NCBI GenBank assembly: GCA_017463225.1
Contig: JAFTPO010000014.1
Location: forward strand, 62,001-126,000
Direction of reading: 5' to 3'
From: Lachnospiraceae bacterium
Lineage (GTDB): Bacteria > Bacillota > Clostridia > Lachnospirales > Lachnospiraceae
Length of the DNA: 64,000 nt
Shown in pieces: positions 1-64,000 of the stretch. A program made the translations under genes and the position numbers. Numbering within the stretch: the first letter of the stretch is position 1; every line of letters begins with the position of its first letter. The notes under the pieces are model-generated. The model was given only the letters and a program-made list of their open reading frames with translations, was not told where the DNA came from and ran no database searches.

Positions 1-2
1 AG

Positions 3-764
3 GACACCTATGTAGGTGGTATGGTGGAGATAGGCTATGATGTTATCGTTCCGGTAACCTCTGATATGCTGGTGGCTGTTAGAGAGGGTGAATATACCCT
101 TAGAATTTACAATGGTAATTACAGTGACAGTAAGCCTGTAAAGGTTATAAGAGGTAAGGAAGTAACAGTGGACCTGACAGACATAGCTATACCTACAGGA
201 ACAGTTACCTTTAATATAACTCCGGCAGAGGCAACTCTTTACATAGATGGTGATGTTCAGGATTCCCATGCTTACACCAATTTGTACGGCACCTATGGCA
301 TAAGAGTAACCTGCGAGGGATATAATACCTTTAATGGAAGCTTTAAGATATCCCAGCCGGTTAATACATTTGATATAGAGCTTAAGGTGGATGAAGACGC
401 TACCACAGAAGAGGAGACTACGGAGACCACAGAGACTACTACAGAGTCCACGGCGACTACCCAGTCTGATTCAACAGCTTCCACTGACGGTAGTACTACC
501 GAGAAAGAGGGAACAGAAAGTGTCAACACCACAGGAAACACCATTACAGTTCTTGCTCCGGAGGGCGCAGGAGTTTATGTGGATGGTGATTATGTTGGAC
601 TAGCACCGGTTACATTCCCTAAGGTGGTGGGAACACATACCATTACCCTTTACAAGACGGGGTATCTCATTAAGAGCTATACTATAACTGCTGCGGACAA
701 CGGAGAGAATGATGAGCACAGCTTCCCGGCACTTACTTCAGTGTTTGATGCCTTGGAGGACTAG
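3..764 (+). CDS. PEGA-domain protein, 3' part only
   Basis: The frame is open to the left edge, so the true start lies outside the window; the stop is TAG at 762-764. Counting from the first full codon, a partial PEGA-like repeat covers about residues 1-55, a second about 66-125 ('ATLYIDGD' core) and a third about 178-240 ('GVYVDGDYVGLAPVTF' core). A Thr/Glu/Ser-rich low-complexity linker of about 45 residues separates the last two, as in secreted or surface proteins. PEGA repeats are small beta modules found in cell-surface and envelope proteins; their ligand is usually unknown. No membrane span or sorting signal is visible in this part, so location cannot be judged. The next gene is 208 bp away and probably separately transcribed. 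The domain call is firm; the biological role is unknown. Confidence 0.75.
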   Translation, partial: DTYVGGMVEIGYDVIVPVTSDMLVAVREGEYTLRIYNGNYSDSKPVKVIRGKEVTVDLTDIAIPTGTVTFNITPAEATLYIDGDVQDSHAYTNLYGTYGIRVTCEGYNTFNGSFKISQPVNTFDIELKVDEDATTEEETTETTETTTESTATTQSDSTASTDGSTTEKEGTESVNTTGNTITVLAPEGAGVYVDGDYVGLAPVTFPKVVGTHTITLYKTGYLIKSYTITAADNGENDEHSFPALTSVFDALED

Positions 765-972
765 CTTTAATCGTAGGAAAAGAATGATAATAACTTGGCA
801 AGGACTTTGTACCTGACATCATAGGGTTTATGTGAAAAAGGGTTTGATAAGTGATGTAGCTACATTGAGAGTGCTGAGATTATATATAGAACTGCTTTTG
901 GCAGATTCAAGAAAAGATTCAATTATAATATTACTGTGAAGAGGGCGCAGTATATTTTTAAGGAGGAACATC

Positions 973-2700
973 ATGGATTACATGAAGGTGTACGAGGAGT
1001 GGTCAACTAACCCATTTTTTAATGAGGCTACAAGACAGGAGCTTCTTGCAATTAAGGATGATGAGAAGGAGATTAGGGAGAGATTCTACGCAGATTTAGA
1101 GTTTGGTACAGCCGGACTTAGAGGAATTATCGGCGCAGGAATCAATCGTATGAATGATTACGTAGTTGCTAAGGCAACACAGGGTCTTGCAAATTATATC
1201 AAGCTTCGTAAGAAGCAGAATAGAGGAGTTGCTATAGCATACGATTCTAGAAGATGTTCACCGGAGTTCGCAGATGTTGCTGCACTTTGTTTAGCTGCAA
1301 ACGGAATTAAGGCGTATGTGTTTGATTCACTTAGACCAACACCAGAGCTTTCATTTGCAGTAAGATATTTGAACTGTGTGGCTGGTATCAATATAACAGC
1401 AAGTCACAATCCACCAGAGTACAATGGTTATAAGGTGTACTGGGAGGATGGCGCACAGATTACCCCACCTCATGATGCAGGTATCATGAAGGAGGTTAAG
1501 GCTATCACTGTTCAGGATGCACTTACAATGCCTAAGCAGGAAGCCATTCATGAGGGATTATACGAGATAATCGGCAAGGAGCTTGATGATGCTTATATGG
1601 CAGAGCTCAAGAAGCTTGTAATTCATCCAGAGTGTATAGAGAAGTACGGTAGTGAGCTTAAGATTGTTTACTCACCACTTCACGGAACAGGAAATGTTCC
1701 AGCCAGAAGAATTTTAAGAGAGCTTGGATTTGAAAATGTTTATGTAGTTCCAGAGCAGGAGCTTCCGGACGGAGAATTCCCAACTGTAAGCTATCCAAAC
1801 CCAGAGGCTGAGGAGGCATTTACATTAGCTCTTAAGCTTGCTAAGGAGAAGGACGCAGATGTGGTTCTTGCAACTGATCCTGATGCAGACAGACTTGGCG
1901 TATATGTTAAGGATAAGGCTGGAGAGTACCATTGCTTAACAGGAAATATGTCAGGAAGCTTGCTTGCAGACTATGAGATAGGTCAGATGAAGGCTACAAA
2001 GGGTCTTCCAGAGGATGGAGCCCTCATTAAGTCAATCGTTACAACTAACCTTGTTGATGAGATGGCTAAGCAGTATGGAGTAAAGCTTATAGAGGTTCTT
2101 ACAGGCTTTAAGTTTATCGGACAGAAGATGCTTGAGTTCGAGACAAAGAAAAATGGTACATATCTCTTCGGCTTCGAGGAGAGCTATGGTTGTCTTATCG
2201 GAACTCATGCCAGAGATAAGGATGCTATAGTAGCTACTATGGCTCTTTGTGAGGCTGCAGCTTACTACAAGTCACTGGATATGACTTTATGGGATGCTAT
2301 GCTTCAGGTATATGAGAAGTATGGTTGCTATGTAGATGATATTAAGACACTTACTCTAAAGGGAATCGAGGGACTTGAGCAGATTCAGAAGATTATGAAT
2401 CACTTAAAGTCAAACACTCCTACAGAGATTGCAGGATATAAGGTTCTTTTAGCTAAGAATTATGACAATGACACTATCACTAATATGAAGAATAAGGCTG
2501 TAGTTCCTACAGGACTTCCAAAGTCAAATGTAGTGTACTATGACTTAGAGGATGGCGCATGGCTCTGCGTTAGACCATCAGGTACAGAGCCAAAGATTAA
2601 GTTCTACTACGGAGTAGTAGGTAAGGATATAGAGGAAGCTAAGCAGTTATCTGCAGAGTTTGGAGATGCTGTACTCAAAATGATCGAATATATGATGTAA
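973..2700 (+). CDS. pgcA: Phosphoglucomutase/phosphomannomutase family enzyme
   Basis: A 575-residue alpha-D-phosphohexomutase that should interconvert hexose 1- and 6-phosphates in the cytoplasm and so feed nucleotide-sugar synthesis. All four family motifs are present: the phosphoserine loop 'TASHNPPEYNGYK' with Ser144, the metal loop 'DPDADRLG' near residue 302, the sugar loop 'GFEESYG' near 400 and the phosphate loop 'RPSGTEPKIKFY' near 534. Length and the N-terminal 'DLEFGTAGLRG' match Bacillus PgcA-type phosphoglucomutases better than the shorter GlmM or ManB types. The start is set by AAGGAGG at 960-966. A TATAAT at 924-929 could be a -10 site, but no good -35 site is seen. The last two codons and stop lie inside the left arm of a large palindrome. 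Preference for glucose over mannose is inferred from family resemblance. Confidence 0.9.
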   Translation: MDYMKVYEEWSTNPFFNEATRQELLAIKDDEKEIRERFYADLEFGTAGLRGIIGAGINRMNDYVVAKATQGLANYIKLRKKQNRGVAIAYDSRRCSPEFADVAALCLAANGIKAYVFDSLRPTPELSFAVRYLNCVAGINITASHNPPEYNGYKVYWEDGAQITPPHDAGIMKEVKAITVQDALTMPKQEAIHEGLYEIIGKELDDAYMAELKKLVIHPECIEKYGSELKIVYSPLHGTGNVPARRILRELGFENVYVVPEQELPDGEFPTVSYPNPEAEEAFTLALKLAKEKDADVVLATDPDADRLGVYVKDKAGEYHCLTGNMSGSLLADYEIGQMKATKGLPEDGALIKSIVTTNLVDEMAKQYGVKLIEVLTGFKFIGQKMLEFETKKNGTYLFGFEESYGCLIGTHARDKDAIVATMALCEAAAYYKSLDMTLWDAMLQVYEKYGCYVDDIKTLTLKGIEGLEQIQKIMNHLKSNTPTEIAGYKVLLAKNYDNDTITNMKNKAVVPTGLPKSNVVYYDLEDGAWLCVRPSGTEPKIKFYYGVVGKDIEEAKQLSAEFGDAVLKMIEYMM

Positions 2701-2850
2701 CTGAGACCAGCAGAAAAACGCAGGAATGTGGTTTGTGTGCTTGCACAAACAAATCCACATTCCTGCGTTTTTCTATTGGGCGAAAACCAACACCGACTCG
2801 AAGCGAAGCGTAGAGGAGGTGGGGTTTTCGCGCTGGTCTCAGTTACATCA
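2693..2850. repeat. Nested palindromic element, three-way-junction fold
   Basis: An outer perfect inverted repeat pairs 2693-2711 with 2832-2850 (19 bp) and includes the stop codon of the upstream mutase gene. Inside are two hairpins that begin and end almost flush with the outer stem. Hairpin 1 pairs 2712-2731 with 2755-2774 (20 bp perfect), with a further stem 2731-2737/2744-2750 in its loop. Hairpin 2 pairs 2780-2788 with 2823-2831 (9 bp), then 2791-2794 with 2818-2821. The linker between hairpins is 5 nt. No transposase or convincing reading frame is present. It may be a bidirectional terminator, a mobile palindromic repeat or a structured RNA; sequence alone does not decide. Confidence 0.7.
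2712..2774 (+). terminator. Strong hairpin terminator after pgcA, probably bidirectional
   Basis: A perfect 20-bp stem (2712-2731 with 2755-2774) carries an A-run on its left arm and a T-run on its right arm, so on either strand the hairpin ends in a U-rich tract. It is hairpin 1 of the larger element at 2693-2850 and lies 11 nt after the mutase stop. Confidence 0.7.
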
Positions 2851-2861
2851 GTGGAGGTTTC

Positions 2862-2899
2862 TGGGCATGGAAGCTTGTTTTAGCCGTTCCACGCCCAAA
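2862..2899 (-). repeat. Palindromic repeat, copy A (inverted)
   Basis: The arms 'tgggcatggaa' (2862-2872) and 'ttccacgccca' (2887-2897) pair with one mismatch. Read on the minus strand, the unit is GGGCGTGG, a short spacer, GCTAAAACAAGCTTCCATGCCCA. It matches copy B at 4941-4983 almost base for base over about 38 nt and copy C at 5003-5046 more loosely. Dispersed intergenic palindromes of this kind resemble REP/MITE-type repeats. Confidence 0.7.
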
Positions 2900-2931
2900 T
2901 GTCTCGATTTGTGACATTTGTCGTTTTTTTT
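2897..2931 (+). terminator. Possible second terminator before the nuclease-like gene
   Basis: A 7-bp stem (2897-2903 with 2913-2919) is followed after four bases by eight T residues at 2924-2931. The stem is short and AT-rich, and the same T-run is also the spacer of a possible promoter, so this call is tentative. Confidence 0.35.
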
Positions 2932-2947
2932 ACTCTTGCCCTATAAT
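2918..2947 (+). promoter_or_regulatory. Possible promoter for the gene at 3001
   Basis: TTGTCG (2918-2923) and TATAAT (2942-2947) are separated by 18 bp. The -10 is perfect and the -35 matches four of six positions. Transcription would start near 2954, about 47 nt before the ATG. Confidence 0.5.
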
Positions 2948-3000
2948 GTTCGATTTTTTATACTTGTACTAGAGAATCATAAGATCGAAAGGGCAATAAT

Positions 3001-3780
3001 ATGTTTACTAAAAAACTTGAGAACAGATTGACGATACTAAAATCTGAAATTGATGAAATAAATAGAAAGCTTAAGCGATATCCTAGTGAAGGCTTCTACT
3101 GTACTAAAAATGGAAGCAACTATAAATGGTATATAGTAAGTGAGAATAAAGCAACGTATCTTCCCAAGCGATACAAGGAAAAGGCTCAAAAGCTGGCTAC
3201 CAAGGAATATCTTCAAGCCCTTCTCCAAGAAAAGGAGCATGAGGCAAAATCTATAGAATTATATCTGGAGCATCAAGGTTTAAGCCATATAACTTCTGAA
3301 GAGCTTTTATATAAAAACAGTGAGTACACCAAGCTTATTAGCCCTTATTTCCTTCCTTTTTCTAACAAAATTCGAGATTGGCTGGATGAGCCATATGAAA
3401 GAAACGAAAGCTACCCGGAGAACCTTAGATTCAAAACTAAGCTTGGATTTAAAGTCAGATCAAAATCTGAGCTTTTTATCGTTATGCAGCTACATGCACA
3501 CAAGATTCCTTTTCGATACGAATGTGCGCTACACTTAAACGGTAACACATTTTTTCCGGATTTTACTATTATGCACCCGGCTACCGGTCAAATATATTAT
3601 TGGGAGCACTTTGGGCTTATGGATAATCCTGAATACAGTAAAGCAGCATACAAAAAACTGGAGGAATACGCCTACAATGGTATCTATCCCTCCATTAATC
3701 TGATAACATCCTACGAAACCAAGAAAAGGCCCTTGGCTACAGATGAAATCGATGCCATTATAAGGCACTATTTTGTGTAG
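3001..3780 (+). CDS. Unknown protein, possible degenerate PD-(D/E)XK nuclease fold
   Basis: A 259-residue single gene between terminators. The first 100 residues are charged and helical, with 'GFYCTKNGSNYKWYIV' near residue 31. The second half shows the spacing of a PD-(D/E)XK fold: a helix with 'RSKSE' (Glu157), then 'FFPDFTI' (Asp187), then 'YYWEHFG' (Glu202, His203), where a Lys would be expected two residues after the Glu. His in place of Lys near the active site is known in Vsr-type members, so activity cannot be excluded. No helicase, methyltransferase or other restriction partner is nearby. The start is ATG at 3001 with a modest AAAGGG site. The nuclease reading is inference from motif order; no function can be assigned with confidence. 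Confidence 0.5.
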   Translation: MFTKKLENRLTILKSEIDEINRKLKRYPSEGFYCTKNGSNYKWYIVSENKATYLPKRYKEKAQKLATKEYLQALLQEKEHEAKSIELYLEHQGLSHITSEELLYKNSEYTKLISPYFLPFSNKIRDWLDEPYERNESYPENLRFKTKLGFKVRSKSELFIVMQLHAHKIPFRYECALHLNGNTFFPDFTIMHPATGQIYYWEHFGLMDNPEYSKAAYKKLEEYAYNGIYPSINLITSYETKKRPLATDEIDAIIRHYFV

Positions 3781-3818
3781 TTCTTCCAAAATCTAAATAT
3801 ATATCAATTCATTCTTCT

Positions 3819-3855
3819 AAGTCATAGACTAGTGGCAGCTAGCTATGACTTTTCT
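3819..3855 (+). terminator. Terminator after the 3001 gene
   Basis: AAGTCATAG (3819-3827) pairs perfectly with CTATGACTT (3843-3851). An inner CTAG/CTAG stem continues after a one-base bulge, and a T-rich tail follows. It lies 39 nt after the stop. Confidence 0.7.
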
Positions 3856-4007
3856 TCTTTGTTGTCCCATGTCACCTTTGAAGACAAAATATATGCTCTG
3901 CAATAAATTAAGTCGGAATTTATCATCGGGAAATGCCGACGATAGTTCCTGCGTCATATTAATGCTATAACTTTATAGCACTGGCACACAAAAAATACTT
4001 ATATACA
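3856..4007. other. Intergenic space between convergent genes
   Basis: No reading frame was recognised. Two weak hairpins are visible: 3912-3916 with 3936-3940, extended by 3918-3921 with 3931-3934; and GCTATA with TATAGC at about 3964-3979. Neither has a T-tract in the sense of the minus-strand gene, so its terminator is not clear. Confidence 0.4.
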
Positions 4008-4763
4008 TTATCGCTTAAATATCCACAGCTGTACTATAGCCATACACTCTCTTAAGCCGCTTGGAAGCATAATGGATTTTGCAGTATTGCTGTGGCAATG
4101 AGTCATAGGTGGCAGTCCTGCAAGCTTTCCCAACTGTCCTGCCCTAAATATATGATAATCATCAGTAATGTACGCCACCGTATACTCATAACCAAAGTAT
4201 TCATCTAGCAATTCCTTAGAATACTTAAAGTTTTCACTGGTGCTGGTAGCTTTTTCTTCCTTGATTATACTGCTTTGAGGGATTCCGTGCTCCATAAGAT
4301 AACGCTCCATGGCAAGAGCCTCTGTAATATCCTCCTGAGGTCCCTGACCACCCGTCACCAGGATTACAACCTCTGGATTCTGATGGTAATACTCTATGGC
4401 CGCATCTAATCTTCTGGCCAAGGCGCCAGACACCTCTTCGCCTCTCACTGCAGCACCAAGCACTATAATTGCATCCTCTTTATAACTAACATTATCTGTC
4501 CTGCCCGATATAAACATTACAGGAATAATAATAGCTATGGCAACTAGCCCGGTATAAAATAAGCCGATAAACCATTTAGGAAGCTTTTGAGACAGCTTTT
4601 TGTAAAATATACCATACCCAAGCACCATAAAAGCCAGAAGATAGTTTGCGATAATCCCTGCGTTCATGTTGCAAACCATGGTAGCAAAAACAGCGTTTAA
4701 AGATATAAAGATTCCTACACATATAAATAAAACCTGTAATATGACGTTAATGTATTTTTTCAA
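4008..4763 (-). CDS. YdcF-like (DUF218) membrane protein
   Basis: A 251-residue protein with about three N-terminal membrane spans (roughly residues 5-25, 33-52 and 65-88) and a DUF218/YdcF domain from about residue 100. The domain shows 'DAIIVLGAAV', 'RLDAAIEYYHQNPEVVILVT', then 'GGQGPQED' and 'ATSTSENF', the usual signature. Family members such as ElyC/SanA are linked to envelope or lipid-carrier metabolism, but the reaction is unproven for most. I place the start at a TTG (4763-4761) because AGGAGG lies 7 nt upstream. A longer in-frame reading to 4937 has no ribosome site, looks non-coding and would overlap a repeat. Confidence 0.75.
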   Translation of the reverse strand: MKKYINVILQVLFICVGIFISLNAVFATMVCNMNAGIIANYLLAFMVLGYGIFYKKLSQKLPKWFIGLFYTGLVAIAIIIPVMFISGRTDNVSYKEDAIIVLGAAVRGEEVSGALARRLDAAIEYYHQNPEVVILVTGGQGPQEDITEALAMERYLMEHGIPQSSIIKEEKATSTSENFKYSKELLDEYFGYEYTVAYITDDYHIFRAGQLGKLAGLPPMTHCHSNTAKSIMLPSGLRECMAIVQLWIFKR

Positions 4764-4940
4764 TTTATCTCCTCCTAATGTATGTAGCTTACTTGCTTTG
4801 TCAGAATAAACCCTTGTATATGTGACTAGGTTTGATATATGCCAGACGTGTGTATGCATATAGTATAGAAGCCTCAAATCCTTAATGTCAATATTTATAT
4901 TTTTATGGGAGTTTTTGTTAAAATCATAGCCAAACAACTC

Positions 4941-4983
4941 ACTTTTTGGGCGTGGGACAGCTAAAACAAGCTTCCATGCCCAT
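4941..4983 (+). repeat. Palindromic repeat, copy B
   Basis: GGGCGTGG near 4948-4955 pairs with CCATGCCC at 4974-4981 around GCTAAAACAAG. It is the near-identical partner of inverted copy A at 2862-2899 and the first unit of a tandem pair with copy C, at a period of about 62 bp. Confidence 0.7.
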
Positions 4984-5002
4984 ATTTAAGCCAAAACTAG
5001 CC

Positions 5003-5046
5003 ACTTTTTGGGCGTGGATGAGCAAAATCAAACTTCCATGCCCAAA
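5003..5046 (+). repeat. Palindromic repeat, copy C
   Basis: The second tandem unit. ACTTTTTGGGCGTGGA and CTTCCATGCCCAAA arms are retained while the loop has drifted. The flanks before B and C (AGCCAAAC and AGCCAAAA) are also alike, so about 60 bp was duplicated. Confidence 0.65.
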
Positions 5047-5124
5047 TCCTCCTCCGAACCAGGCTACAATTCTCCCAAGACTTGGTATAAGAGTGTTTTT
5101 TCACAATTTTTTCAATTATTCATA

Positions 5125-5151
5125 TAGACAAAGAAAATAAAATATTATAAT
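5125..5151 (+). promoter_or_regulatory. Possible promoter for the ABC transporter gene
   Basis: TAGACA (5125-5130) and TATAAT (5146-5151) are 15 bp apart, a short spacer in very AT-rich DNA. The rest of 4764-5214 holds the two palindromic repeats and no credible gene. Confidence 0.35.
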
Positions 5152-5214
5152 ATGTAGTAGTTTGAAAATCGTTTAATCGTAAACTTTACTTAGTAAACAA
5201 GTAGGAGGTCAAAG

Positions 5215-8200
5215 ATGTTAGAGCTTAAGGGTATAAAGAAGGATTACCCAGCTGGTAGTGGTGTGGTTCATGCTTTAAAGGGCATAGATCTTAGATTCCG
5301 CAAGTCAGAGTTTGTGTCTATATTAGGACAGTCTGGCTGTGGTAAGACAACCATGCTTAATATTATCGGTGGTTTAGACGGTTACACTGAGGGTGATTTA
5401 ATCATCAATGGTGTGTCAACTAAAAAATATAAGGATAGAGATTGGGATTCATATAGAAATCATTCTATAGGCTTCGTGTTCCAGAGCTATAATCTGATAC
5501 CACATCAGACAGTTCTTCAGAATGTTGAGATTGCACTTTCTCTTTCAGGTGTACCTAAGAAGGAAAGAAGAGCCAGAGCTAAGAAGGCGTTAGAGGATGT
5601 AGGATTAGGCGACCAGCTTAACAAGAAGCCAAGTGCAATGTCCGGAGGACAGATGCAGAGAGTTGCTATAGCCAGAGCATTGGTAAATAATCCTGATATC
5701 ATCTTAGCGGATGAGCCAACAGGAGCCCTTGATACAGAGACCAGTGTACAGGTTATGGAAATCCTTAAGGAGATATCTAAGGATAGACTTATCATAATGG
5801 TTACTCATAATCCTGAGCTGGCAGAGAAGTATTCTTCAAGAATTATTAGAATGCTTGATGGTCTTATTACAGACGATTCAAATCCGATGTCAGAGGATGA
5901 GATAAAGTCAGATGATCAGCAGGCAGAAGCTGGTGTTGACGCAAAGAAGTCTGAGTCATCAGAAAAGAGTGAGGATGGACAAAAAAAGGCAGAGACTAAA
6001 GCTGCTAAGAAGCCAAAGCGTGAGAAGAAGCCATCTATGAAGTTTAGCACTTCATTTATGCTTTCACTTAAAAACCTATTTACTAAGAAGGGACGTACGT
6101 TGCTTACAGCCTTTGCAGGTTCTATAGGTATAATTGGTATAGCCCTTATACTTGCTATATCAACAGGTATGACTACTTATATAAATGATGTGCAGGAGAG
6201 CACCTTATCCGGATATCCTCTTACTCTTGAGGCGAAAACTATAGAGATGTCTGCTTTGGTGGAGTCTTTTATGAATGTTCAGGAAGATAATCAGGAGCAC
6301 GAGCTGGATGCGGTATACAAGAAAACTGCACTGTCAGATATGATATCTGCCATGAATGGTGTGGAGGAAAGCGAGAATGATTTAAAGGCTTTCAATGATT
6401 ACCTCACTGCCCAGGTTGCAGACGAGAACACAGACCTTCATGAGGCTGTAAATGGTATTCAGTACACTTATGATATCAGACCTATTATATATACTGAAAA
6501 TGTAGATGGAGAGATTACTGATACAAATCTTGAGCAGGTGCTTATAGATTTATTTATCAAGTATCTTGATGTTGATATGTCTGCTATGTCCTCAACATCA
6601 GCCCTGGGAACAAGTTCTATGGGACAGATGAGAAATAGCATGACAACTATGATGACTACCTTATATCAGGAGCTTCTTCCTGGACTTAATGGTGAGCCTG
6701 TAAATGACCTTATCTTAGATCAGTATGAAGTGGTATATGGATCATGGCCTAATAGCTATGATGAGGTTGTGTTGGTAGTTGACCAGAACAATGAGCTGGA
6801 TGACATCGTTCTATACACATTAGGACTTCTTCCTGCAGAGGATTTAGATAATCTCGCTCAGGTAGCGGTAAATGGTGGTGAGCTTGAGGATGATGGCACA
6901 ACTCAGTGGTCCTTTGAGGAGATTTGTAGCAGAGAGTATAGAGTGATACTTAACTCAGATTGCTATTCCTATGATGAGGCGACAGGTTTATACACAGACC
7001 TTCGTGATACAGAGGCAGGGCTCCGTTATCTTTATGACAATGGTTTATCTCTCAAGGTTACAGGTATTGTGCGTCTTAGAGAGGATGCAGACACTAGAAT
7101 GCTTACAGGTAGCATCTGCTATACAAGTGATCTGACAGAGTACATTATAGAAAAGTCAGAGGGTTCAGAGGTTATAAAGGCTCAGATGGATAGTCCGGAC
7201 AGAGATGTAATAACAGGTCTTCCATTTGATACTACAACAGGAACTCTTGAGGACGAGGAGAAGGAAAAGGAATTTAGAGAGTTTGTAGAGAATATGAACG
7301 CAGCAGATAAGGCGTCTATATTTATATCTATAAATTGTATTCCTGACCCTGCATTTGTGGAGCAGCAGATAGAGGCGGCCTTTGGTGACATGACCAGAGC
7401 TGATATGGAGGCTATGCTTCTTGAAAATATTGGTACACAGGTTGGAGTAAGCGAGGACGAGATAACAGATTATCTTGAGAATATGTCCGATGAGGAATTT
7501 GAGGAGATGTTTAATCAGCTTGCCACAGAGCAGATTAAGGCTCAGTATGCTCAGCAGGTTATGACTCAAATGGCTACACTTTCACCAGAGGAGCTTCTTA
7601 TGGGACTTGAGGCGTCTCTTCCTACTTACACAACAGAGCAGTGCGCTCAGTACTATGATGAGTTGGTAGAGTTTTCGGATTCATCCTATGATGCAAATCT
7701 TCTTGCGATGGGATACGTGCAGTTAGAGCATCCGGCTACTATAAACATATACGCATCATCCTTTGAAAATAAGGATATTATCACTGACGCTATAAAGAAT
7801 TACAATAATAGTGTAGAGGAGCTTAAGCAGATTAAGTACACTGATTACTTAGGCATAATGATGTCATCTATAACAACAATCATCAATGCCATTACCTATG
7901 TACTTATAGCCTTCGTAGCTATATCACTTATAGTTTCATCTATAATGATAGGTGTAATTACTCTTATCTCAGTTCAGGAGAGAACAAAGGAGATTGGTAT
8001 TCTCCGTGCTATTGGTGCATCTAAGAAGAATGTATCAAGTATGTTTAACGCAGAGACAATGATAGTTGGATTTGCATCAGGTCTTTTAGGTGTTATAGTA
8101 ACATACCTGCTTTGTATACCAATAAATATGATTATGCATCATGTAACAGGTATAGAGAATCTTAACGCCATACTTCCGGTTCCGGCTGCAGTAATACTTG

Positions 8201-8295
8201 TAATCATAAGCGTTTGCTTAACACTTATATCAGGTATTATTCCTTCAAGAAGTGCGGCAAAGAAGGACCCTGTTGTAGCGCTTAGAACTGAGTAA
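5215..8295 (+). CDS. MacB-like ABC transporter, ATPase fused to FtsX-type permease
   Basis: A 1026-residue fusion. The N-terminal ATPase has Walker A 'GQSGCGKTT' at 38-46, the signature 'SGGQMQRVAIARAL' from 143 and Walker B 'IILADEPTGALD' from 163 with Glu167. A Lys/Glu/Ser-rich linker of about 50 residues (near 226-275) leads to the first membrane span near 295-320. About 555 extracytoplasmic residues follow, then three spans near 881-1015 with the FtsX-family 'ERTKEIGILRAIGASKKNV' loop. MacB-type proteins are mechanotransmitters that couple cytosolic ATP use to work outside the membrane. The external domain is about twice that of MacB and its cargo is unknown. GTAGGAGGTC sets the start; a terminator follows, so the gene is probably single. 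No periplasmic partner or two-component system is adjacent. Confidence 0.88.
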   Translation: MLELKGIKKDYPAGSGVVHALKGIDLRFRKSEFVSILGQSGCGKTTMLNIIGGLDGYTEGDLIINGVSTKKYKDRDWDSYRNHSIGFVFQSYNLIPHQTVLQNVEIALSLSGVPKKERRARAKKALEDVGLGDQLNKKPSAMSGGQMQRVAIARALVNNPDIILADEPTGALDTETSVQVMEILKEISKDRLIIMVTHNPELAEKYSSRIIRMLDGLITDDSNPMSEDEIKSDDQQAEAGVDAKKSESSEKSEDGQKKAETKAAKKPKREKKPSMKFSTSFMLSLKNLFTKKGRTLLTAFAGSIGIIGIALILAISTGMTTYINDVQESTLSGYPLTLEAKTIEMSALVESFMNVQEDNQEHELDAVYKKTALSDMISAMNGVEESENDLKAFNDYLTAQVADENTDLHEAVNGIQYTYDIRPIIYTENVDGEITDTNLEQVLIDLFIKYLDVDMSAMSSTSALGTSSMGQMRNSMTTMMTTLYQELLPGLNGEPVNDLILDQYEVVYGSWPNSYDEVVLVVDQNNELDDIVLYTLGLLPAEDLDNLAQVAVNGGELEDDGTTQWSFEEICSREYRVILNSDCYSYDEATGLYTDLRDTEAGLRYLYDNGLSLKVTGIVRLREDADTRMLTGSICYTSDLTEYIIEKSEGSEVIKAQMDSPDRDVITGLPFDTTTGTLEDEEKEKEFREFVENMNAADKASIFISINCIPDPAFVEQQIEAAFGDMTRADMEAMLLENIGTQVGVSEDEITDYLENMSDEEFEEMFNQLATEQIKAQYAQQVMTQMATLSPEELLMGLEASLPTYTTEQCAQYYDELVEFSDSSYDANLLAMGYVQLEHPATINIYASSFENKDIITDAIKNYNNSVEELKQIKYTDYLGIMMSSITTIINAITYVLIAFVAISLIVSSIMIGVITLISVQERTKEIGILRAIGASKKNVSSMFNAETMIVGFASGLLGVIVTYLLCIPINMIMHHVTGIENLNAILPVPAAVILVIISVCLTLISGIIPSRSAAKKDPVVALRTE

Positions 8296-8325
8296 CACTT
8301 TAGAATAAATTTTTAAAATGTGATG

Positions 8326-8357
8326 AACCGGCACCTTGACATTAGAGGGTGCCGGTT
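8326..8357 (+). terminator. Terminator after the ABC transporter gene
   Basis: AACCGGCACC (8326-8335) pairs perfectly with GGTGCCGGTT (8348-8357) around a 12-nt loop, followed by an AT-rich tail. Its tail overlaps the -35 site of the tRNA promoter. Confidence 0.75.
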
Positions 8358-8358
8358 A

Positions 8359-8387
8359 TTTACATAGTTTTTACTTTGTGATAAAAT
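8359..8387 (+). promoter_or_regulatory. Promoter of tRNA-Ser
   Basis: TTTACA (8359-8364), a 17-bp spacer and TAAAAT (8382-8387): one mismatch to consensus in each box. Transcription would begin near 8394, just before the tRNA. Confidence 0.7.
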
Positions 8388-8401
8388 CTCATAAGATAAA
8401 T

Positions 8402-8489
8402 GGAGACGTATCGAAGTGGTCATAACGGGGCTGACTCGAAATCAGTTAGCCGGGCAACCGGCACGGGGGTTCGAATCCCCCCGTCTCCG
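8402..8489 (+). tRNA. tRNA-Ser (anticodon CGA)
   Basis: The acceptor arms GGAGACG (8402-8408) and CGTCTCC (8482-8488) pair fully, with discriminator G at 8489. The anticodon loop is CTCGAAA, so the anticodon is CGA and the codon read is UCG. A long variable arm (CCGG, GCAA loop, CCGG) is typical of tRNA-Ser, and the T arm reads GGGGGTTCGAATCCCCC. The 3' CCA is not encoded; CTG follows the discriminator base. Confidence 0.95.
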
Positions 8490-8502
8490 CTGATATTTGA
8501 AG

Positions 8503-8529
8503 CGCTACCTTTGTGGGGTAGCGTTTTTT
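8503..8529 (+). terminator. Terminator of tRNA-Ser
   Basis: CGCTACC (8503-8509) pairs with GGTAGCG (8517-8523), followed by six T residues. Confidence 0.85.
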
Positions 8530-8561
8530 CTTGAAACTATTATTCCATAAATTATTAATAG

Positions 8562-8589
8562 TTGATACTTGATGAAAAATGGATATACT
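8562..8589 (+). promoter_or_regulatory. Promoter of the lrgAB-like operon
   Basis: TTGATA (8562-8567), a 16-bp spacer and TATACT (8584-8589), 33 nt before the lrgA start. No binding site for a specific regulator was recognised. Confidence 0.55.
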
Positions 8590-8621
8590 ATAAGCATTGA
8601 AACAGATTCACGAGGTAAGCT

Positions 8622-9044
8622 ATGAAATACATTAAACAGTTAACAATTATAATAACCATCTCTTTACTGGGAGAGGTATTAAGCCAGGTGCTTCCATTTT
8701 CCATACCTGCCAGTGTGTATGGATTATTTCTAATGCTGGCGGCTCTTATGACTAAGATTATCAAGGTAGAGCATGTAAAGGAGACTAGCGACTTTTTGAT
8801 GGATATAATGCCTATAATGTTTGTGCCGGCGTCCGTAGGTCTTATGGTAAGCTGGGGACTGCTTAAGGAGATACTAATTCCTGCCCTTATAGTGTCTATA
8901 TTAGGAACCCTAATAGTAATGGTTGTATCGGGAAAGACCGTGGACGGGATTATGAGGCTTGTGAGTAAGGACACTGTAATGACTGATGGAATAACAGTGG
9001 ATGGTATAGATGTGACATCTGATGATATGGGAGGTGCTGAGTAA
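8622..9044 (+). CDS. lrgA: LrgA/CidA family membrane protein
   Basis: A 140-residue protein with four membrane spans and the LrgA core: 'ITISLLGEVLSQVLPFSIPA' near residue 12, then 'VYGLFLMLAALMTKIIKVEH', then 'FVPASVGLM'. LrgA/CidA proteins act with LrgB/CidB in the cell membrane. Classical models describe holin/antiholin-like control of autolysis, while Bacillus PftAB and plant homologues transport pyruvate or glycolate. The stop overlaps the next ATG (TAATG), so the two are translationally coupled. The last 20 residues are acidic and variable. The usual regulators LytSR are not in the window, so the physiological signal is unknown. Confidence 0.85.
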   Translation: MKYIKQLTIIITISLLGEVLSQVLPFSIPASVYGLFLMLAALMTKIIKVEHVKETSDFLMDIMPIMFVPASVGLMVSWGLLKEILIPALIVSILGTLIVMVVSGKTVDGIMRLVSKDTVMTDGITVDGIDVTSDDMGGAE

Positions 9045-9745
9045 TGGAATTATTTTCAAGAATGGCAAACACCCTGTCAACCACTCTGTTTTTTGGGGCA
9101 GCACTTACTATGATAGCCTTCTCCATAGGTCTTATGGTACAGAATAAGTTCAAGATAAAGCTACTTAATCCTATCATAGTATCCGTGGCTATTATTATCA
9201 TATTCCTAAAGCTTACAGGTATAGATTACAATACCTACAATCAAGGTGCTCAGCTTGTATCGATATTCTTAACTCCGGCTACAGTGTGCTTAGCTGTTCC
9301 GCTGTATGAGAAGCTACAACTGCTTAAGGATAATCTTTTGGCAGTGCTAGGGGGAATACTGTCGGGAGTTGGGGCGAATCTACTAACCATATGGGGAGTG
9401 TGTACAGTATTTAATTTGGACAAGACTGTATTTGCAACCATGGCCCCTAAATCCATAACCACAGCCATAGGAATGGCTCTTTCCGAGGAGACTGGAGGAA
9501 TAGTAAATATTACGGTAGCCATGATAGTCATAACTGGAAATACAGGTTATCTGTTGGCAGAGGCAATGATAAGAATATTTAAGATAAAGAGTCCCGTGGC
9601 AAAGGGTATAGCCATAGGAACCTCCACCCACGTGTTGGGAACATCTAAGGCGGTTGAGCTGGGAGATGTGGAAGGTGCCATGAGCGGATTAGCTGTGGCT
9701 GTTGCCGGAATTATTACGGTTATAGTGGTGCCGATGTTGATATAG
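9044..9745 (+). CDS. lrgB: LrgB/CidB family membrane protein
   Basis: A 233-residue multi-span protein with the LrgB signature: 'PATVCLAVPLYEKLQLLKDN', 'MAPKSITTAIGMALSEETGG' and 'GTSTHVLGTSKAVELG'. It is the partner of the preceding LrgA and overlaps it by one base. The pair probably forms one membrane complex for export, or for passage of small acids such as pyruvate. Length and motif order are normal for the family. A strong terminator follows at once. Confidence 0.9.
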   Translation: MELFSRMANTLSTTLFFGAALTMIAFSIGLMVQNKFKIKLLNPIIVSVAIIIIFLKLTGIDYNTYNQGAQLVSIFLTPATVCLAVPLYEKLQLLKDNLLAVLGGILSGVGANLLTIWGVCTVFNLDKTVFATMAPKSITTAIGMALSEETGGIVNITVAMIVITGNTGYLLAEAMIRIFKIKSPVAKGIAIGTSTHVLGTSKAVELGDVEGAMSGLAVAVAGIITVIVVPMLI

Positions 9746-9753
9746 TGATATAA

Positions 9754-9782
9754 AAGCTGACCTAATATCAGGTCGGCTTTTT
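9754..9782 (+). terminator. Terminator after lrgAB
   Basis: AAGCTGACCT (9754-9763) pairs with AGGTCGGCTT (9770-9779) with one G-T wobble, followed by a T-run. Confidence 0.85.
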
Positions 9783-9816
9783 GCATTTGTGATGAGGTTT
9801 TCTGTATTTATGCTCA

Positions 9817-9845
9817 TTGCAAAACTGAAACATTAGTAATATAAT
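9817..9845 (+). promoter_or_regulatory. Promoter of the GT gene at 9899
   Basis: TTGCAA (9817-9822), a 17-bp spacer and a perfect TATAAT (9840-9845). The predicted start of transcription is about 45 nt before the ATG. Confidence 0.7.
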
Positions 9846-9898
9846 CAAAATATCTATGGGCATATATAGTATGCAAACAAACAGGAAAAGGTATTGCT

Positions 9899-12229
9899 AT
9901 GAACAAGGAATTCATCATAGACAGAGTGCGCAAAAGCACAAGGAAGGAAAATCAAATAGTGGCACATATTTATGCTTCTGAGAAAGCATTAGAGAGCTAT
10001 GATATGGTGGTGCAGATAAACAGTGGGAAAAAGGTCAGCAGGCTTCACAGTGAGTGTATGGTTGGTGGCATAGTTTCCTTTGCCCGAATTGAGATGAGTG
10101 ATATGGATATGGATAGAAATCTGGCTGTGATGATAGATATACCTGATACTATGACTGCACTGGATGTGATTACCATATGGGCTGTGAATAAGAATCGTGA
10201 TGATGTAAGCTTAAAGGGGAAGCGGTGGAGCCTGCTACTGTGGAGGGGTACCGGAAGAAAGATATATAAGATACTTGATAGATTAAATACAAATGTAAAT
10301 TCCGCCATGGTGGTTGATGGCCAGCTTATCATTAAGGGCTGGTGTGTTCATCATGAGGAGCTGGATATAGAGCTTTACGCTGGGGACAGGCTGGCTAAGC
10401 TGACAAAGATATCTATGGTGTCCCGCCCGGATATTGCTCTGCAATTTCCGGAATATGAAGGAGATGACTGTGTGGGATTCGTGGTGAATATGCCACTGCC
10501 TAAAGAAACAGTTAGACTTAGGATATGCGAGCTAGCTGATGAGGATGAGGCTGTGCTGTCAACCATTCAGAGGATACATTGGATAGATGGTGAAATCCCT
10601 GTAACAACTAAGGTTAAGCTACAGAAATCAGTGCATAAGCTTCAAAGGTACCATTCTAATATGGGACTTGAGGCCACGGCAAAGTCTTTAAAGGATAAGT
10701 TGCATAACAAACTTAAACCAAGAGATATGGGCTATGATAGCTGGGCTAAGAACAGACTTAGGGAAAGATACAGTCGAGCTCAGGCTGAGATGAATAAGAG
10801 TGCTACAGCTAAGGAGCAGCTTTGCGCAGGATATACGCTGATATATAGACCAGGTATAAGCATAACAAGGGATGCTTATGTTCAGTATAACCGAATGATA
10901 GAGGCAGGGCTTAAGTCTGGAAAGCCTTATGAAATCATATATTCGGACAATGATCAGATTATCAAAAATGATAAGGCAAAGACCTACGTAAATCCCAGCT
11001 TTAAGCCAGACTATAATATAGATTTGCTCAGAAGCTATAACTATATAGGAGAAGCATTTGTGGTTTCTGACAAATTCCTAAAGGGATGTGGATATTTAAG
11101 TCAAGAAATTAGCGTGAATGATATGCACAGGCTATTGCTTATGGCCTACGAAAAACAGGCAAAAGTAGGTCATATACAGGAGGTCTTGTACCACGTGCCG
11201 GCAGGTGATGGGGGAGAGAATCAATCTAAAGAAGTTAAGGGTAGCAGCAACAGCGGCTATGATGTGGCATTGGGAAAGAAAAACTTAGAGAGTCATTATG
11301 AGGCTATGGGTATAAGGGCTGATGTGGAGATAATCCACACCAAAGATATGCCAAATGCTATGGACACAGGCTACTACCAGACCACCTATCAGCTTCAGGG
11401 AAAGCCAAAGGTGTCTATAGTAATACCAAACAAGGACCACAAGAGTGATTTGGAGAAGTGCATAGAATCCATACGGAATGTGAATACCTACCACAACTAC
11501 GAGATAATAGTGGTAGAAAACAACAGTGTGGAGGAGGAAACCTTCCAGTACTACCGAGAGCTTGAGGCAAGGGCGCCACAGGTGAAGGTTTTAAGATGGG
11601 ACAGAGAATTTAACTATTCTGCAATTAATAACTACGGTGTGGATAATGCCACAGGGGATTATTTGCTGTTACTAAATAACGATATTGAGATAATAAATCC
11701 TAATACTATAGAAAGTATGTTAGGTATGTGTCAGCGCCAGGATGTGGCTGCAGTAGGTGGAAGACTTTACTATGAGGATAACACCATACAGCATATGGGT
11801 GTAATAGTTGGCTTTGGCGGAGTTGCAGCTCACGCATTTACAGGAATGGCTGAGGCTGAAATACATGAGGCAAGAAGTTACACTGCTTGCGATTACAGTG
11901 CCGTGACAGCGGCTTGTCTTATGGTAAGACGAGAGGATTACCTAAAAGTAGGAGGCTTCGATGAGAACTGTGCGGTAGCCTTTAATGATGTGGACTTTTG
12001 CTTAAAGCTTAGACAGCTAGACAAGCTTATCGTCTACAATCCGGAGGCTAAGCTATATCACTACGAATCAAAGTCAAGAGGTATTGAGGATACCCTAAAA
12101 AAGCAGGAGCGCTTTATGGGAGAGATAGACTGGTTTGTAGGAAAGTGGCCGGATATAGTAAGGAATGGTGATCCGTACTATAACAAGAATCTTACTATGA
12201 AGACAACAGGGTATCAGGTGAGGTATTAA
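9899..12229 (+). CDS. Multidomain family 2 glycosyltransferase
   Basis: A 776-residue cytoplasmic protein in three parts. Residues 1 to about 235 form a beta-rich N-terminal domain with 'IKGWCVHHEELDIELYAG' and a 'RPDIALQFPEY' element. Residues about 255-455 match only the C-terminal half of a GT2 domain ('IIYSDNDQI', 'FKPDYNIDLLRSYNYIG') and lack the nucleotide-binding start. From residue 502 a complete GT2 domain begins with 'PKVSIVIPNKD', with 'LLLLNNDIEI' as the DxD-like region and 'FNDVDFCLKLR' as the acceptor/base region. This type is common among rhamnosyl- and related polysaccharide transferases. It is paralogous to the 645-residue GT2 at 36303-38240, which keeps both domains whole. 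It has its own promoter and terminator, so it may be expressed apart from the large operon. Confidence 0.85.
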   Translation: MNKEFIIDRVRKSTRKENQIVAHIYASEKALESYDMVVQINSGKKVSRLHSECMVGGIVSFARIEMSDMDMDRNLAVMIDIPDTMTALDVITIWAVNKNRDDVSLKGKRWSLLLWRGTGRKIYKILDRLNTNVNSAMVVDGQLIIKGWCVHHEELDIELYAGDRLAKLTKISMVSRPDIALQFPEYEGDDCVGFVVNMPLPKETVRLRICELADEDEAVLSTIQRIHWIDGEIPVTTKVKLQKSVHKLQRYHSNMGLEATAKSLKDKLHNKLKPRDMGYDSWAKNRLRERYSRAQAEMNKSATAKEQLCAGYTLIYRPGISITRDAYVQYNRMIEAGLKSGKPYEIIYSDNDQIIKNDKAKTYVNPSFKPDYNIDLLRSYNYIGEAFVVSDKFLKGCGYLSQEISVNDMHRLLLMAYEKQAKVGHIQEVLYHVPAGDGGENQSKEVKGSSNSGYDVALGKKNLESHYEAMGIRADVEIIHTKDMPNAMDTGYYQTTYQLQGKPKVSIVIPNKDHKSDLEKCIESIRNVNTYHNYEIIVVENNSVEEETFQYYRELEARAPQVKVLRWDREFNYSAINNYGVDNATGDYLLLLNNDIEIINPNTIESMLGMCQRQDVAAVGGRLYYEDNTIQHMGVIVGFGGVAAHAFTGMAEAEIHEARSYTACDYSAVTAACLMVRREDYLKVGGFDENCAVAFNDVDFCLKLRQLDKLIVYNPEAKLYHYESKSRGIEDTLKKQERFMGEIDWFVGKWPDIVRNGDPYYNKNLTMKTTGYQVRY

Positions 12230-12239
12230 AACTAATGGG

Positions 12240-12274
12240 AAAAGCAGTTGCGTAAACAGATGCGACTGCTTTTC
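12240..12274 (+). terminator. Terminator between the GT gene and rmlC
   Basis: AAAAGCAGTTGCG (12240-12252) pairs with TGCGACTGCTTTT (12261-12273) with two G-T wobbles, and a T-rich tail follows. It separates the 776-residue GT from the large operon. Confidence 0.8.
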
Positions 12275-12281
12275 TTTGTGT

Positions 12282-12310
12282 TTGCATTTGAATATACGAT
12301 GTAGTATAAT
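12282..12310 (+). promoter_or_regulatory. Main promoter of the polysaccharide operon
   Basis: TTGCAT (12282-12287), a 17-bp spacer and a perfect TATAAT (12305-12310). The leader to the rmlC ATG is about 50 nt, with a small GTAAT/ATTAC hairpin at 12323-12341. No comparably good promoter or terminator was noticed between here and 49920. Confidence 0.75.
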
Positions 12311-12368
12311 CATATTAATTATGTAATGATAATGGAATTACTATGTTTATTTTTAGGAGGAGCAATCA

Positions 12369-12944
12369 ATGTCAGTAGAAAAATTCGGCAAAATAACAGT
12401 AGAAACATGTAATATAGAGGGCTTAAAGGTTATCACACCTTCAGTGTTCGGTGATGAGAGAGGCTACTTTATGGAGAGCTACAACTACAATGATTTCGCG
12501 GCAGCAGGAATCGACTGCCAGTTTGTACAGGATAACCAGTCAAGCTCAAAGAAGGGTGTATTAAGAGGCCTTCATTTCCAGATAAACTATCCACAGGACA
12601 AGCTTGTAAGAGTAGTAAGCGGAGAGGTATTTGACGTAGCGGTAGACCTTAGAGAGGGCTCACCAACCTACGGACAGTGGTATGGTGTAACCTTATCAGC
12701 AGAGAATAAGAAGCAGTTCTTCATCCCTAAAAATTTCGCTCACGGGTTTATAGTTCTCTCAGAAAGCGCAGAATTCTGTTATAAGTGTACAGACTTCTAT
12801 CACGGCAATGATGAGGGCGGACTGCTCTGGTGCGACCCTGAGATAGGAGTAGAGTGGCCACTTCCAGAAGGAATGACTAGAGAGGATTTAGTTATTTCTG
12901 AGAAGGATCAGAAGTGGAGTGGAATTAGAGAGTTGAGGAAGTAG
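12369..12944 (+). CDS. rmlC: dTDP-4-dehydrorhamnose 3,5-epimerase
   Basis: A 191-residue cupin enzyme of dTDP-L-rhamnose synthesis that epimerises C3 and C5 of dTDP-4-keto-6-deoxyglucose. Seen: 'DERGYFMESYN' near residue 28, 'QDNQSSSKKGVLRGLHFQ' with the catalytic His, 'GEVFDVAVDLR', and 'FFIPKNFAHGFIVLSESAEF'. The length is normal. TAGGAGGAGC sets the start. It is the first gene of the operon; rmlA, rmlB and rmlD are not in the window and must lie elsewhere if rhamnose is made. An alternative is supply of another dTDP-6-deoxyhexose, since rffA downstream also needs the RmlA/RmlB product. Confidence 0.92.
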   Translation: MSVEKFGKITVETCNIEGLKVITPSVFGDERGYFMESYNYNDFAAAGIDCQFVQDNQSSSKKGVLRGLHFQINYPQDKLVRVVSGEVFDVAVDLREGSPTYGQWYGVTLSAENKKQFFIPKNFAHGFIVLSESAEFCYKCTDFYHGNDEGGLLWCDPEIGVEWPLPEGMTREDLVISEKDQKWSGIRELRK

Positions 12945-12955
12945 GAGATTTTGTT

Positions 12956-13759
12956 ATGAGTGTATTTTCCGCTACAGGAGATATGATTAAAAAACGAAAT
13001 ATGATATGGGAATTATCCAAAACAGATTTCAAGAAAAGGTTTGCCGGATCCTATTTTGGAATGGTTTGGATGTTTGTTCAGCCTATGGTTACTGTATTGA
13101 TATATTACTGTGTTTTTCAGCTTGGATTTAAGGCTAATCCGCCATCTGCTATTGATGCGCCATATGTGCTGTGGCTTATACCAGGTATAGTACCATGGTT
13201 TTATTTTAGCGAGGCTGTGCAGGCTGGAACAAGTTCCTTGTATGATTACAACTATCTTGTGAAAAAGGTTGTATTCAAAGTAAGTGTTATCCCTTTTATT
13301 AAGAATATATCATGTGCGTTTGTACACTTTATCTTTATTTACATTATGTTGGCGGTGTTTTTGTTATATGGTTACACACCAGAGTTAAGCTGGATACAGA
13401 TATTTTATTATTCTGTGTGTGCATTTGCTCTAATTGCTGGTATCGTGCTTATAACATCTTCCATAATGGCGTTCTTTAAGGATATGGGACAGATTGTGGG
13501 AATAGCCATTCAATTCGGAATGTGGATAACACCTATAATGTGGGATTACAATATGTTTGGTGAGAAAATAGTGCCAATCTTAAAGCTCAATCCATTTTTC
13601 TATATCTCAGAGGGGTATAGAGATAGTATGCTCAATGGAGTGTGGTTTTGGGAGCGACCTTTTGAAACATTATATTTTTGGGTAGTAACAGGGATTATTT
13701 TCGCATTGGGAACAAAATTGTTCAAAAAGTTGAGACCACATTTTGCTGATGTATTATAA
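12956..13759 (+). CDS. wzm: ABC-2 type polysaccharide export permease (Wzm/RfbA type)
   Basis: A 267-residue membrane protein with about six spans. Features of polysaccharide ABC-2 permeases are seen: 'RDLIWELSKTDFKKRF'-type amphipathic N-terminus ('MIWELSKTDFKKRFAGSYFG'), 'LGMVWMFVQP'-like 'FGMVWMFVQPMVTVLIYY', the 'WLIPGIVPWFYFSEAVQAG' segment and a C-terminal 'KKLRPHFADVL'. It should form the channel that moves undecaprenyl-diphosphate-linked polysaccharide across the cell membrane. AGGAG at 12946-12950 serves the ATG. It is followed within 14 nt by its ATPase. In Gram-positives TagG, for teichoic acid, is the other member of this family; the glycosyltransferase-rich surroundings favour a glycan cargo. 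Confidence 0.9.
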   Translation: MSVFSATGDMIKKRNMIWELSKTDFKKRFAGSYFGMVWMFVQPMVTVLIYYCVFQLGFKANPPSAIDAPYVLWLIPGIVPWFYFSEAVQAGTSSLYDYNYLVKKVVFKVSVIPFIKNISCAFVHFIFIYIMLAVFLLYGYTPELSWIQIFYYSVCAFALIAGIVLITSSIMAFFKDMGQIVGIAIQFGMWITPIMWDYNMFGEKIVPILKLNPFFYISEGYRDSMLNGVWFWERPFETLYFWVVTGIIFALGTKLFKKLRPHFADVL

Positions 13760-13773
13760 GGAGATTGGTAAAA

Positions 13774-15057
13774 ATGGATGTTATAAATGTAGAACACGTG
13801 TCAAAGGTTTATCCTTTGTATGACAAAACAATAGATAGATTAAAGGAGACTTTGTCCCTGACTAAAAAGACATATCATAAGGATTTTTATGCGTTAAATG
13901 ATATTAATTTTAAGGTGGGCTCAGGGGAGACAGTTGGAATCATAGGAACCAATGGTTCCGGTAAGTCAACTATTCTGAAGATTATAACTGGCGTATTAAC
14001 TCCAACAACAGGTAATGTCAGCGTAAATGGTAAGATTTCTGCCTTGCTTGAATTGGGAGCAGGATTTAATCAGGATTATACCGGTATGGAAAATTTGTAT
14101 ATGAATGGAACTATGATGGGATACACCAAAGAGGAGATGGAGGAAAAAATACCAGAGATATTAGCATTTGCTGATATAGGTGATTTTGTACACCAACCCG
14201 TTAAAACATATTCCAGCGGTATGTTTGTAAGACTGGCATTTGCATTGGCTATAAACGTAGAACCTGAGATATTGATTGTAGATGAGGCGTTAGCGGTAGG
14301 AGATATATTCTTCCAAAACAAGTGTTACAAGAGAATGGCTGAGATAAAGGAAAAAGGAACAACTATTCTAATGGTAACACATGATATGAGTAGCATAATA
14401 AAGTATTGTGATAGAGTTGTTTTATTAAATAAGGGTACCATGATTTCTGAGGGTGAACCTGGGGAGATGGTGGATATCTATAAGCGTATATTGGCGAATC
14501 AGTACGATGAAGATGTTCAGGATACAGAAGCTGGTGATGAGCTTGCATCTGATGATAATAAAACATCTGCTTCTTGTGTGTGGAAGGAAAGTATGGGTGC
14601 TAATTCGTCATTTACAGAATATGGAGACAAGAGATTAGAGATAATAGATTTTGGTATATTTGATAACAAAGGAAGATTATCTAATATTATATCAAAGAAC
14701 GAAAAGTTTACTATAAAGCTTAAAATCAGCGTGAATGAGCAGGTCGAAAGCCCTATATTTGCCTATACAATAAAGGATAGAAAAGGTACAGAGTTAACTG
14801 GAACTAATACCTTTATAGAGGAAGTAAATACTAGCGAGGTTGTTGGTGGTAAGTGTTATGTGGTATCTTTTGAACAGGTGGCGAGTCTTCAGGGAGGCGA
14901 GTATTTGTTGTCCTTTGGATGTACGGGCTATGAGGGAGATGATTTAAGTGTTTTCCATAGATTGTATGATATGACATATCTAACTATTTTATCAGAGAAG
15001 AATACAATCGGTTACTATGATATGTATTCTGATGTTATGTTAGAGGTGTTAGAATAG
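13774..15057 (+). CDS. wzt: Polysaccharide ABC transporter ATPase with C-terminal Wzt domain
   Basis: A 427-residue protein. The ATPase has Walker A 'GTNGSGKST' at 58-66, the signature 'YSSGMFVRLAFALAI' from 146 and Walker B 'ILIVDEALAVGD'. From about residue 270 to the end is a beta-sandwich extension ('RLEIIDFGIFDNKGR', 'FTIKLKISVNEQ', 'LQGGEYLLSFGC') of the Wzt_C type. In E. coli O8/O9a that domain binds the modified chain end and makes export depend on termination. I choose ATG 13774 because AAGGAG at 13758-13763 is 10 nt upstream; a TTG at 13765 sits too close to it. The C-terminal domain links directly to the next two genes, a methyltransferase and a kinase-like protein. Confidence 0.9.
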   Translation: MDVINVEHVSKVYPLYDKTIDRLKETLSLTKKTYHKDFYALNDINFKVGSGETVGIIGTNGSGKSTILKIITGVLTPTTGNVSVNGKISALLELGAGFNQDYTGMENLYMNGTMMGYTKEEMEEKIPEILAFADIGDFVHQPVKTYSSGMFVRLAFALAINVEPEILIVDEALAVGDIFFQNKCYKRMAEIKEKGTTILMVTHDMSSIIKYCDRVVLLNKGTMISEGEPGEMVDIYKRILANQYDEDVQDTEAGDELASDDNKTSASCVWKESMGANSSFTEYGDKRLEIIDFGIFDNKGRLSNIISKNEKFTIKLKISVNEQVESPIFAYTIKDRKGTELTGTNTFIEEVNTSEVVGGKCYVVSFEQVASLQGGEYLLSFGCTGYEGDDLSVFHRLYDMTYLTILSEKNTIGYYDMYSDVMLEVLE

Positions 15058-15070
15058 TGTGGAGGTTTTG

Positions 15071-15964
15071 ATGAACGATATTTTAAACTTGAAGTTTTAT
15101 TCAGGGAAGGACCTGTATAGTGATGGTGATATAGAGGATGAATTGTTGGATATAGTATCAAAATATGATGACTATTCTGAGGTTTTAAAGAAAGATGATA
15201 GATGGCCGATTTTATATCATTTATCTCCTATAAGACATAATTTATTACAGTGGTATGATTTCAAGGAGAACGCAACAATACTTGAAATTGGCGCAGGCTG
15301 TGGCGCTATAACAGGTTGTTTATGTGAGAAGGCCAAAAAGGTTACATGTGTGGAGCTTTCAAAAAGAAGGTCTACTATTAACGCAACCAGAAACAAGAAA
15401 TATAATAATTTTGAGATTATGGTTGGTAATTTCGAAGATGTTGTTATAGAAGAGAAATTTGACTATGTAACACTTATAGGAGTGCTGGAATATGCTCCTA
15501 GCTATATAAAGTCGGACAATCCGTTTAATGAGATGCTTGATAGAATAAAGGGTTATCTAAAGCCTGATGGTAAGGTAATTATTGCCATAGAAAATAGATT
15601 TGGAATTAAGTATTTTTCTGGAGCAGCAGAGGACCATACTGGAAGATTGTTTGATGGTATTAATGGATATATAGATGTAAGCTCTGTAAGGACATTCTCT
15701 AAGAAGGAATTAAAGGAATTGTTGTCTAATGTGGGCTTTGTTAATCAGGAGTTTTATTATCCGCTACCTGATTATAAGATGCCTAATGTCGTATATTCGG
15801 ATTATCATCTTCCTAAAAGGGGAGAGTTGAGTAATATGGCATACTCATACGATAGAGACAGATTTGGGTTTTTTAATGAAAATATAGTTAATGATTGTTT
15901 TTGTGATGCTGGAATAATGGATTTTTTTGCAAATTCGTTTTTAGTTATTGGAGATATGGGATAA
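15071..15964 (+). CDS. SAM-dependent methyltransferase, possible chain-terminating type
   Basis: A 297-residue class I methyltransferase. Motif I is 'ILEIGAGCGAITG' near residue 76, followed by 'VTCVELSKRR' (acidic motif II), 'FDYVTLIGVLEYAPSY' and 'GYLKPDGKVIIAIENRFG'. The tail ends 'FFANSFLVIGD'. GGAGG at 15061-15065 sets ATG 15071; a GTG at 15059 has no ribosome site. The gene lies directly between wzt and a kinase-like protein, with a 12-nt gap to the latter's start. In WbdD of E. coli the same two activities are fused and cap the O chain with methyl-phosphate, which Wzt then recognises. Methylation of an internal sugar is the plain alternative. Confidence 0.82.
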   Translation: MNDILNLKFYSGKDLYSDGDIEDELLDIVSKYDDYSEVLKKDDRWPILYHLSPIRHNLLQWYDFKENATILEIGAGCGAITGCLCEKAKKVTCVELSKRRSTINATRNKKYNNFEIMVGNFEDVVIEEKFDYVTLIGVLEYAPSYIKSDNPFNEMLDRIKGYLKPDGKVIIAIENRFGIKYFSGAAEDHTGRLFDGINGYIDVSSVRTFSKKELKELLSNVGFVNQEFYYPLPDYKMPNVVYSDYHLPKRGELSNMAYSYDRDRFGFFNENIVNDCFCDAGIMDFFANSFLVIGDMG

Positions 15965-15976
15965 ATGGAGGAAAAC

Positions 15977-18900
15977 ATGAGTCGTACCTTGTATGTAAAA
16001 TACAACAGAAATAGAAAAGTTGAGTTTCAAACAAGCACAAAAATATGCGAGGATAATGGTGTAAAATATGTCATTAAAGAAGGCTTAAACCCTCAGGCAA
16101 TCCAGCATGTAAAAAGCATGAGAGGATATTTTGATTTGCTTAATTCAGAATATTCTAATGTTAAAGCGGTAGAGTGTTATGATGAAAAAGCTGGAATGCG
16201 ATTTGAGTTTATAGAGGGTACTTCTGTTAAGGAATTGCTATTCGATAAATTAGCGAATGTCGAAAAAAGTGAGTTTTTGAGTTATCTGTCAGATATAGTT
16301 AAGATTTTGTTTGAAAAGAATAGCGAAAGCGTTGAATTCGAGAATACAGCAGAAACTGTATCTATTTTTGGTGAGATTGATTACGAAGGATCTGCTTCGA
16401 GCAAACACAACATAGATATGATATTTGATAATATCATTTTAACCACTTCGGGGTACGTATGCCTAGATTATGAGTGGTTTTTTGATGTGTTAATCCCTGA
16501 TGCTTTTTCAAGGTTTAGAAGTGTGTATTATTTTTTTCAGGAAAATGAAAATCAGCTTAAGCAGCATGGCGTAAGCTTTGAGGATTTATGTTCAACTATA
16601 GGAATTTCTGCTGATGAGATAGAACAGTTTTTGTCAATGGAAGAGTGCTTTCAGACGTGGGTTGTAGGTGAGGAAAACTATAGTATCAGATATGTTCAAA
16701 ATATTTTTACAGAAAAGATAGAAGATATTAAGAAGACTAATGATGAATTCTCGGCTCACTTAAAAAAACTTGATGAAGAAATTGCATTAAGAGACAAGGA
16801 AATCCTAAGATTACAGGAAGAACATGAAAAAACTGTATCTAATTTAAAGACTGCGTGGGCAGAGATTGAGAAGTGCAGAGAGATTATCGACCACTATAAG
16901 GCAGAGAGCGAAGACTATAGAAAACAGGCGGAAGAGTTTGCGCAACAGACAGAGGACTTAAAACAGCAAGCTGAAGAACTTACAAAAGAGAAAGAAGTCT
17001 TAGATTATAAGTTAAAAAAGAAAGACAAAATAATATATGACAAGGATGTTCATATCGGCAACCTGGAATATCAGATGTCTTTAAAAGACAACCATATAAA
17101 CAATATTGAGCCTGGATATCGCAGATATAGACAATTGGTTGAAAGTCCGGCAGGAAGGGTAGCAAAGTTTCCTGTTAGAGCTTGTAGAAAAATTAAGAGA
17201 ACAGTGGACGAGAACAAGTCTATTAATAAGCTTAAGGTGCCTAGCTCAAGTAACCCAGAGGTATCTATAGTAATACCTGTGTATAACCAGTTTGACTACA
17301 CATACGAGTGTATAAAGTCTATTATAGAATATACCAATGATGTTAAGTATGAGATTATAGTTGGCGATGATGTGTCCACAGACAAAACGGTGTCTATTAG
17401 CAAATACATTAAGGGTATTAATGTTGTAAGAAATCAGGAGAATCTCAAGTTCTTACTGAATTGCAATAACACAGCTAAGCAGGCAAAGGGACAGTATATA
17501 CTATTTCTAAATAATGATACAAAGGTTACTGAAGGTTGGCTATCCAGCTTAGTTGAGTTAATTAACTCAGATGAAAGTATCGGTATGGTGGGCTCTAAGC
17601 TTATATATCCTGACGGAAGACTTCAGGAGGCTGGAGGTATCATTTGGAGGGATGCTTCCGCATGGAATTACGGTAATGGTCAGGATCCTGAAAAACCTGA
17701 GTTTAATTATGTTAGAGATGTAGATTATATATCTGGAGCTTCTATTATGATTAAGAAGGAGCTGTGGGACAAGCTAGGTGGATTTGATGAAGAGTTTGCG
17801 CCTGCGTATTGTGAAGACTCAGATCTTGCATTTCAGGTCAGACAGCAGGGCTATAGAGTTGTATACCAGCCAAAGTCTGTAGTAGTGCATTTTGAGGGAG
17901 TATCTAATGGAACAGATACAAGTACAGGATTAAAGCACTATCAGGTGGTTAATAATGAAAAGCTTAAGACAAAATGGGCAGATGAATTGTCTAAGCACTA
18001 TGACAACGGAGAATACGTTTTAAAAGCTAAGGACAGATGTTTCGGAGACAGAAAGACAATTCTCTTTATCGATCATTATGTACCTCAGTTTGACAAGGAT
18101 GCAGGTTCTAGAACAGTATTCCAATATGTGAAGATGTTCGTTAAGAAGGGGTATGTGGTTAAATTTATCGGAGATAACTTCTTTAAGCATGAGCCATATA
18201 CTACCGTACTTAATGAGATGGGAGTTGAAGTGCTTCATGGTCCTTGGTATGCGCAGCATATATTTGAGTGGTTAGAAGAAAACAGAGATTGTATAGATTA
18301 TGTATTTATGAACCGCCCTCATATATCTGAGAAATATATCGACTTCTTTAAGGAGAAGATGAAAGCTAAGATAATATATTATGGACATGATTTACATTTC
18401 CTTAGAGCAAATAGAGAGTACGAGCTTACAGGAGAAGAGGATAAGAGACTGGAGGCTTTGGCATGTAAGGAACAGGAACTAGCTATTATGAAGAAGGCTG
18501 ATGTGGTTTATTACCCTTCTGTGGTTGAGGAAAAGATGATAAAGGAAACTGATTCATCTATTTATGTAAAAGCACTGGTTCCTTACGTATATGATAAGTT
18601 TATAGATTATAACAGAAACTCTAAGAAAAATAAGGGAATTCTCTTTGTGGGAGGATTCGCACACACTCCTAATGTAGATGCTGTAAATTGGTTCGTGGAA
18701 GAGGTTTATGGCAAGATTAAGGACAAGCAGGATATACCTTTCTATGTAGCAGGATCTAATCCACCGGAAGAGGTGCTTGCATACCATGGAAATGGTATAG
18801 ACATAAAGGGCTTTGTGTCTGATGAGGAGCTTGAGAATCTATACAGTAGCTGTAAGCTGGTTGTAGTACCGCTTAGATATGGAGCAGGTGTAAAGGGTAA

Positions 18901-19144
18901 GGTTGTAGAGGCTATATACAATGGAGTGCCAATAGTAACTACAAGTGTAGGTGCTGAGGGAATACCAGAGGCTGATAAAATTCTAAATATAGAAGATGAA
19001 GCTAATGAATTCGCAGATGCAGTTGTTAAACTCTATAATGATGATGCTAAATTAGATGAGATATCACGTAATATGCAGAGCTATATCAAGGATAATAACA
19101 GTATAGAGGCTGCATGGAAGGTAATAGGAGAGGACTTTAGTTAG
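15977..19144 (+). CDS. Kinase-like, coiled-coil, GT2 and GT4 fusion protein
   Basis: A 1055-residue protein. Residues 1 to about 240 look like a small-molecule/LPS-kinase fold: Lys34 in 'KYVIKEGL', a catalytic-loop pattern His144...Asp147-x4-Asn152, then Asp164 in 'CLDYEW' at the DFG position. About 130 residues (245-375) are strongly coiled-coil, with heptads of E/K/L and an 'EEFAQQTEDLKQQAEELTKE' run. A GT2 domain begins near 428 ('EVSIVIPVYNQ', 'ILFLNNDTKV', 'CEDSDLAFQVR'). From about 685 a GT4-like domain follows ('ILFVGGFAHTPN', 'PLRYGAGVKGKVVEAIYNG'). ATG 15977 is chosen because GGAGG (15967-15971) precedes it. Kinase plus coiled coil after a methyltransferase and wzt mirrors WbdD, whose coiled coil measures chain length. 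Kinase activity is inferred from pattern only. Confidence 0.8.
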   Translation: MSRTLYVKYNRNRKVEFQTSTKICEDNGVKYVIKEGLNPQAIQHVKSMRGYFDLLNSEYSNVKAVECYDEKAGMRFEFIEGTSVKELLFDKLANVEKSEFLSYLSDIVKILFEKNSESVEFENTAETVSIFGEIDYEGSASSKHNIDMIFDNIILTTSGYVCLDYEWFFDVLIPDAFSRFRSVYYFFQENENQLKQHGVSFEDLCSTIGISADEIEQFLSMEECFQTWVVGEENYSIRYVQNIFTEKIEDIKKTNDEFSAHLKKLDEEIALRDKEILRLQEEHEKTVSNLKTAWAEIEKCREIIDHYKAESEDYRKQAEEFAQQTEDLKQQAEELTKEKEVLDYKLKKKDKIIYDKDVHIGNLEYQMSLKDNHINNIEPGYRRYRQLVESPAGRVAKFPVRACRKIKRTVDENKSINKLKVPSSSNPEVSIVIPVYNQFDYTYECIKSIIEYTNDVKYEIIVGDDVSTDKTVSISKYIKGINVVRNQENLKFLLNCNNTAKQAKGQYILFLNNDTKVTEGWLSSLVELINSDESIGMVGSKLIYPDGRLQEAGGIIWRDASAWNYGNGQDPEKPEFNYVRDVDYISGASIMIKKELWDKLGGFDEEFAPAYCEDSDLAFQVRQQGYRVVYQPKSVVVHFEGVSNGTDTSTGLKHYQVVNNEKLKTKWADELSKHYDNGEYVLKAKDRCFGDRKTILFIDHYVPQFDKDAGSRTVFQYVKMFVKKGYVVKFIGDNFFKHEPYTTVLNEMGVEVLHGPWYAQHIFEWLEENRDCIDYVFMNRPHISEKYIDFFKEKMKAKIIYYGHDLHFLRANREYELTGEEDKRLEALACKEQELAIMKKADVVYYPSVVEEKMIKETDSSIYVKALVPYVYDKFIDYNRNSKKNKGILFVGGFAHTPNVDAVNWFVEEVYGKIKDKQDIPFYVAGSNPPEEVLAYHGNGIDIKGFVSDEELENLYSSCKLVVVPLRYGAGVKGKVVEAIYNGVPIVTTSVGAEGIPEADKILNIEDEANEFADAVVKLYNDDAKLDEISRNMQSYIKDNNSIEAAWKVIGEDFS

Positions 19145-19145
19145 A

Positions 19146-19718
19146 ATGTGTAAGAAAAAAATCCTATACGCTATAATTGCATTAATGGTATTAGTGCTGT
19201 GCTATGTAATAGGACAGACAGTTGTGAAGCCGAGTCGTGAGGATGGAGAGGTATCACAAACAGAGCGGGAAACAGATCCCTATTACAGCTTCTTCCATAA
19301 GGGAGATGAGCTTAAATTAGTGGGCTATGCTGAAACTACGGATATGCCTGGAGGAAAGACAGTTGGAGTGGTGGAGGACGATGTCTATGATACATGGATT
19401 TTGATGACACCTCATACTTCCGTGGAGGCAGGTGTGGTGTTGGATGATGCTAGTAGAACCCTAAACTTCACTTATGTAATACACAAAAATGTGTCAGAGC
19501 TATCTGATGGTATGAGTTTGTTGGTTGAGGTAGTTAATGCTGATACAAGTGATGTATGGTATAGTCAGAAATTAACAGTGGACTCAGCAGAAAAAGTGTG
19601 TGACATAGACTTGTCGGAATACAGTAATAAAAATGTTACTATTAGATTATCAGCAGTAGAACACACTGAGGACGAGACAGGAGATTGGTTGGTTATACAA
19701 AATGCTATAATTAACTAA
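19146..19718 (+). CDS. Membrane-anchored extracytoplasmic protein, unknown
   Basis: A 190-residue protein with 'KKK', then one strong hydrophobic segment (about residues 6-23), a Ser/Glu-rich spacer and a beta-rich domain of about 130 residues ('RTLNFTYVIHKNVSELSDG', 'VWYSQKLTVDS', 'GDWLVIQNAIIN'). The single N-terminal span suggests an anchored domain outside the cell. It begins one base after the preceding stop, with only a distant purine stretch as ribosome site, so it is probably translationally coupled. I do not recognise a family. Similar beta modules are attached to multi-span glycan enzymes in this operon (for example the C-terminus of the acyltransferase at 22719), which hints at a glycan-handling role. 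That is inference. Confidence 0.6.
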   Translation: MCKKKILYAIIALMVLVLCYVIGQTVVKPSREDGEVSQTERETDPYYSFFHKGDELKLVGYAETTDMPGGKTVGVVEDDVYDTWILMTPHTSVEAGVVLDDASRTLNFTYVIHKNVSELSDGMSLLVEVVNADTSDVWYSQKLTVDSAEKVCDIDLSEYSNKNVTIRLSAVEHTEDETGDWLVIQNAIIN

Positions 19719-19746
19719 ATGATAATAATGTACCGGGAGGACGTAT

Positions 19747-20757
19747 ATGATTATAACAAAAACACCTTTTAGAATGTCGTTTTTTGGTGGCGGAACAGAT
19801 ATGCCTGAATTCTTTAACGAGCATGGAGGAGCAGTTATTTCTACTACCTTTGATAAATATTGTTATGTAAATGTAAGACATCTTCCAAGATTCTTCGATT
19901 ACAAAACGGAGCTTGCCTACTCCAAGATGGAAAGAGTTGTGGATGTTAATGAGATAGTGCATCCGGCAATCCGTGAAGCTATGAAATACTTGGATATGCA
20001 TGAGATTAGATTGACTTACGAGGCAGATTTACCGGCACGTTCAGGTCTTGGTACAAGTAGTTCCTTTGCAGTTGGTATGCTTAGTGCATTCTACGCACTA
20101 AAGGGAAAATATGCAGATAAGAAAAAGCTAGCTGATGATGCCATATATTTAGAGAGAACTTTATGTAATGAGGCGGGAGGATGGCAAGATCAGATAGCTG
20201 CATCCTACGGTGGACTTAACAGAATAAATTTCAATTCTGATGGATACACCGTTGATCCGATTATAATATCACCTGAAAGAAAAAAGTGCTTGAACGATAA
20301 TCTGATGTTGTTCTTTACTGGATTTACCCATTTTTCTGCGGAGGTACAGGCATCAGTTGGCAAGGTCGATAAAACCAAAGAAAAACTAGAGATGCTTAAG
20401 CTGGTTGACGATGCTCAGAGTATATTGACAGATAAGACCAGGGATTTAGATGATTTCGGTAGGTTGTTAGATCTGACTTGGAGATTAAAGAGACAGACCG
20501 GTGCGAAGATATCAACAGATTCCATAGATACATTATATGATAGGGGAATAAAGGCTGGTGCCTTAGGCGGTAAGCTTCTGGGAGCAGGTGGCGGTGGATT
20601 CTTATTATTTTACGTAGAGCCTGATAAGCAGGAGTCTGTGCGCAAAGCTATGTCAGACCTAATGTATGTTCCGTTTGAGTTTGAAAACGCAGGAACCAGA
20701 GTAATACACTTTACACCAGAGACGTATATTCCTGTAGAAGAAGAGAATTATATTTAA
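19747..20757 (+). CDS. hddA: D-glycero-alpha-D-manno-heptose-7-phosphate kinase
   Basis: A 336-residue GHMP kinase that would phosphorylate heptose 7-phosphate at C1. Seen: the N-terminal 'TPFRMSFFGGGTDMPEFF', which is typical of HddA, the ATP loop 'PARSGLGTSSSF' from residue 96, 'GGWQDQIAASYGG', and the C-terminal 'GALGGKLLGAGGGGFLLF'. GGGAGG at 19736-19741 sets the start. The next two genes supply the other enzymes of the same pathway. L-fucose kinase-like GHMP enzymes share the fold, but the gmhA/gmhB neighbours make heptose the best reading. Confidence 0.9.
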   Translation: MIITKTPFRMSFFGGGTDMPEFFNEHGGAVISTTFDKYCYVNVRHLPRFFDYKTELAYSKMERVVDVNEIVHPAIREAMKYLDMHEIRLTYEADLPARSGLGTSSSFAVGMLSAFYALKGKYADKKKLADDAIYLERTLCNEAGGWQDQIAASYGGLNRINFNSDGYTVDPIIISPERKKCLNDNLMLFFTGFTHFSAEVQASVGKVDKTKEKLEMLKLVDDAQSILTDKTRDLDDFGRLLDLTWRLKRQTGAKISTDSIDTLYDRGIKAGALGGKLLGAGGGGFLLFYVEPDKQESVRKAMSDLMYVPFEFENAGTRVIHFTPETYIPVEEENYI

Positions 20758-20772
20758 TTGGAGATGAAACAT

Positions 20773-22044
20773 ATGAAGATAGTAATTATGGCAGGTGGAA
20801 AGGGTACTAGAATAGCTGAGGTTAATTCAGAGGTACCAAAGCCAATGATACCTATAATGGACAAGCCTATACTTCAGTACGAGATAGAATGTGTTAAGAA
20901 GCAGGGTTTTACAGACATCATACTTGTAGTAGGTTACCTAGGGAAGGTGGTTCAGGACTACTTTGGAGATGGTAGCCAGTTTGGCGTGTCTATAGAGTAT
21001 ATAGTTGAGGAAAGTCCTTTGGGTACAGCGGGAGCACTGTATCTGTTAAAGGATAAGATAGATGATGATTTTCTTCTGCTTAATGGTGATATTATCTTCG
21101 ATGTAGATTTTCATAGATTTTATGAGGCTCACAAGGCCAATGGAAGTGTAGCAACTATTCTAACACATCCAAACAATCATCCATATGATAGTGGAATTAT
21201 CGTAGCGGATAAGAATGGAAGAGTCTTAAACTGGTTGCATAAGGAGGATGAGAGACTGTGGTATCAAAACCGCGTAAATGCGGGCCTTCACATGCTTTCA
21301 CCGACAATATTCGATAGATTTACGGAATTGAAAAAAGTAGATTTGGATAGAGACGTACTTAAGCCGTTGATAAGTGAGGGTGAGCTATATGTGTATGATT
21401 CTCCGGAATACATCAAGGATATGGGAACCCCAGATAGATTCTATGCGGTTATAGGGGATATTAAGTCTGGCAAGGTTGAAAGCAAAAATCTTAGTAATAA
21501 GCAGAAGGCAGTGTTCCTTGATAGAGATGGTACTATAAATAAGTATGTTGGATTCTTAAGAAATATAGATGAGTTTGAGCTTATAGATGGTGTAGCCGAA
21601 GCTATCAGAAAGATTAACGAGAGTGGGTATCTGGCTATAGTAGTGACTAATCAGCCTGTAATCGCAAGAGGTGAAGTTACCTTAGAGGAACTGCAGGAGA
21701 TTCACAATAAGATGGAGACATTACTTGGTCAAGAGGGTGCTTATGTAGACGATATATATTACTGTCCTCATCATCCAGATAAGGGTTTTGAGGGAGAAAG
21801 ACTAGAGTACAAGATGATATGTGAGTGTCGTAAGCCGAAGCCAGGTATGCTTGTAGAGGCGGCTAAGAAGTACAATATAGACTTAGCGGAGTCCTATATG
21901 GTAGGCGATGGTAAGAACGATGTAGAAGCTGGCAAGGCAGCAGGCTGTACAAGTGTGATAATAGGAGATGAGGTTTGTGATTGCGAAAACAGATATGAAA
22001 GCTTGCTAAGCTTTGTGGATGTTATGATAGATGGAGGGAAATAG
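20773..22044 (+). CDS. Fused HddC nucleotidyltransferase and GmhB phosphatase
   Basis: A 423-residue bifunctional enzyme. Residues 1 to about 235 are a sugar-nucleotidyltransferase with 'AGGKGTR' at 7-13, 'VPKPMIPIMDKPIL' and 'FLLLNGDIIFDVD', as expected for HddC, which makes GDP-D-glycero-alpha-D-manno-heptose. Residues about 243-423 are a HAD phosphatase with 'FLDRDGTIN' (Asp250, Asp252), the zinc-site cysteines 'YYCPHHPDKG' and 'CECRKPKPGM', and 'MVGDGKNDVEAG', as in GmhB, which removes the 7-phosphate. Two consecutive pathway steps are thus in one chain. ATG 20773 is best served by GGAG at 20760-20763; a TTG at 20758 and an ATG at 20764 lie too near that site. Confidence 0.88.
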   Translation: MKIVIMAGGKGTRIAEVNSEVPKPMIPIMDKPILQYEIECVKKQGFTDIILVVGYLGKVVQDYFGDGSQFGVSIEYIVEESPLGTAGALYLLKDKIDDDFLLLNGDIIFDVDFHRFYEAHKANGSVATILTHPNNHPYDSGIIVADKNGRVLNWLHKEDERLWYQNRVNAGLHMLSPTIFDRFTELKKVDLDRDVLKPLISEGELYVYDSPEYIKDMGTPDRFYAVIGDIKSGKVESKNLSNKQKAVFLDRDGTINKYVGFLRNIDEFELIDGVAEAIRKINESGYLAIVVTNQPVIARGEVTLEELQEIHNKMETLLGQEGAYVDDIYYCPHHPDKGFEGERLEYKMICECRKPKPGMLVEAAKKYNIDLAESYMVGDGKNDVEAGKAAGCTSVIIGDEVCDCENRYESLLSFVDVMIDGGK

Positions 22045-22045
22045 C

Positions 22046-22687
22046 ATGAGTAAGGTATATGAATATCTTGATGAATTAGTTGAAAGATATCCATGCTTAA
22101 AGATATGCAAGGATGATATAAACAAAGCCTTTGAAATAATTAGAGATAGCTATAATGTAGGAGGGAAGCTTCTTGTGGCTGGAAATGGTGGAAGCGCAGC
22201 TGATTCAGAGCATATCGTTGGAGAGCTTATGAAGGGCTTTGTGAAACCAAGACAGCTAGACAAGGATATACAGGATAAGTTATCTGAGGTTGATACAGAA
22301 ATGGGTAAGGTGCTTGGTGAAAAGCTTCAGGGAGCATTACCAGCCATAGCGTTAGTTGATCATGTTGCTTTATCAACGGCTTACCTTAATGATATGGATC
22401 CACTGCTAGGATTTGCCCAGCAGTTATACGGATATGGAAATAAAGAAGATGTATTTCTTGCTATATCTACTTCTGGTAATTCACAGAATATTTTATATGC
22501 TTGTACTGTTGCCAAGGCAAAGGGACTTAAGGTAGTAGGGCTGACAGGTAAGGATGGTGGAAAGTTAAAGGATATGTGTGATGTTGCAATTGTGGTGCCA
22601 GAGGCAGAGACCTTTAAGATACAGGAGTTACATCTTCCGGTGTATCATTGCTTGTGTTTGATGTTGGAAGAGAAAATGTTTAAGTAA
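22046..22687 (+). CDS. gmhA: Sedoheptulose-7-phosphate isomerase
   Basis: A 213-residue SIS-domain isomerase that turns sedoheptulose 7-phosphate into D-glycero-D-manno-heptose 7-phosphate. 'GNGGSAADSEHIVGELMKGF' from residue 46 is the GmhA phosphate/substrate loop; 'ALVDHVALSTAYLNDMDP', 'AISTSGNSQNI' and 'HLPVYHCLCLMLEE' follow as in the family. GGAGGG at 22033-22038 sets ATG 22046, one base after the previous stop. With hddA and the hddC-gmhB fusion it completes the GDP-heptose route without the bifunctional HldE of the ADP-heptose route. Confidence 0.92.
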   Translation: MSKVYEYLDELVERYPCLKICKDDINKAFEIIRDSYNVGGKLLVAGNGGSAADSEHIVGELMKGFVKPRQLDKDIQDKLSEVDTEMGKVLGEKLQGALPAIALVDHVALSTAYLNDMDPLLGFAQQLYGYGNKEDVFLAISTSGNSQNILYACTVAKAKGLKVVGLTGKDGGKLKDMCDVAIVVPEAETFKIQELHLPVYHCLCLMLEEKMFK

Positions 22688-22718
22688 ACAATATTGTTTA
22701 GCTAAAGAGGATAAAATT

Positions 22719-24434
22719 ATGGAAACTGCACAGATGAAAAGACAAGCATGGATAGATTATTTTAAGGCTATAACAATAATACTAGTAGTGATCGGACATG
22801 CTACAGGAAAGTTTAATATATATATATATCAATTTCATGTGGCGGCATTTTTCTTTATCTCAGGATGGGTGGCAAAACTTGATGAAGAAAATATCATTGA
22901 TGCATTGGTAAAAAGAATATGTTCGTTAATCGTTCCTTTGTTTACGATGGTGTTGCTATGCGGTATATTTACAAAGCTATGTTTTTTACTAAAAATAGAT
23001 AAATATATATTTGATGATAGCTATAGTATATCTTTTGTTCAATTATGTGAGAATTTTTGGAGGAATGGAACCGTTGTGAGTTTATTAGGGGCATCATGGT
23101 TCGTAGTAGTATTGTTTTTTACAACACTGTTTTCACATGTGTTATACAAAATCTTGCAAGGAAATACATTTGCTTATTTAATATTAACCATTTTGATATA
23201 TTTGTATGGTTATTACAGAATGAAAAATGGAGCAAATAGTTTAATATATGGTGTTGATCTAATGTATGTTGCACAGGGGTATTATGGGGTGGCGTACACA
23301 ATAAAAAAGAAACTGTTTGATTTCAACTATAACAGAAAGAGTACTATTTTTAATATTGTAGCATTATTATTTTCAACAAGTATACTAATGTTATTAGCAA
23401 GGTATACAAATGGTCGGCAACTGATGGATTTGGCTACTAGAAGAATAGAAGATATTTGTTGGAGTACACTTGCTGTAACTAATGGGATAGTATGGCTTAT
23501 GTCACTGTCCAAGGTATTATCGCAAATTCAAATTAAATTTCTTAACAAGCTAATGAGTTCTCTGGGGCAAAACACATTAGGAATTATGTTTTTGCATTTT
23601 GGTGCATTTAGAATAGTAACATTAATATTATGTTTGATGGGTCAAGCGTCTAAAGAAGAACTTATGAATTTGATTCCTATGGGGAAAGTGTCTGATGATT
23701 GGTGGCTATTATATACAGTTCTATCGATTTGTATATCATGGATAGTATGGGTAGTGTTAAAAAGAATACCAGTTTTATCTAGTGCGTTAGGAAAAGATAA
23801 GACTTTATTGAACTCAATATGTAATACCAGAATATATAATGATATCAAAGGAGCATATTTAAAGGTATTTGAAGCTATATCCAAAGGAATTAACGAGTTT
23901 AAAGATTTAGAAACTTTAAATATGAAACAAAATGTTATCAATATAATCATACTGATATTTTGTGCGAGCTGTTGCATCGGATGTAAATTTATACCTTCGA
24001 TACAAAACAATAACGTAGATGAGCAAGTGGTTATGGAAGGACCAGTAGAAATAGAATTTCCTTATAATGGAGAGGATATTATATTTGAAACTGGATGGCT
24101 ACCTCAAAGCGATGGTGAAAACTATCGTTGGGTGGAGCAAAATTCTGTGTTTAAGTCGTATTTATCAAATCAAACAAAGATTATATTAAATGGGTATGTG
24201 CCAGAAGACATAGAAGGAATGAATAGTGTAAAATTATTCTTAAATGGTGAATTGGTTACTGAGAAGAGTATATTTTCAGGAGATGTGGTTTTCATAGAAG
24301 AAGATATTACAGATTATATATTAATAGGCGAGAATACATTTGAAATTGTATTTGATTCGACGAGAGTACCTAGCGAGGAAGATTTAGATAAAAGAACATT
24401 TAGTGCAATGTTTAATTCCATTGTTATAGAGTAG
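22719..24434 (+). CDS. Acyltransferase family 3 membrane protein with external C-terminal domain
   Basis: A 571-residue protein. Residues about 10-370 form about ten membrane spans of the Acyltransferase_3 type: 'RQAWIDYFKAITIILVVIGH' with the conserved His, then 'YQFHVAAFFFISGWV'. Such enzymes add acetyl or other acyl groups to exported glycans. A span with a Cys cluster ('CASCCIGCKF') near residue 410 leads to about 150 external residues of beta type ('ILNGYVPED', 'VKLFLNGELV', 'ENTFEIVFDST'). The DNA is strikingly AT-rich: by hand count only 12 of 60 bases at 23161-23220 are G or C. This sets it apart from the heptose genes upstream and suggests recent import. The acyl group and acceptor are unknown. 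Confidence 0.82.
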   Translation: METAQMKRQAWIDYFKAITIILVVIGHATGKFNIYIYQFHVAAFFFISGWVAKLDEENIIDALVKRICSLIVPLFTMVLLCGIFTKLCFLLKIDKYIFDDSYSISFVQLCENFWRNGTVVSLLGASWFVVVLFFTTLFSHVLYKILQGNTFAYLILTILIYLYGYYRMKNGANSLIYGVDLMYVAQGYYGVAYTIKKKLFDFNYNRKSTIFNIVALLFSTSILMLLARYTNGRQLMDLATRRIEDICWSTLAVTNGIVWLMSLSKVLSQIQIKFLNKLMSSLGQNTLGIMFLHFGAFRIVTLILCLMGQASKEELMNLIPMGKVSDDWWLLYTVLSICISWIVWVVLKRIPVLSSALGKDKTLLNSICNTRIYNDIKGAYLKVFEAISKGINEFKDLETLNMKQNVINIIILIFCASCCIGCKFIPSIQNNNVDEQVVMEGPVEIEFPYNGEDIIFETGWLPQSDGENYRWVEQNSVFKSYLSNQTKIILNGYVPEDIEGMNSVKLFLNGELVTEKSIFSGDVVFIEEDITDYILIGENTFEIVFDSTRVPSEEDLDKRTFSAMFNSIVIE

Positions 24435-24443
24435 GAGAAAAAG

Positions 24444-25505
24444 ATGAATAGTAAACGAATTGATTGCATAGAAGGACTTCGAACAATAGGTTGGATAGGT
24501 GTATTCTTGTGTCATTTTAGAGGAGCGTTTTTTCCTAATGCCACAATATGGATGGATTCAACGCCATTAAGATTTATATATTCGGGAAATGCATATGTAA
24601 GATTGTTATTTGTAATTTCAGGATTCGTGATTAGCTACAAATACTTTTTGAAAGATAAATATGATGATGCATTGCAAGATATTTGTAAAAGATACTTTAG
24701 GTTGATGCCACCTATTTTGGCAGCAGAGTTATTTGTCTTTGTTTTGATGAATGTAGGAGCTCTTCGAAATGCTGAGGTAGCAACGATGATAGGTTCAGAA
24801 AACTTCTTGGGGATATTCAATCAATTTACACCTAATATAGGAACATGCTTGAAAGAGGCATTATTTTCAACGTATTTTAATGGAGCCAATGCATACATAG
24901 GGCCATTATGGACAATGATATATGAGTATTTGGGAGCTATATTCGTAATTGCGGCAGTGTCTATATTAAAGAAAAGTAATTGGAGATGGATTTTTTATGG
25001 GGTCTTTTTGTATGCTAACAGTAATTACTATAACTATTTTGTTATAGGTATGTTGATTTGTGATTTGTACGCAAACTTTGATATTCCTTTAAAAATAAAA
25101 GAGAGAAAGCTTTCTATCATAATAGCACTAGTGGGTTATACTATGTTGAGTATGGTGAACTTAAATGATTCTGATAAATATTCCAGAATAGTATTTGGAA
25201 TAGGGATAATTCTGTTTATGTTAGGAGTATTATCTAGTGATTTTTTAAATAAAATATTGGGCAATAAGCTTATGGTAAAAGGGGGAGAACTTGCATATTC
25301 TGCATATATAATTCATTGGCCGATTGTTGAAACGATTTCGTGTGGGTTGTTGTTGCTCTTTTATGATGAGGTGAATTACAAATTATTAGTATCTATAATA
25401 TGCATAATATCATTTATTTTCATTGTTATATTTGCATATCTGATGAAAAAGTATGTTGAACCATTGGGTTTGTATATATCAAGAAACTTAAAATTAATGA
25501 AGTAG
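24444..25505 (+). CDS. Acyltransferase family 3 membrane protein
   Basis: A 353-residue multi-span protein with the Acyltransferase_3 start 'IDCIEGLRTIGWIGVFLCHF' and the second motif 'YVRLLFVISGFVISYKYF', with 'YSAYIIHWPIVE' near the C-terminus, as in OafA/NodX-like O-acetyltransferases. It lies 9 nt after the other acyltransferase and has TAGGAG as ribosome site. Two different acyltransferases side by side suggest that two positions or two sugars of the glycan are acylated. Base composition is as AT-rich as in its neighbours on both sides. Confidence 0.87.
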   Translation: MNSKRIDCIEGLRTIGWIGVFLCHFRGAFFPNATIWMDSTPLRFIYSGNAYVRLLFVISGFVISYKYFLKDKYDDALQDICKRYFRLMPPILAAELFVFVLMNVGALRNAEVATMIGSENFLGIFNQFTPNIGTCLKEALFSTYFNGANAYIGPLWTMIYEYLGAIFVIAAVSILKKSNWRWIFYGVFLYANSNYYNYFVIGMLICDLYANFDIPLKIKERKLSIIIALVGYTMLSMVNLNDSDKYSRIVFGIGIILFMLGVLSSDFLNKILGNKLMVKGGELAYSAYIIHWPIVETISCGLLLLFYDEVNYKLLVSIICIISFIFIVIFAYLMKKYVEPLGLYISRNLKLMK

Positions 25506-25541
25506 TTGATGATACGAGGAATTTAGGGAGGAGAGAAAAAA

Positions 25542-27047
25542 GTGAAGAATAAAAAGGTCATATCTATACATTTATTTGTGTTGTTTTCATTCTCTATTTT
25601 AATGTTACTGGTTTTAGAAAAGGATCATATGTTGAGATGTGGAGTATTAGATGATTTGACATTGAATCAACATTACCTTAATAATAATTTTTTTCAGGCT
25701 ACATTTGAGGGCGGATATAAATTCAGACCAGTGGCTAATGCAATAATGTGGATAATATTTACTATTACACGTGGCAATTTATATATGTATGGATATATAA
25801 ATATTATATTTGCTGCTTTATGTGCTACTTTAATTTTTGCTTTTGTATTAAATTGTTTTAGATCATACTTGGTATCTGTCGTTGCTAGTATGTTATATAT
25901 TTTTTCCAGGTTTTCATATTATCAGATAACACAACAACTGGGAATTATGGAAACGGTTGGTACCATATTTGGAATTTGTGTAGTTTATACATTATATGAA
26001 TACGTCGAAACAAAAAATGGGAAATATTATTATATTTCTGTGCTGATGTATCTCCTGGCAAGTTTATCACATGAGAGATATTTGACATTGTTTCCAGTCT
26101 TAGTTATTTCGTGGATAATGGTTGAGCTTAATACTATTAAAGAAAACAAAAGTATTAAAAGTTTTTTTAAACCTATTAGTGCAATTTTCGTTTTTGGAGC
26201 TGTGTTGTTGTTATTTAATATTTTTGTAAATAATATTATGACAGGAACAGGTGGCAGTGATGTAACTGAAACATCAAATATTAATTCCATATTGGTTAAT
26301 TTAAAGAAGAGTATAGCATATTTATTCTCAATAAATTTAGACTCTACGGATATGTATTTAAATATGATAAGTTGGGAGAATTATACTCCATTAATAAAAG
26401 GGGTAGTGTGCTTATCAAACATATCTATAGTTATAATAGTTATTATGTATATTGTTGGACTATTCAGTGAGGAAAAAGAGGATAGGATTAAACATATAAA
26501 GTTTATTGTATTGTATGTTTTGAGTATAGGAGCATTACTGTTGATATCTTCAGTAACCATTAGAGTAGAATTAAGGTGGATGTATTTTCCTTATGTTGTG
26601 ATGGTTTTTATGCTTTTAGATATGGTGTGCAAGAATAATTCTAAGAAATACCTAAAGTGTGTAAAATACTGTGCTATAGTAATATATGCACTGGCTACAA
26701 TTTGTTTTAGTATGTATTGTAGAAATTTTTACAATAACATATATTATTGGAGATTATATACAGTTGCTAATGATTTAATTGATGAAACATATGGAAAATA
26801 TGAGGAAAGAATGTATGATAAGTCGTGGGTAATTATTTCGAGTGTTGAAGAACTTAATTCTTATGAGGATATTATAAATGTTTATGATCCTTATGATAAA
26901 TATGAGTTAAAACTTGAAGTTGTTAAAAGTATTGATGAAATGAATAGTATTGAGAGAATCTATGAAAAAGAGATATTATATTTCGACTCTGACGATTTGG
27001 ATTTTATTAATGTAACAGATATATATGCAGGATATAATACTCAGTAA
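25542..27047 (+). CDS. Multi-span membrane protein, probable GT-C type transferase
   Basis: A 501-residue protein with about eleven membrane spans in the first 400 residues and a charged C-terminal tail of about 100 residues. An early 'RCGVLDDLTLNQHYL' between spans 1 and 2, 'FRPVANAIMWIIF' and a 'SHERYLTLFPVLVISW' loop recall GT-C glycosyltransferases that use polyprenyl-phosphate sugars; the acidic residues in the first loop would be the catalytic type. No named family can be given. The start is GTG at 25542, with GGGAGGAG about 10 nt upstream. The gene is very AT-rich and ends the block that looks imported (22719-27047). Confidence 0.6.
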   Translation: MKNKKVISIHLFVLFSFSILMLLVLEKDHMLRCGVLDDLTLNQHYLNNNFFQATFEGGYKFRPVANAIMWIIFTITRGNLYMYGYINIIFAALCATLIFAFVLNCFRSYLVSVVASMLYIFSRFSYYQITQQLGIMETVGTIFGICVVYTLYEYVETKNGKYYYISVLMYLLASLSHERYLTLFPVLVISWIMVELNTIKENKSIKSFFKPISAIFVFGAVLLLFNIFVNNIMTGTGGSDVTETSNINSILVNLKKSIAYLFSINLDSTDMYLNMISWENYTPLIKGVVCLSNISIVIIVIMYIVGLFSEEKEDRIKHIKFIVLYVLSIGALLLISSVTIRVELRWMYFPYVVMVFMLLDMVCKNNSKKYLKCVKYCAIVIYALATICFSMYCRNFYNNIYYWRLYTVANDLIDETYGKYEERMYDKSWVIISSVEELNSYEDIINVYDPYDKYELKLEVVKSIDEMNSIERIYEKEILYFDSDDLDFINVTDIYAGYNTQ

Positions 27048-27087
27048 TAAATTCGTAAGATTTAATATATGAAGGGAGGAAGAAAAT

Positions 27088-27867
27088 ATGAAAGTCGTAA
27101 TTTTGGCAGGAGGCTTCGGAACTAGAATCTCAGAGGAATCTGAGTATAAGCCAAAGCCTATGATAGAAATTGGTGGAAAGCCAATTCTTTGGCATATTAT
27201 GAAGGAGTATTCCTATTATGGATTCAATGAATTTGTAATATGCGCAGGGTATAAGCAGCATGTAATTAAAGAATGGTTTGCAGATTACTTTCTGCATACC
27301 TCAGACATTACCTTTGATTTTACAGAGGGTAATAAGATGATAGTTCATAATCAGTATTCTGAGCCATGGAAGGTTACAGTGGTTGATACAGGACTTAACA
27401 CTATGACAGGTGGGAGAATAAAGCGTATCAAGCCATATGTGGGAGATGAGCCATTCCTTATGACCTATGGTGATGGAGTGTGTGATGTTGATATATCTAA
27501 GCTAGTTGAGTATCATAAGTCTCATGGCAAGATTGCAACACTTACTGCTGTTATGCTGGAGCAGGAAAAGGGAGTACTTGATATAGGTGGAGATAATGCA
27601 GTTCATTCCTTTAGAGAGAAGAGTGCAAGTGATGGAGCACCTATCAATGCAGGGTATATGGTATTAAACCCTGAGATATTTGATTATATCGAGGGAGATA
27701 CAACAGTATTCGAGAAAGAGCCATTGGTTAGATTAGCACAGGAAGGTCAGCTTATGTCCTATGCTCATAAGGGATACTGGCAGTGTATGGATACCAAGAG
27801 AGAAAAAGATAAATTGGAGAAGCTTTGGAATAAGGGAGTTGCTCCATGGAAGAAGTGGGAGGAATAA
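27088..27867 (+). CDS. rfbF: Glucose-1-phosphate cytidylyltransferase
   Basis: A 259-residue enzyme that forms CDP-glucose, the first step to CDP-3,6-dideoxyhexoses. It carries 'LAGGFGTRISEESEYKPKPM' at the N-terminus, 'IEIGGKPILWHIMKEYSYYG', 'FLMTYGDGVCDVD' and 'GYWQCMDTKREKDKLEKLW', all characteristic of RfbF/DdhA. The length is normal. AGGGAGGAAG precedes the ATG. The stop is two bases before the ATG of rfbH, and rfbG is found 6.7 kb downstream, so the order is F-H-(four genes)-G instead of the usual F-G-H. Confidence 0.95.
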   Translation: MKVVILAGGFGTRISEESEYKPKPMIEIGGKPILWHIMKEYSYYGFNEFVICAGYKQHVIKEWFADYFLHTSDITFDFTEGNKMIVHNQYSEPWKVTVVDTGLNTMTGGRIKRIKPYVGDEPFLMTYGDGVCDVDISKLVEYHKSHGKIATLTAVMLEQEKGVLDIGGDNAVHSFREKSASDGAPINAGYMVLNPEIFDYIEGDTTVFEKEPLVRLAQEGQLMSYAHKGYWQCMDTKREKDKLEKLWNKGVAPWKKWEE

Positions 27868-27869
27868 AA

Positions 27870-29210
27870 ATGTTTACAAATAAGACAGAGGATCAGGCAA
27901 AGAGAGAAATATTGGATATGGTAGCAAGCTATTGCGATACCTTCCATAATAAGAAGAAGGCATTTGAGCCAGGTGATAGAATAACATATGCTTCACGAGT
28001 ATATGACCATGAAGAGATGTGCAATTTGGTTGATTCTGCATTAGAGTTCTGGTTAACCTCAGGACGTTATACAGATGAGTTTGAGAAGCTTTTTGCTGAC
28101 TATCTTGGAGTAAAGTATTGCTCATTAGTTAATTCAGGTTCTTCAGCTAATTTGAATGCATTTATGGCACTTACGTCTCCGCTTCTTGGTGATAGACAGG
28201 TAAAGCCAGGTGATGAGATGATTACTGTTGCAGCTGGATTCCCAACTACAGTTACACCAGCTATACAGTATGGTGTGGTTCCTGTATTTATAGATGTTAC
28301 TATTCCACAGTATAATATGGATGTGACTCAGCTAGAGGCAGCGTTATCAGACAAGACTAAGGTGGTTATGGCAGCTCATACATTAGGAAATCCATTCGAC
28401 CTTAAGGCTGTAAAGGAGTTCTGTGATAAGTATAATCTATGGCTTATAGAGGATAACTGTGATGCATTAGGAACTAAGTATACTATAGATGGTGTTGAGA
28501 AGTTCTCAGGTACTATAGGTGATATAGGAACTTCTTCCTTCTACCCACCACACCATATGACTATGGGAGAGGGTGGTGCAGTATATACTAATAATCCACT
28601 TCTTCACAAGTGTATTCGTTCATTCCGTGATTGGGGTAGAGATTGCGTGTGTGCATCAGGTCAGGACAACCTATGTAAGCATCGTTTCGATAAGCAGTAT
28701 GGTGAATTACCATTAGGTTATGATCACAAGTATGTATATTCTCATTTTGGTTATAACCTTAAGGCTACAGATATGCAGGCTGCTATAGGCTGTGCACAGA
28801 TTAAGAAATTCCCAAGCTTTGTGGAGAAGAGGAAATATAACTTTAATAGATTAAAGTCTGCTTTGGCGGGCTGTGAGGACAAGTTGATTCTTCCAGAACC
28901 ATGTGAGAATTCAGCGCCAAGCTGGTTTGGATTCTTAATCACATGTAAGGAAGGCGTGGATAGAAACAAGGTTGTTCCTTATATTGAGGAGCACGGTGTT
29001 CAGACTAGAATGCTCTTTGCAGGTAATTTGACTAAGCATCCATGCTTCGATCAGATGAGAGCTTCAGGAACTGGCTATAGAGTGGTTGGAGGCTTAGCTA
29101 ATACAGATAGAATTATGAATGATACCTTCTGGGTAGGTGTATATCCAGGTATGACAGATGAGATGATAGACTATATGGCACAGGTGATTAAGGAAGCTGT
29201 AAATCAGTAG
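27870..29210 (+). CDS. rfbH: CDP-4-keto-6-deoxyglucose 3-dehydrase (E1)
   Basis: A 446-residue PMP-dependent, iron-sulfur enzyme of the aminotransferase fold that removes the C3 hydroxyl of CDP-4-keto-6-deoxyglucose. Two hallmarks are visible: His228 in 'FYPPHHMTMGEGG', where transaminases have Lys, and the [2Fe-2S] cysteines Cys197, Cys259, Cys261 and Cys269 ('DCVCASGQDNLC'), spaced like those of Yersinia E1 with a four-residue insertion before His228. GGGAGGAA sets ATG 27870; an upstream ATG at 27846 has no site. E1 needs a reductase (E3, DdhD/RfbI), which is not in the window. Confidence 0.95.
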   Translation: MFTNKTEDQAKREILDMVASYCDTFHNKKKAFEPGDRITYASRVYDHEEMCNLVDSALEFWLTSGRYTDEFEKLFADYLGVKYCSLVNSGSSANLNAFMALTSPLLGDRQVKPGDEMITVAAGFPTTVTPAIQYGVVPVFIDVTIPQYNMDVTQLEAALSDKTKVVMAAHTLGNPFDLKAVKEFCDKYNLWLIEDNCDALGTKYTIDGVEKFSGTIGDIGTSSFYPPHHMTMGEGGAVYTNNPLLHKCIRSFRDWGRDCVCASGQDNLCKHRFDKQYGELPLGYDHKYVYSHFGYNLKATDMQAAIGCAQIKKFPSFVEKRKYNFNRLKSALAGCEDKLILPEPCENSAPSWFGFLITCKEGVDRNKVVPYIEEHGVQTRMLFAGNLTKHPCFDQMRASGTGYRVVGGLANTDRIMNDTFWVGVYPGMTDEMIDYMAQVIKEAVNQ

Positions 29211-29227
29211 TTAATGGGAGGTATATC

Positions 29228-31057
29228 GTGAGAGTAAGATTAGCGGATTATGTTGCGGATTTTTTAGTTAAACATGGAGTAACAGATTGTTTCAGCGTCG
29301 TAGGTGGTGGTGCTATGCACTTAAATGATGCATTGGGACATAAGGATGGTTTAAAGGTAACATATAACCATCATGAGCAGGCTTGTGCTATAGCAGCAGA
29401 GGCTTATGCAAGACTGGATAACCGTATAGCGGCCGTGTGCGTTACAACAGGTCCTGGTGGAACTAACGCCATAACAGGAGTTGTAGGTGGATGGTTGGAT
29501 TCTATACCTATGTTCATTATCAGTGGACAGGTTCGTTATGATACTACTGCAAGATATGCTTTACAGTTTACAGAGACTCCACTTAGAGCAATGGGTGATC
29601 AGGAGTATGACATAGTTAAGTCAGTGGAGCACATGACTAAGTATGCTACTATGATAGAGGATCCTATGCAGATAAGATATGCCCTTGAGAAGGCTTGGCA
29701 CCTAGCTACAACTGGAAGACCAGGCCCAGTATGGGTAGATATACCTGTTAACTTCCAGGGAGGATATATCGAAACAGATGACCTAAATGGTTATGATCCA
29801 GCTGAGGATGATGCTCTTTTACCACCACAGGTGGAGCTTAGCACCATCGATGCAGTTATAGAAAAGCTTAAGAACGCTAAAAGACCTGTATTTCATGCAG
29901 GATACGGTATTCGTCTGTCAGGAGCATATGCTCAGTTTAGAGAGGTGGCAGAAAAGCTTAATATTCCAATAGTAACATATTGGAATGCGGTGGATTTGAT
30001 AGAGGACGAGCATCCTTTATACTGTGGTAGAGCAGGAAATATGGGAGATAGACCAGGTAACTGGGCTATACAGAATGCAGATGTAATTTTAGCTATAGGT
30101 ACTCGTATATCCATTAGACAGGTTGGTTACAATTGGAAGACTTGGGCTAGAGAGGCTGAGGTTATTATGGTAGACGTGGATAAGGCGGAGCTTAAGAAGC
30201 CGACCCTTCACGTAGAGATGCCTGTGTGGGCAGATGCCAAGGATTTCTTGACCAAGATGAATGGCAGACTTGAAGGTGAGTTACGCTCACAGGATGAATG
30301 GGTTAAGACCTGTCAGAGATGGAAGCAGGATTACCCTGCAGTACTCCCAAGACAGTGGGAGGAGAATGGCAAGACTGCAAATGTTTATGCATTTGTTCGT
30401 TATATGAGTAGTAAGTTACCAGAGAACAGCTTAACAGCTGTGTCTAATGGTGCATGCTGCGTAGTTGGTAATCAGGCATATGTTATCCAGAAGGGAAGCC
30501 GTATGGCTAATAATAGTGCTGTTGCTAGTATGGGATATGGACTTCCTGCGGCTATTGGTACTTGTATAGGCGGTGGTAGAAAGAATACTATCTGTCTGGA
30601 GGGTGACGGAAGTATTATGATGAACCTTCAGGAGCTACAGACCATACTTACTAACAAATTACCTATTAAGATATTCCTTATTAATAATAGTGGATATCAT
30701 TCAATCAGAATTACTCAGACTAATCTGTTTAGCGAGCATACAAAGGTTGGTATAGGAGAGGAGTCGGGAGACTTATCATTCCCTGAGTACGAGAAGCTTG
30801 CTAAGGCATTTGGATATCCATACTTCAGTGCTTGTAGCAATGAAGAGATGAAGAAGGTAGTAGATGAGGTTCTTAGTATGGAAGGACCTGTGTTCTGTGA
30901 AATATTTACAGATACAGCTCAGGTATGGGAGCCAAAGAGTAGTACAAAGAGATTAGAGGACGGTACACTTGTAAGTCCTCCGTTAGAGGATTTGGCGCCA
31001 TTCTTACCTAGAGAAGAGCTTGAAAAGCAGATGTTTATTCCTATGATTGAAGAATAA
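29228..31057 (+). CDS. TPP-dependent acetolactate-synthase-like enzyme (YerE-like)
   Basis: A 609-residue enzyme of the thiamine-diphosphate superfamily. Glu50 in 'YNHHEQACAIAAEAYAR' is the cofactor-activating residue, 'VTTGPGGTNAITG' lies near 75, and the TPP/Mg motif runs from 'GDGS' (459-462) to 'NN' (486-487). In Yersinia, YerE of this family transfers an acetyl unit from pyruvate to C4 of CDP-3,6-dideoxy-4-ketoglucose, starting a branched sugar. The position next to rfbF/rfbH and a reductase fits that role better than amino-acid synthesis. The start is GTG 29228 after GGGAGG. A true acetolactate synthase is the alternative, but no small subunit or ilv gene is near. Confidence 0.85.
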   Translation: MRVRLADYVADFLVKHGVTDCFSVVGGGAMHLNDALGHKDGLKVTYNHHEQACAIAAEAYARLDNRIAAVCVTTGPGGTNAITGVVGGWLDSIPMFIISGQVRYDTTARYALQFTETPLRAMGDQEYDIVKSVEHMTKYATMIEDPMQIRYALEKAWHLATTGRPGPVWVDIPVNFQGGYIETDDLNGYDPAEDDALLPPQVELSTIDAVIEKLKNAKRPVFHAGYGIRLSGAYAQFREVAEKLNIPIVTYWNAVDLIEDEHPLYCGRAGNMGDRPGNWAIQNADVILAIGTRISIRQVGYNWKTWAREAEVIMVDVDKAELKKPTLHVEMPVWADAKDFLTKMNGRLEGELRSQDEWVKTCQRWKQDYPAVLPRQWEENGKTANVYAFVRYMSSKLPENSLTAVSNGACCVVGNQAYVIQKGSRMANNSAVASMGYGLPAAIGTCIGGGRKNTICLEGDGSIMMNLQELQTILTNKLPIKIFLINNSGYHSIRITQTNLFSEHTKVGIGEESGDLSFPEYEKLAKAFGYPYFSACSNEEMKKVVDEVLSMEGPVFCEIFTDTAQVWEPKSSTKRLEDGTLVSPPLEDLAPFLPREELEKQMFIPMIEE

Positions 31058-31080
31058 GAGGAAAAGAGAGGATAGAAACC

Positions 31081-32676
31081 TTGAGACGAATTTATTTACT
31101 GGATTGTACATTGAGAGATGGTGGATATGTTAATGATTGGCGATTTGGAAGTGATACCATAAAGGGATTTTGCAAAAAAATTGCCAAGACAGGTATTGAG
31201 ATGTTAGAGGTGGGCTTCTTGAAGGGAGATACCTTTGATGAGGATAGAGCAGTATTTCCTGATTTGGATTCATTTAGAACTATGATTGAGCCTAAGCAGG
31301 AGAACCTATTATATGTTGGTATGATTGATATGAGTGCTCCCCTGCCACTAGATAGAATACCACCTTATGACGGCACATCGGTAGATATGTTCAGAGTAAT
31401 ATTTAAGAAAGACAAGCTGGAGGAGGCATATAGCTACTGCGAGAAGCTTAAGAAATTGGGATATATTCTGTCTATTAATTTTGTTGGTACAGATGCTTAC
31501 TCAGATGTGGAATTCGTGAAAGGTATAGAGAGATTTAATGAGCTACATCCTTATGCTATGGCTATAGTTGATAGCTTTGGATTGATTAAGAGAAAACATT
31601 TCCTAAGACTGGTTCATCTGGCAGATAACAATATGCTGCCTGACATAGTGCTTTCTTACCATGCTCATAATAATTTACAGCAGGCATTCGGTAATGCCGA
31701 AGCGTTAGTTGAGATGAATTTAAAGAGAGATATTAGTATAGATGCATGTGTATTCGGTATGGGTAGAGGTGCAGGAAATCTGAATCTGGAGCTTTTTGCC
31801 GAATATATGAATGAAAACTATGGAACCAAGTATAGAATTGAGCCTATGCTGGAAATTATGGATGAATATCTTAATGATATATATCAGGAGAGATTCTGGG
31901 GATATTCGTTGCCATATTATCTATCTGCAAGTACGGGATGTCATCCTAACTATGCTATATACTTAGCCGAGAAGGATACGCTATCAGTAAAGGCATTCAA
32001 TGAGCTGTTAAGTAGTATTCCTAAGGAGCATAAGGCAAGCTTCACTAAGGAGAAGGCAGAACAGTTTTACATGCAGTATCAGGAAAATTTTATAGATGAT
32101 AAGGCTACTGTGATAGAGTTGGCTAAGGAATTTACAGATAGAGCTGTGCTAATATTAGCTCCTGGTAATTCCCTTAGGGAATACAAAGATGAGATACAAG
32201 AGGTTATAGACAGAACAAATCCTATAATTGTGGCACTGAATTTTATTTGCTCTGAGTATAATGTGGACTATATATTCAGTAGCAATATGAGGAGATTCTG
32301 CAAGATTCAGGGCAATACAGATATAAGGTGTATAATTACATCTAATATGAAGGATTGTAAGTATGCAAGCTATGTTATAAATTATGATAGCTATACAACT
32401 AAAATACCAGAAATTATTGATAATTCGTGCTTGATGCTACTTAAACTTCTGACAGAATTGGGTTGTAAAGAAGTGTATCTGGCTGGTATGGATGGTTATT
32501 CTGTGCAACAGGGAAATAATTACTATGATAGTGAGTTAGAATATGATTTCTCTAGCGTGGCTGATTTAAGAAATGAGCTGATATCACGTGAGTTATGCAA
32601 GTATAACAAGCTTATGAAGCTACATATGATTACCCCATCAGTTTACAATCTAGAATTACATAAGGGAAACCATTAA
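31081..32676 (+). CDS. DRE-TIM aldolase fused to a Rossmann-like domain
   Basis: A 531-residue protein. Residues 1 to about 330 are HMGL-like: 'LLDCTLRDGGYVNDW' from residue 6 gives the 'RDGG' start of 4-hydroxy-2-oxovalerate aldolase-type metallolyases, 'YHAHNNLQQAFGNAEAL' supplies metal-binding His-x-His, and 'DACVFGMGRGAGNLNLE' is the family's glycine-rich segment. From about 355 to the end is a second domain with 'LILAPGNSL', 'VDYIFSSNMRRF' and 'CKEVYLAGMDGYSV', reminiscent of DUF115/Maf- or sialyltransferase-like Rossmann folds. The start is a TTG at 31081 with GAGAGG upstream. Its place between the YerE-like enzyme and the reductase suggests a role with the branched sugar or its pyruvate-derived side chain. 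That is inference. Confidence 0.7.
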   Translation: MRRIYLLDCTLRDGGYVNDWRFGSDTIKGFCKKIAKTGIEMLEVGFLKGDTFDEDRAVFPDLDSFRTMIEPKQENLLYVGMIDMSAPLPLDRIPPYDGTSVDMFRVIFKKDKLEEAYSYCEKLKKLGYILSINFVGTDAYSDVEFVKGIERFNELHPYAMAIVDSFGLIKRKHFLRLVHLADNNMLPDIVLSYHAHNNLQQAFGNAEALVEMNLKRDISIDACVFGMGRGAGNLNLELFAEYMNENYGTKYRIEPMLEIMDEYLNDIYQERFWGYSLPYYLSASTGCHPNYAIYLAEKDTLSVKAFNELLSSIPKEHKASFTKEKAEQFYMQYQENFIDDKATVIELAKEFTDRAVLILAPGNSLREYKDEIQEVIDRTNPIIVALNFICSEYNVDYIFSSNMRRFCKIQGNTDIRCIITSNMKDCKYASYVINYDSYTTKIPEIIDNSCLMLLKLLTELGCKEVYLAGMDGYSVQQGNNYYDSELEYDFSSVADLRNELISRELCKYNKLMKLHMITPSVYNLELHKGNH

Positions 32677-32716
32677 TTTACGTGTAGTAATATCTAATAT
32701 ACAAAGGTAGAGGATT

Positions 32717-33649
32717 ATGAAAAGAATAGTTATCACCGGACCAACAGGTGCCATAGGTACCGCCATAATAAATCGTTGTGTAGCTGAAGAAATTGAAGTC
32801 TACGCTATTATGAGAAAAAATTCTAATAGAAGAGATAGAATCAAGGAAGGTCAAAAGGTTCATATCATAGAATGCGACTTGAGCGAATTGAAGGATTTAC
32901 CTGTAGACAACATACCAAGCTGTGATGTATTTTATCATCTGGGATGGGGTGCAACTATAGGAGATGGCCGTAATGATATGAAGCTTCAGACTGAAAATAT
33001 TCAGTACACTATTGATGCGGTGCAGTTAGCTAAGAGATTAGGATGTCATACCTTTGTAGGTGCTGGCTCTCAAGCGGAATATGGAAGATTCGAAGGTAAG
33101 CTTAATGAGTATGTACCAACCTTTCCTGAAAATGGTTATGGTATAGCTAAGCTATGTGCAGGAAGGATGACTGCCATAGAGTGTGATAAGCTAGGAATAA
33201 GACATATATGGGTTAGAATCCTAAGTATATATGGTCCTGGTGACAGTGATAAAACCATGGTAACTACCACCATAAAGAAGCTACTTAACAAGGAGAGGGC
33301 ATCCTTTACTAAGGGTGAGCAGATGTGGGATTATCTGTACTCGGAGGATGCGGCACGAGCTCTTATATTGATGGGAAAGTGCCAGGAAGCAAATGGTATA
33401 TACTGCCTAGGTGGTGGGACTGCAAGGCCCCTTAGAGAGTATATAGAGGAGATTGCAAGTAATGTATCATCGGATGCTGAGCTTGGCTTTGGTGATGTGG
33501 AATATGGACCAAAGCAGGTTATGTACCTTTGTGCTGATATAGAAAGATTAACTAAGGATACAGGGTTTGTGCCAGAGGTTACATTTGAAGAGGGAATAAA
33601 GAAAACCATAGAATGGATGAAGCAGAGGATAAGCTATGAAGAAAATTAG
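32717..33649 (+). CDS. NAD-dependent epimerase/reductase (extended SDR), YerF-like candidate
   Basis: A 310-residue extended short-chain dehydrogenase: nucleotide loop 'GPTGAIG' at 8-14, 'YHLGWGA' after strand 4, active-site Tyr141-x3-Lys145 ('YGIAK'), 'WVRILSIYGPGD' and 'WDYLYSEDAARALILM'. In the yersiniose pathway YerF reduces the acetyl branch added by YerE; this gene is a fair candidate by position. Alternatives are a paratose or abequose synthase-type 4-reductase, or a C2 epimerase. It overlaps the next gene by 14 bp, which implies coupled translation. Confidence 0.85.
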   Translation: MKRIVITGPTGAIGTAIINRCVAEEIEVYAIMRKNSNRRDRIKEGQKVHIIECDLSELKDLPVDNIPSCDVFYHLGWGATIGDGRNDMKLQTENIQYTIDAVQLAKRLGCHTFVGAGSQAEYGRFEGKLNEYVPTFPENGYGIAKLCAGRMTAIECDKLGIRHIWVRILSIYGPGDSDKTMVTTTIKKLLNKERASFTKGEQMWDYLYSEDAARALILMGKCQEANGIYCLGGGTARPLREYIEEIASNVSSDAELGFGDVEYGPKQVMYLCADIERLTKDTGFVPEVTFEEGIKKTIEWMKQRISYEEN

Positions 33650-34586
33650 TATCATGATTCCTTGCTACAATGAGCAGGAAAACGTAAGAGAAATATGTGC
33701 GGCAGTTATAGATGTGCTGAATAAGGATTTACCTAACTATGATTATGAGATACTGTTTATAGATAATGATTCAAAGGATTTAACCAGAACATATCTGAGA
33801 GAATTATGCGCAAAGAATAAGAAGGTAAGAGCAATATTCAATGCTAAGAATTTTGGACAGTTTAATTCACCTTATTATGGTATATGCCAGACCACAGGTG
33901 ATTGTACTGTCTGTTTGTGTTGTGATTTTCAGGATCCTGTGGAGATGATTCCAAGACTTGTTAAGGAGTGGGAGGATGGTGCTAAGATAGTTTGTGCGAT
34001 TAAGACCTCTAGCAAGGAAAATAAGATAATGAGGTTCCTTAGAACCTGTTATTACAAGATGATTAAGAAGATGTCAGATGTTGAGCAGATAGAACACTTT
34101 ACAGGCTTTGGATTATATGATAAAGGATTCGTGGACGTATTAAGAGATTTAGGTGATTCAACACCGTTCCTTAGAGGTATAGTTGCCGAGCTTGGATACA
34201 AAAGGGTTGATGTTCCTTACGAGCAGGCGAAGAGAAAGGCAGGAAAGACTCACAATAACTGGTATTCCTTATATGATGCAGCAATGTTAAGCTTTACTTC
34301 ATATACAAAGGTTGGTTTGAGATTAGCTACGTTCCTTGGTATAGGGATCGGTGGTTTGAGTTTTGTTATCGCTATCATCTATTTAGTGATGAAGTTGATG
34401 TACTGGGATAACTTTTCAGCAGGTATGGCACCGGTGCTTATAGGAATGTTTTTCTTAGGAGGAGTTCAACTGTTCTTCTTAGGATTTTTAGGTGAATACA
34501 TTCTTAGTATGAATAGACGTGTTATGAATAGACCTCTAGTTATAGAGGAGGAGAGACTTAATTTTGATGATGAGGGAGAAGAATAA
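33636..34586 (+). CDS. GtrB-like GT2 with two C-terminal membrane spans
   Basis: A 316-residue transferase. The GT2 domain starts 'ISIMIPCYNEQENVREIC', with 'DYEILFIDNDSKD' and the DxD-like 'CLCCDFQDPVEM'. Two spans follow ('LATFLGIGIGGLSFVIAI', 'MFFLGGVQLFFLGFLGEYIL'), then 'MNRPLVIEEE'. This is the layout of enzymes that load a sugar onto undecaprenyl phosphate or dolichyl phosphate (GtrB, DPM1, ArnC). It is one of three such proteins in the operon (also 39424 and 48164). The donor sugar is unknown; CDP-branched sugar synthesis genes flank it on both sides. Confidence 0.87.
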   Translation: MKKISIMIPCYNEQENVREICAAVIDVLNKDLPNYDYEILFIDNDSKDLTRTYLRELCAKNKKVRAIFNAKNFGQFNSPYYGICQTTGDCTVCLCCDFQDPVEMIPRLVKEWEDGAKIVCAIKTSSKENKIMRFLRTCYYKMIKKMSDVEQIEHFTGFGLYDKGFVDVLRDLGDSTPFLRGIVAELGYKRVDVPYEQAKRKAGKTHNNWYSLYDAAMLSFTSYTKVGLRLATFLGIGIGGLSFVIAIIYLVMKLMYWDNFSAGMAPVLIGMFFLGGVQLFFLGFLGEYILSMNRRVMNRPLVIEEERLNFDDEGEE

Positions 34587-34587
34587 T

Positions 34588-35649
34588 ATGCTTGATATAT
34601 CATTTTTTAAGGATAAAAAGATACTAGTTACAGGTCATACAGGCTTTAAGGGAACATGGATGTGTCAGTTGCTAGTTATGGCAGGTGCTAATGTTACAGG
34701 CTATGCCCTTAATCCACCTACTGAGCCAAGCTTATTTGATATGTGCAAAGTTAAGGAGCATATTAATTCTATAGTAGGTGATATAAGAGATTTAGATAAG
34801 CTTATGGGAGTGTTTCAAGAGACACAACCAGAGATAGTTATTCATATGGCAGCTCAGCCTATAGTAAGAGAGTCCTACAAGAATCCAGTATACACATACG
34901 AAACTAATGTTATGGGAACTGTAAATATACTTGAATGTGTAAGACAGACACCATCTGTAAAGTCCTTTGTGAATGTTACTACAGATAAGGTGTATCTAAA
35001 TAAAGAGTGGGAGTGGGGGTATCGAGAGAACGAGGAATTAAATGGATATGACCCATATTCCAACTCAAAGTCCTGTTCTGAGTTAGTTACAAGTAGCTAC
35101 ATCAATTCATTTTTCAATGATATGGAGGTAGCAATATCCACAGCTAGAGCAGGTAACGTTATAGGTGGTGGTGATTTTGCTACAGACAGAATCATCCCCG
35201 ATTGTATAAGGGCAGCAGAGAAAAAGGAGGATATAGTAGTAAGAAATCCATTTTCAACCAGACCTTATGAGCATGTATTAGAGCCAGTAGTGGCATATCT
35301 TATGATTGCTAAGGCCCAGTATGAGGATAAATCATATGCAGGTAGCTATAACGTGGGACCAGATGATAGTGATTGTTGGACTACAGGAGAGTTGGTGACT
35401 TTGTTCTGCGATAAGTGGAATGCAGCTACTAATGATGGAATTAAGTGGGTTAATAAGTATGATGGAGGTCCTCACGAGGCAAACTTCTTGAAATTAGACT
35501 GTTCAAAGCTTAAGAAAACCTTTGGATGGAATCCAAGATGGCATGTAGAGGAGACTATGAAGAAGATTGTTGAATGGTCAGTGGAATACCTGAATGGTGG
35601 AGATGTTGCTGAGTGTATGAGGAAACAGATTACAGAATTTCTTGGATAA
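34588..35649 (+). CDS. rfbG: CDP-glucose 4,6-dehydratase
   Basis: A 353-residue extended SDR with 'VTGHTGFKGTWMCQLL' from residue 14, a pattern diagnostic of RfbG, 'VIHMAAQPIVRESYKNP', the catalytic Tyr157-x3-Lys161 ('YSNSK') and 'RAGNVIGGGDFATDRIIPDC'. It makes CDP-4-keto-6-deoxyglucose, the substrate of RfbH. ATG 34588 follows AGGGAG by nine bases; a TTG at 34564 further up lies inside the previous gene. Although last in gene order it acts second in the pathway. Confidence 0.95.
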   Translation: MLDISFFKDKKILVTGHTGFKGTWMCQLLVMAGANVTGYALNPPTEPSLFDMCKVKEHINSIVGDIRDLDKLMGVFQETQPEIVIHMAAQPIVRESYKNPVYTYETNVMGTVNILECVRQTPSVKSFVNVTTDKVYLNKEWEWGYRENEELNGYDPYSNSKSCSELVTSSYINSFFNDMEVAISTARAGNVIGGGDFATDRIIPDCIRAAEKKEDIVVRNPFSTRPYEHVLEPVVAYLMIAKAQYEDKSYAGSYNVGPDDSDCWTTGELVTLFCDKWNAATNDGIKWVNKYDGGPHEANFLKLDCSKLKKTFGWNPRWHVEETMKKIVEWSVEYLNGGDVAECMRKQITEFLG

Positions 35650-35716
35650 TAGAGATATGGTATAGATATGTGCATATGACAATTATTTTACAAGGAAAGC
35701 AAGGAGCTATATTACA

Positions 35717-36238
35717 ATGAATATAGGACAAAAAATATATAGTTTAATTGAGATAATTGTAAGAGGAATTCTTAATTGGTTAAGTAAGATAACAAAAAAA
35801 GATATATCGGAAGAAAAAATTCAAATTGTAATGCAGTTTGTTCGTTTTGGAATAGTAGGCGTTAGTAATACTCTTATATCTTACGTTTTGTACTCAGGCA
35901 GTTTGATATTGTTTCAAAAACTTGAAATATTTGCCAAATTTGATTATCTAATATCCCAGATAATAGCATTTGTTTTAAGTGTGCTTTGGTCGTTTTATTG
36001 GAATAATAAGCTGGTATTCACAAAAAAGGATGATGAAAAAAGAAATCTTTTTAAATCGTTGATTAAAACTTATATTTCGTACTCGTTTACGGGCCTGTTT
36101 TTAAATACTGTATTGCTTATTTTGTGGGTTGATATACTTCACATATCTGAGTTTATAGCACCTCTTATTAACTATATGATTGGTGTACCATTGAATTTTA
36201 TAATAAACAAATTGTGGGCATTTAAAACTGAGACATAA
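35717..36238 (+). CDS. GtrA-like membrane protein
   Basis: A 173-residue protein with four membrane spans in the GtrA arrangement: 'QFVRFGIVGVSNTLISYVLY', 'QIIAFVLSVLWSFYWNNKLVF', a third span and 'YMIGVPLNFIINKLWAFK'. An amphipathic N-terminal extension of about 40 residues precedes the domain. GtrA proteins are thought to flip undecaprenyl-phosphate sugars made by GtrB-type enzymes. Here GtrB-like enzymes lie just upstream (33636) and downstream (39424). The gene is AT-rich, with AAGGAG 13 nt before the ATG. Confidence 0.87.
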   Translation: MNIGQKIYSLIEIIVRGILNWLSKITKKDISEEKIQIVMQFVRFGIVGVSNTLISYVLYSGSLILFQKLEIFAKFDYLISQIIAFVLSVLWSFYWNNKLVFTKKDDEKRNLFKSLIKTYISYSFTGLFLNTVLLILWVDILHISEFIAPLINYMIGVPLNFIINKLWAFKTET

Positions 36239-36302
36239 AATCATTGTGAAATGAACTATAGATTAAATAGTTGTTATTTTATTTATATATGGAGAAGGAA
36301 AT

Positions 36303-38240
36303 ATGAATTTCACCTATCCTCCCCAGCTAGAGGAATTTATGCAATTAAATAAATTTGGTTCATACAAGGATGCCGATGACCAGCTTGCTGGTGGGACATC
36401 CTTTTTGGAGCGTATGAAAAAGTCATGGGTATGGCCTATATTGAAACCTCTTAGATGGTTGTACTGTGTATTTATTACATACTACCGTCGTGCTAGAGAT
36501 TTTGGATTCTTTAAGGCATTGAGAAGGAAGAAGCTTATCCATGATGCCAGTGAGGCATATATAAAAAGTCTTATGCCAGATGAGGAGACTATCAAGAAAC
36601 ATAAAGAGACGAGCTTCGAACATAATGTGAAGTTTAGTATACTTGCTCCACTTTACAACACACCTAAGAAGTATCTTAGAGATATGATAGAATCATGTAT
36701 AGCTCAGACCTACGAGAACTGGGAGCTTTGTTTGGCAGACGGCAGTGACAATGAACATAGTTTTGTGGGCGATATAGTGAAAGAGTATCAGGCTAAGGAT
36801 AATCGTATCGTTTATCAGAAGTTGGAGAAAAACTTAGGCATATCTAAAAATACGAATATCTGTATAGATATGGCTACAGGAGACTATATAGCCTTGTTCG
36901 ACCATGATGACATACTTATGCCTACCGCATTATATGAGAATGCACTTGCGATACAGGAACATAACGCAGATTTTATATATACAGATGAAGCCACGTTTGA
37001 AGAGAATGATATATATGACATAGTTACGTGGCATTTCAAACCGGATTTTGCTATAGATAATCTTAGAGCCAATAACTATATATGTCATTTTAGTGTTTTC
37101 AAAAAAACATTGATAGATAAGGTTGGGAAGTTTTCAACTGAATATGATGGAAGCCAGGATCATGATATGATTTTGAGGCTTACGTCAGCAGCAAAGAAGG
37201 TATGGCATATACCGAAGATATTGTACTTGTGGAGATCGCATGGTAATTCAGTGTCAAAGGATATTAATTCAAAGACATATGCTATAGATGCGGGAAAGCG
37301 AGCTGTTAGAGATAGTCTGGCTAGAGAGGGCATGAATGCTACGTTGGAAAGCTCTCCAGTATTTCCGTCTATATATAAGATAAATTACGAGATTATTGGA
37401 ACTCCTAAAATATCCATTATTATCCCCAACAAGGATAGTATGGCTATGTTGGCTAACTGCATAGATTCTATTGTTAAAAAATCCACATACCAAAATTATG
37501 AGATTATAATAATGGAGAACAACTCAGAGACCAAGGAAGTATTTGAGTATTACAAGCTGGTTGATGAGTTGGATAATGTCAAAGTTATCATATATGGGGA
37601 TAAGTTTAATTATTCACGAATTAACAATGAGGCAGTAAAGGTATCGACTGGTGATTATGTTCTGTTTTTAAATAATGATATTGAGATAATCGAACCTGCA
37701 TGGATGGAGGAAATGCTCATGTATGCCCAGCGTCAAGATGTTGGTGCAGTTGGAGCAAAGCTTTATTTTAGTAATGATACAGTTCAGCACGCTGGTGTAA
37801 TCCTTGGCGCAGGAGAGGACAAGATTGCAATTCACAGCTTTGTAGGAGCAAAGAGAGAGGAAACTGGCTACATGGGCCGCCTTTTCTTCGCCCAAAATGT
37901 CAGTGCAGTAACTGCGGCCTGCATGCTTGTTGAAAAGTCAAAGTTTGAGCAGGTTGGTGGATTTGATGAGAAACTGGCAGTCGCATATAACGACGTAGAC
38001 TTATGCTTAAAGCTAAGAGAAGCAGGATATTTGAACGTGCTTAATCCATTTGCGGATGCATATCATTATGAGTCCATTACCAGAGGCTACGATAATGAGG
38101 GAGAGAGCAGGGTCCGCTTTAAGTCCGAAGTATCCTACATGAAGTCCAAATGGAAGGACGTCCTAGAAGCAGAGGACCCATTTTATAATCCAAACGTATC
38201 TAAGTCTCAGGGCTGGAAGTTTGGGATTATACCGTCGTAG
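36303..38240 (+). CDS. Tandem-domain family 2 glycosyltransferase
   Basis: A 645-residue cytoplasmic protein with two GT2 domains. Domain 1 begins near residue 110 ('FSILAPLYNTPKKYLRDMI', 'YIALFDHDDILMP'). Domain 2 begins near 368 ('PKISIIIPNKDSMAMLANCI', 'YVLFLNNDIEIIEP', 'AYNDVDLCLKLREAGY'). Such double transferases in rhamnan or other heteropolysaccharide loci may catalyse two linkages or alternate sugars. It is a paralogue of the 776-residue GT at 9899-12229, which has lost the first half of domain 1. AGAAGGAA serves the ATG. Donors cannot be read from the sequence. Confidence 0.9.
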   Translation: MNFTYPPQLEEFMQLNKFGSYKDADDQLAGGTSFLERMKKSWVWPILKPLRWLYCVFITYYRRARDFGFFKALRRKKLIHDASEAYIKSLMPDEETIKKHKETSFEHNVKFSILAPLYNTPKKYLRDMIESCIAQTYENWELCLADGSDNEHSFVGDIVKEYQAKDNRIVYQKLEKNLGISKNTNICIDMATGDYIALFDHDDILMPTALYENALAIQEHNADFIYTDEATFEENDIYDIVTWHFKPDFAIDNLRANNYICHFSVFKKTLIDKVGKFSTEYDGSQDHDMILRLTSAAKKVWHIPKILYLWRSHGNSVSKDINSKTYAIDAGKRAVRDSLAREGMNATLESSPVFPSIYKINYEIIGTPKISIIIPNKDSMAMLANCIDSIVKKSTYQNYEIIIMENNSETKEVFEYYKLVDELDNVKVIIYGDKFNYSRINNEAVKVSTGDYVLFLNNDIEIIEPAWMEEMLMYAQRQDVGAVGAKLYFSNDTVQHAGVILGAGEDKIAIHSFVGAKREETGYMGRLFFAQNVSAVTAACMLVEKSKFEQVGGFDEKLAVAYNDVDLCLKLREAGYLNVLNPFADAYHYESITRGYDNEGESRVRFKSEVSYMKSKWKDVLEAEDPFYNPNVSKSQGWKFGIIPS

Positions 38241-38263
38241 GAGTTAACTTACAGGGAGAAAAT

Positions 38264-39397
38264 ATGATTAATTTTAACGAACCTATTTTAATTGAAAAAG
38301 CATTCGACCACTTAAGAAATGCTATAAATAATAAGAAGTTAAGTGGAGATGGAGAGTATACAAAAAAGTGTAATGCTTGGCTGGAAAATTGGTGTGGCGC
38401 AAGCAAGGTGCTTTTGACAACATCTTGTACCCATGCAACTGAAATGGCGGCAATTTTGGCGGATATTAAGCCGGGTGATGAGGTAATTGTACCTTCCTAT
38501 ACATTTGTGTCTACAGCAGATGCTTTTGTATTAAGAGGGGCTAAGGTTAAGTTTGTGGATATTAGACCGGACACTATGAATATAGATGAGAATCTAATTG
38601 AAGCGGCTTTGACTGATAAAACTAAAGCTATAGTTCCGGTTCACTATGCAGGAGTGGGCTGCGAGATGGATCAGATTATGGAGATTGCCAAAGACAATAA
38701 TCTTGTGGTGATAGAGGATGCTGCTCAGGGTGTTATGAGCTCATATAAGGGAAAACCATTGGGTGCCATAGGAGACTATGGATGCTATAGCTTCCATGAG
38801 ACTAAAAACTATAGTATGGGCGAAGGTGGAGCTATAGTTATCAATGATGAGTCAAATGTGGAAATGGCCGAGATTATCCGTGAGAAGGGTACTAACCGTA
38901 GCAAGTTCTTTAGAGGACAAATTGATAAGTATACATGGGTAGAGGCTGGTTCATCCTATCTACCAAGCGAATTAAATGCGGCATATCTTTGGGCACAGCT
39001 AGAAGTTGCGGATGAAATATTTGAAAATAGAATGAATACATGGAATATGTATAATGATGCTTTTCAGGCATTAAAGCAGGCTGGTAAGATAGAGCTTCCG
39101 TTTATACCTGAGCACTGCCAGCATAATGCTCATATGTATTACATTAAGACCAAAGATTTAGAAGAGAGAAGTAAGCTTATAGCATATTTGAAGGATGAGG
39201 ATGTAAATGCGGTATTTCACTATGTTCCTTTGCACTCTGCGCCGGCAGGAATAAAGTATGGCGAATTTGTTGGAGAGGATAGATATACCACAAAGGAAAG
39301 TGAGAGATTGGTTAGACTTCCTTTATACTATGATATTGCTAAGGGTGATGTTGAAAAGGTAGTAGACAGGGTATATAAATTTTATAAGAATACTTAG
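38264..39397 (+). CDS. rffA: dTDP-4-amino-4,6-dideoxygalactose transaminase
   Basis: A 377-residue DegT-fold PLP enzyme very close to E. coli RffA/WecE along its whole length: 'VIVPSYTFVSTADAFVLRGA', 'DIRPDTMNIDENLIEAALTD', 'IVPVHYAGVGCEMD', 'VVIEDAAQGVMSSYKG', Lys181 in 'SFHETKNYSMGEGG', and 'GEDRYTTKESERLVRLPLYY'. It should aminate dTDP-4-keto-6-deoxyglucose at C4 to give dTDP-Fuc4N. The substrate comes from RmlA/RmlB, not in the window. No N-acetyltransferase of the RffC type is adjacent; the ATP-grasp protein at 44302 may modify the amine instead (inference). Confidence 0.93.
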   Translation: MINFNEPILIEKAFDHLRNAINNKKLSGDGEYTKKCNAWLENWCGASKVLLTTSCTHATEMAAILADIKPGDEVIVPSYTFVSTADAFVLRGAKVKFVDIRPDTMNIDENLIEAALTDKTKAIVPVHYAGVGCEMDQIMEIAKDNNLVVIEDAAQGVMSSYKGKPLGAIGDYGCYSFHETKNYSMGEGGAIVINDESNVEMAEIIREKGTNRSKFFRGQIDKYTWVEAGSSYLPSELNAAYLWAQLEVADEIFENRMNTWNMYNDAFQALKQAGKIELPFIPEHCQHNAHMYYIKTKDLEERSKLIAYLKDEDVNAVFHYVPLHSAPAGIKYGEFVGEDRYTTKESERLVRLPLYYDIAKGDVEKVVDRVYKFYKNT

Positions 39398-39407
39398 GAT
39401 GGAGGAA

Positions 39408-39422
39408 GATAACCTAGTTATC
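39408..39422 (+). promoter_or_regulatory. Hairpin between ribosome site and GTG start
   Basis: GGAGGA at 39401-39406 is 17 nt from the GTG at 39424, too far for direct use. GATAAC (39408-39413) and GTTATC (39417-39422) form a 6-bp hairpin with a 3-nt loop in exactly that gap, which would bring site and start close together in the folded mRNA. Confidence 0.45.
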
Positions 39423-39423
39423 A

Positions 39424-40359
39424 GTGAAAACTATGGATATATCAGTTGTTGTACCAGTATATGGATGCAGAGCGGCTTTGCCTGAATTACATAAGCGATT
39501 AACAGATACATTATCAAAGCTAACTAATGAGTATGAGATAATACTCGTCAATGATCAGTGTCCTCAGAACTCGTGGGAGGTAATTGAAGAGCTTTGCGCT
39601 AAGGATTTTCATGTGAAGGGTATCGAACTTTCCAGAAATTTTGGGCAGATGAAGGCGATTTTGGCAGGACTTGATTACTCAACCGGCAGTTGGGTTGTGG
39701 TTATGGATTGTGATTTGCAGGACAGACCTGAAGAGATTATTAAGCTATATGAGAAGGCTCAGGAGGGATATGATGCAGTTTTTGCCAGAAGAAGCCATAG
39801 GCAGGATAAGAAACTAAAGAAATTCCTTGCAGCTCAGTTTTACAAGGTGTATAGATTTGCTACTGATGGTAACTATGATGGTGCGGTATGTAATTTCAGC
39901 ATTATAAGCAGAGCTGTTGTAGAGGCATATTGCAGTATGAGAGAGCAGCACAGAGGATATGTAATGTATATCAATTGGCTAGGCTTTAGGAGAACCACCG
40001 TAGATGTAGAGCATAACGAGAGATTTGAGGGAGAATCCTCGTATAGTTTAAAAAAGAGAATAAGTATGGCGGTTGATTTGCTTACATCTCAATCGGATAA
40101 AGTGTTAAGACTGGCAGTAGGACTTGGATTTTGTATGTCCATAGTGTCTTTTTTAGTTATAATTGGTTTAGTAATTTATAAGCTTGTAGCTGATGTATCT
40201 GTGGGTTGGACAAGTCTTATAGCTTCTAATTTCCTTATAGGCGGACTTGTAATAATGGTAGTAGGTGTAGTTGGTGTTTATGTGGGAAATGTCTTTATGC
40301 AAACCAAGGGAAGACCATTATATATTATTAGACAGATTTTAAACAAAGAAGACAAATAA
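39424..40359 (+). CDS. GtrB-like GT2 with two C-terminal membrane spans
   Basis: A 311-residue transferase: 'ISVVVPVYGCRAALPELHKR', 'YEIILVNDQCPQNSW', 'VVMDCDLQDRPEEI', then 'FEGESSYSLKKRI' and two spans ('FCMSIVSFLVIIGLVIY', 'FLIGGLVIMVVGVVGVYVG'), ending 'TKGRPLYIIRQ'. This is the undecaprenyl-phosphate sugar synthase layout (ArnC/GtrB). It follows rffA, so an amino sugar such as Fuc4N is a possible cargo. Either GTG 39424 or the ATG three codons later could start it; both lack a well-placed ribosome site unless the hairpin at 39408-39422 forms. Confidence 0.87.
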   Translation: MKTMDISVVVPVYGCRAALPELHKRLTDTLSKLTNEYEIILVNDQCPQNSWEVIEELCAKDFHVKGIELSRNFGQMKAILAGLDYSTGSWVVVMDCDLQDRPEEIIKLYEKAQEGYDAVFARRSHRQDKKLKKFLAAQFYKVYRFATDGNYDGAVCNFSIISRAVVEAYCSMREQHRGYVMYINWLGFRRTTVDVEHNERFEGESSYSLKKRISMAVDLLTSQSDKVLRLAVGLGFCMSIVSFLVIIGLVIYKLVADVSVGWTSLIASNFLIGGLVIMVVGVVGVYVGNVFMQTKGRPLYIIRQILNKEDK

Positions 40360-40407
40360 ACTATTAATCTAGAATGTAATTGTGTAAAGTAGGGAAAGGG
40401 ACGTAAC

Positions 40408-41400
40408 GTGAGAAAGATTATAGTATTTGGAGCAACAGGAAATATTGGTGCATATTTAGTTGATTATATAAATGAGAAGATCAACAAGGATGAATATGAG
40501 GTAATTGCTGTAGGAAGAAAGGCCACCGATTTCTTTGACAAGCAGGGTATAAGATATATTCGTGTGAATTTAAATAATAGCTCGGATTTTGAAAAGCTAC
40601 CAAAGGAAGATATTTACGCTGTTGTGAATCTGGCAGGTTTACTTCCTGCATATTTGAAGGAATATGATCCCTTTGCTTATGTGGAAACAAATATCAATGG
40701 AGCTTTAAGAATATTAGAGTATGCAAGAATAAATGGTGCAGACAGAGTTCTTTATACTCAAACCTGGTCTGTCCAGGGAGGTTTTTGGGGAAAGGAGACG
40801 ACTTTGTCACCTAAGATGCCTAAGAGTCTAATATACACAGGAGATCATGCGTTTTATTGCATCACAAAGAATATGATAGAGGAGACTATGGAGCATTATA
40901 AACAGGAGTTCGGATTAAAGAACTTTGTGTTTAGATTACCGAATGTGTACCTGTATCATCCTGACAATTATTATTATGTTGATTGTGTAAAGAAGGTAGT
41001 AGCCTATAGATATATGATTGACAGAGCATCAAAGGGTGAACCTATTGAGATGTGGGGAAATCCGGATGCTTTTAAAGACATATTATACATAAAGGATTTG
41101 TGTCAGATGATGTATAAGGCATTGTTTGCCAATGTTAACGGAGGTACATATAATGCGGGTACAGGAATTAAGACAACCCTTAGGGAACAAATTCAGGGAA
41201 TGGTGGATGTATTCTCTCCAGAGGGAAAAAGGTCAGAAATAATTGAGAAGCCGGAAGGCGCCGGATTCACCAGCTTTGTGATGGATATTGAAAATGCTAA
41301 AGAAGAGCTGGGATATCAGCCTGAATTTACGTATAGAAAGTATTTGGAAGATTATAAGAAGGAACAGGAACTGAAAAGATTTGACAATCTTTGGGAGTAG
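40408..41400 (+). CDS. NAD-dependent epimerase/dehydratase (extended SDR)
   Basis: A 330-residue extended SDR with 'IIVFGATGNIGAYLVDYI' at the N-terminus (GxxGxxG loop), 'VVNLAGLLPAYLKEYDPF', 'YCITKNMIEE' (Tyr-x3-Lys in 'YCITK'), 'FVFRLPNVYLYHP', and 'FKDILYIKDLCQMMYKAL'. It is not a close match to a named 4-epimerase, 4-reductase or 4,6-dehydratase. Its position between an rffA/GT2 pair and a YfhO-like protein suggests an NDP-sugar modification such as 4-epimerisation or 4-keto reduction. The start is GTG 40408 after GGGAAAGGGA. Confidence 0.8.
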   Translation: MRKIIVFGATGNIGAYLVDYINEKINKDEYEVIAVGRKATDFFDKQGIRYIRVNLNNSSDFEKLPKEDIYAVVNLAGLLPAYLKEYDPFAYVETNINGALRILEYARINGADRVLYTQTWSVQGGFWGKETTLSPKMPKSLIYTGDHAFYCITKNMIEETMEHYKQEFGLKNFVFRLPNVYLYHPDNYYYVDCVKKVVAYRYMIDRASKGEPIEMWGNPDAFKDILYIKDLCQMMYKALFANVNGGTYNAGTGIKTTLREQIQGMVDVFSPEGKRSEIIEKPEGAGFTSFVMDIENAKEELGYQPEFTYRKYLEDYKKEQELKRFDNLWE

Positions 41401-41403
41401 AAG

Positions 41404-44283
41404 ATGAAACAGAGTGTAAGAATCGATTGTAAATTAATATGTATGAGCTTTTTGAGATTGATAGCTTCTTTTGTATTAATTTTATCAATCGGTTTTTGCT
41501 TGCATATTGGTATAGCAGACCTGATTCACAATGGTATTGGTACTAATGTTGGTATTATGGGTATTCAGGGGATAGATGACACCCAGGAAATTTGGATTAC
41601 CACCAACGATGACCCTAGTATTATGATTGATTATAGACCTGGTGACGAGGTAATTCTGGATATAGAATTCCTAGGCTCTAATGAAGAATTAGGAATGATA
41701 TATTTTGCTGATAAGATGAATGATTTTTCCCAGGATAATGCTATAACATATGTTTTCAAAAATGGAAAAAATGTTATAAAGCTGGATAATTACCGTGCAG
41801 AGTACCTTCGACTTGATATAGCTAGCAGGGGAAATGTCAGCTTTAGGTTGAATTCTATAAGCAAGGAATCGGCCATAGAATCATTTGCAGATGAAATAAA
41901 CATCCTCCTGCTTATTGTGTCAGCAGTTGCTTTAGCTGCCTTATATGAGCTTATAAAATGCGCTAAAACAAGAGAAGATAAGATTTCAAGAATCTTTTGG
42001 GGAATATTGGGGCTCTCTATATTTTGCATATTCGGAGAATTCATTCTAGGTGAATCCTATTATATGTACACCGGAGTGGGAGCAGATACCATAAACCAGT
42101 ATTATCCTTACTATATCGGTGAAGTCAATGCAATTAGAGAAGGAAACTTTTCTATATGGAACTGGGATTATGGATTGGGTACCAGTCTACTTAACAATGT
42201 GGCTTGGACTTTTGATCCCTTTGGAATACTGATAGTAGCACTAGGAGTTATATTTGGCCCGGGAAGTGTGCAGCACCTTTTGGTCTGGATGCAGATAGTC
42301 AAACTGGTGGTATTGTATGCGCTGGGGAAAAAGTATTTTTCATACTTTTTAAATGATGAGTTCTCAAAATGTATAAGTGCTTATTTGCTTACCTTCAACG
42401 GATATATGATGCTGTGGGGACAGCATTATTTCTTGGGAACATCCTGTGTCTTTGCCATGCTCTTACTAGGGGCATTAGAAAACTTCTTAGAAAAGGATTG
42501 TAAAAAAGGTGGATGGTTCGTGGCACTTGTTGTGGCATGGATATTGCTGTTTAGCTATTACGTAGGATATATGATACTGCTGGTGTGTGCAGTATATTTT
42601 CTGTTTAGATATTTTACCACTAGAAGCATTAAAGGGATTAAAGAAATGCTTTGTGACTTGGGGCATTGCTTATGGGCAGTATTCTCAGGCTTATTTGCGG
42701 CAGGTATAATTTTCATTCCAGCCTGCTATTATGTAATGACCAATTCGACCAGACTTGACAGCTCAGATGCCGATGCATTGGAGAAGTTATTTGAGGAATT
42801 GACTCAGTTTAGTTTTTCTGATGTGGGGGAGAGACTCAGCAGATTGGTGTCAAATAATCTTTTGTGTATTGAGAATGCCGATGGATTACATTTTGAGAAT
42901 TATTATGAGGCACCTCAGCTATTTTGCACTATATTCATGTTCTTCTTCTTTGGACAATGGATAGTGTATGAGATAAAAAACACAAAGGGAAAAGGTCCTT
43001 GGACTGCACTGGTGATTAAGCTGGTGTTGGTTTTCTTGATGATATTTAACTCTGCCACAGGTCTGGTGTTAAATGCATTTGCGTATGCCTCATATAGATA
43101 CACATACCTTTTGTTTCCATTTATGGGGTTATGTGTAGGTATAGTATTCCAGGAAGTGATACATAAAAAAGAGATTAGTCTAGTTGGCGTAGTGATAGGT
43201 TGTTTGTTAACAGTGGTCTCATGGGGATATTCCTATCTAAACTGTACCAACGAAGTTATAGATTATGTAGCTTTAATAGGTGTGATATTACTGATTGGAG
43301 CTATACTCTTCCTGATTATGTGGAAGAAAAATAAAATATATGATAGGGCTTGCGTAATCCTTGTGTGTCTGTTAATAGTGACAACAGCTTTGGATGGATG
43401 GTATACAAATTGTAATCGAAGAACAGTGACAGAGGATGATTTTACATTAAGCTGGGATAGTAAAGGTTTGGCAGGAGAAACTGCTGAGGCTATTGCTTGG
43501 GTAGAGAATCAGGATGATTCCTTCTATCGTATGGGAAAGACATATAATAACTGGAATAGTTTAGGAGAGCCTTTGATAGAGGGATATTCCGGTATTGTAT
43601 GGTATAACTCTACTTTAAATTCAAACATAACTGATTATTATGAGAAGATATATGAAAGCTCTAATACAGATATTTTTGCCATAAAGCTTTTTAGATTAGA
43701 TAGCCAGTTGGATTATCGGGCAAATGACATTGTCAATACAAAGTATTTGCTGGCAAGGTCTGAGCAGCAGAATAATAACTGGAAACTAATACACACCATA
43801 GGTAATGTGTACATTCATATAAGTAATAATTCAGCTTCAGCGGCGAAATGGTATACTAATACTATTCCTAAGGAAGAATTTGAGAGGCTAGGAGCGGAAG
43901 AAAAGGCTGAAGTGCTTTTGGATACTGTGGTTGTGGAGAGTGAACATTCTATAATTTATGAATCTTCAGATGCGGCAGTTAATAAGTTCTACTTAAAAAA
44001 ACCAACTGTCCTAGAGGGAGAGGTTGATTGCAGTGGAGAAGGAATATTAATGATAGCTGTTCCTGATGAGAATGGTTGGGAATTATATGTAGATGGTGAA
44101 CTGACAGAATCCATAAATTGTAATTATGGATTCAAGGGAGTTATGCTGGGACAGGGGCATCACAATATAAGATTACAGTATTCATTTCCATATGGAACAG
44201 AGGGCCTCATTATGAGTGTTATCGGTATAATTATGATATTATCTATGGCTTTGATGGAGAAAAGATATAAAGCTGTGGAGTAA
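41404..44283 (+). CDS. YfhO-family multi-span membrane protein, probable GT-C transferase
   Basis: A 959-residue protein: one N-terminal span, an external domain of about 130 residues, a core of about twelve spans (roughly 160-660), and a large external C-terminal part of about 270 residues before a last span. 'GVGADTINQYYPYYIGEVNA' and 'IWNWDYGLGTSLLNN' are the signature loop of YfhO proteins; the Asp there is the likely catalytic type of GT-C enzymes. In Bacillus and Listeria YfhO-like proteins glycosylate teichoic acids from undecaprenyl-phosphate sugars. It starts 3 nt after the previous stop. The operon offers three GtrB-like enzymes as donors. Confidence 0.82.
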   Translation: MKQSVRIDCKLICMSFLRLIASFVLILSIGFCLHIGIADLIHNGIGTNVGIMGIQGIDDTQEIWITTNDDPSIMIDYRPGDEVILDIEFLGSNEELGMIYFADKMNDFSQDNAITYVFKNGKNVIKLDNYRAEYLRLDIASRGNVSFRLNSISKESAIESFADEINILLLIVSAVALAALYELIKCAKTREDKISRIFWGILGLSIFCIFGEFILGESYYMYTGVGADTINQYYPYYIGEVNAIREGNFSIWNWDYGLGTSLLNNVAWTFDPFGILIVALGVIFGPGSVQHLLVWMQIVKLVVLYALGKKYFSYFLNDEFSKCISAYLLTFNGYMMLWGQHYFLGTSCVFAMLLLGALENFLEKDCKKGGWFVALVVAWILLFSYYVGYMILLVCAVYFLFRYFTTRSIKGIKEMLCDLGHCLWAVFSGLFAAGIIFIPACYYVMTNSTRLDSSDADALEKLFEELTQFSFSDVGERLSRLVSNNLLCIENADGLHFENYYEAPQLFCTIFMFFFFGQWIVYEIKNTKGKGPWTALVIKLVLVFLMIFNSATGLVLNAFAYASYRYTYLLFPFMGLCVGIVFQEVIHKKEISLVGVVIGCLLTVVSWGYSYLNCTNEVIDYVALIGVILLIGAILFLIMWKKNKIYDRACVILVCLLIVTTALDGWYTNCNRRTVTEDDFTLSWDSKGLAGETAEAIAWVENQDDSFYRMGKTYNNWNSLGEPLIEGYSGIVWYNSTLNSNITDYYEKIYESSNTDIFAIKLFRLDSQLDYRANDIVNTKYLLARSEQQNNNWKLIHTIGNVYIHISNNSASAAKWYTNTIPKEEFERLGAEEKAEVLLDTVVVESEHSIIYESSDAAVNKFYLKKPTVLEGEVDCSGEGILMIAVPDENGWELYVDGELTESINCNYGFKGVMLGQGHHNIRLQYSFPYGTEGLIMSVIGIIMILSMALMEKRYKAVE

Positions 44284-44301
44284 ATAAAAAGAAGGCGTGT
44301 T

Positions 44302-45450
44302 ATGAAGAAATTGGCAATAATTGGAGCTTCCTATTTGCAGGAGCCCTTAATACAGAAGGCTATAGATATGGGTATAGAAACCCACGTTTTTGCTTGGCAG
44401 TGTGGAGATGTGGGAGAAAACCTGGCAGATTATTTCTATCCCATCAGTATAGTGGAAAAGGATGAGATATTGAATAAATGCAGGGAAATAGGTATAGATG
44501 GAATATGTACCATAGCATCAGACCTTGCTGCAATTACTGTAAATTACGTGGCTAATGCCATGGGTCTGGTTGCCAACTCCTTAGAATGTACAGAGGTTTC
44601 AACAAATAAGCACCTTATGCGAGAAAGATTCAGTAAAAATGGAAATCCTTCACCTAAAAGTATTATGGTGGAAGGAGTACAAGACCTAGCTGATGTTAAT
44701 TTGGAGTATCCTGTCATAGTCAAACCCCTAGATAGGTCAGGAAGCAGAGGGATAACCAAACTCGGTGATGCAAATGGTTTAGAAGAGGCTATAGAGCATG
44801 CAAGGGCAGAGGGCTTTGTTAAGAAAGCCTTGGTGGAGGAATTTGCAGAGGGTCAGGAGTATAGTGTTGAGTGTATATCCTGGAAGGGAGAGCATAGCTT
44901 TTTGGCACTGACACACAAATACACTACAGGAGCTCCAAAGTTTATAGAAACAGGACACTTAGAGCCTGCCCCTGTAGAAGAAGCATTGTTGCAACGGATT
45001 AAGACAGTTGTTTTTGAGGCTTTAGATAGCTTGGGTATTACATACGGCGCCTCCCATTCAGAGTTAAAAGTATCAAAGAATGGCGTGATAAAGATAATCG
45101 AAATCGGTGGACGTATGGGTGGCGATTTCATAGGGAGTAATCTGGTGGAGTTATCCACGGGAATAGATTTTGTTCAGGCCGTAATACAGGTGGCTTTGGG
45201 TGAAGAACCGTCATTGGCTAAAAAGCATAGTGGTGGAGTTGCGGCGGTACGGTTTATATTCTCGGAGGAGGATATAAAGGTGTTTGAAAGAATAATGGAA
45301 GAAAGACCAGAGATTGTAATTCAGGCAGATGTTCCTCAAGAAATATCAGGAGAGGTGACAGATAGCTCAACTAGATTTGGGTATTACCTGATGATGGCAG
45401 ATAGTATAGATATTCTGAAACAATACCTTCCAAAGGAGGACGAAATATAA
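44302..45450 (+). CDS. ATP-grasp family ligase
   Basis: A 382-residue protein. The N-terminal domain is Rossmann-like ('LAIIGASYLQEPLIQKA'). The ATP-grasp core follows: 'NKHLMRERFSKNGNPSPKS', 'YPVIVKPLDRSGSRGITKL' (glycine-rich ATP loop), 'ALVEEFAEGQEYSVECIS' and 'IKIIEIGGRMGGDFIGSNLV' (metal-binding Glu and Asn region). These enzymes activate a carboxylate with ATP and join it to an amine or thiol. In a polysaccharide operon with an amino-sugar transaminase, attaching an amino acid or other acid to the sugar amine is plausible but unproven. Its stop overlaps the next start by one base. Confidence 0.85.
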   Translation: MKKLAIIGASYLQEPLIQKAIDMGIETHVFAWQCGDVGENLADYFYPISIVEKDEILNKCREIGIDGICTIASDLAAITVNYVANAMGLVANSLECTEVSTNKHLMRERFSKNGNPSPKSIMVEGVQDLADVNLEYPVIVKPLDRSGSRGITKLGDANGLEEAIEHARAEGFVKKALVEEFAEGQEYSVECISWKGEHSFLALTHKYTTGAPKFIETGHLEPAPVEEALLQRIKTVVFEALDSLGITYGASHSELKVSKNGVIKIIEIGGRMGGDFIGSNLVELSTGIDFVQAVIQVALGEEPSLAKKHSGGVAAVRFIFSEEDIKVFERIMEERPEIVIQADVPQEISGEVTDSSTRFGYYLMMADSIDILKQYLPKEDEI

Positions 45451-45812
45451 TGGAAAAGTCAAAGCTTAAAACCTTGATACTTTTGCATAGTATGTTGATG
45501 ATATATTCCATGAGTGGAATCTGTAGTAAGCTGGCGGCAGGAGAAAGCTTTCTAAGCTTTAGATTTTGTTTGTTTTACGGGATAATAATTTTGTTATTGG
45601 GCTTCTATGCTATAGGATGGCAACAGATAATAAAGAGGATGCCTCTTTCAACAGCCTTTGCCAATAAGGCAGTGACCATAATATGGGGATTGGTATGGGG
45701 AGTTTTGTTCTTTGATGAAAGAATTACTGTAAAGAAAATCATAGGAATACTATTGGTTGTAATTGGTATAGTGATTTTTGCAAAAGCGGACGAGGTGACA
45801 GAAGATGAATAA
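45450..45812 (+). CDS. Small four-span transporter subunit, ArnE/EamA-like
   Basis: A 120-residue protein with four membrane spans of the small multidrug resistance/EamA half-unit type: 'MLMIYSMSGICSKLAAG', 'YGIIILLLGFYAIGWQQIIK', 'AFANKAVTIIWGLVWGVLFF' with 'DERITVKKIIGILLVVIGIV' as the final pair. It starts on the TAATG of the ATP-grasp gene and overlaps the next small gene by 8 bp. Paired, unequal SMR proteins such as ArnE/ArnF flip undecaprenyl-phosphate aminoarabinose, which makes a lipid-sugar flippase the best guess here. Confidence 0.8.
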   Translation: MEKSKLKTLILLHSMLMIYSMSGICSKLAAGESFLSFRFCLFYGIIILLLGFYAIGWQQIIKRMPLSTAFANKAVTIIWGLVWGVLFFDERITVKKIIGILLVVIGIVIFAKADEVTEDE

Positions 45813-46152
45813 AACAACAATATTATATTCTTGTGTATTGCTGATAGGAGTATTTATAAGTGCCATCTCACAGGTGCTTTTAAAGAAAGCTTCTATGAAG
45901 GAGTATGAATCGAGAATTAAAGAGTATTTAAATCCCCTTGTTATCATAGCTTATACGATGTTTGTAGGCACTACATTTTTATCCATTATAGCCTACAAAG
46001 GAATACCCCTTTCTATGGGACCGGTGCTTGAGGCTACAAGCTATATATATGTTACATTTTTTGGAGTGAAGATATTTCATGAGAAGCTTAATGCAAAAAA
46101 GATTTTCGCATTAATATTGATAATTGGTGGAATAATAGTATATTCTATCTAA
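45805..46152 (+). CDS. Small four-span transporter subunit, ArnF/EamA-like
   Basis: A 115-residue partner of the preceding gene with four spans: 'VLLIGVFISAISQVLLKKAS', 'YLNPLVIIAYTMFVGTTFLS', 'SMGPVLEATSYIYVTFFGVK', then 'KIFALILIIGGIIVYSI'. The 8-bp overlap and matching size suggest an obligate heterodimer with opposite membrane orientation. 'ISQVLLKKAS' near the start is typical of ArnE/F-like members. No drug-resistance context is present. Confidence 0.8.
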   Translation: MNKTTILYSCVLLIGVFISAISQVLLKKASMKEYESRIKEYLNPLVIIAYTMFVGTTFLSIIAYKGIPLSMGPVLEATSYIYVTFFGVKIFHEKLNAKKIFALILIIGGIIVYSI

Positions 46153-46229
46153 AATATGAATTTGTTTACCGTATCACATTTTGATAAATATGTTTTGATA
46201 GTAGCAGAGTTGAGAGGAGTCTTTACAAA

Positions 46230-48134
46230 ATGAAGAATATTATACTCAATAATTATAAAAAAATTATAATAATACTAATTGTGGCCATAGCTGTAGGCTT
46301 AATGGGTGAAGTTGTTTTTAATTTAAAAAGCTTAACAGCTCCCGAAGGTGAAAAGGGAAGATTTTCCGTAGAGTTTGATGATTTGCAGACTGTTGGTTTT
46401 GAAATGGTAGACGGGAAGCTGGTTTTAACCGAAGATGTTGGGTTGATAACATATCGTCACAGTATTAGTCATGTATCCAGATTTGAGTATACATTTGATT
46501 TTGAAAATGATTTCCATTCGATAGTGAGAGTCTATCCTAGTCAGCAGAATTTGGATAACGGAGAATACTATGATTTATACGATGGGAATAACAGAGCTAT
46601 TATAACATCTGAAACAAATATAGACTCATCTATAGCTCAGATAGAGATATTCTTTTCAGAGGATGCAAAGGGTATTGTCATAGAGGATATAAGTATCGAT
46701 AATACTTTTAACTTCAGTCATAGAAGAATGTTGGCGATTTCACTTTTTGCAGTAATAATAATGTTGGCAATTCTTTATCGTGACTTAATTGGAAGAAAGA
46801 TAGAGTATGGCTTCTTAGCTGTAGCTTTTTGTAGTTGTATAGCTCTTGTATTCACTTTTCCTGCACAAAAGGTATCATGGGATGAGGCATACCACTTTAA
46901 TATGGCCTATAATATGGGTATAGGTGGAGATAGAATAATTACACCTGAGACTGCTTATTATGGAAATGATTCGGCGGTTGCAACTCTGATGTATCCTCTT
47001 GCGGAGGTTGAGTTTGACAGCATAGAGGATTATATGGATAGTAGTAACCTGTATGATAAAGCTGATGAGAATAATCAGGTGGTTAAAGCAGAATTTGGAC
47101 GATTAAGCAATGTAGGTCACCTACCAAGCTCTGTTGGTATATCTATCGGAAGGCTATTTAAGCTTCCGTTGTCAGATTTATTCTATTTAGGTAAGTTGTT
47201 TAATGCGTTGACATATATAGCCATAACTTTTTTTGCAATACGAAGGATTACCGTTGGAAAGAGAATATTAACAGCTATAGCATTAATGCCTACAACCTTA
47301 TTTTTAGCATCTGCGTATTCTTACGATGCTCTTTTAAATGCATCAGTATTTTTAGGGCTGGCATATTTCTTTTCTGAGCTTACCGACAAGGAAAAGGTTA
47401 TGTCTTGGAAAAGCTTTATAATATTTGTGGTGTCTATAGGTGTAGCCAGTGCTATAAAGATGGTATATGCGCCATTATTCTTATTGCTTCTTGCATTGCC
47501 TAAGGAGAAGTTCAAGGATACAAAGAGTAAGATAATTATGAAGTATGGCTTGTTTATAATATGTATCGCCGTAGTAGCTATAATGATAGTTCCGATGCTT
47601 TTGGATCCATCTACCAGAGGAGACGACAGAGGAGGGGCTGTAAATGCAGGGGGTCAGTTATCCTTTATATTGGGAACGCCTGTATATTATGCTAAGATAT
47701 TGCTGAGCAATGTACTATCTACGGGAAGTAGCTATCTTATAGGTGATGGTATATTTGGAGCTATGGGGCATTATTCCAATATAAAATACGGTGGATATAT
47801 AGCGTTATTCTTAGTTTTTGTAATTTTAACGGACACTTCAGAATACAAGCTGTCACTTAAGCTTAAGGCATTTATGTCCATAGTGGTTCTTGTTATTATA
47901 TGCTTTGTATGGACAGCCTTATATATTAGCTTTAATCCTGTGGGGAATTTGGTTATTAATGGAGTACAGGGCAGATATTTCATGCCGGTTACCCTTTTGT
48001 TATATCTGTTATTTAATACAGATAAGATTAAAAATGAAATTAACACCAAATTATATCATGCAATGGTAATTGGTATACCGGCATTGCTTACTTTTAGTAT
48101 TGTAATATATAAGGTGATTAATTATTGCGCATAA
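46230..48134 (+). CDS. DUF2142-type multi-span membrane protein, probable glycan enzyme
   Basis: A 634-residue protein with an N-terminal span (about 10-30), about 130 external beta-rich residues, then about ten spans from residue 165. 'PAQKVSWDEAYHFNMAY' in the first large loop carries the acidic 'DE-H' pattern seen in GT-C and DUF2142 proteins, and 'LMPTTLFLASAYSYDALLNA' is a recognisable DUF2142 segment. Members occur in polysaccharide loci and probably transfer sugars outside the membrane. GAGAGGAG about 11 nt upstream sets the start. Function is inferred from fold class and place. Confidence 0.72.
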   Translation: MKNIILNNYKKIIIILIVAIAVGLMGEVVFNLKSLTAPEGEKGRFSVEFDDLQTVGFEMVDGKLVLTEDVGLITYRHSISHVSRFEYTFDFENDFHSIVRVYPSQQNLDNGEYYDLYDGNNRAIITSETNIDSSIAQIEIFFSEDAKGIVIEDISIDNTFNFSHRRMLAISLFAVIIMLAILYRDLIGRKIEYGFLAVAFCSCIALVFTFPAQKVSWDEAYHFNMAYNMGIGGDRIITPETAYYGNDSAVATLMYPLAEVEFDSIEDYMDSSNLYDKADENNQVVKAEFGRLSNVGHLPSSVGISIGRLFKLPLSDLFYLGKLFNALTYIAITFFAIRRITVGKRILTAIALMPTTLFLASAYSYDALLNASVFLGLAYFFSELTDKEKVMSWKSFIIFVVSIGVASAIKMVYAPLFLLLLALPKEKFKDTKSKIIMKYGLFIICIAVVAIMIVPMLLDPSTRGDDRGGAVNAGGQLSFILGTPVYYAKILLSNVLSTGSSYLIGDGIFGAMGHYSNIKYGGYIALFLVFVILTDTSEYKLSLKLKAFMSIVVLVIICFVWTALYISFNPVGNLVINGVQGRYFMPVTLLLYLLFNTDKIKNEINTKLYHAMVIGIPALLTFSIVIYKVINYCA

Positions 48135-48163
48135 GTAGGATAAATGTGTTAGGAGGGGAACAA

Positions 48164-49111
48164 ATGAGTTTAGTGTTATATATAGTTGTTCCTTGTTACA
48201 ACGAGGAAGAGGTATTGGCAGAGACAACTAAAAGGCTTACAGCCAAGCTGGACAGTCTGTGCCAGTCAGGGGTTATAGCAGATACCAGTAGGATTATGTA
48301 CGTAAATGATGGCTCTAAAGACAGAACCTGGGAGATGATAGAGGAGTACTTTGAGTCTAACAAGTATGTTACCGGCATAAGTCTCTCACGTAACAGAGGA
48401 CACCAGAATGCACTTTTGGCAGGTCTTATGACAGCCAAGGAATATGCAGATGTAGTTATCTCTATGGATGCTGATTTGCAGGATGATATAGATGCCATAG
48501 ATAAATTTGTAGAAGAGTATAATAATGGGGCAGAGATAGTATATGGTGTGAGAAGCTCTCGTAAGAAGGATAGCTTTTTTAAGAGACACACTGCTCTGGC
48601 TTTCTATAGGTTGATGGCTAGGATGGGAGTGGATTTGGTATACAACCACGCAGACTACCGTCTAATGTCTAAACGTGCCATAGAAGAGTTGTCAGGCTTT
48701 AGAGAGGTGAATCTTTTCTTAAGAGGTTTGATTCCTATGCTGGGCTTTAAAACTGCAACTGTGGAATATGAGAGAGATAAGCGTTTTGCGGGAGAGTCCA
48801 AGTATCCACTTAAGAAGATGATTTATTTTGCCATAGATGGAATTACATCATGTAGTATCAGACCTATCAGATTGATTACGTTGTTTGGATTTATCATATT
48901 TTTGATAAGTATTGTAATGTTGATTTACATTATACGAGGTCATTTGCTTGGAGGAACCATTCAAGGCTGGACCACTCAGGTGGTGCTTACCTGTTTCTTT
49001 GGAGGCTTCCAGATTATGAGTATTGGTGTAGTGGGAGAATATGTTGGTAAGATATATTTGGAGACCAAAGACAGACCGAGGTTTATCATATCTGAAACTA
49101 AGGTAAAGTAA
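48164..49111 (+). CDS. GtrB-like GT2 with two C-terminal membrane spans
   Basis: A 315-residue transferase: 'YIVVPCYNEEEVLAETTKRL', 'IMYVNDGSKDRTWEM', 'VISMDADLQDDIDAI' (DxD), 'RFAGESKYPLKKMIYFAIDG', two spans and 'TKDRPRFIISE'. It matches the classical GtrB/YkcC layout most closely of the three in this operon. ATG 48164 follows TAGGAGGGG; a TTG at 48125 lies in the previous gene's end. The adjacent DUF2142-type protein may use the lipid-linked sugar that it makes. Confidence 0.9.
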   Translation: MSLVLYIVVPCYNEEEVLAETTKRLTAKLDSLCQSGVIADTSRIMYVNDGSKDRTWEMIEEYFESNKYVTGISLSRNRGHQNALLAGLMTAKEYADVVISMDADLQDDIDAIDKFVEEYNNGAEIVYGVRSSRKKDSFFKRHTALAFYRLMARMGVDLVYNHADYRLMSKRAIEELSGFREVNLFLRGLIPMLGFKTATVEYERDKRFAGESKYPLKKMIYFAIDGITSCSIRPIRLITLFGFIIFLISIVMLIYIIRGHLLGGTIQGWTTQVVLTCFFGGFQIMSIGVVGEYVGKIYLETKDRPRFIISETKVK

Positions 49112-49134
49112 TATTGATTAGACAGGGATAATTC

Positions 49135-49920
49135 ATGAAAGACAAACACACCTTTGCCATATGTGCCTACAAGGAATCTCCCTATCTGGAGAGAGTGATA
49201 GAGGCGCTTATGAAGCAGACTGTACAATCTAATATTATAATGTGTACATCTACGCCTTGCGATTACATTTCAAATATGGCAGAAAAGTATAACATTCCTC
49301 TGTATGTGAGAGATGGGGCCAGTGATATCAGGGATGATTGGAATTTTGCCTATGATCAGGCGAAGACTCAGTTTGTGACTATAGCTCATCAGGATGATGA
49401 ATATCATGAGGAGTATGCTAGTAATCTTAAAGCTATGATAGAGAAGTATAATGGCGATTTCCTTATGTTTTATACAGGATATAAGCCTATTAAGGATGGG
49501 CAGGTTGTGACTGATATTAATTGTCGCATTAGACGTTTCTTAAGATGTCCTATGAAGGTAAAGGCATTTAACAGGGTTAGGTGGATTAAGAAGCTTACAT
49601 TAAGTATGGGAAATAGTATATGTTGTCCTGCTGCTACATATAATAAGGAGCAGTTAGGGAACAGTATGTTTACTTCTGATATGAAATTCAACATAGATTG
49701 GGATACCTTCTACAAGCTGGCAGGTTTAAAGGGACGTTTTGCTTATGTGGACAAGACCTTGACCTACTACAGAGTTCATGACGGAGCAACCAGTAAAGAA
49801 TTTATAGATAATTCCGGCAGGGTGGTTGAGGATACTGCCATGTTCGAGAAATTTTGGCCTGGATGGGTGGCAAGACTGATTATGGTTTTTTATAAAAAGG
49901 CGTACAATACCTATAAATAA
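49135..49920 (+). CDS. Family 2 glycosyltransferase, last gene of the operon
   Basis: A 261-residue soluble GT2 with 'FAICAYKESPYLERVIEAL' at the N-terminus, 'FVTIAHQDDEYHEEYASNL' as the DxD region, and 'FNIDWDTFYKLAGLKGRFAY' followed by 'YYRVHDGATSKEF' in the acceptor part. This compact form is common among transferases that add side-chain or terminal sugars. The ribosome site is weak (AGGGA), so coupling with the upstream gene may matter. A large structured element follows the stop directly. Confidence 0.85.
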   Translation: MKDKHTFAICAYKESPYLERVIEALMKQTVQSNIIMCTSTPCDYISNMAEKYNIPLYVRDGASDIRDDWNFAYDQAKTQFVTIAHQDDEYHEEYASNLKAMIEKYNGDFLMFYTGYKPIKDGQVVTDINCRIRRFLRCPMKVKAFNRVRWIKKLTLSMGNSICCPAATYNKEQLGNSMFTSDMKFNIDWDTFYKLAGLKGRFAYVDKTLTYYRVHDGATSKEFIDNSGRVVEDTAMFEKFWPGWVARLIMVFYKKAYNTYK

Positions 49921-49921
49921 G

Positions 49922-50049
49922 AATACAAGGGAATCTAAACACTTTCCTTCCGGCCGCGACAGTGGTCGGGACTAAGCTGACCGTTTTAGTGTCAGCGTGG
50001 ACCGACCCTAGGCAGGCCGTCCAAGAAAGTATATGGATTCCCTTGTATT
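49922..50049 (+). ncRNA. Nested hairpin element between convergent genes; possible structured RNA or bidirectional terminator
   Basis: A perfect 14-bp outer stem pairs 49922-49935 with 50036-50049 and runs into seven Ts. Inside, in register, lie ACTTTC/GAAAGT (49941-49946 with 50025-50030), TT/AA, CGGCC/GGCCG (49951-49955 with 50015-50019), GGTCGG/CCGACC (49964-49969 with 50002-50007) and GCTGAC/GTCAGC (49976-49981 with 49991-49996). The whole 128 nt thus folds into one long rod with internal loops. The interior is visibly richer in GC than its surroundings. I recognise no known RNA family. As a terminator it could serve both converging genes. Confidence 0.5.
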
Positions 50050-50065
50050 TTTTTACTTCCGCAAC

Positions 50066-51124
50066 CTAATCCTTTAGTAGCTCAAGTATGGTATTAACCA
50101 ACAAATCATTCTGGCTAGGCTTCATAAAGCAGAAGCGTATGTACTTATCACTTAAGCCTCTGATGTCCTCACAATTTCTAATCATAATTCCCTTAAGCTT
50201 GCAGTGATCTGTTATCTGGTTAGCACTTACGTCATCCTTTAGTATCTTAACCAGCATAAAGTTGGCTGATGGTCTAAACAGCTTAACGTTTTTGTTGGTG
50301 GACATTGCAGAGTAGATAAGATTTCTCTCTGTGAATATCTGAGACTGTGATGATTCTATGTACTTTCTGTCCTTAAACATTTCTGTGCACACTGCAGCAG
50401 TTATGCTTGATACAGGGTTAGGAGCTGATATAAGCTTTGACTTGTCAAGATACTCTTGATTGCTCATAATTGCGTAAGCAAGTCTTAAGCCTGGAACAGC
50501 GAAGAACTTAGAGCAGCTTCGAAGAACTGCTATATTGTCGTAATCTTTAACTAAAGGAACGCTTGTAATGTCCTGGTATTTGTCTACGAACTCTACATAC
50601 ATCTCATCTATAATCAGGAAGGTCTCTAACGCTGTACAAATCTCAGCCATAGTTTCCATATCATCTCTGGATATAATCTGAGAGGTAGGGTTATTTGGGT
50701 TTCCGAGTATGATAAGGTCTATGGATGAATCTATGTGTCCCACAAAGTCGGATATGTCAAACTGGAAATTGCTCTCTTCAGAAAGGTTATAATATACGAT
50801 TTCACAGCCAAAGGTTTTAAGAACCTTTTCATATTCCGAAAAGCATGGAACTAAGAGCATAGCTTTCTTAGGCGCCAAAAGCTGTACATACTGCCTAAGT
50901 AAATCTGAGGAACCGCTTCCAAGTATAATGTGCTCCTCCTTGCAGCGAGCGTAGGTTGCTATAGCACTCTTAAGTGCCGGATAGTAGCTGTCCGGATATC
51001 TTATAACTGCATTTGCGTAGTCAGCCATAGCCTTAGTAACTGACTGAGGCACCCCCATAGGATTAAGATTCGAATTATATAGTACGGTATCGTACTGCTC
51101 GATTCGTAGTTGATTGTTGTTCAT
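50066..51124 (-). CDS. HisC/CobD-like class I aminotransferase
   Basis: A 352-residue PLP enzyme of aminotransferase fold type I: 'HIILGSGSSDLLRQYVQLL', 'LGNPNNPTSQ' at about 141-150, 'IIDEMYVEFVD', and Lys206 in 'SCSKFFAVPGLRLAYAI' as the PLP lysine, ending with 'YIRFCFMKPSQN'. Features fit histidinol-phosphate aminotransferases and threonine-phosphate decarboxylases; the N-terminus 'LYNSNLNPMGVP' recalls CobD. No his or cob gene is near, so the substrate is open. ATG 51124 follows GGGGAGGG by five bases. It is the only minus-strand gene in the second half of the window. Confidence 0.82.
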   Translation of the reverse strand: MNNNQLRIEQYDTVLYNSNLNPMGVPQSVTKAMADYANAVIRYPDSYYPALKSAIATYARCKEEHIILGSGSSDLLRQYVQLLAPKKAMLLVPCFSEYEKVLKTFGCEIVYYNLSEESNFQFDISDFVGHIDSSIDLIILGNPNNPTSQIISRDDMETMAEICTALETFLIIDEMYVEFVDKYQDITSVPLVKDYDNIAVLRSCSKFFAVPGLRLAYAIMSNQEYLDKSKLISAPNPVSSITAAVCTEMFKDRKYIESSQSQIFTERNLIYSAMSTNKNVKLFRPSANFMLVKILKDDVSANQITDHCKLKGIMIRNCEDIRGLSDKYIRFCFMKPSQNDLLVNTILELLKD

Positions 51125-51229
51125 AGTCACCCTCCCCAAATATATTTTAAATAAATAGTCGTATAGACTTTCAAAATTCAGAATCTTTTGCTATAATGTA
51201 CTTTGTGATAAAAGACACATAGTGCACCA

Positions 51230-51257
51230 TTGCGCAAAAATATACTATAATTATAAC
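51230..51257 (+). promoter_or_regulatory. Possible promoter of the 51.3 kb operon
   Basis: TTGCGC (51230-51235), 16 bp and TATAAC (51252-51257) would start transcription about 45 nt before ATG 51307. A second TATAAT at 51192-51197 has a poorer -35. Confidence 0.4.
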
Positions 51258-51306
51258 ATTGCAGGTTATAATTACAAGAAGAAAATTGTGCTTTACTGGA
51301 GGAAAA

Positions 51307-54300
51307 ATGAAGGGAATTGTAGAACACTACGCCAAGGGAGAATTTCAGATAGACAGACCTAAGCTAGAAATCTCTGAGGAGTTCTTAAAATTAAATATAG
51401 AATCCGGAACTATGTACGAGGGCAGCTTTCATGTAAGCAGCACAAATGATCATATAATCAAGGCCATGGTTTATGATAGCAGATATATGCTCAGGTTTGA
51501 GAATCATACATTTATCGCCAGACATTTTGACGTTAACTATTCCTTTGATGCTACCTGTCTTGAGCCGGGTAAGAATTACAAGGGACATATTAGTATTATT
51601 ACTGACGGTGGCGAGTTTAAGATTATGTATGATATCGATGTTATCACTCCTTGTGTAAAGGTTGGTGAGGAGCGCATCGATGATTTGTTTAAATTTGCGT
51701 CATTAGCAGAGAGTAATTGGAACGAGGCTGCAAGAGTATTCGTAAGAGATGATTTCAAGAGAACCTTTATAGATAAGGATAATACCATCAAGCAGATATA
51801 CGGAAGTCTTATGGAGAGTCATTCTGTAAATCAGGCATTGGAGGAGTTTTTGGTGTACGTTCACAAGAAGCGTGCCCTGACTTTATCTGTTGCTAAGGCG
51901 AAGATTAACGTGGAGATGCCAACAGAGCTTTCTAAGATTTCTATTAATATAAGTAAGAATACATGGGGCTATACCAACTCCATAGTTAAGTCACTGTCGG
52001 ATTTTATTATACCGGCCAGAAAGAATATTACCAACGCAGATTTCTGTGGAAATCTGTTTACTCTTGATGCCCTGATCTCACCGGAGAATATTCCTGAGGG
52101 AGTTACATCAGGCAAGATTGTTATAGAGAATATTTACCAGACTATAGAGATAGAGATTAATCTGTCTAAGCCAAACGACAGCAGGATTGTAGCAAAGAAT
52201 CCTAAGCAGAGCAATCGTATGGCTTTGATTAAGAAGAATCAGATTAGACTTGTTAAGGCTTATCTTGATTACCGTATGGACAAGATTCTTCTGAGAGAGT
52301 ATGTGTCCAGCTCATTATTTGCCTTTGACAATCTGGCAAGATATGTTCCGGAGGATGCTATGTATCGTCTTGGAACTATGCATATGAACATTATGCAGGG
52401 TGAGATTGAGAAGGTTAAGCAGGAGTTCATGCGTATCGAGGCAGACGTGGACAACTCTGTTATGAACAATATGGAAACCAGCTATTATGCATACCTTAAG
52501 GCATTGGTTTCTAAGGATGCGGAGTCTATTTCTAAGGCTAGGAACCTTATCAAACGTCACTTTAGAACAGAGGAGGACAAGATGTTCTACTTCTGGCTGC
52601 TTATGTTTGTGGATGATTCCTATGGCGATGAGCAGGCGCTTCTTTACAAGGAGATTACTAATCTTTTTGAGGCAGGCTACAACAGCCCTATTATGTATCT
52701 TGAGCTTTGTGAGATGCTTAACAATAATCCAATATTGTTCAAGAAGATTGGAAGACTTGAGACCACAACCATCCGCTGGGGACTTCGCCATAAGTTTATA
52801 TCTGATGAGGTTATAGACGAATTCATTAGATTGGCACGTTCCTTTAAGGATTTTGATATTAAGATATTTAGCATTATGGAGGCTATATACGACAAGACCA
52901 AGAGCGTGGAGGTATTAAAGAGTATTTGCTCTATGCTTATTGGCGCCGGAAAGCTTGACAACAAGTATCATCGCTTCTATAGAGATGCTGTAAATAAGAG
53001 CTTAAAGTTCATCGGACTTAATGAGTGCTTTGTTAAGAGTATGAACTTTAGTCGCTATGACCTTATACCACAGTCAGTTCTTATGTACTTGAACTATAAG
53101 AACACATTGACTGAGAATGAGCTGGCTTACCTGTATGCAAACGTTATTTACAACCAGGCTCAGCACAAGAAGGTTTATCATGAGTACTGCACAACTATGC
53201 AGGATTTCATGGAGAATATGATTATTAAGGGTAGGGTTAGTGATGACCTTACTGTAATATATGATGAGTTCCTTGATCCGGAGACAGTTAGCCCTCTTTA
53301 CGCAGGCAAGCTTATAAACATTATATTTAGACGTAAGCTGGTTTGCTTCAACAAGGGTGTTAGAGCTGTTATCGTAACTCATAAGGAGTTGGAGAAGGAG
53401 CAGATAGTACCTATAGTAAATGGAGAGGCATACGTTGAGATTTTATCAAACACTGCTTCTATCATATTTGAGGATGGAGATGGAAATAGATATGCAGGCT
53501 CTATCCCATACAGATTAGAGAGAATAGTTGATGAGAAGGCCTACATGGATATCTGCTGTAAGTACAGTCCTAGAGATTACAGAGTTCTTCTTCACAACTA
53601 TGAGAAGCTGGGTGATTTCACCTATAAGAATGCCGCAGAGGTTAATGCTGCCAGAGATATAGTAAACTGTGAGCAGATTTCCTATGATTACAAGCAGCAG
53701 GCATACTTAAATATTATCGAGTATTATCACGAGAACTTAGATGCAGATGTTCTTACCAAGTATCTCGGAAAGCTTGATATCGAATACCTTAATCATGCCA
53801 ATGCCAGAACCCTAATCGCATATATGGTTGATATGAATCTCTATGACAAGGCCTTCCAGGCAGTTAAGCTTTATGGCTTCGATGAGATTGATTCTGACGA
53901 GCTATTCAGTCTGGCAGACTATGGTGTGGCTGATTCAGGTGGATTCTTAAATGAGGACCTTATGGCTATCTGTGTACATCTTTACAAGATGGGTAAGGTC
54001 AATGAGAGAATATTAGTTTATATTATGAATAACTTCAAGGGAGACCTTGAGGAGCTGGCTTCACTTTTCAAGACAGCTCGTAACAGAGTTAAGGATGTAT
54101 CCTTCCTTGCGGAGAATACCCTGGCTCAGATGATGTTTGCCATGGGCAATGTAGAGTATATTTATGATATTTTCACTGCTTACTATGGTGGACGAAGCAG
54201 AGGACTTGTTGTTAAGGCATTCCTTAGATATGCCGCTAACAACTACCTTATAAAGGATGTTCAGACTCCGGGAAGTATATTTGATTGTCTCTATCTGGAG

Positions 54301-54879
54301 CTTATGAAGGGTAATCTGGATGACGAGATTTCTAAGATGGCGTTGCTGTCACATTTTAGCAAGCTGGACAGATATACTGAGGACCAAAGAACTTGGATAA
54401 GTGATACTGTGGGCAAGTTTATGGATGCAGGTAAGCTATTACCATTCTACAAGAGCTTTAAGACTTTTGTTAAGCTTCCACAGGATGTATTCCTTAAGAC
54501 CTATCTCATATATAAGAGCGAGCCGTCTAAGCAGGTGTCCGTAAAGTATGCCTTCGATACCGGCTCCAGACAGAATCTGTCATATAAGACTGAGCGTATA
54601 GACGAGATGATACCTGGTATGTATGTTAAGGAATTCGTTATATTCCACGGAGAGCGACTTGTGTATGACATAGAGGATGATGTGGAGGGCGCATCCTACG
54701 TTATTGAAAGTGAGTCACTTAAGACTAAGTCCTTCAACAAAAAGGATAGAAGCCGATTCGAGATTATCAACAGCATGCTGGTTAACCAGGAGATGCGTGA
54801 GGATAATCAGCTTCTTGAGACTCTTGATGTATATCTTAATACAGTACATCTCTTTGAGGAGAGTCTTAAGATACTGTAG
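51307..54879 (+). CDS. Large helical protein, DUF5717-like, unknown function
   Basis: A 1190-residue protein without membrane spans. The first 150 residues are beta-rich ('FEIDRPKLEISEE'-like 'FQIDRPKLEISEEFLKL', 'YEGSFHVSSTNDHIIKAMVY'), with repeated short beta units up to about 310 and a long helical-repeat region after that ('EKVKQEFMRIEADVDNSVMN', 'EDKMFYFWLLMFVDDSYGDE'). It ends with another beta segment ('YKTERIDEMIPGMYVKEFVI'). I connect it with DUF5717, a family I recall from Lachnospiraceae, from general resemblance only. ATG 51307 follows TGGAGG. It heads a four-gene unit whose second protein is Hsp70/actin-like. A scaffold-like role is conceivable but not shown. Confidence 0.7.
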   Translation: MKGIVEHYAKGEFQIDRPKLEISEEFLKLNIESGTMYEGSFHVSSTNDHIIKAMVYDSRYMLRFENHTFIARHFDVNYSFDATCLEPGKNYKGHISIITDGGEFKIMYDIDVITPCVKVGEERIDDLFKFASLAESNWNEAARVFVRDDFKRTFIDKDNTIKQIYGSLMESHSVNQALEEFLVYVHKKRALTLSVAKAKINVEMPTELSKISINISKNTWGYTNSIVKSLSDFIIPARKNITNADFCGNLFTLDALISPENIPEGVTSGKIVIENIYQTIEIEINLSKPNDSRIVAKNPKQSNRMALIKKNQIRLVKAYLDYRMDKILLREYVSSSLFAFDNLARYVPEDAMYRLGTMHMNIMQGEIEKVKQEFMRIEADVDNSVMNNMETSYYAYLKALVSKDAESISKARNLIKRHFRTEEDKMFYFWLLMFVDDSYGDEQALLYKEITNLFEAGYNSPIMYLELCEMLNNNPILFKKIGRLETTTIRWGLRHKFISDEVIDEFIRLARSFKDFDIKIFSIMEAIYDKTKSVEVLKSICSMLIGAGKLDNKYHRFYRDAVNKSLKFIGLNECFVKSMNFSRYDLIPQSVLMYLNYKNTLTENELAYLYANVIYNQAQHKKVYHEYCTTMQDFMENMIIKGRVSDDLTVIYDEFLDPETVSPLYAGKLINIIFRRKLVCFNKGVRAVIVTHKELEKEQIVPIVNGEAYVEILSNTASIIFEDGDGNRYAGSIPYRLERIVDEKAYMDICCKYSPRDYRVLLHNYEKLGDFTYKNAAEVNAARDIVNCEQISYDYKQQAYLNIIEYYHENLDADVLTKYLGKLDIEYLNHANARTLIAYMVDMNLYDKAFQAVKLYGFDEIDSDELFSLADYGVADSGGFLNEDLMAICVHLYKMGKVNERILVYIMNNFKGDLEELASLFKTARNRVKDVSFLAENTLAQMMFAMGNVEYIYDIFTAYYGGRSRGLVVKAFLRYAANNYLIKDVQTPGSIFDCLYLELMKGNLDDEISKMALLSHFSKLDRYTEDQRTWISDTVGKFMDAGKLLPFYKSFKTFVKLPQDVFLKTYLIYKSEPSKQVSVKYAFDTGSRQNLSYKTERIDEMIPGMYVKEFVIFHGERLVYDIEDDVEGASYVIESESLKTKSFNKKDRSRFEIINSMLVNQEMREDNQLLETLDVYLNTVHLFEESLKIL

Positions 54880-54898
54880 TTTTAAATAGGAGGTTGCT

Positions 54899-56152
54899 AT
54901 GGCAGAAGCGTATTATATAGGCATGGATCTATGTTCAGATTCCACACAGATAAGCTTTTATAATGATATAAAGCGTGAGCCTGAGACAGTTAACCAATTA
55001 AATAACAAGGAAACCTATATGATGCCTAATATCCTGTTCTTTAGTGAGGAGACAGGAGATTGGTATGTGGGCTCTGAGGCATCCGAGGCCAGATTCAAGG
55101 AGAAGGGAAGAATCCTTGACGAGCTGTATAAGAATGCAGGAAGCGAGGAGGTTGTTGAGGTTGCAGGTATGAAATATACCTACAGACAGCTTTTCCTTAA
55201 GATGTTAAAGATGCACGTAGATTCCTTCCTGTACAGATATGAGGGAGCTACTGTAAAGAAGCTGGTCATTACCATTCCTGAGTACAACAAGGATTTGTTC
55301 AGGGTTGTGGCTCATTTCTACAAGGAGCTTAATGTTCCTAAGGAGTGTGTGGAGATTACCAGTCATTTGGACAGTGGTCTTTACTACATCTTTAATCAGA
55401 GCAGTGAGTTAAGAACCAACAGCGTTGCATTGTTTGACTATAGCGCTGATGGATTAAATTATTATCGTATAGATATAAGCAAGGGAAAGAATCCTGAGAC
55501 AATAACAGTTATCCATGAAGATTACACAGAGAACTTTAATATGGCTCTCTTTGGCAATGATAATCTGTTTATGGATACAACCTTTGCTAAGATAGTTGAC
55601 CAGGAGATGAAGAAGACCTATATATCTGCAGTGTTCCTAACCGGTTTAGGATTCTCAGAGAAGTGGATGAATAAGTCAAGAAATATCCTGTGTCAGGGAA
55701 GAAGAGTTTTCGCAGGTCAGAATATTTACACCAAGGGAGCCTGCTACAAGGCTGTTGGTGGAGAGTACGAGGAGTTCTACAAGAAGTATTTTGTGGAAAC
55801 CAAGGAGAATGTTATCTTTGACGTTGGTATTAGCAGCGCCGAGGAGGATGGAGAGTTTATTCCTATAGCCTACGGCGGACGCCAGTGGTATAACATTCAC
55901 GGTATGATTAAGGTAATACTTGATGATACCGACAGTATTACTCTGGTTTATAAGAGTAGAAAAAGTGAGACAGAAATCAGGGAGACAGTTAAGCTTCACG
56001 GTATACCAAAGAGGCCTAACAAGACATCCAGATTTTCTATTGAAGTTGAGTTTGAAAACCCTAATAGAGGAGCAGTAATCATTAAGGATATTGGTTTTGG
56101 AAAGCTATTCCCAACTACCAATAAGGTTTATCGTAAGGAGTTTGAGGTTTAA
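54899..56152 (+). CDS. Degenerate Hsp70/actin-like protein, DUF5716-like
   Basis: A 417-residue protein with an actin/Hsp70-like start 'YYIGMDLCSDSTQISFYN' (phosphate-1 loop), 'VKKLVITIPEYNKDLFRVVA' as in Hsp70 proteins, 'NSVALFDYSADGLNYYRID' where the second phosphate loop (DxGxGT) should be, and 'AVFLTGLGFSEKWMNKSRN' in place of the adenosine motif. The second loop lacks its glycines, so ATP use is doubtful. The last 100 residues form a beta domain ('GMIKVILDDTDSITLVYKSR'). AGGAGG precedes the ATG. The next gene overlaps (TAATG). It resembles what I recall as DUF5716 of Lachnospiraceae. Confidence 0.72.
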   Translation: MAEAYYIGMDLCSDSTQISFYNDIKREPETVNQLNNKETYMMPNILFFSEETGDWYVGSEASEARFKEKGRILDELYKNAGSEEVVEVAGMKYTYRQLFLKMLKMHVDSFLYRYEGATVKKLVITIPEYNKDLFRVVAHFYKELNVPKECVEITSHLDSGLYYIFNQSSELRTNSVALFDYSADGLNYYRIDISKGKNPETITVIHEDYTENFNMALFGNDNLFMDTTFAKIVDQEMKKTYISAVFLTGLGFSEKWMNKSRNILCQGRRVFAGQNIYTKGACYKAVGGEYEEFYKKYFVETKENVIFDVGISSAEEDGEFIPIAYGGRQWYNIHGMIKVILDDTDSITLVYKSRKSETEIRETVKLHGIPKRPNKTSRFSIEVEFENPNRGAVIIKDIGFGKLFPTTNKVYRKEFEV

Positions 56153-56985
56153 TGTCAAAGGTTATATTATGTACAACTAAAGAGGCATCTCATCCCTTCA
56201 TATTTCTTAACACCAAGATGGAGGTTAATAATTATGAGGAGCTGTGTTTTTACATCTACAATAACACTGTGCTCATAAGTAAGTCCTCTCTGTCAGACAA
56301 GCTTTTTGACTGGATAAGAGATGAGATTGGTATGCCGGAGCTTGCAGCTAAGCTTACAGCCTTGTCAAATAAGACTCTTTTTGCTCAGGACCTTCTGGTG
56401 GAGATACTTAACGCCGGAGATTACTACGAGCCGGAGGAGATAAAGACCTATGTAGAGGCATGGCAGAAGTATAGAAAGCTTTCAGCCAGTCAGCGTAAGA
56501 AGCTTAAGGCAGATGGATATCTTGGCTATAGAAGATATATTAAGGCAGCTTCAATATATGATGATATTATCGAGAACAGAAGCGAGCTTTTAGACAGAAA
56601 CTTTATGGGCAATGTTTACCATAATAGAGCAGTTGCAGCCGCAAATAATTTGGATGTGGAGGATGCTAAGGCGTATTTCTTAAAGGCCTACGAGCTTAAC
56701 AATAACGATGAGTCCCTGAAGGGCTATCTTATGGTTTTTGCCTCCCAGAATGACTCTATCTCCATAAAGCAGGAGATGAGAAAATATGATTTGGGCGACG
56801 ATAATTTCGAGAATCTTATGCTTGAAATCGGCGATGCCAATGACGATGTTAGAGAGATGACAATATACTCTATGCTTCAGAGAGCTATCTATAATCGTAT
56901 GAACAAGGATATGATAGATTACGACAAGCGTATGGATATAATCTTAGGACAGCTGAAGGATGAGTTTAGAGAGCAGGCGATTTAA
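56152..56985 (+). CDS. Helical-repeat protein, unknown function
   Basis: A 277-residue soluble protein. The first 45 residues are beta-rich ('EVNNYEELCFYIYNNTVLI'), followed by helices. Residues about 150-205 look like TPR units ('GNVYHNRAVAAANNLDVEDA', 'YFLKAYELNNNDESLKGY'). Both ends overlap neighbours by one base (TAATG), so it belongs to a tightly coupled four-gene unit. TPR-type repeats usually bind other proteins. No catalytic motif was recognised and no family name can be given. Confidence 0.7.
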   Translation: MSKVILCTTKEASHPFIFLNTKMEVNNYEELCFYIYNNTVLISKSSLSDKLFDWIRDEIGMPELAAKLTALSNKTLFAQDLLVEILNAGDYYEPEEIKTYVEAWQKYRKLSASQRKKLKADGYLGYRRYIKAASIYDDIIENRSELLDRNFMGNVYHNRAVAAANNLDVEDAKAYFLKAYELNNNDESLKGYLMVFASQNDSISIKQEMRKYDLGDDNFENLMLEIGDANDDVREMTIYSMLQRAIYNRMNKDMIDYDKRMDIILGQLKDEFREQAI

Positions 56986-58349
56986 TGGGATTATTAGATA
57001 AGTTTAAGGCTTACCTTAACGAGGAGGATCCGGGGGACTACCAGGAGGTAGAGGAAGGGTTAGCTTCGCCCCAGTCTGAGGAGGAGTCTGTAGAATCTGA
57101 TGAGGATATGGATTTATCCCTAGAGGATGATATGGATGAGGAATCAGAGCAGGATGGGAAGCCGGTTAAGAAGTTCACTTGGGGCGCGAAGCTAAAGAAT
57201 GCTTTAGCTGCAATGTCCAAGAAGAAGTCAAAGCTGAATATGGATGACCAGGATGTTATAGAAGAGGTTCGCCAGACCAAAACTGTTAACGCCGAGATTA
57301 AAGCTGTTCAGGATTTCTGTGAACAGCTTGTTGATGTGTCCTACCATATGGAGGATCTCAAAAGAGAGTATCAGGTGGTTACCAGCTACCTTACAGACAT
57401 ACAGAGAATCGAGGAGCTGCCTATTGAGATGGCTAACGATTTGATAGACAATGCCAAGCACATTGAGATGCTTGACAAAAGCAGAAACACCTACCTACAG
57501 TCAGAGAATCTCCTTTCCATGGAGCAGTACAAAACTATTGCAAGACTTGAGGATGAGGTGGTGGATACCATCAAAACTCTAAATGAGATGGAAGTAAGAG
57601 ATGGTATGTTGAAAAGTGATATGAGTCACTTAGAGGGTGAGAAGGAATCCCTTAAATATCGGAGAAAAGATTGCGCTGTAGGTGTAGAGAGGCTGAGAGG
57701 AGTGCTTGGAACAGTACTGATACTGTTCTTCATAACAGCGTTGGCTATGATATGGTTTGCACTTACCACCCAGACCAATGTCACTATGTATGCCCTAATA
57801 CTAGGTGCGGTGGTAATGGTTATATTTGCAGCCTGCTATGCCAAGTATGTAGATTATAAAAGAGAGATAAAGGAAGCCGATGCCAAATACAAAAGAGCTG
57901 TGTCTCTTCTGAATAAGGTCAAGGCTAAATATATAAATAACACGAGCACCTTGGATTATATTTATGAAAAGTATGGAGTTCATTCCTCTAAGGAATTGGA
58001 GTATATGTGGGCTCAGTATGATACTATGAACAAGGATGCTATGAGATATTCACAGGCAAATAATGACTTCCGAGTCTACTGTGACCAGCTGGTTAAAAAG
58101 CTGACAAGCATTGGTGTAAAGGATCCACTGGTGTGGCCTAAGCAGACCAATGCTCTTATAGACAGACGTGAGATGGTAGAGATTAAACACAGCTTAAATC
58201 TTCGTCGTCAGAGTATAAGAGAAAAGCTAGCAACCTGCGAGAAGATTAGGGATAATGCCAAGATAGCCATAAAGGCATCTGTGGAGCTTAATCCTGCCCT
58301 TGAGAGCTTCGTCAAGGAGGTTCTCACACCATTTAAGGTTAGTATATAA
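56985..58349 (+). CDS. Coiled-coil membrane protein, unknown function
   Basis: A 454-residue protein. The N-terminal 50 residues are very acidic ('SDEDMDLSLEDDMDEESEQD') and are followed by a basic Lys-rich stretch near 60-80. Residues about 110-235 are coiled-coil. Two membrane spans lie near 241-258 and 264-284 ('TVLILFFITALAMIWFAL', 'MYALILGAVVMVIFAACYA'), then a second coiled coil to the C-terminus ('REIKEADAKYKRAVSLLNKV'). Both termini should face the cytoplasm. It is probably the membrane anchor of the four-gene unit. Its stop lies 30 nt before the valS ATG. Confidence 0.7.
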   Translation: MGLLDKFKAYLNEEDPGDYQEVEEGLASPQSEEESVESDEDMDLSLEDDMDEESEQDGKPVKKFTWGAKLKNALAAMSKKKSKLNMDDQDVIEEVRQTKTVNAEIKAVQDFCEQLVDVSYHMEDLKREYQVVTSYLTDIQRIEELPIEMANDLIDNAKHIEMLDKSRNTYLQSENLLSMEQYKTIARLEDEVVDTIKTLNEMEVRDGMLKSDMSHLEGEKESLKYRRKDCAVGVERLRGVLGTVLILFFITALAMIWFALTTQTNVTMYALILGAVVMVIFAACYAKYVDYKREIKEADAKYKRAVSLLNKVKAKYINNTSTLDYIYEKYGVHSSKELEYMWAQYDTMNKDAMRYSQANNDFRVYCDQLVKKLTSIGVKDPLVWPKQTNALIDRREMVEIKHSLNLRRQSIREKLATCEKIRDNAKIAIKASVELNPALESFVKEVLTPFKVSI

Positions 58350-58379
58350 ATTAATATATATTTGGAGGATTTAAATATC

Positions 58380-61019
58380 ATGACTAAAGAATTAGAGAAA
58401 ACCTATGACCCTTCTGCCATAGAGGGAAGATTATATGACAAATGGGTTGCTAACAAGTATTTCCACGCAGAGGTAGATAGAAGTAAGAAGCCTTTTACTA
58501 TCGTTATGCCACCACCAAATATCACAGGACAGCTCCACATGGGACATGCCCTTGATAATACTATGCAGGATATACTTATAAGATTTAAGAGAATGCAGGG
58601 CTACAATGCTCTTTGGCAGCCAGGTACTGACCATGCAGCTATTGCTACAGAGGTTAAGATTATCGAGCACTTAAGAGAGCAGGGAATCGAGAAGGACGAC
58701 CTTGGAAGAGATGGTTTCCTTAAGAGAGCCTGGGAGTGGAAGGACGAGTACGGCGGACGTATCGTTAACCAGCTTAAGAAGCTGGGTTCATCAGCTGACT
58801 GGGATAGAGAGAGATTTACCATGGATGAGGGCAACAATGCTGCCGTTACCGAGGTATTTACTAAGTTATATGAGAAGGGCTATATATACAAGGGCTCACG
58901 TATAGGAAACTGGTGTCCTGTATGTCAGACCTCTATATCTGATGCAGAGGTTATTCATGAGGAGCAGGACGGCTTCTTCTGGCACATCAACTATCCTGTA
59001 GCAGGTGAGGAAGGTAGATTTGTAGAGATAGCTACTACAAGACCTGAGACATTACTTGGAGATACTGCTGTAGCAGTTAATCCAGAGGATGACAGATATA
59101 AGGATATAGTGGGCAAGACTCTTATCCTCCCACTTGTAAATCGTGAGATTCCTGTTATTGCAGATTCTTACGTAGATAAGGAGTTTGGAACAGGTGCAGT
59201 TAAGATTACACCAGCTCACGACCCTAACGACTTCGAGGTTGGTAAGAGACATAACCTTGCAGAGATTAATATTATGAATGATGATGCCACTATTAACGCT
59301 CTTGGTGGCAAGTATGAGGGTATGGATCGCTATGAGGCGCGTAAGGCTATGGTTAAGGACCTTGAGGACCTTGGTCTTTTAGTTAAGGTTGAGCCACATA
59401 AGCATATGGTTGGTACTCATGATAGATGTAAGACTACAGTTGAGCCACTTGTTAAGCCACAGTGGTATGTAAAGATGGCTGAGATGGCTAAGCCTGCTAA
59501 GGAGGCTGTAGAGAAGGGTGAGCTTAAGCTTATTCCTGAGCGTATGAATAAGACGTACTATAACTGGCTTGATAACATCAGAGATTGGTGTATATCAAGA
59601 CAGCTTTGGTGGGGACATAGAATCCCAGCTTGGTACTGTCAGGATTGTGGTGAGATTATCGTATCTAAGGACACTCCTTGCACTTGTACAAAGTGTAACT
59701 CTGCAAACTTAAAGCAGGACGAGGATACTCTAGATACTTGGTTTTCATCAGCTCTTTGGCCATTCTCAACCTTAGGCTGGCCAAATGTGGGAGAGGATTA
59801 CGACTACTTCTTCCCAACAGATGTGCTTGTAACAGGATATGATATTATCTTCTTCTGGGTAATCAGAATGGTATTCTCATCTATAGAGCAGACTGGAAGA
59901 TTGCCTTTCCACACTGTTTTATTCCATGGTCTTGTAAGAGATGACCAGGGTAGAAAGATGAGTAAGTCCCTTGGCAATGGTATCGACCCACTTGAGGTTA
60001 TTGATAAGTATGGTGCAGATGCACTTAGACTTACTCTCATCACAGGAAATGCACCTGGTAATGATATGCGTTTCTACTGGGAGAGAATTGAGGCAAGCCG
60101 TAACTTTGCTAATAAGATTTGGAATGCTTCAAGATTTATTATGATGAATATTGAAAAGGCTGACATTAAGGATGTTAAGCTTGCTGACTTAACACTTGCA
60201 GACAAGTGGATTATGTCTAAGATGAACGAGCTTGTTAAGGATGTTACTGAGAACATGGAGAAGTATGAGCTTGGTATTGCAGCAGATAAGATTCACAACT
60301 TCCTTTGGGAGGAGTTCTGTGACTGGTACATCGAGATGGTTAAGCCTAGACTTTGGAATGATGATGATGCTACTAAGGCAGCAGCTCTTTACACATTAAA
60401 GACTGTTCTTGTTAATGGATTAAAGCTTCTTCATCCATATATGCCATTTGTTACTGAGGAGATATTCTGTACTCTTACAGACGAAGAGTCTATTATGGTT
60501 TCAGATTGGCCTGTATATAATGAGGAATTAAAGTTTGCAGCTGATGAGAATGCTGTTGATATCATCAAGAACGCAGTTCGTGCTATCCGTAACATCAGAA
60601 CTGAGATGAATGTTCCACCTAGCAAGAAGGCTACAGTTTACATGGTATCAGCTAAGAGTGACATTAGGGATATATTCAATGAAAGTAAGAGCTTCTTCGG
60701 AACCCTTGCATATGCTGAAAATGTAATCGTACAGGAGGATAAGACCGGTATTGCAGATGATGCAGTTTCAGTAGTTCTTCATGATGCAGTAGTTTACATG
60801 CCATTTGCAGAGCTTGTAGATGTGGCTAAGGAGATAGAGAGACTTAAGAAGGAAGAGGCAAGACTTGAGGGAGAGATTAAGAGAGCTTCAGGTATGCTTT
60901 CAAATCCTAAGTTTGTAGACAAGGCTCCTGCAGCAAAGGTTGAGGAGGAGAAGGCTAAGCTTCAGAAATACACTGAGACCTTAGAGCAGGTTAAGGAGAG
61001 ATTAGCACAGTTAGGTTAG
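58380..61019 (+). CDS. valS: Valine-tRNA ligase
   Basis: An 879-residue class I aminoacyl-tRNA synthetase. '[14 protein letters not shown]' carries the HIGH-type motif at 53-56, '[14 protein letters not shown]' has KMSKS at 526-530, and the connective domain shows '[20 protein letters not shown]' and '[11 protein letters not shown]' zinc-type cysteines. The C-terminal 65 residues are the usual coiled-coil tRNA arm ('[20 protein letters not shown]'). The start is ATG 58380 with TTGGAGG upstream; a TTG at 58362 within that site is not used. No T-box leader fits in the 30-nt gap, so it seems to be read from the upstream unit. Confidence 0.97.
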
Positions 61020-61028
61020 GAGATAATC

Positions 61029-63074
61029 ATGAACAATGAGAAGATTCTAAAAAAGAAGATAGACTTTTATCTTATAACACCTATATTTGTTTCTATGTTT
61101 TTACTGCTTGTCTGCGGAGCGTTGTACTTCGTGGACAGGAGAAGCGCTGTTATAGCAACTGTTGCAGTTGCTCTGGTAATACTTGTGGAGCTTTTAGTCT
61201 ACGTTGTGACTAAGAGAGCAGTTATGCCAACCCTTATATCATTTTCCTTTGAGCAGGGACAGATACAGAAGGAGCTTCTGAAGGAGCTGGCCATACCTTA
61301 TGCCTTGCTGGATACGGATGGAAAGATATTGTGGGGCAATACACTTTTCGTAGAAAAGGTTGGAGGTGGTTCTAAAAAGCGTATTCGTAAGAATATATCA
61401 ACCTTCTTCCCACAGATTGGCACAGAAGTGTTCAATGCGGAGGGTGTTGTCAATATGGAGCTTGAGTACGAGGGAATTCAGTATATGGCTGAGCTCAAGA
61501 AGATACATTTTGACGAGGTTTTCCAGGATGACGGTGATATAGTGGACCCTAAGGGAGAGGCTATCATAGCATTTTATCTTCACGATGTAACAGAGCTTAA
61601 GAAATATAAGCAGGAAAACTACGACCAAAAATTAGTTGCAGGACTTATATATATCGATAACTATGATGAGGTTATGGAGAACACAGAGGAGGTTAGACAC
61701 TCTCTGGTTGAGGCTCTTGTGGACAGAAGAATCAACATGTATTTAGCTTCCATAGATGCCATAGGAAAGAAGACAGATAATGATAAGTATCTCTTCGTAT
61801 GTCAGCAGAAGTATCTTCCTCAGCTTAAGGATACAAAGTTTGCTATCCTTAGCGAAGTTAAGAGTATAAATGTTGGAAATGAGATTCCTATAACCTTAAG
61901 TATTGGTATAGGCTCAGAGACTGATAATTTTGCACAGGCCTACGAGTATGCCAGAGTTGCAATAGGTCTTGCTTTAGGACGTGGCGGCGACCAGGCAGTT
62001 ATTAAGTACGGAGATAAAATATCCTACTTTGGTGGACAGAGCGCTGGTACAGAGAAGTCTACCCGTGTTAAAGCCAGAGTTAAGGCGCAGGCGTTCAAGG
62101 AAATTCTTGAGAGCAAGGAAACTGTTCTTATTATGGGTCACAAGCGTCCGGATGCAGATGCATTTGGTGCAGCCATAGGAGTATATAGATTTGTTAAGAC
62201 CTTAGGAAAGAATGCTCACATAGTGTTAAATGAGGTGACATCAGCTACCAGACCGCTGGTTAACGGTTTTATGGGTAACAGTCTCTATGGAGATGATTTT
62301 ATCTTAAACAATGAGTATGCTATAAGTAAGGTTAATTCTACAACTTTGGTAGTTGTAGTTGATGTAAATAAGCCAAGTATGACAGAGTGCGAGGAGTTAT
62401 TAAGCTTAGCAAGCTCTGTGGTTGTATTTGACCATCACAGACAGACTAATGAGATCATTGAGAACGCAACCCTTTCATATATTGAGCCATATGCATCATC
62501 AGCCTGCGAGATGGTAGCTGAGATGCTTCAGTATATTGATGAGAAGGTTAAGATTCGTCAGCAGGAGGCTGATGCCATGTATGCGGGAATTATGATAGAC
62601 ACAGATAATTTCCTTACAAAGACAGGTGTCAGAACCTTTGAGGCAGCATCATATCTAAGACGTAATGGTGCGGATACGGTAAGAGTTCGTAAGATGTTTA
62701 GAAGTGATATAGCTGAGACTAAGCAGCTGGCTGAGGGTATTATGAATGCAGAGATATTTAAGAATGCATTTGCCCTGTCTACTGTTAAGCCAGATGGTTC
62801 AGATGCCCCTACAGTTGTAGCTGCAAAGGTGGCTAATGAGCTTCTTGATGTGGAAGGAATAAGAGCTTCATTTGTCGTTACAGATAAGGATGGCACAACC
62901 TATGTCAGCGCCCGTTCAGTGGACGATATAAATGTTCAGGTTATTATGGAGAAGCTTGGCGGAGGCGGACATGCCAATGTGGCAGGTGCTCAGCTTAAGG
63001 GCAGTACAGATCAGTTAGCTCTTATCCAGATAAAGGAGCTTCTCACTGAGATGTATGAGCAGGGAGATATATAA
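61029..63074 (+). CDS. gdpP: Cyclic-di-AMP phosphodiesterase GdpP
   Basis: A 681-residue membrane-bound phosphodiesterase. Two N-terminal spans lie at about 12-60, then a degenerate PAS domain ('LAIPYALLDTDGKILWGN'), a degenerate GGDEF domain ('ITLSIGIGSETDNFAQAYEY') lacking the GGDEF signature, then the DHH domain with 'GHKRPDADAFGAAIG' (His371, Asp375, Asp377) and 'FDHHRQTNE' (Asp468-His470), and a DHHA1 domain with 'GGGGHANVAGAQ' near 644. GdpP hydrolyses c-di-AMP and so affects osmotic and wall homeostasis. TAGGAG sets the start. rplI and dnaB follow, the conserved Firmicute order. Confidence 0.95.
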   Translation: MNNEKILKKKIDFYLITPIFVSMFLLLVCGALYFVDRRSAVIATVAVALVILVELLVYVVTKRAVMPTLISFSFEQGQIQKELLKELAIPYALLDTDGKILWGNTLFVEKVGGGSKKRIRKNISTFFPQIGTEVFNAEGVVNMELEYEGIQYMAELKKIHFDEVFQDDGDIVDPKGEAIIAFYLHDVTELKKYKQENYDQKLVAGLIYIDNYDEVMENTEEVRHSLVEALVDRRINMYLASIDAIGKKTDNDKYLFVCQQKYLPQLKDTKFAILSEVKSINVGNEIPITLSIGIGSETDNFAQAYEYARVAIGLALGRGGDQAVIKYGDKISYFGGQSAGTEKSTRVKARVKAQAFKEILESKETVLIMGHKRPDADAFGAAIGVYRFVKTLGKNAHIVLNEVTSATRPLVNGFMGNSLYGDDFILNNEYAISKVNSTTLVVVVDVNKPSMTECEELLSLASSVVVFDHHRQTNEIIENATLSYIEPYASSACEMVAEMLQYIDEKVKIRQQEADAMYAGIMIDTDNFLTKTGVRTFEAASYLRRNGADTVRVRKMFRSDIAETKQLAEGIMNAEIFKNAFALSTVKPDGSDAPTVVAAKVANELLDVEGIRASFVVTDKDGTTYVSARSVDDINVQVIMEKLGGGGHANVAGAQLKGSTDQLALIQIKELLTEMYEQGDI

Positions 63075-63168
63075 ATTAGGTTGTCATTATGATAGTAAGA
63101 TTTTAAACTGTCAGGTTATAGATATTTAGATAATATTGATGTATTATTTGTTCCAGGAGGTAAGATTG

Positions 63169-63618
63169 ATGAAGGTTATATTATTACAGGATGTAAAAAG
63201 CCTTGGAAAAAAGGATGATATAGTTGATGTTTCAGATGGATATGCAAGAAACTTTGTGCTTCCTAAGAAGCTTGGTTTAGAGGCTACTCCTAAGAACTTA
63301 AATGAGCTTAAACTTAAGAAGGCTCACGAGGATAAGGTAGCTGCTGAGAAGCTTGCGGCTGCTAAGGAGTTGGCAGAGAAGATGAAGGATGAAAGCGTAA
63401 CTCTTTCTATAAAGGTGGGAGAGGGCGGAAGAACCTTTGGCGCAGTATCCTCAAAGGAGATTGCTGAGGCTATGAAGAAGGAGCTTGGCTACGACATAGA
63501 CAAGAAGAAGATAGCTGTAAAGGAGCCTATTAAGAGCTTAGGAACACATATAGTAGACATTAAGCTTCATACACAGGTAACTGCAAAGTTTAATGTAAAG
63601 GTAGTTGAGGGAAAGTAA
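63169..63618 (+). CDS. rplI: 50S ribosomal protein L9
   Basis: A 149-residue protein with the L9 start '[20 protein letters not shown]', then '[20 protein letters not shown]', a long charged connecting helix rich in Lys/Glu/Ala, and the C-terminal domain ('[20 protein letters not shown]', '[17 protein letters not shown]'). It binds 23S rRNA at the base of the L1 stalk. ATG 63169 follows CCAGGAGG; an in-frame TTG at 63136 would add eleven residues not found in L9. Length is normal. Confidence 0.97.
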
Positions 63619-63629
63619 AACACTGACAG

Positions 63630-63656
63630 ATGCTGTATCCATATAGGATGCAGCAT
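63630..63656 (+). promoter_or_regulatory. Hairpin between rplI and dnaB
   Basis: ATGCTGTATCC (63630-63640) pairs with GGATGCAGCAT (63646-63656) with one wobble and a 5-nt loop. Only three Ts follow, so it may be a weak attenuator or a processing site and is not a clear terminator. Confidence 0.5.
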
Positions 63657-63680
63657 TTCCCAGCTAGGGAGGTTATATAA

Positions 63681-64000
63681 ATGGACGAGAATAATATAAA
63701 GCGAATACAACCTCACAATGTAAAGGCTGAGAAATCCGTAATAGGTGCTATGCTTATGAAACCGGATGCCATATCTCAGGTAGAGCCATTGCTTGTGAAG
63801 GACGATTTCTATATTAAGAAGTATGGTATTCTCTATGAGAATATTATTGAGATGTACAACGAGAATATTCCTGTAGATGTTATAACTCTGCCGGAAAGAT
63901 TAAAGAGCAAGGGTATACCTGAGGAGGTTGCAGGAAGTGCCACTATAATTGAGATTATTAATGAGGTTCCAACCTCGGTTCACGCCAGGGATTATGCTGT
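63681..64000 (+). CDS. dnaB: Replicative DNA helicase DnaB, 5' part only
   Basis: The first 106 codons are present and run off the right edge. After a short polar start the DnaB N-terminal domain is clear: 'IQPHNVKAEKSVIGAMLMKP', 'LLVKDDFYIKKYGILYENI', then 'IPVDVITLPERLKSKG' and 'EIINEVPTSVHARDYA'. GGGAGG at 63667-63672 sets the ATG. The ATPase domain lies outside the window. The place after gdpP and rplI supports the call. Confidence 0.95.
   Translation, partial: MDENNIKRIQPHNVKAEKSVIGAMLMKPDAISQVEPLLVKDDFYIKKYGILYENIIEMYNENIPVDVITLPERLKSKGIPEEVAGSATIIEIINEVPTSVHARDYA

Follow-up and report, generated by a model that had tools for sequence, protein, structure and literature searches.

The locus described here probably encodes a glycan chain terminator coupled to an exporter, of the kind represented by Klebsiella pneumoniae O7 ORF6, with its methyltransferase (MT) and its kinase (KIN) split into two adjacent genes. 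In the window, the whole 64,000-nucleotide stretch of DNA that was analysed, the ORF list placed Wzm, Wzt, MT and a large multidomain protein contiguously, all on the plus strand, with the following features:

12956..13759, plus strand: Wzm, glycan exporter ABC-2 permease (PF01061, E=2.1e-12; equivalent place in relatives)
13774..15057, plus strand: Wzt, exporter ATPase with ABC_tran and C-terminal Wzt_C (PF00005, E=1.3e-23; ATG 13774 with a ribosome site)
About 14614-15024, plus strand: Wzt_C domain of Wzt (PF14524, E=2.3e-36)
15071..15964, plus strand: MT, stand-alone SAM methyltransferase (Pfam Methyltransf_23, E=1.2e-10; conserved in family alignment A1; ribosome site 5' of ATG 15071)
15977..19144, plus strand: large protein, KIN - coiled coil - GT2 - GT4 (ORF calls, Pfam and ribosome site)
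15977..16687, plus strand: KIN, predicted kinase domain of the large protein, ending at about residue 241 (invariant columns, AlphaFold model, APH-type profile and fold matches)
16697..17104, plus strand: coiled coil of the large protein, residues 245-380 (heptad period 3.5; rod rule 232-380)
17264..17899, plus strand: GT2 glycosyltransferase module, residues about 434-645 (PF00535 at 434-557, E=1.6e-24; PF13641 at 431-645)
18062..19141, plus strand: GT4-type glycosyltransferase module, from about residue 700 to the C-terminus (PF13692 at 890-1026, E=1.3e-24)

Ribosome sites of the GGAGG type, read by eye, favoured the starts at 13774, 15071 (MT) and 15977 (large protein); alternative starts were present at GTG 15059 for MT and ATG 15965 for the large protein, and it is from these two that residues are numbered here. 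The ORFs, their order and their starts agreed with those of an earlier note on this DNA, the Wzm gene lying just 5' of the stretch covered there, and the Pfam matches listed above confirmed both the C-terminal beta domain of Wzt, for which that note had proposed a Wzt_C HMM search, and the GT2 and GT4 modules. The top solved-structure match of the C-terminal part of Wzt was 2r5o (E=1.4e-5). Chondroitin synthase was the top PDB match of the GT2 module, and the GT4 module had no PDB match at E 0.01. The genome itself contains a single copy of such an MT. Directly 3' of the large protein lies a 190-residue ORF (19146-19718) whose N-terminus is hydrophobic and which matched no Pfam family at E 0.01. 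An rmlC-like gene (12369-12944) precedes the exporter, and 3' of the terminator (19747-22687) come a gene resembling HddA, whose 125 bits fall short of the curated cut-off, an HddC-like/GmhB fusion, of which the GmhB part exceeds the PRK08942 cut-off, and a GmhA-like SIS gene; judged from these gene similarities, the glycan may contain rhamnose and D-glycero-D-manno-heptose. Further along the window (27088-49920), genes for a nucleotidyltransferase, two aminotransferases, a TPP enzyme, epimerases, GtrA, YfhO, DUF2142 and several GT2 proteins were identified, which could possibly serve chain decoration after export.

The first 240 residues of the large protein gave no Pfam family match. In the KIN alignment of 70 relatives (the window protein and 69 of the 73 extracted relatives), K38, D151, N156, D168 and E170 were the sole invariant columns. 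Counted from 15977, the first four are K34, D147, N152 and D164, the very residues in which the earlier note had recognised a kinase-like pattern, and their conservation across the 70 rows exceeded chance. The AlphaFold model of KIN (pLDDT 93.6, pTM 0.89) located K38 within the third strand (33-40), D151 and N156 in the loop between strands 143-145 and 157-160, and D168 just past strand 163-166, a placement which, in our reading of the model, would correspond to the order seen in kinases. The top Foldseek match of this model was LicA (4r7b, E=2.6e-6), followed by macrolide and aminoglycoside phosphotransferases, with modest TM-scores of 0.37-0.53 among the best 50 of 1887 matches. The hhalign comparison of KIN with 18 APH proteins reached 95.1% (E=3.2e-8), with the catalytic Asp/Asn/Asp aligned, versus 8.2% for 19 protein kinases and 0.07-1.03% for seven controls (reversed APH, reversed kinases, MT, WztN, WztC, Wzm and GT2). 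Against the PDB, the KIN profile matched JAK kinases at E=0.04 among the 40 matches listed, which is weak though suggestive. Pfam searches with the 70 KIN members returned no kinase family and no APH at E 0.5 among the 25 of 58 matches listed, and phmmer with the KIN sequence alone retrieved a designed repeat protein as its sole match. The invariant residues, the fold matches and the profile comparison identify KIN as an APH-like kinase by sequence and predicted structure, with an overall similarity that is modest. The fold of residues 1-240, on which the earlier note had made its proposal depend, thus came out as kinase-like in the AlphaFold, Foldseek and hhalign analyses.

The same note had described the terminator as WbdD-like. 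No WbdD entry, recognised by what we take to be the WbdD PDB codes, was present among the PDB matches listed for MT (55), KIN (40) and the fused profile (60 of 112), nor among the best 50 of 1887 Foldseek matches to the KIN model. Membership in WbdD by sequence was rejected on the PDB results, and because of them the term WbdD-like is kept for function only. The kinase fold, the coiled coil, Wzt_C and the split logic of that comparison stood, whereas the sequence relationship was not seen and the best folds were of the APH type.

As judged from their sequences, MT and KIN appear to constitute one unit. A search of 99 relatives, the own genome included, detected KIN in 36. In the first set of 35 KIN loci, MT and KIN were fused in 9 and separate in 26, the latter including long chains of the L037 type; one locus (L062) had KIN without MT beside it. 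An independent MT search yielded at least 575 relatives. Among the best 80, MT and KIN were fused in 21, and in 53 the ORF following MT encodes KIN. Of the 6 others, two (L123 and L144) are loci at which the contig ends; at another locus (L095), KIN lies directly 3' of an MT that was missed by ORF calling, and L107, L113 and L086 are described below. KIN was carried by 76 of these 80 loci, Wzt_C by 68 and Wzm by 63. The two locus sets overlap, leaving 102 distinct MT-KIN pairs, 29 fused and 73 split, and in the split pairs the median stop-to-start distance was 0, with 67 of the 73 at 30 bases or less. Because relatives join the same MT and KIN in one chain, the terminator is considered to be split over two genes here, as the earlier note had supposed. 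On a quick tree of 104 sequences (the 102 pairs and two Gram-negative proteins) with long branches and without bootstrap values, in which some splits could be assembly errors, the fused or split state changed at least 17 times, or 14 times when only starred branches were counted. The state was also clustered on this tree, since none of 500 shuffles gave so low a number (shuffled mean about 27 changes). In a mirror-tree test, MT and KIN distances were positively but modestly correlated, with a partial r of 0.32 that none of 999 permutations reached.

In the phylum sample, MT occurred in 12 of 398 genomes and KIN in all twelve of those; of the ten genomes whose loci were examined, seven had the two domains fused and three adjacent. 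The phylum-wide KIN search pointed to four genomes beyond the twelve, namely G457, in which the match is to a paralogue that ends in a cytidylyltransferase-like domain, and G251, G341 and G489, with matches at E 0.003-0.008. By these searches, the terminator kind appears to be scattered through Bacillota. Several variants were also observed. A second, shortened MT copy sits between MT and KIN in L107:7959-10448:+. An intact MT accompanies a degenerate kinase in L113:4031-5791:+ and an MT has no adjoining KIN in L086:7974-8876:+; both are possible methyl-only terminators. The paralogue of L159:3436-5694:- and L160:3802-6177:- combines MT-like and KIN-like (D-x4-N...D-x-E) domains with a C-terminal cytidylyltransferase-like domain, its MT-like part seemingly lacking the SAM glycine motif, and could possibly be a kinase feeding nucleotide transfer.

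By sequence comparison, the nearest described enzyme appears to be K. pneumoniae O7 ORF6 and not WbdD. According to the available part of the published account, O7 ORF6 adds a phosphate to the chain end and afterwards a methyl group, the D441A substitution abolishes phosphorylation, the otherwise unannotated kinase domain resembles AmiN, and the terminator is joined via a coiled coil to two polymerising glycosyltransferases (PMC11231755). The link between the window and O7 runs via one relative and the published O7 residue numbers. This relative, a 1457 aa protein encoded 3' of Wzm and Wzt on a Pseudomonas asturiensis plasmid (L147), comprises MT, KIN and two GT2 modules; the MT profile scored it at 211 bits and the KIN profile at 30 bits. 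Its Y28, Y66, G91, G93, E112 and Y158 carry the residue numbers published for O7 ORF6, the equivalents in the window MT being Y20, Y53, G78, G80, E99 and Y145, and its D443 aligns with D151 of the window protein, the catalytic residue of O7 being D441. The six MT columns were kept in 22 aligned rows, except that some rows carry Asp instead of Glu at the E112 column; all 22 rows share D151, N156 and E170, and K38 and D168 are each present in 21, P. asturiensis having His at the first of these and Citrobacter Glu at the second. A Citrobacter braakii plasmid (L148) encodes a 649-residue MT-KIN form. The similarity of KIN to these Gram-negative domains was weak (30 and 11.6 bits, with E computed over four sequences). 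By these comparisons MT is homologous to the O7-type family and KIN, with weaker support, to the O7 kinase. From the P. asturiensis residues and the published O7 numbers, the window system is therefore regarded as a split version of the O7-type terminator. Both Gram-negative MT-KIN terminators lie beside Wzm/Wzt on plasmids, so the module can be plasmid-borne.

Between KIN and the glycosyltransferases, residues 245-380 contain a single Pro/Gly and have a best period of 3.5, and none of 5000 composition shuffles matched this 3.5-residue periodicity; a cruder rule assigned a coil tract to residues 232-380, beginning at the KIN end. By the periodicity test and the crude rule, the coiled coil that the earlier note had put at about 130 residues spans about 130-150. 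Under the crude rule, tracts of at least 28 residues were found in 98 of the 102 relatives, tracts of at least 60 in 66 and none in 4, the longest having 283 residues, and heptad periodicity was clear in 48 of the 75 tracts of at least 50 residues. In this family the MT-KIN split goes with polymerase fusion, as 33 of the 73 split cases, versus 2 of the 29 fused ones, have a GT2 module in the same chain as the kinase (raw counts, kinship ignored). The combination of GT2 and GT4 seen in the window recurred in at least 9 of the best 80 MT loci. In the 1869-residue KIN protein of L041:9580-15189:+, the first GT2 match starts from residue 1207, which implies a very long spacer.

From this architecture we infer a working model in which the substrate would be a lipid-linked glycan, lengthened in the cytoplasm by the GT2 and GT4 modules, perhaps together with other transferases of the cluster. 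KIN would sit at the far tip of a rod some 19-22 nm long, so that the chain would meet it only at a certain length, and would phosphorylate the terminal sugar once the chain end arrives. The separate MT, working with KIN, would then methylate the terminal phosphate, and growth would stop; the resulting methyl-phosphate cap would be read by Wzt_C and the finished chain exported by Wzm/Wzt.

Other assignments of the cap and of the rod have to be weighed against this model. KIN might cap the chain with a phosphate or cyclic phosphate, and MT might methylate a hydroxyl group of a sugar or some other target, so that no methyl-phosphate is formed. The Clostridium difficile SLCT-11 glycan, which ends in 2,3-cyclophospho-rhamnose (PMC6254364, as far as available), and the strongly diverged MT found beside KIN in L045 and L053 would fit such a cap; we nevertheless hold it to be improbable, as MT keeps its SAM residues (66 invariant positions are listed for alignment A1) and, going by the residue numbers that link it to O7, belongs to the family that methylates phosphate there. 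A direct O-methyl cap placed by MT on the sugar, as in E. coli O8 WbdD and Geobacillus WsaE, with KIN in some other role such as chain binding or phosphorylation of a precursor, appears highly improbable. KIN accompanies MT in 76 of the best 80 (of at least 575) loci and in 12 of 12 phylum MT genomes, and its catalytic residues are invariant over 70 rows, even though such caps are described in the accessible accounts of a Gram-positive system (PMC2943079) and of O8 (PMC3482155), and the KIN paralogue fused to a cytidylyltransferase-like domain indicates that KIN-type domains can serve other reactions.

The coil, in turn, might merely join oligomers or tether the glycosyltransferases to the terminator without measuring chain length. 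Its range from none to 283 residues, with 4 of 102 relatives lacking one by the crude rule, gives this some weight, and we consider it unlikely rather than improbable; the WbdD and O12 WbbB coils set chain length, according to the part of the published account available (PMC11231755), and the coil of the window protein has the terminator on one side and the glycosyltransferases on the other, as the ruler model requires. Measurement by the rod and capping with methyl-phosphate are kept as the preferred reading.

A wider proposal is made tentatively and with somewhat more doubt than confidence. Many Bacillota may cap exported glycans with methyl-phosphate by means of an unannotated APH-type glycan kinase and a partner MT that have been repeatedly fused and split, with cap chemistry, ruler length and polymerase recombinable gene by gene; other phosphate caps, for example that of the C. 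difficile S-layer glycan, may also be made by members of this kinase family. If this were true, methyl-phosphate termination with a built-in ruler would be a recurring module of Clostridia and Bacilli rather than being confined to a few Gram-negative O antigens. A kinase domain outside every Pfam family would gain a testable assignment, a Gram-positive phosphate cap would have a candidate enzyme family, and the natural set of split and fused forms could be used to ask why MT and kinase must cooperate.

Among known systems, O7 ORF6 shares with the window an MT, a kinase of the APH/AmiN-like type outside any family, a coiled coil, C-terminal glycosyltransferase modules and Wzm/Wzt export, and its six SAM-site residues and catalytic Asp map onto the window MT and KIN via P. 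asturiensis. In contrast to this single chain, MT and kinase of the window are two ORFs; the modules are GT2 and GT4 instead of two GT2, and the system is probably Gram-positive, whereas O7 ORF6 serves a Gram-negative O antigen. O7 ORF6 also has a CBM-like domain between kinase and coil, the need for which is described as unclear in the available part of the account (PMC11231755), whereas none was seen in the window protein, whose coil abuts KIN. E. coli O9a WbdD likewise has MT, kinase and coiled coil, and the proposed end-capping logic with Wzt_C is alike, but WbdD recruits its polymerase while the window terminator is fused to polymerase glycosyltransferases; the kinase fold is common to both, APH-type matches ranking first for KIN versus the tyrosine-kinase-like, Src-like description of WbdD (PMC3482155, as accessible). 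K. pneumoniae O12 WbbB also combines terminator, coil and two polymerising glycosyltransferases in one chain, its terminator being a Kdo transferase, unlike that of the window (PMC11231755). Fusion of ruler and polymerase is thus already known from O7 and O12. Two Gram-positive systems are similar by description. Geobacillus stearothermophilus WsaE, a methyltransferase with two rhamnosyltransferase domains, caps an S-layer glycan of a Wzm/Wzt system, but its cap is 2-O-methyl and the available text mentions no kinase, whereas the window has KIN (PMC2943079). In C. difficile SLCT-11, which has an ABC exporter, the phosphate at the non-reducing end was proposed by the authors to act as a terminator, and the accessible part of the report names no enzyme for it; this phosphate is cyclic, whereas methyl-phosphate would be expected in the window system (PMC6254364). 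The earlier statement that no Gram-positive case had been described accordingly holds for an MT-kinase terminator, none described as such having been found in literature that included few subscription journals, but capping by WsaE and the SLCT-11 phosphate cap had already been published. The novelty lies in a predicted terminator of kinase and methyltransferase that is split, joined to a polymerase and spread in Bacillota. The observation itself is real, and the parts form a coherent whole. The locus is ordinary in its logic and new in its form and host range.
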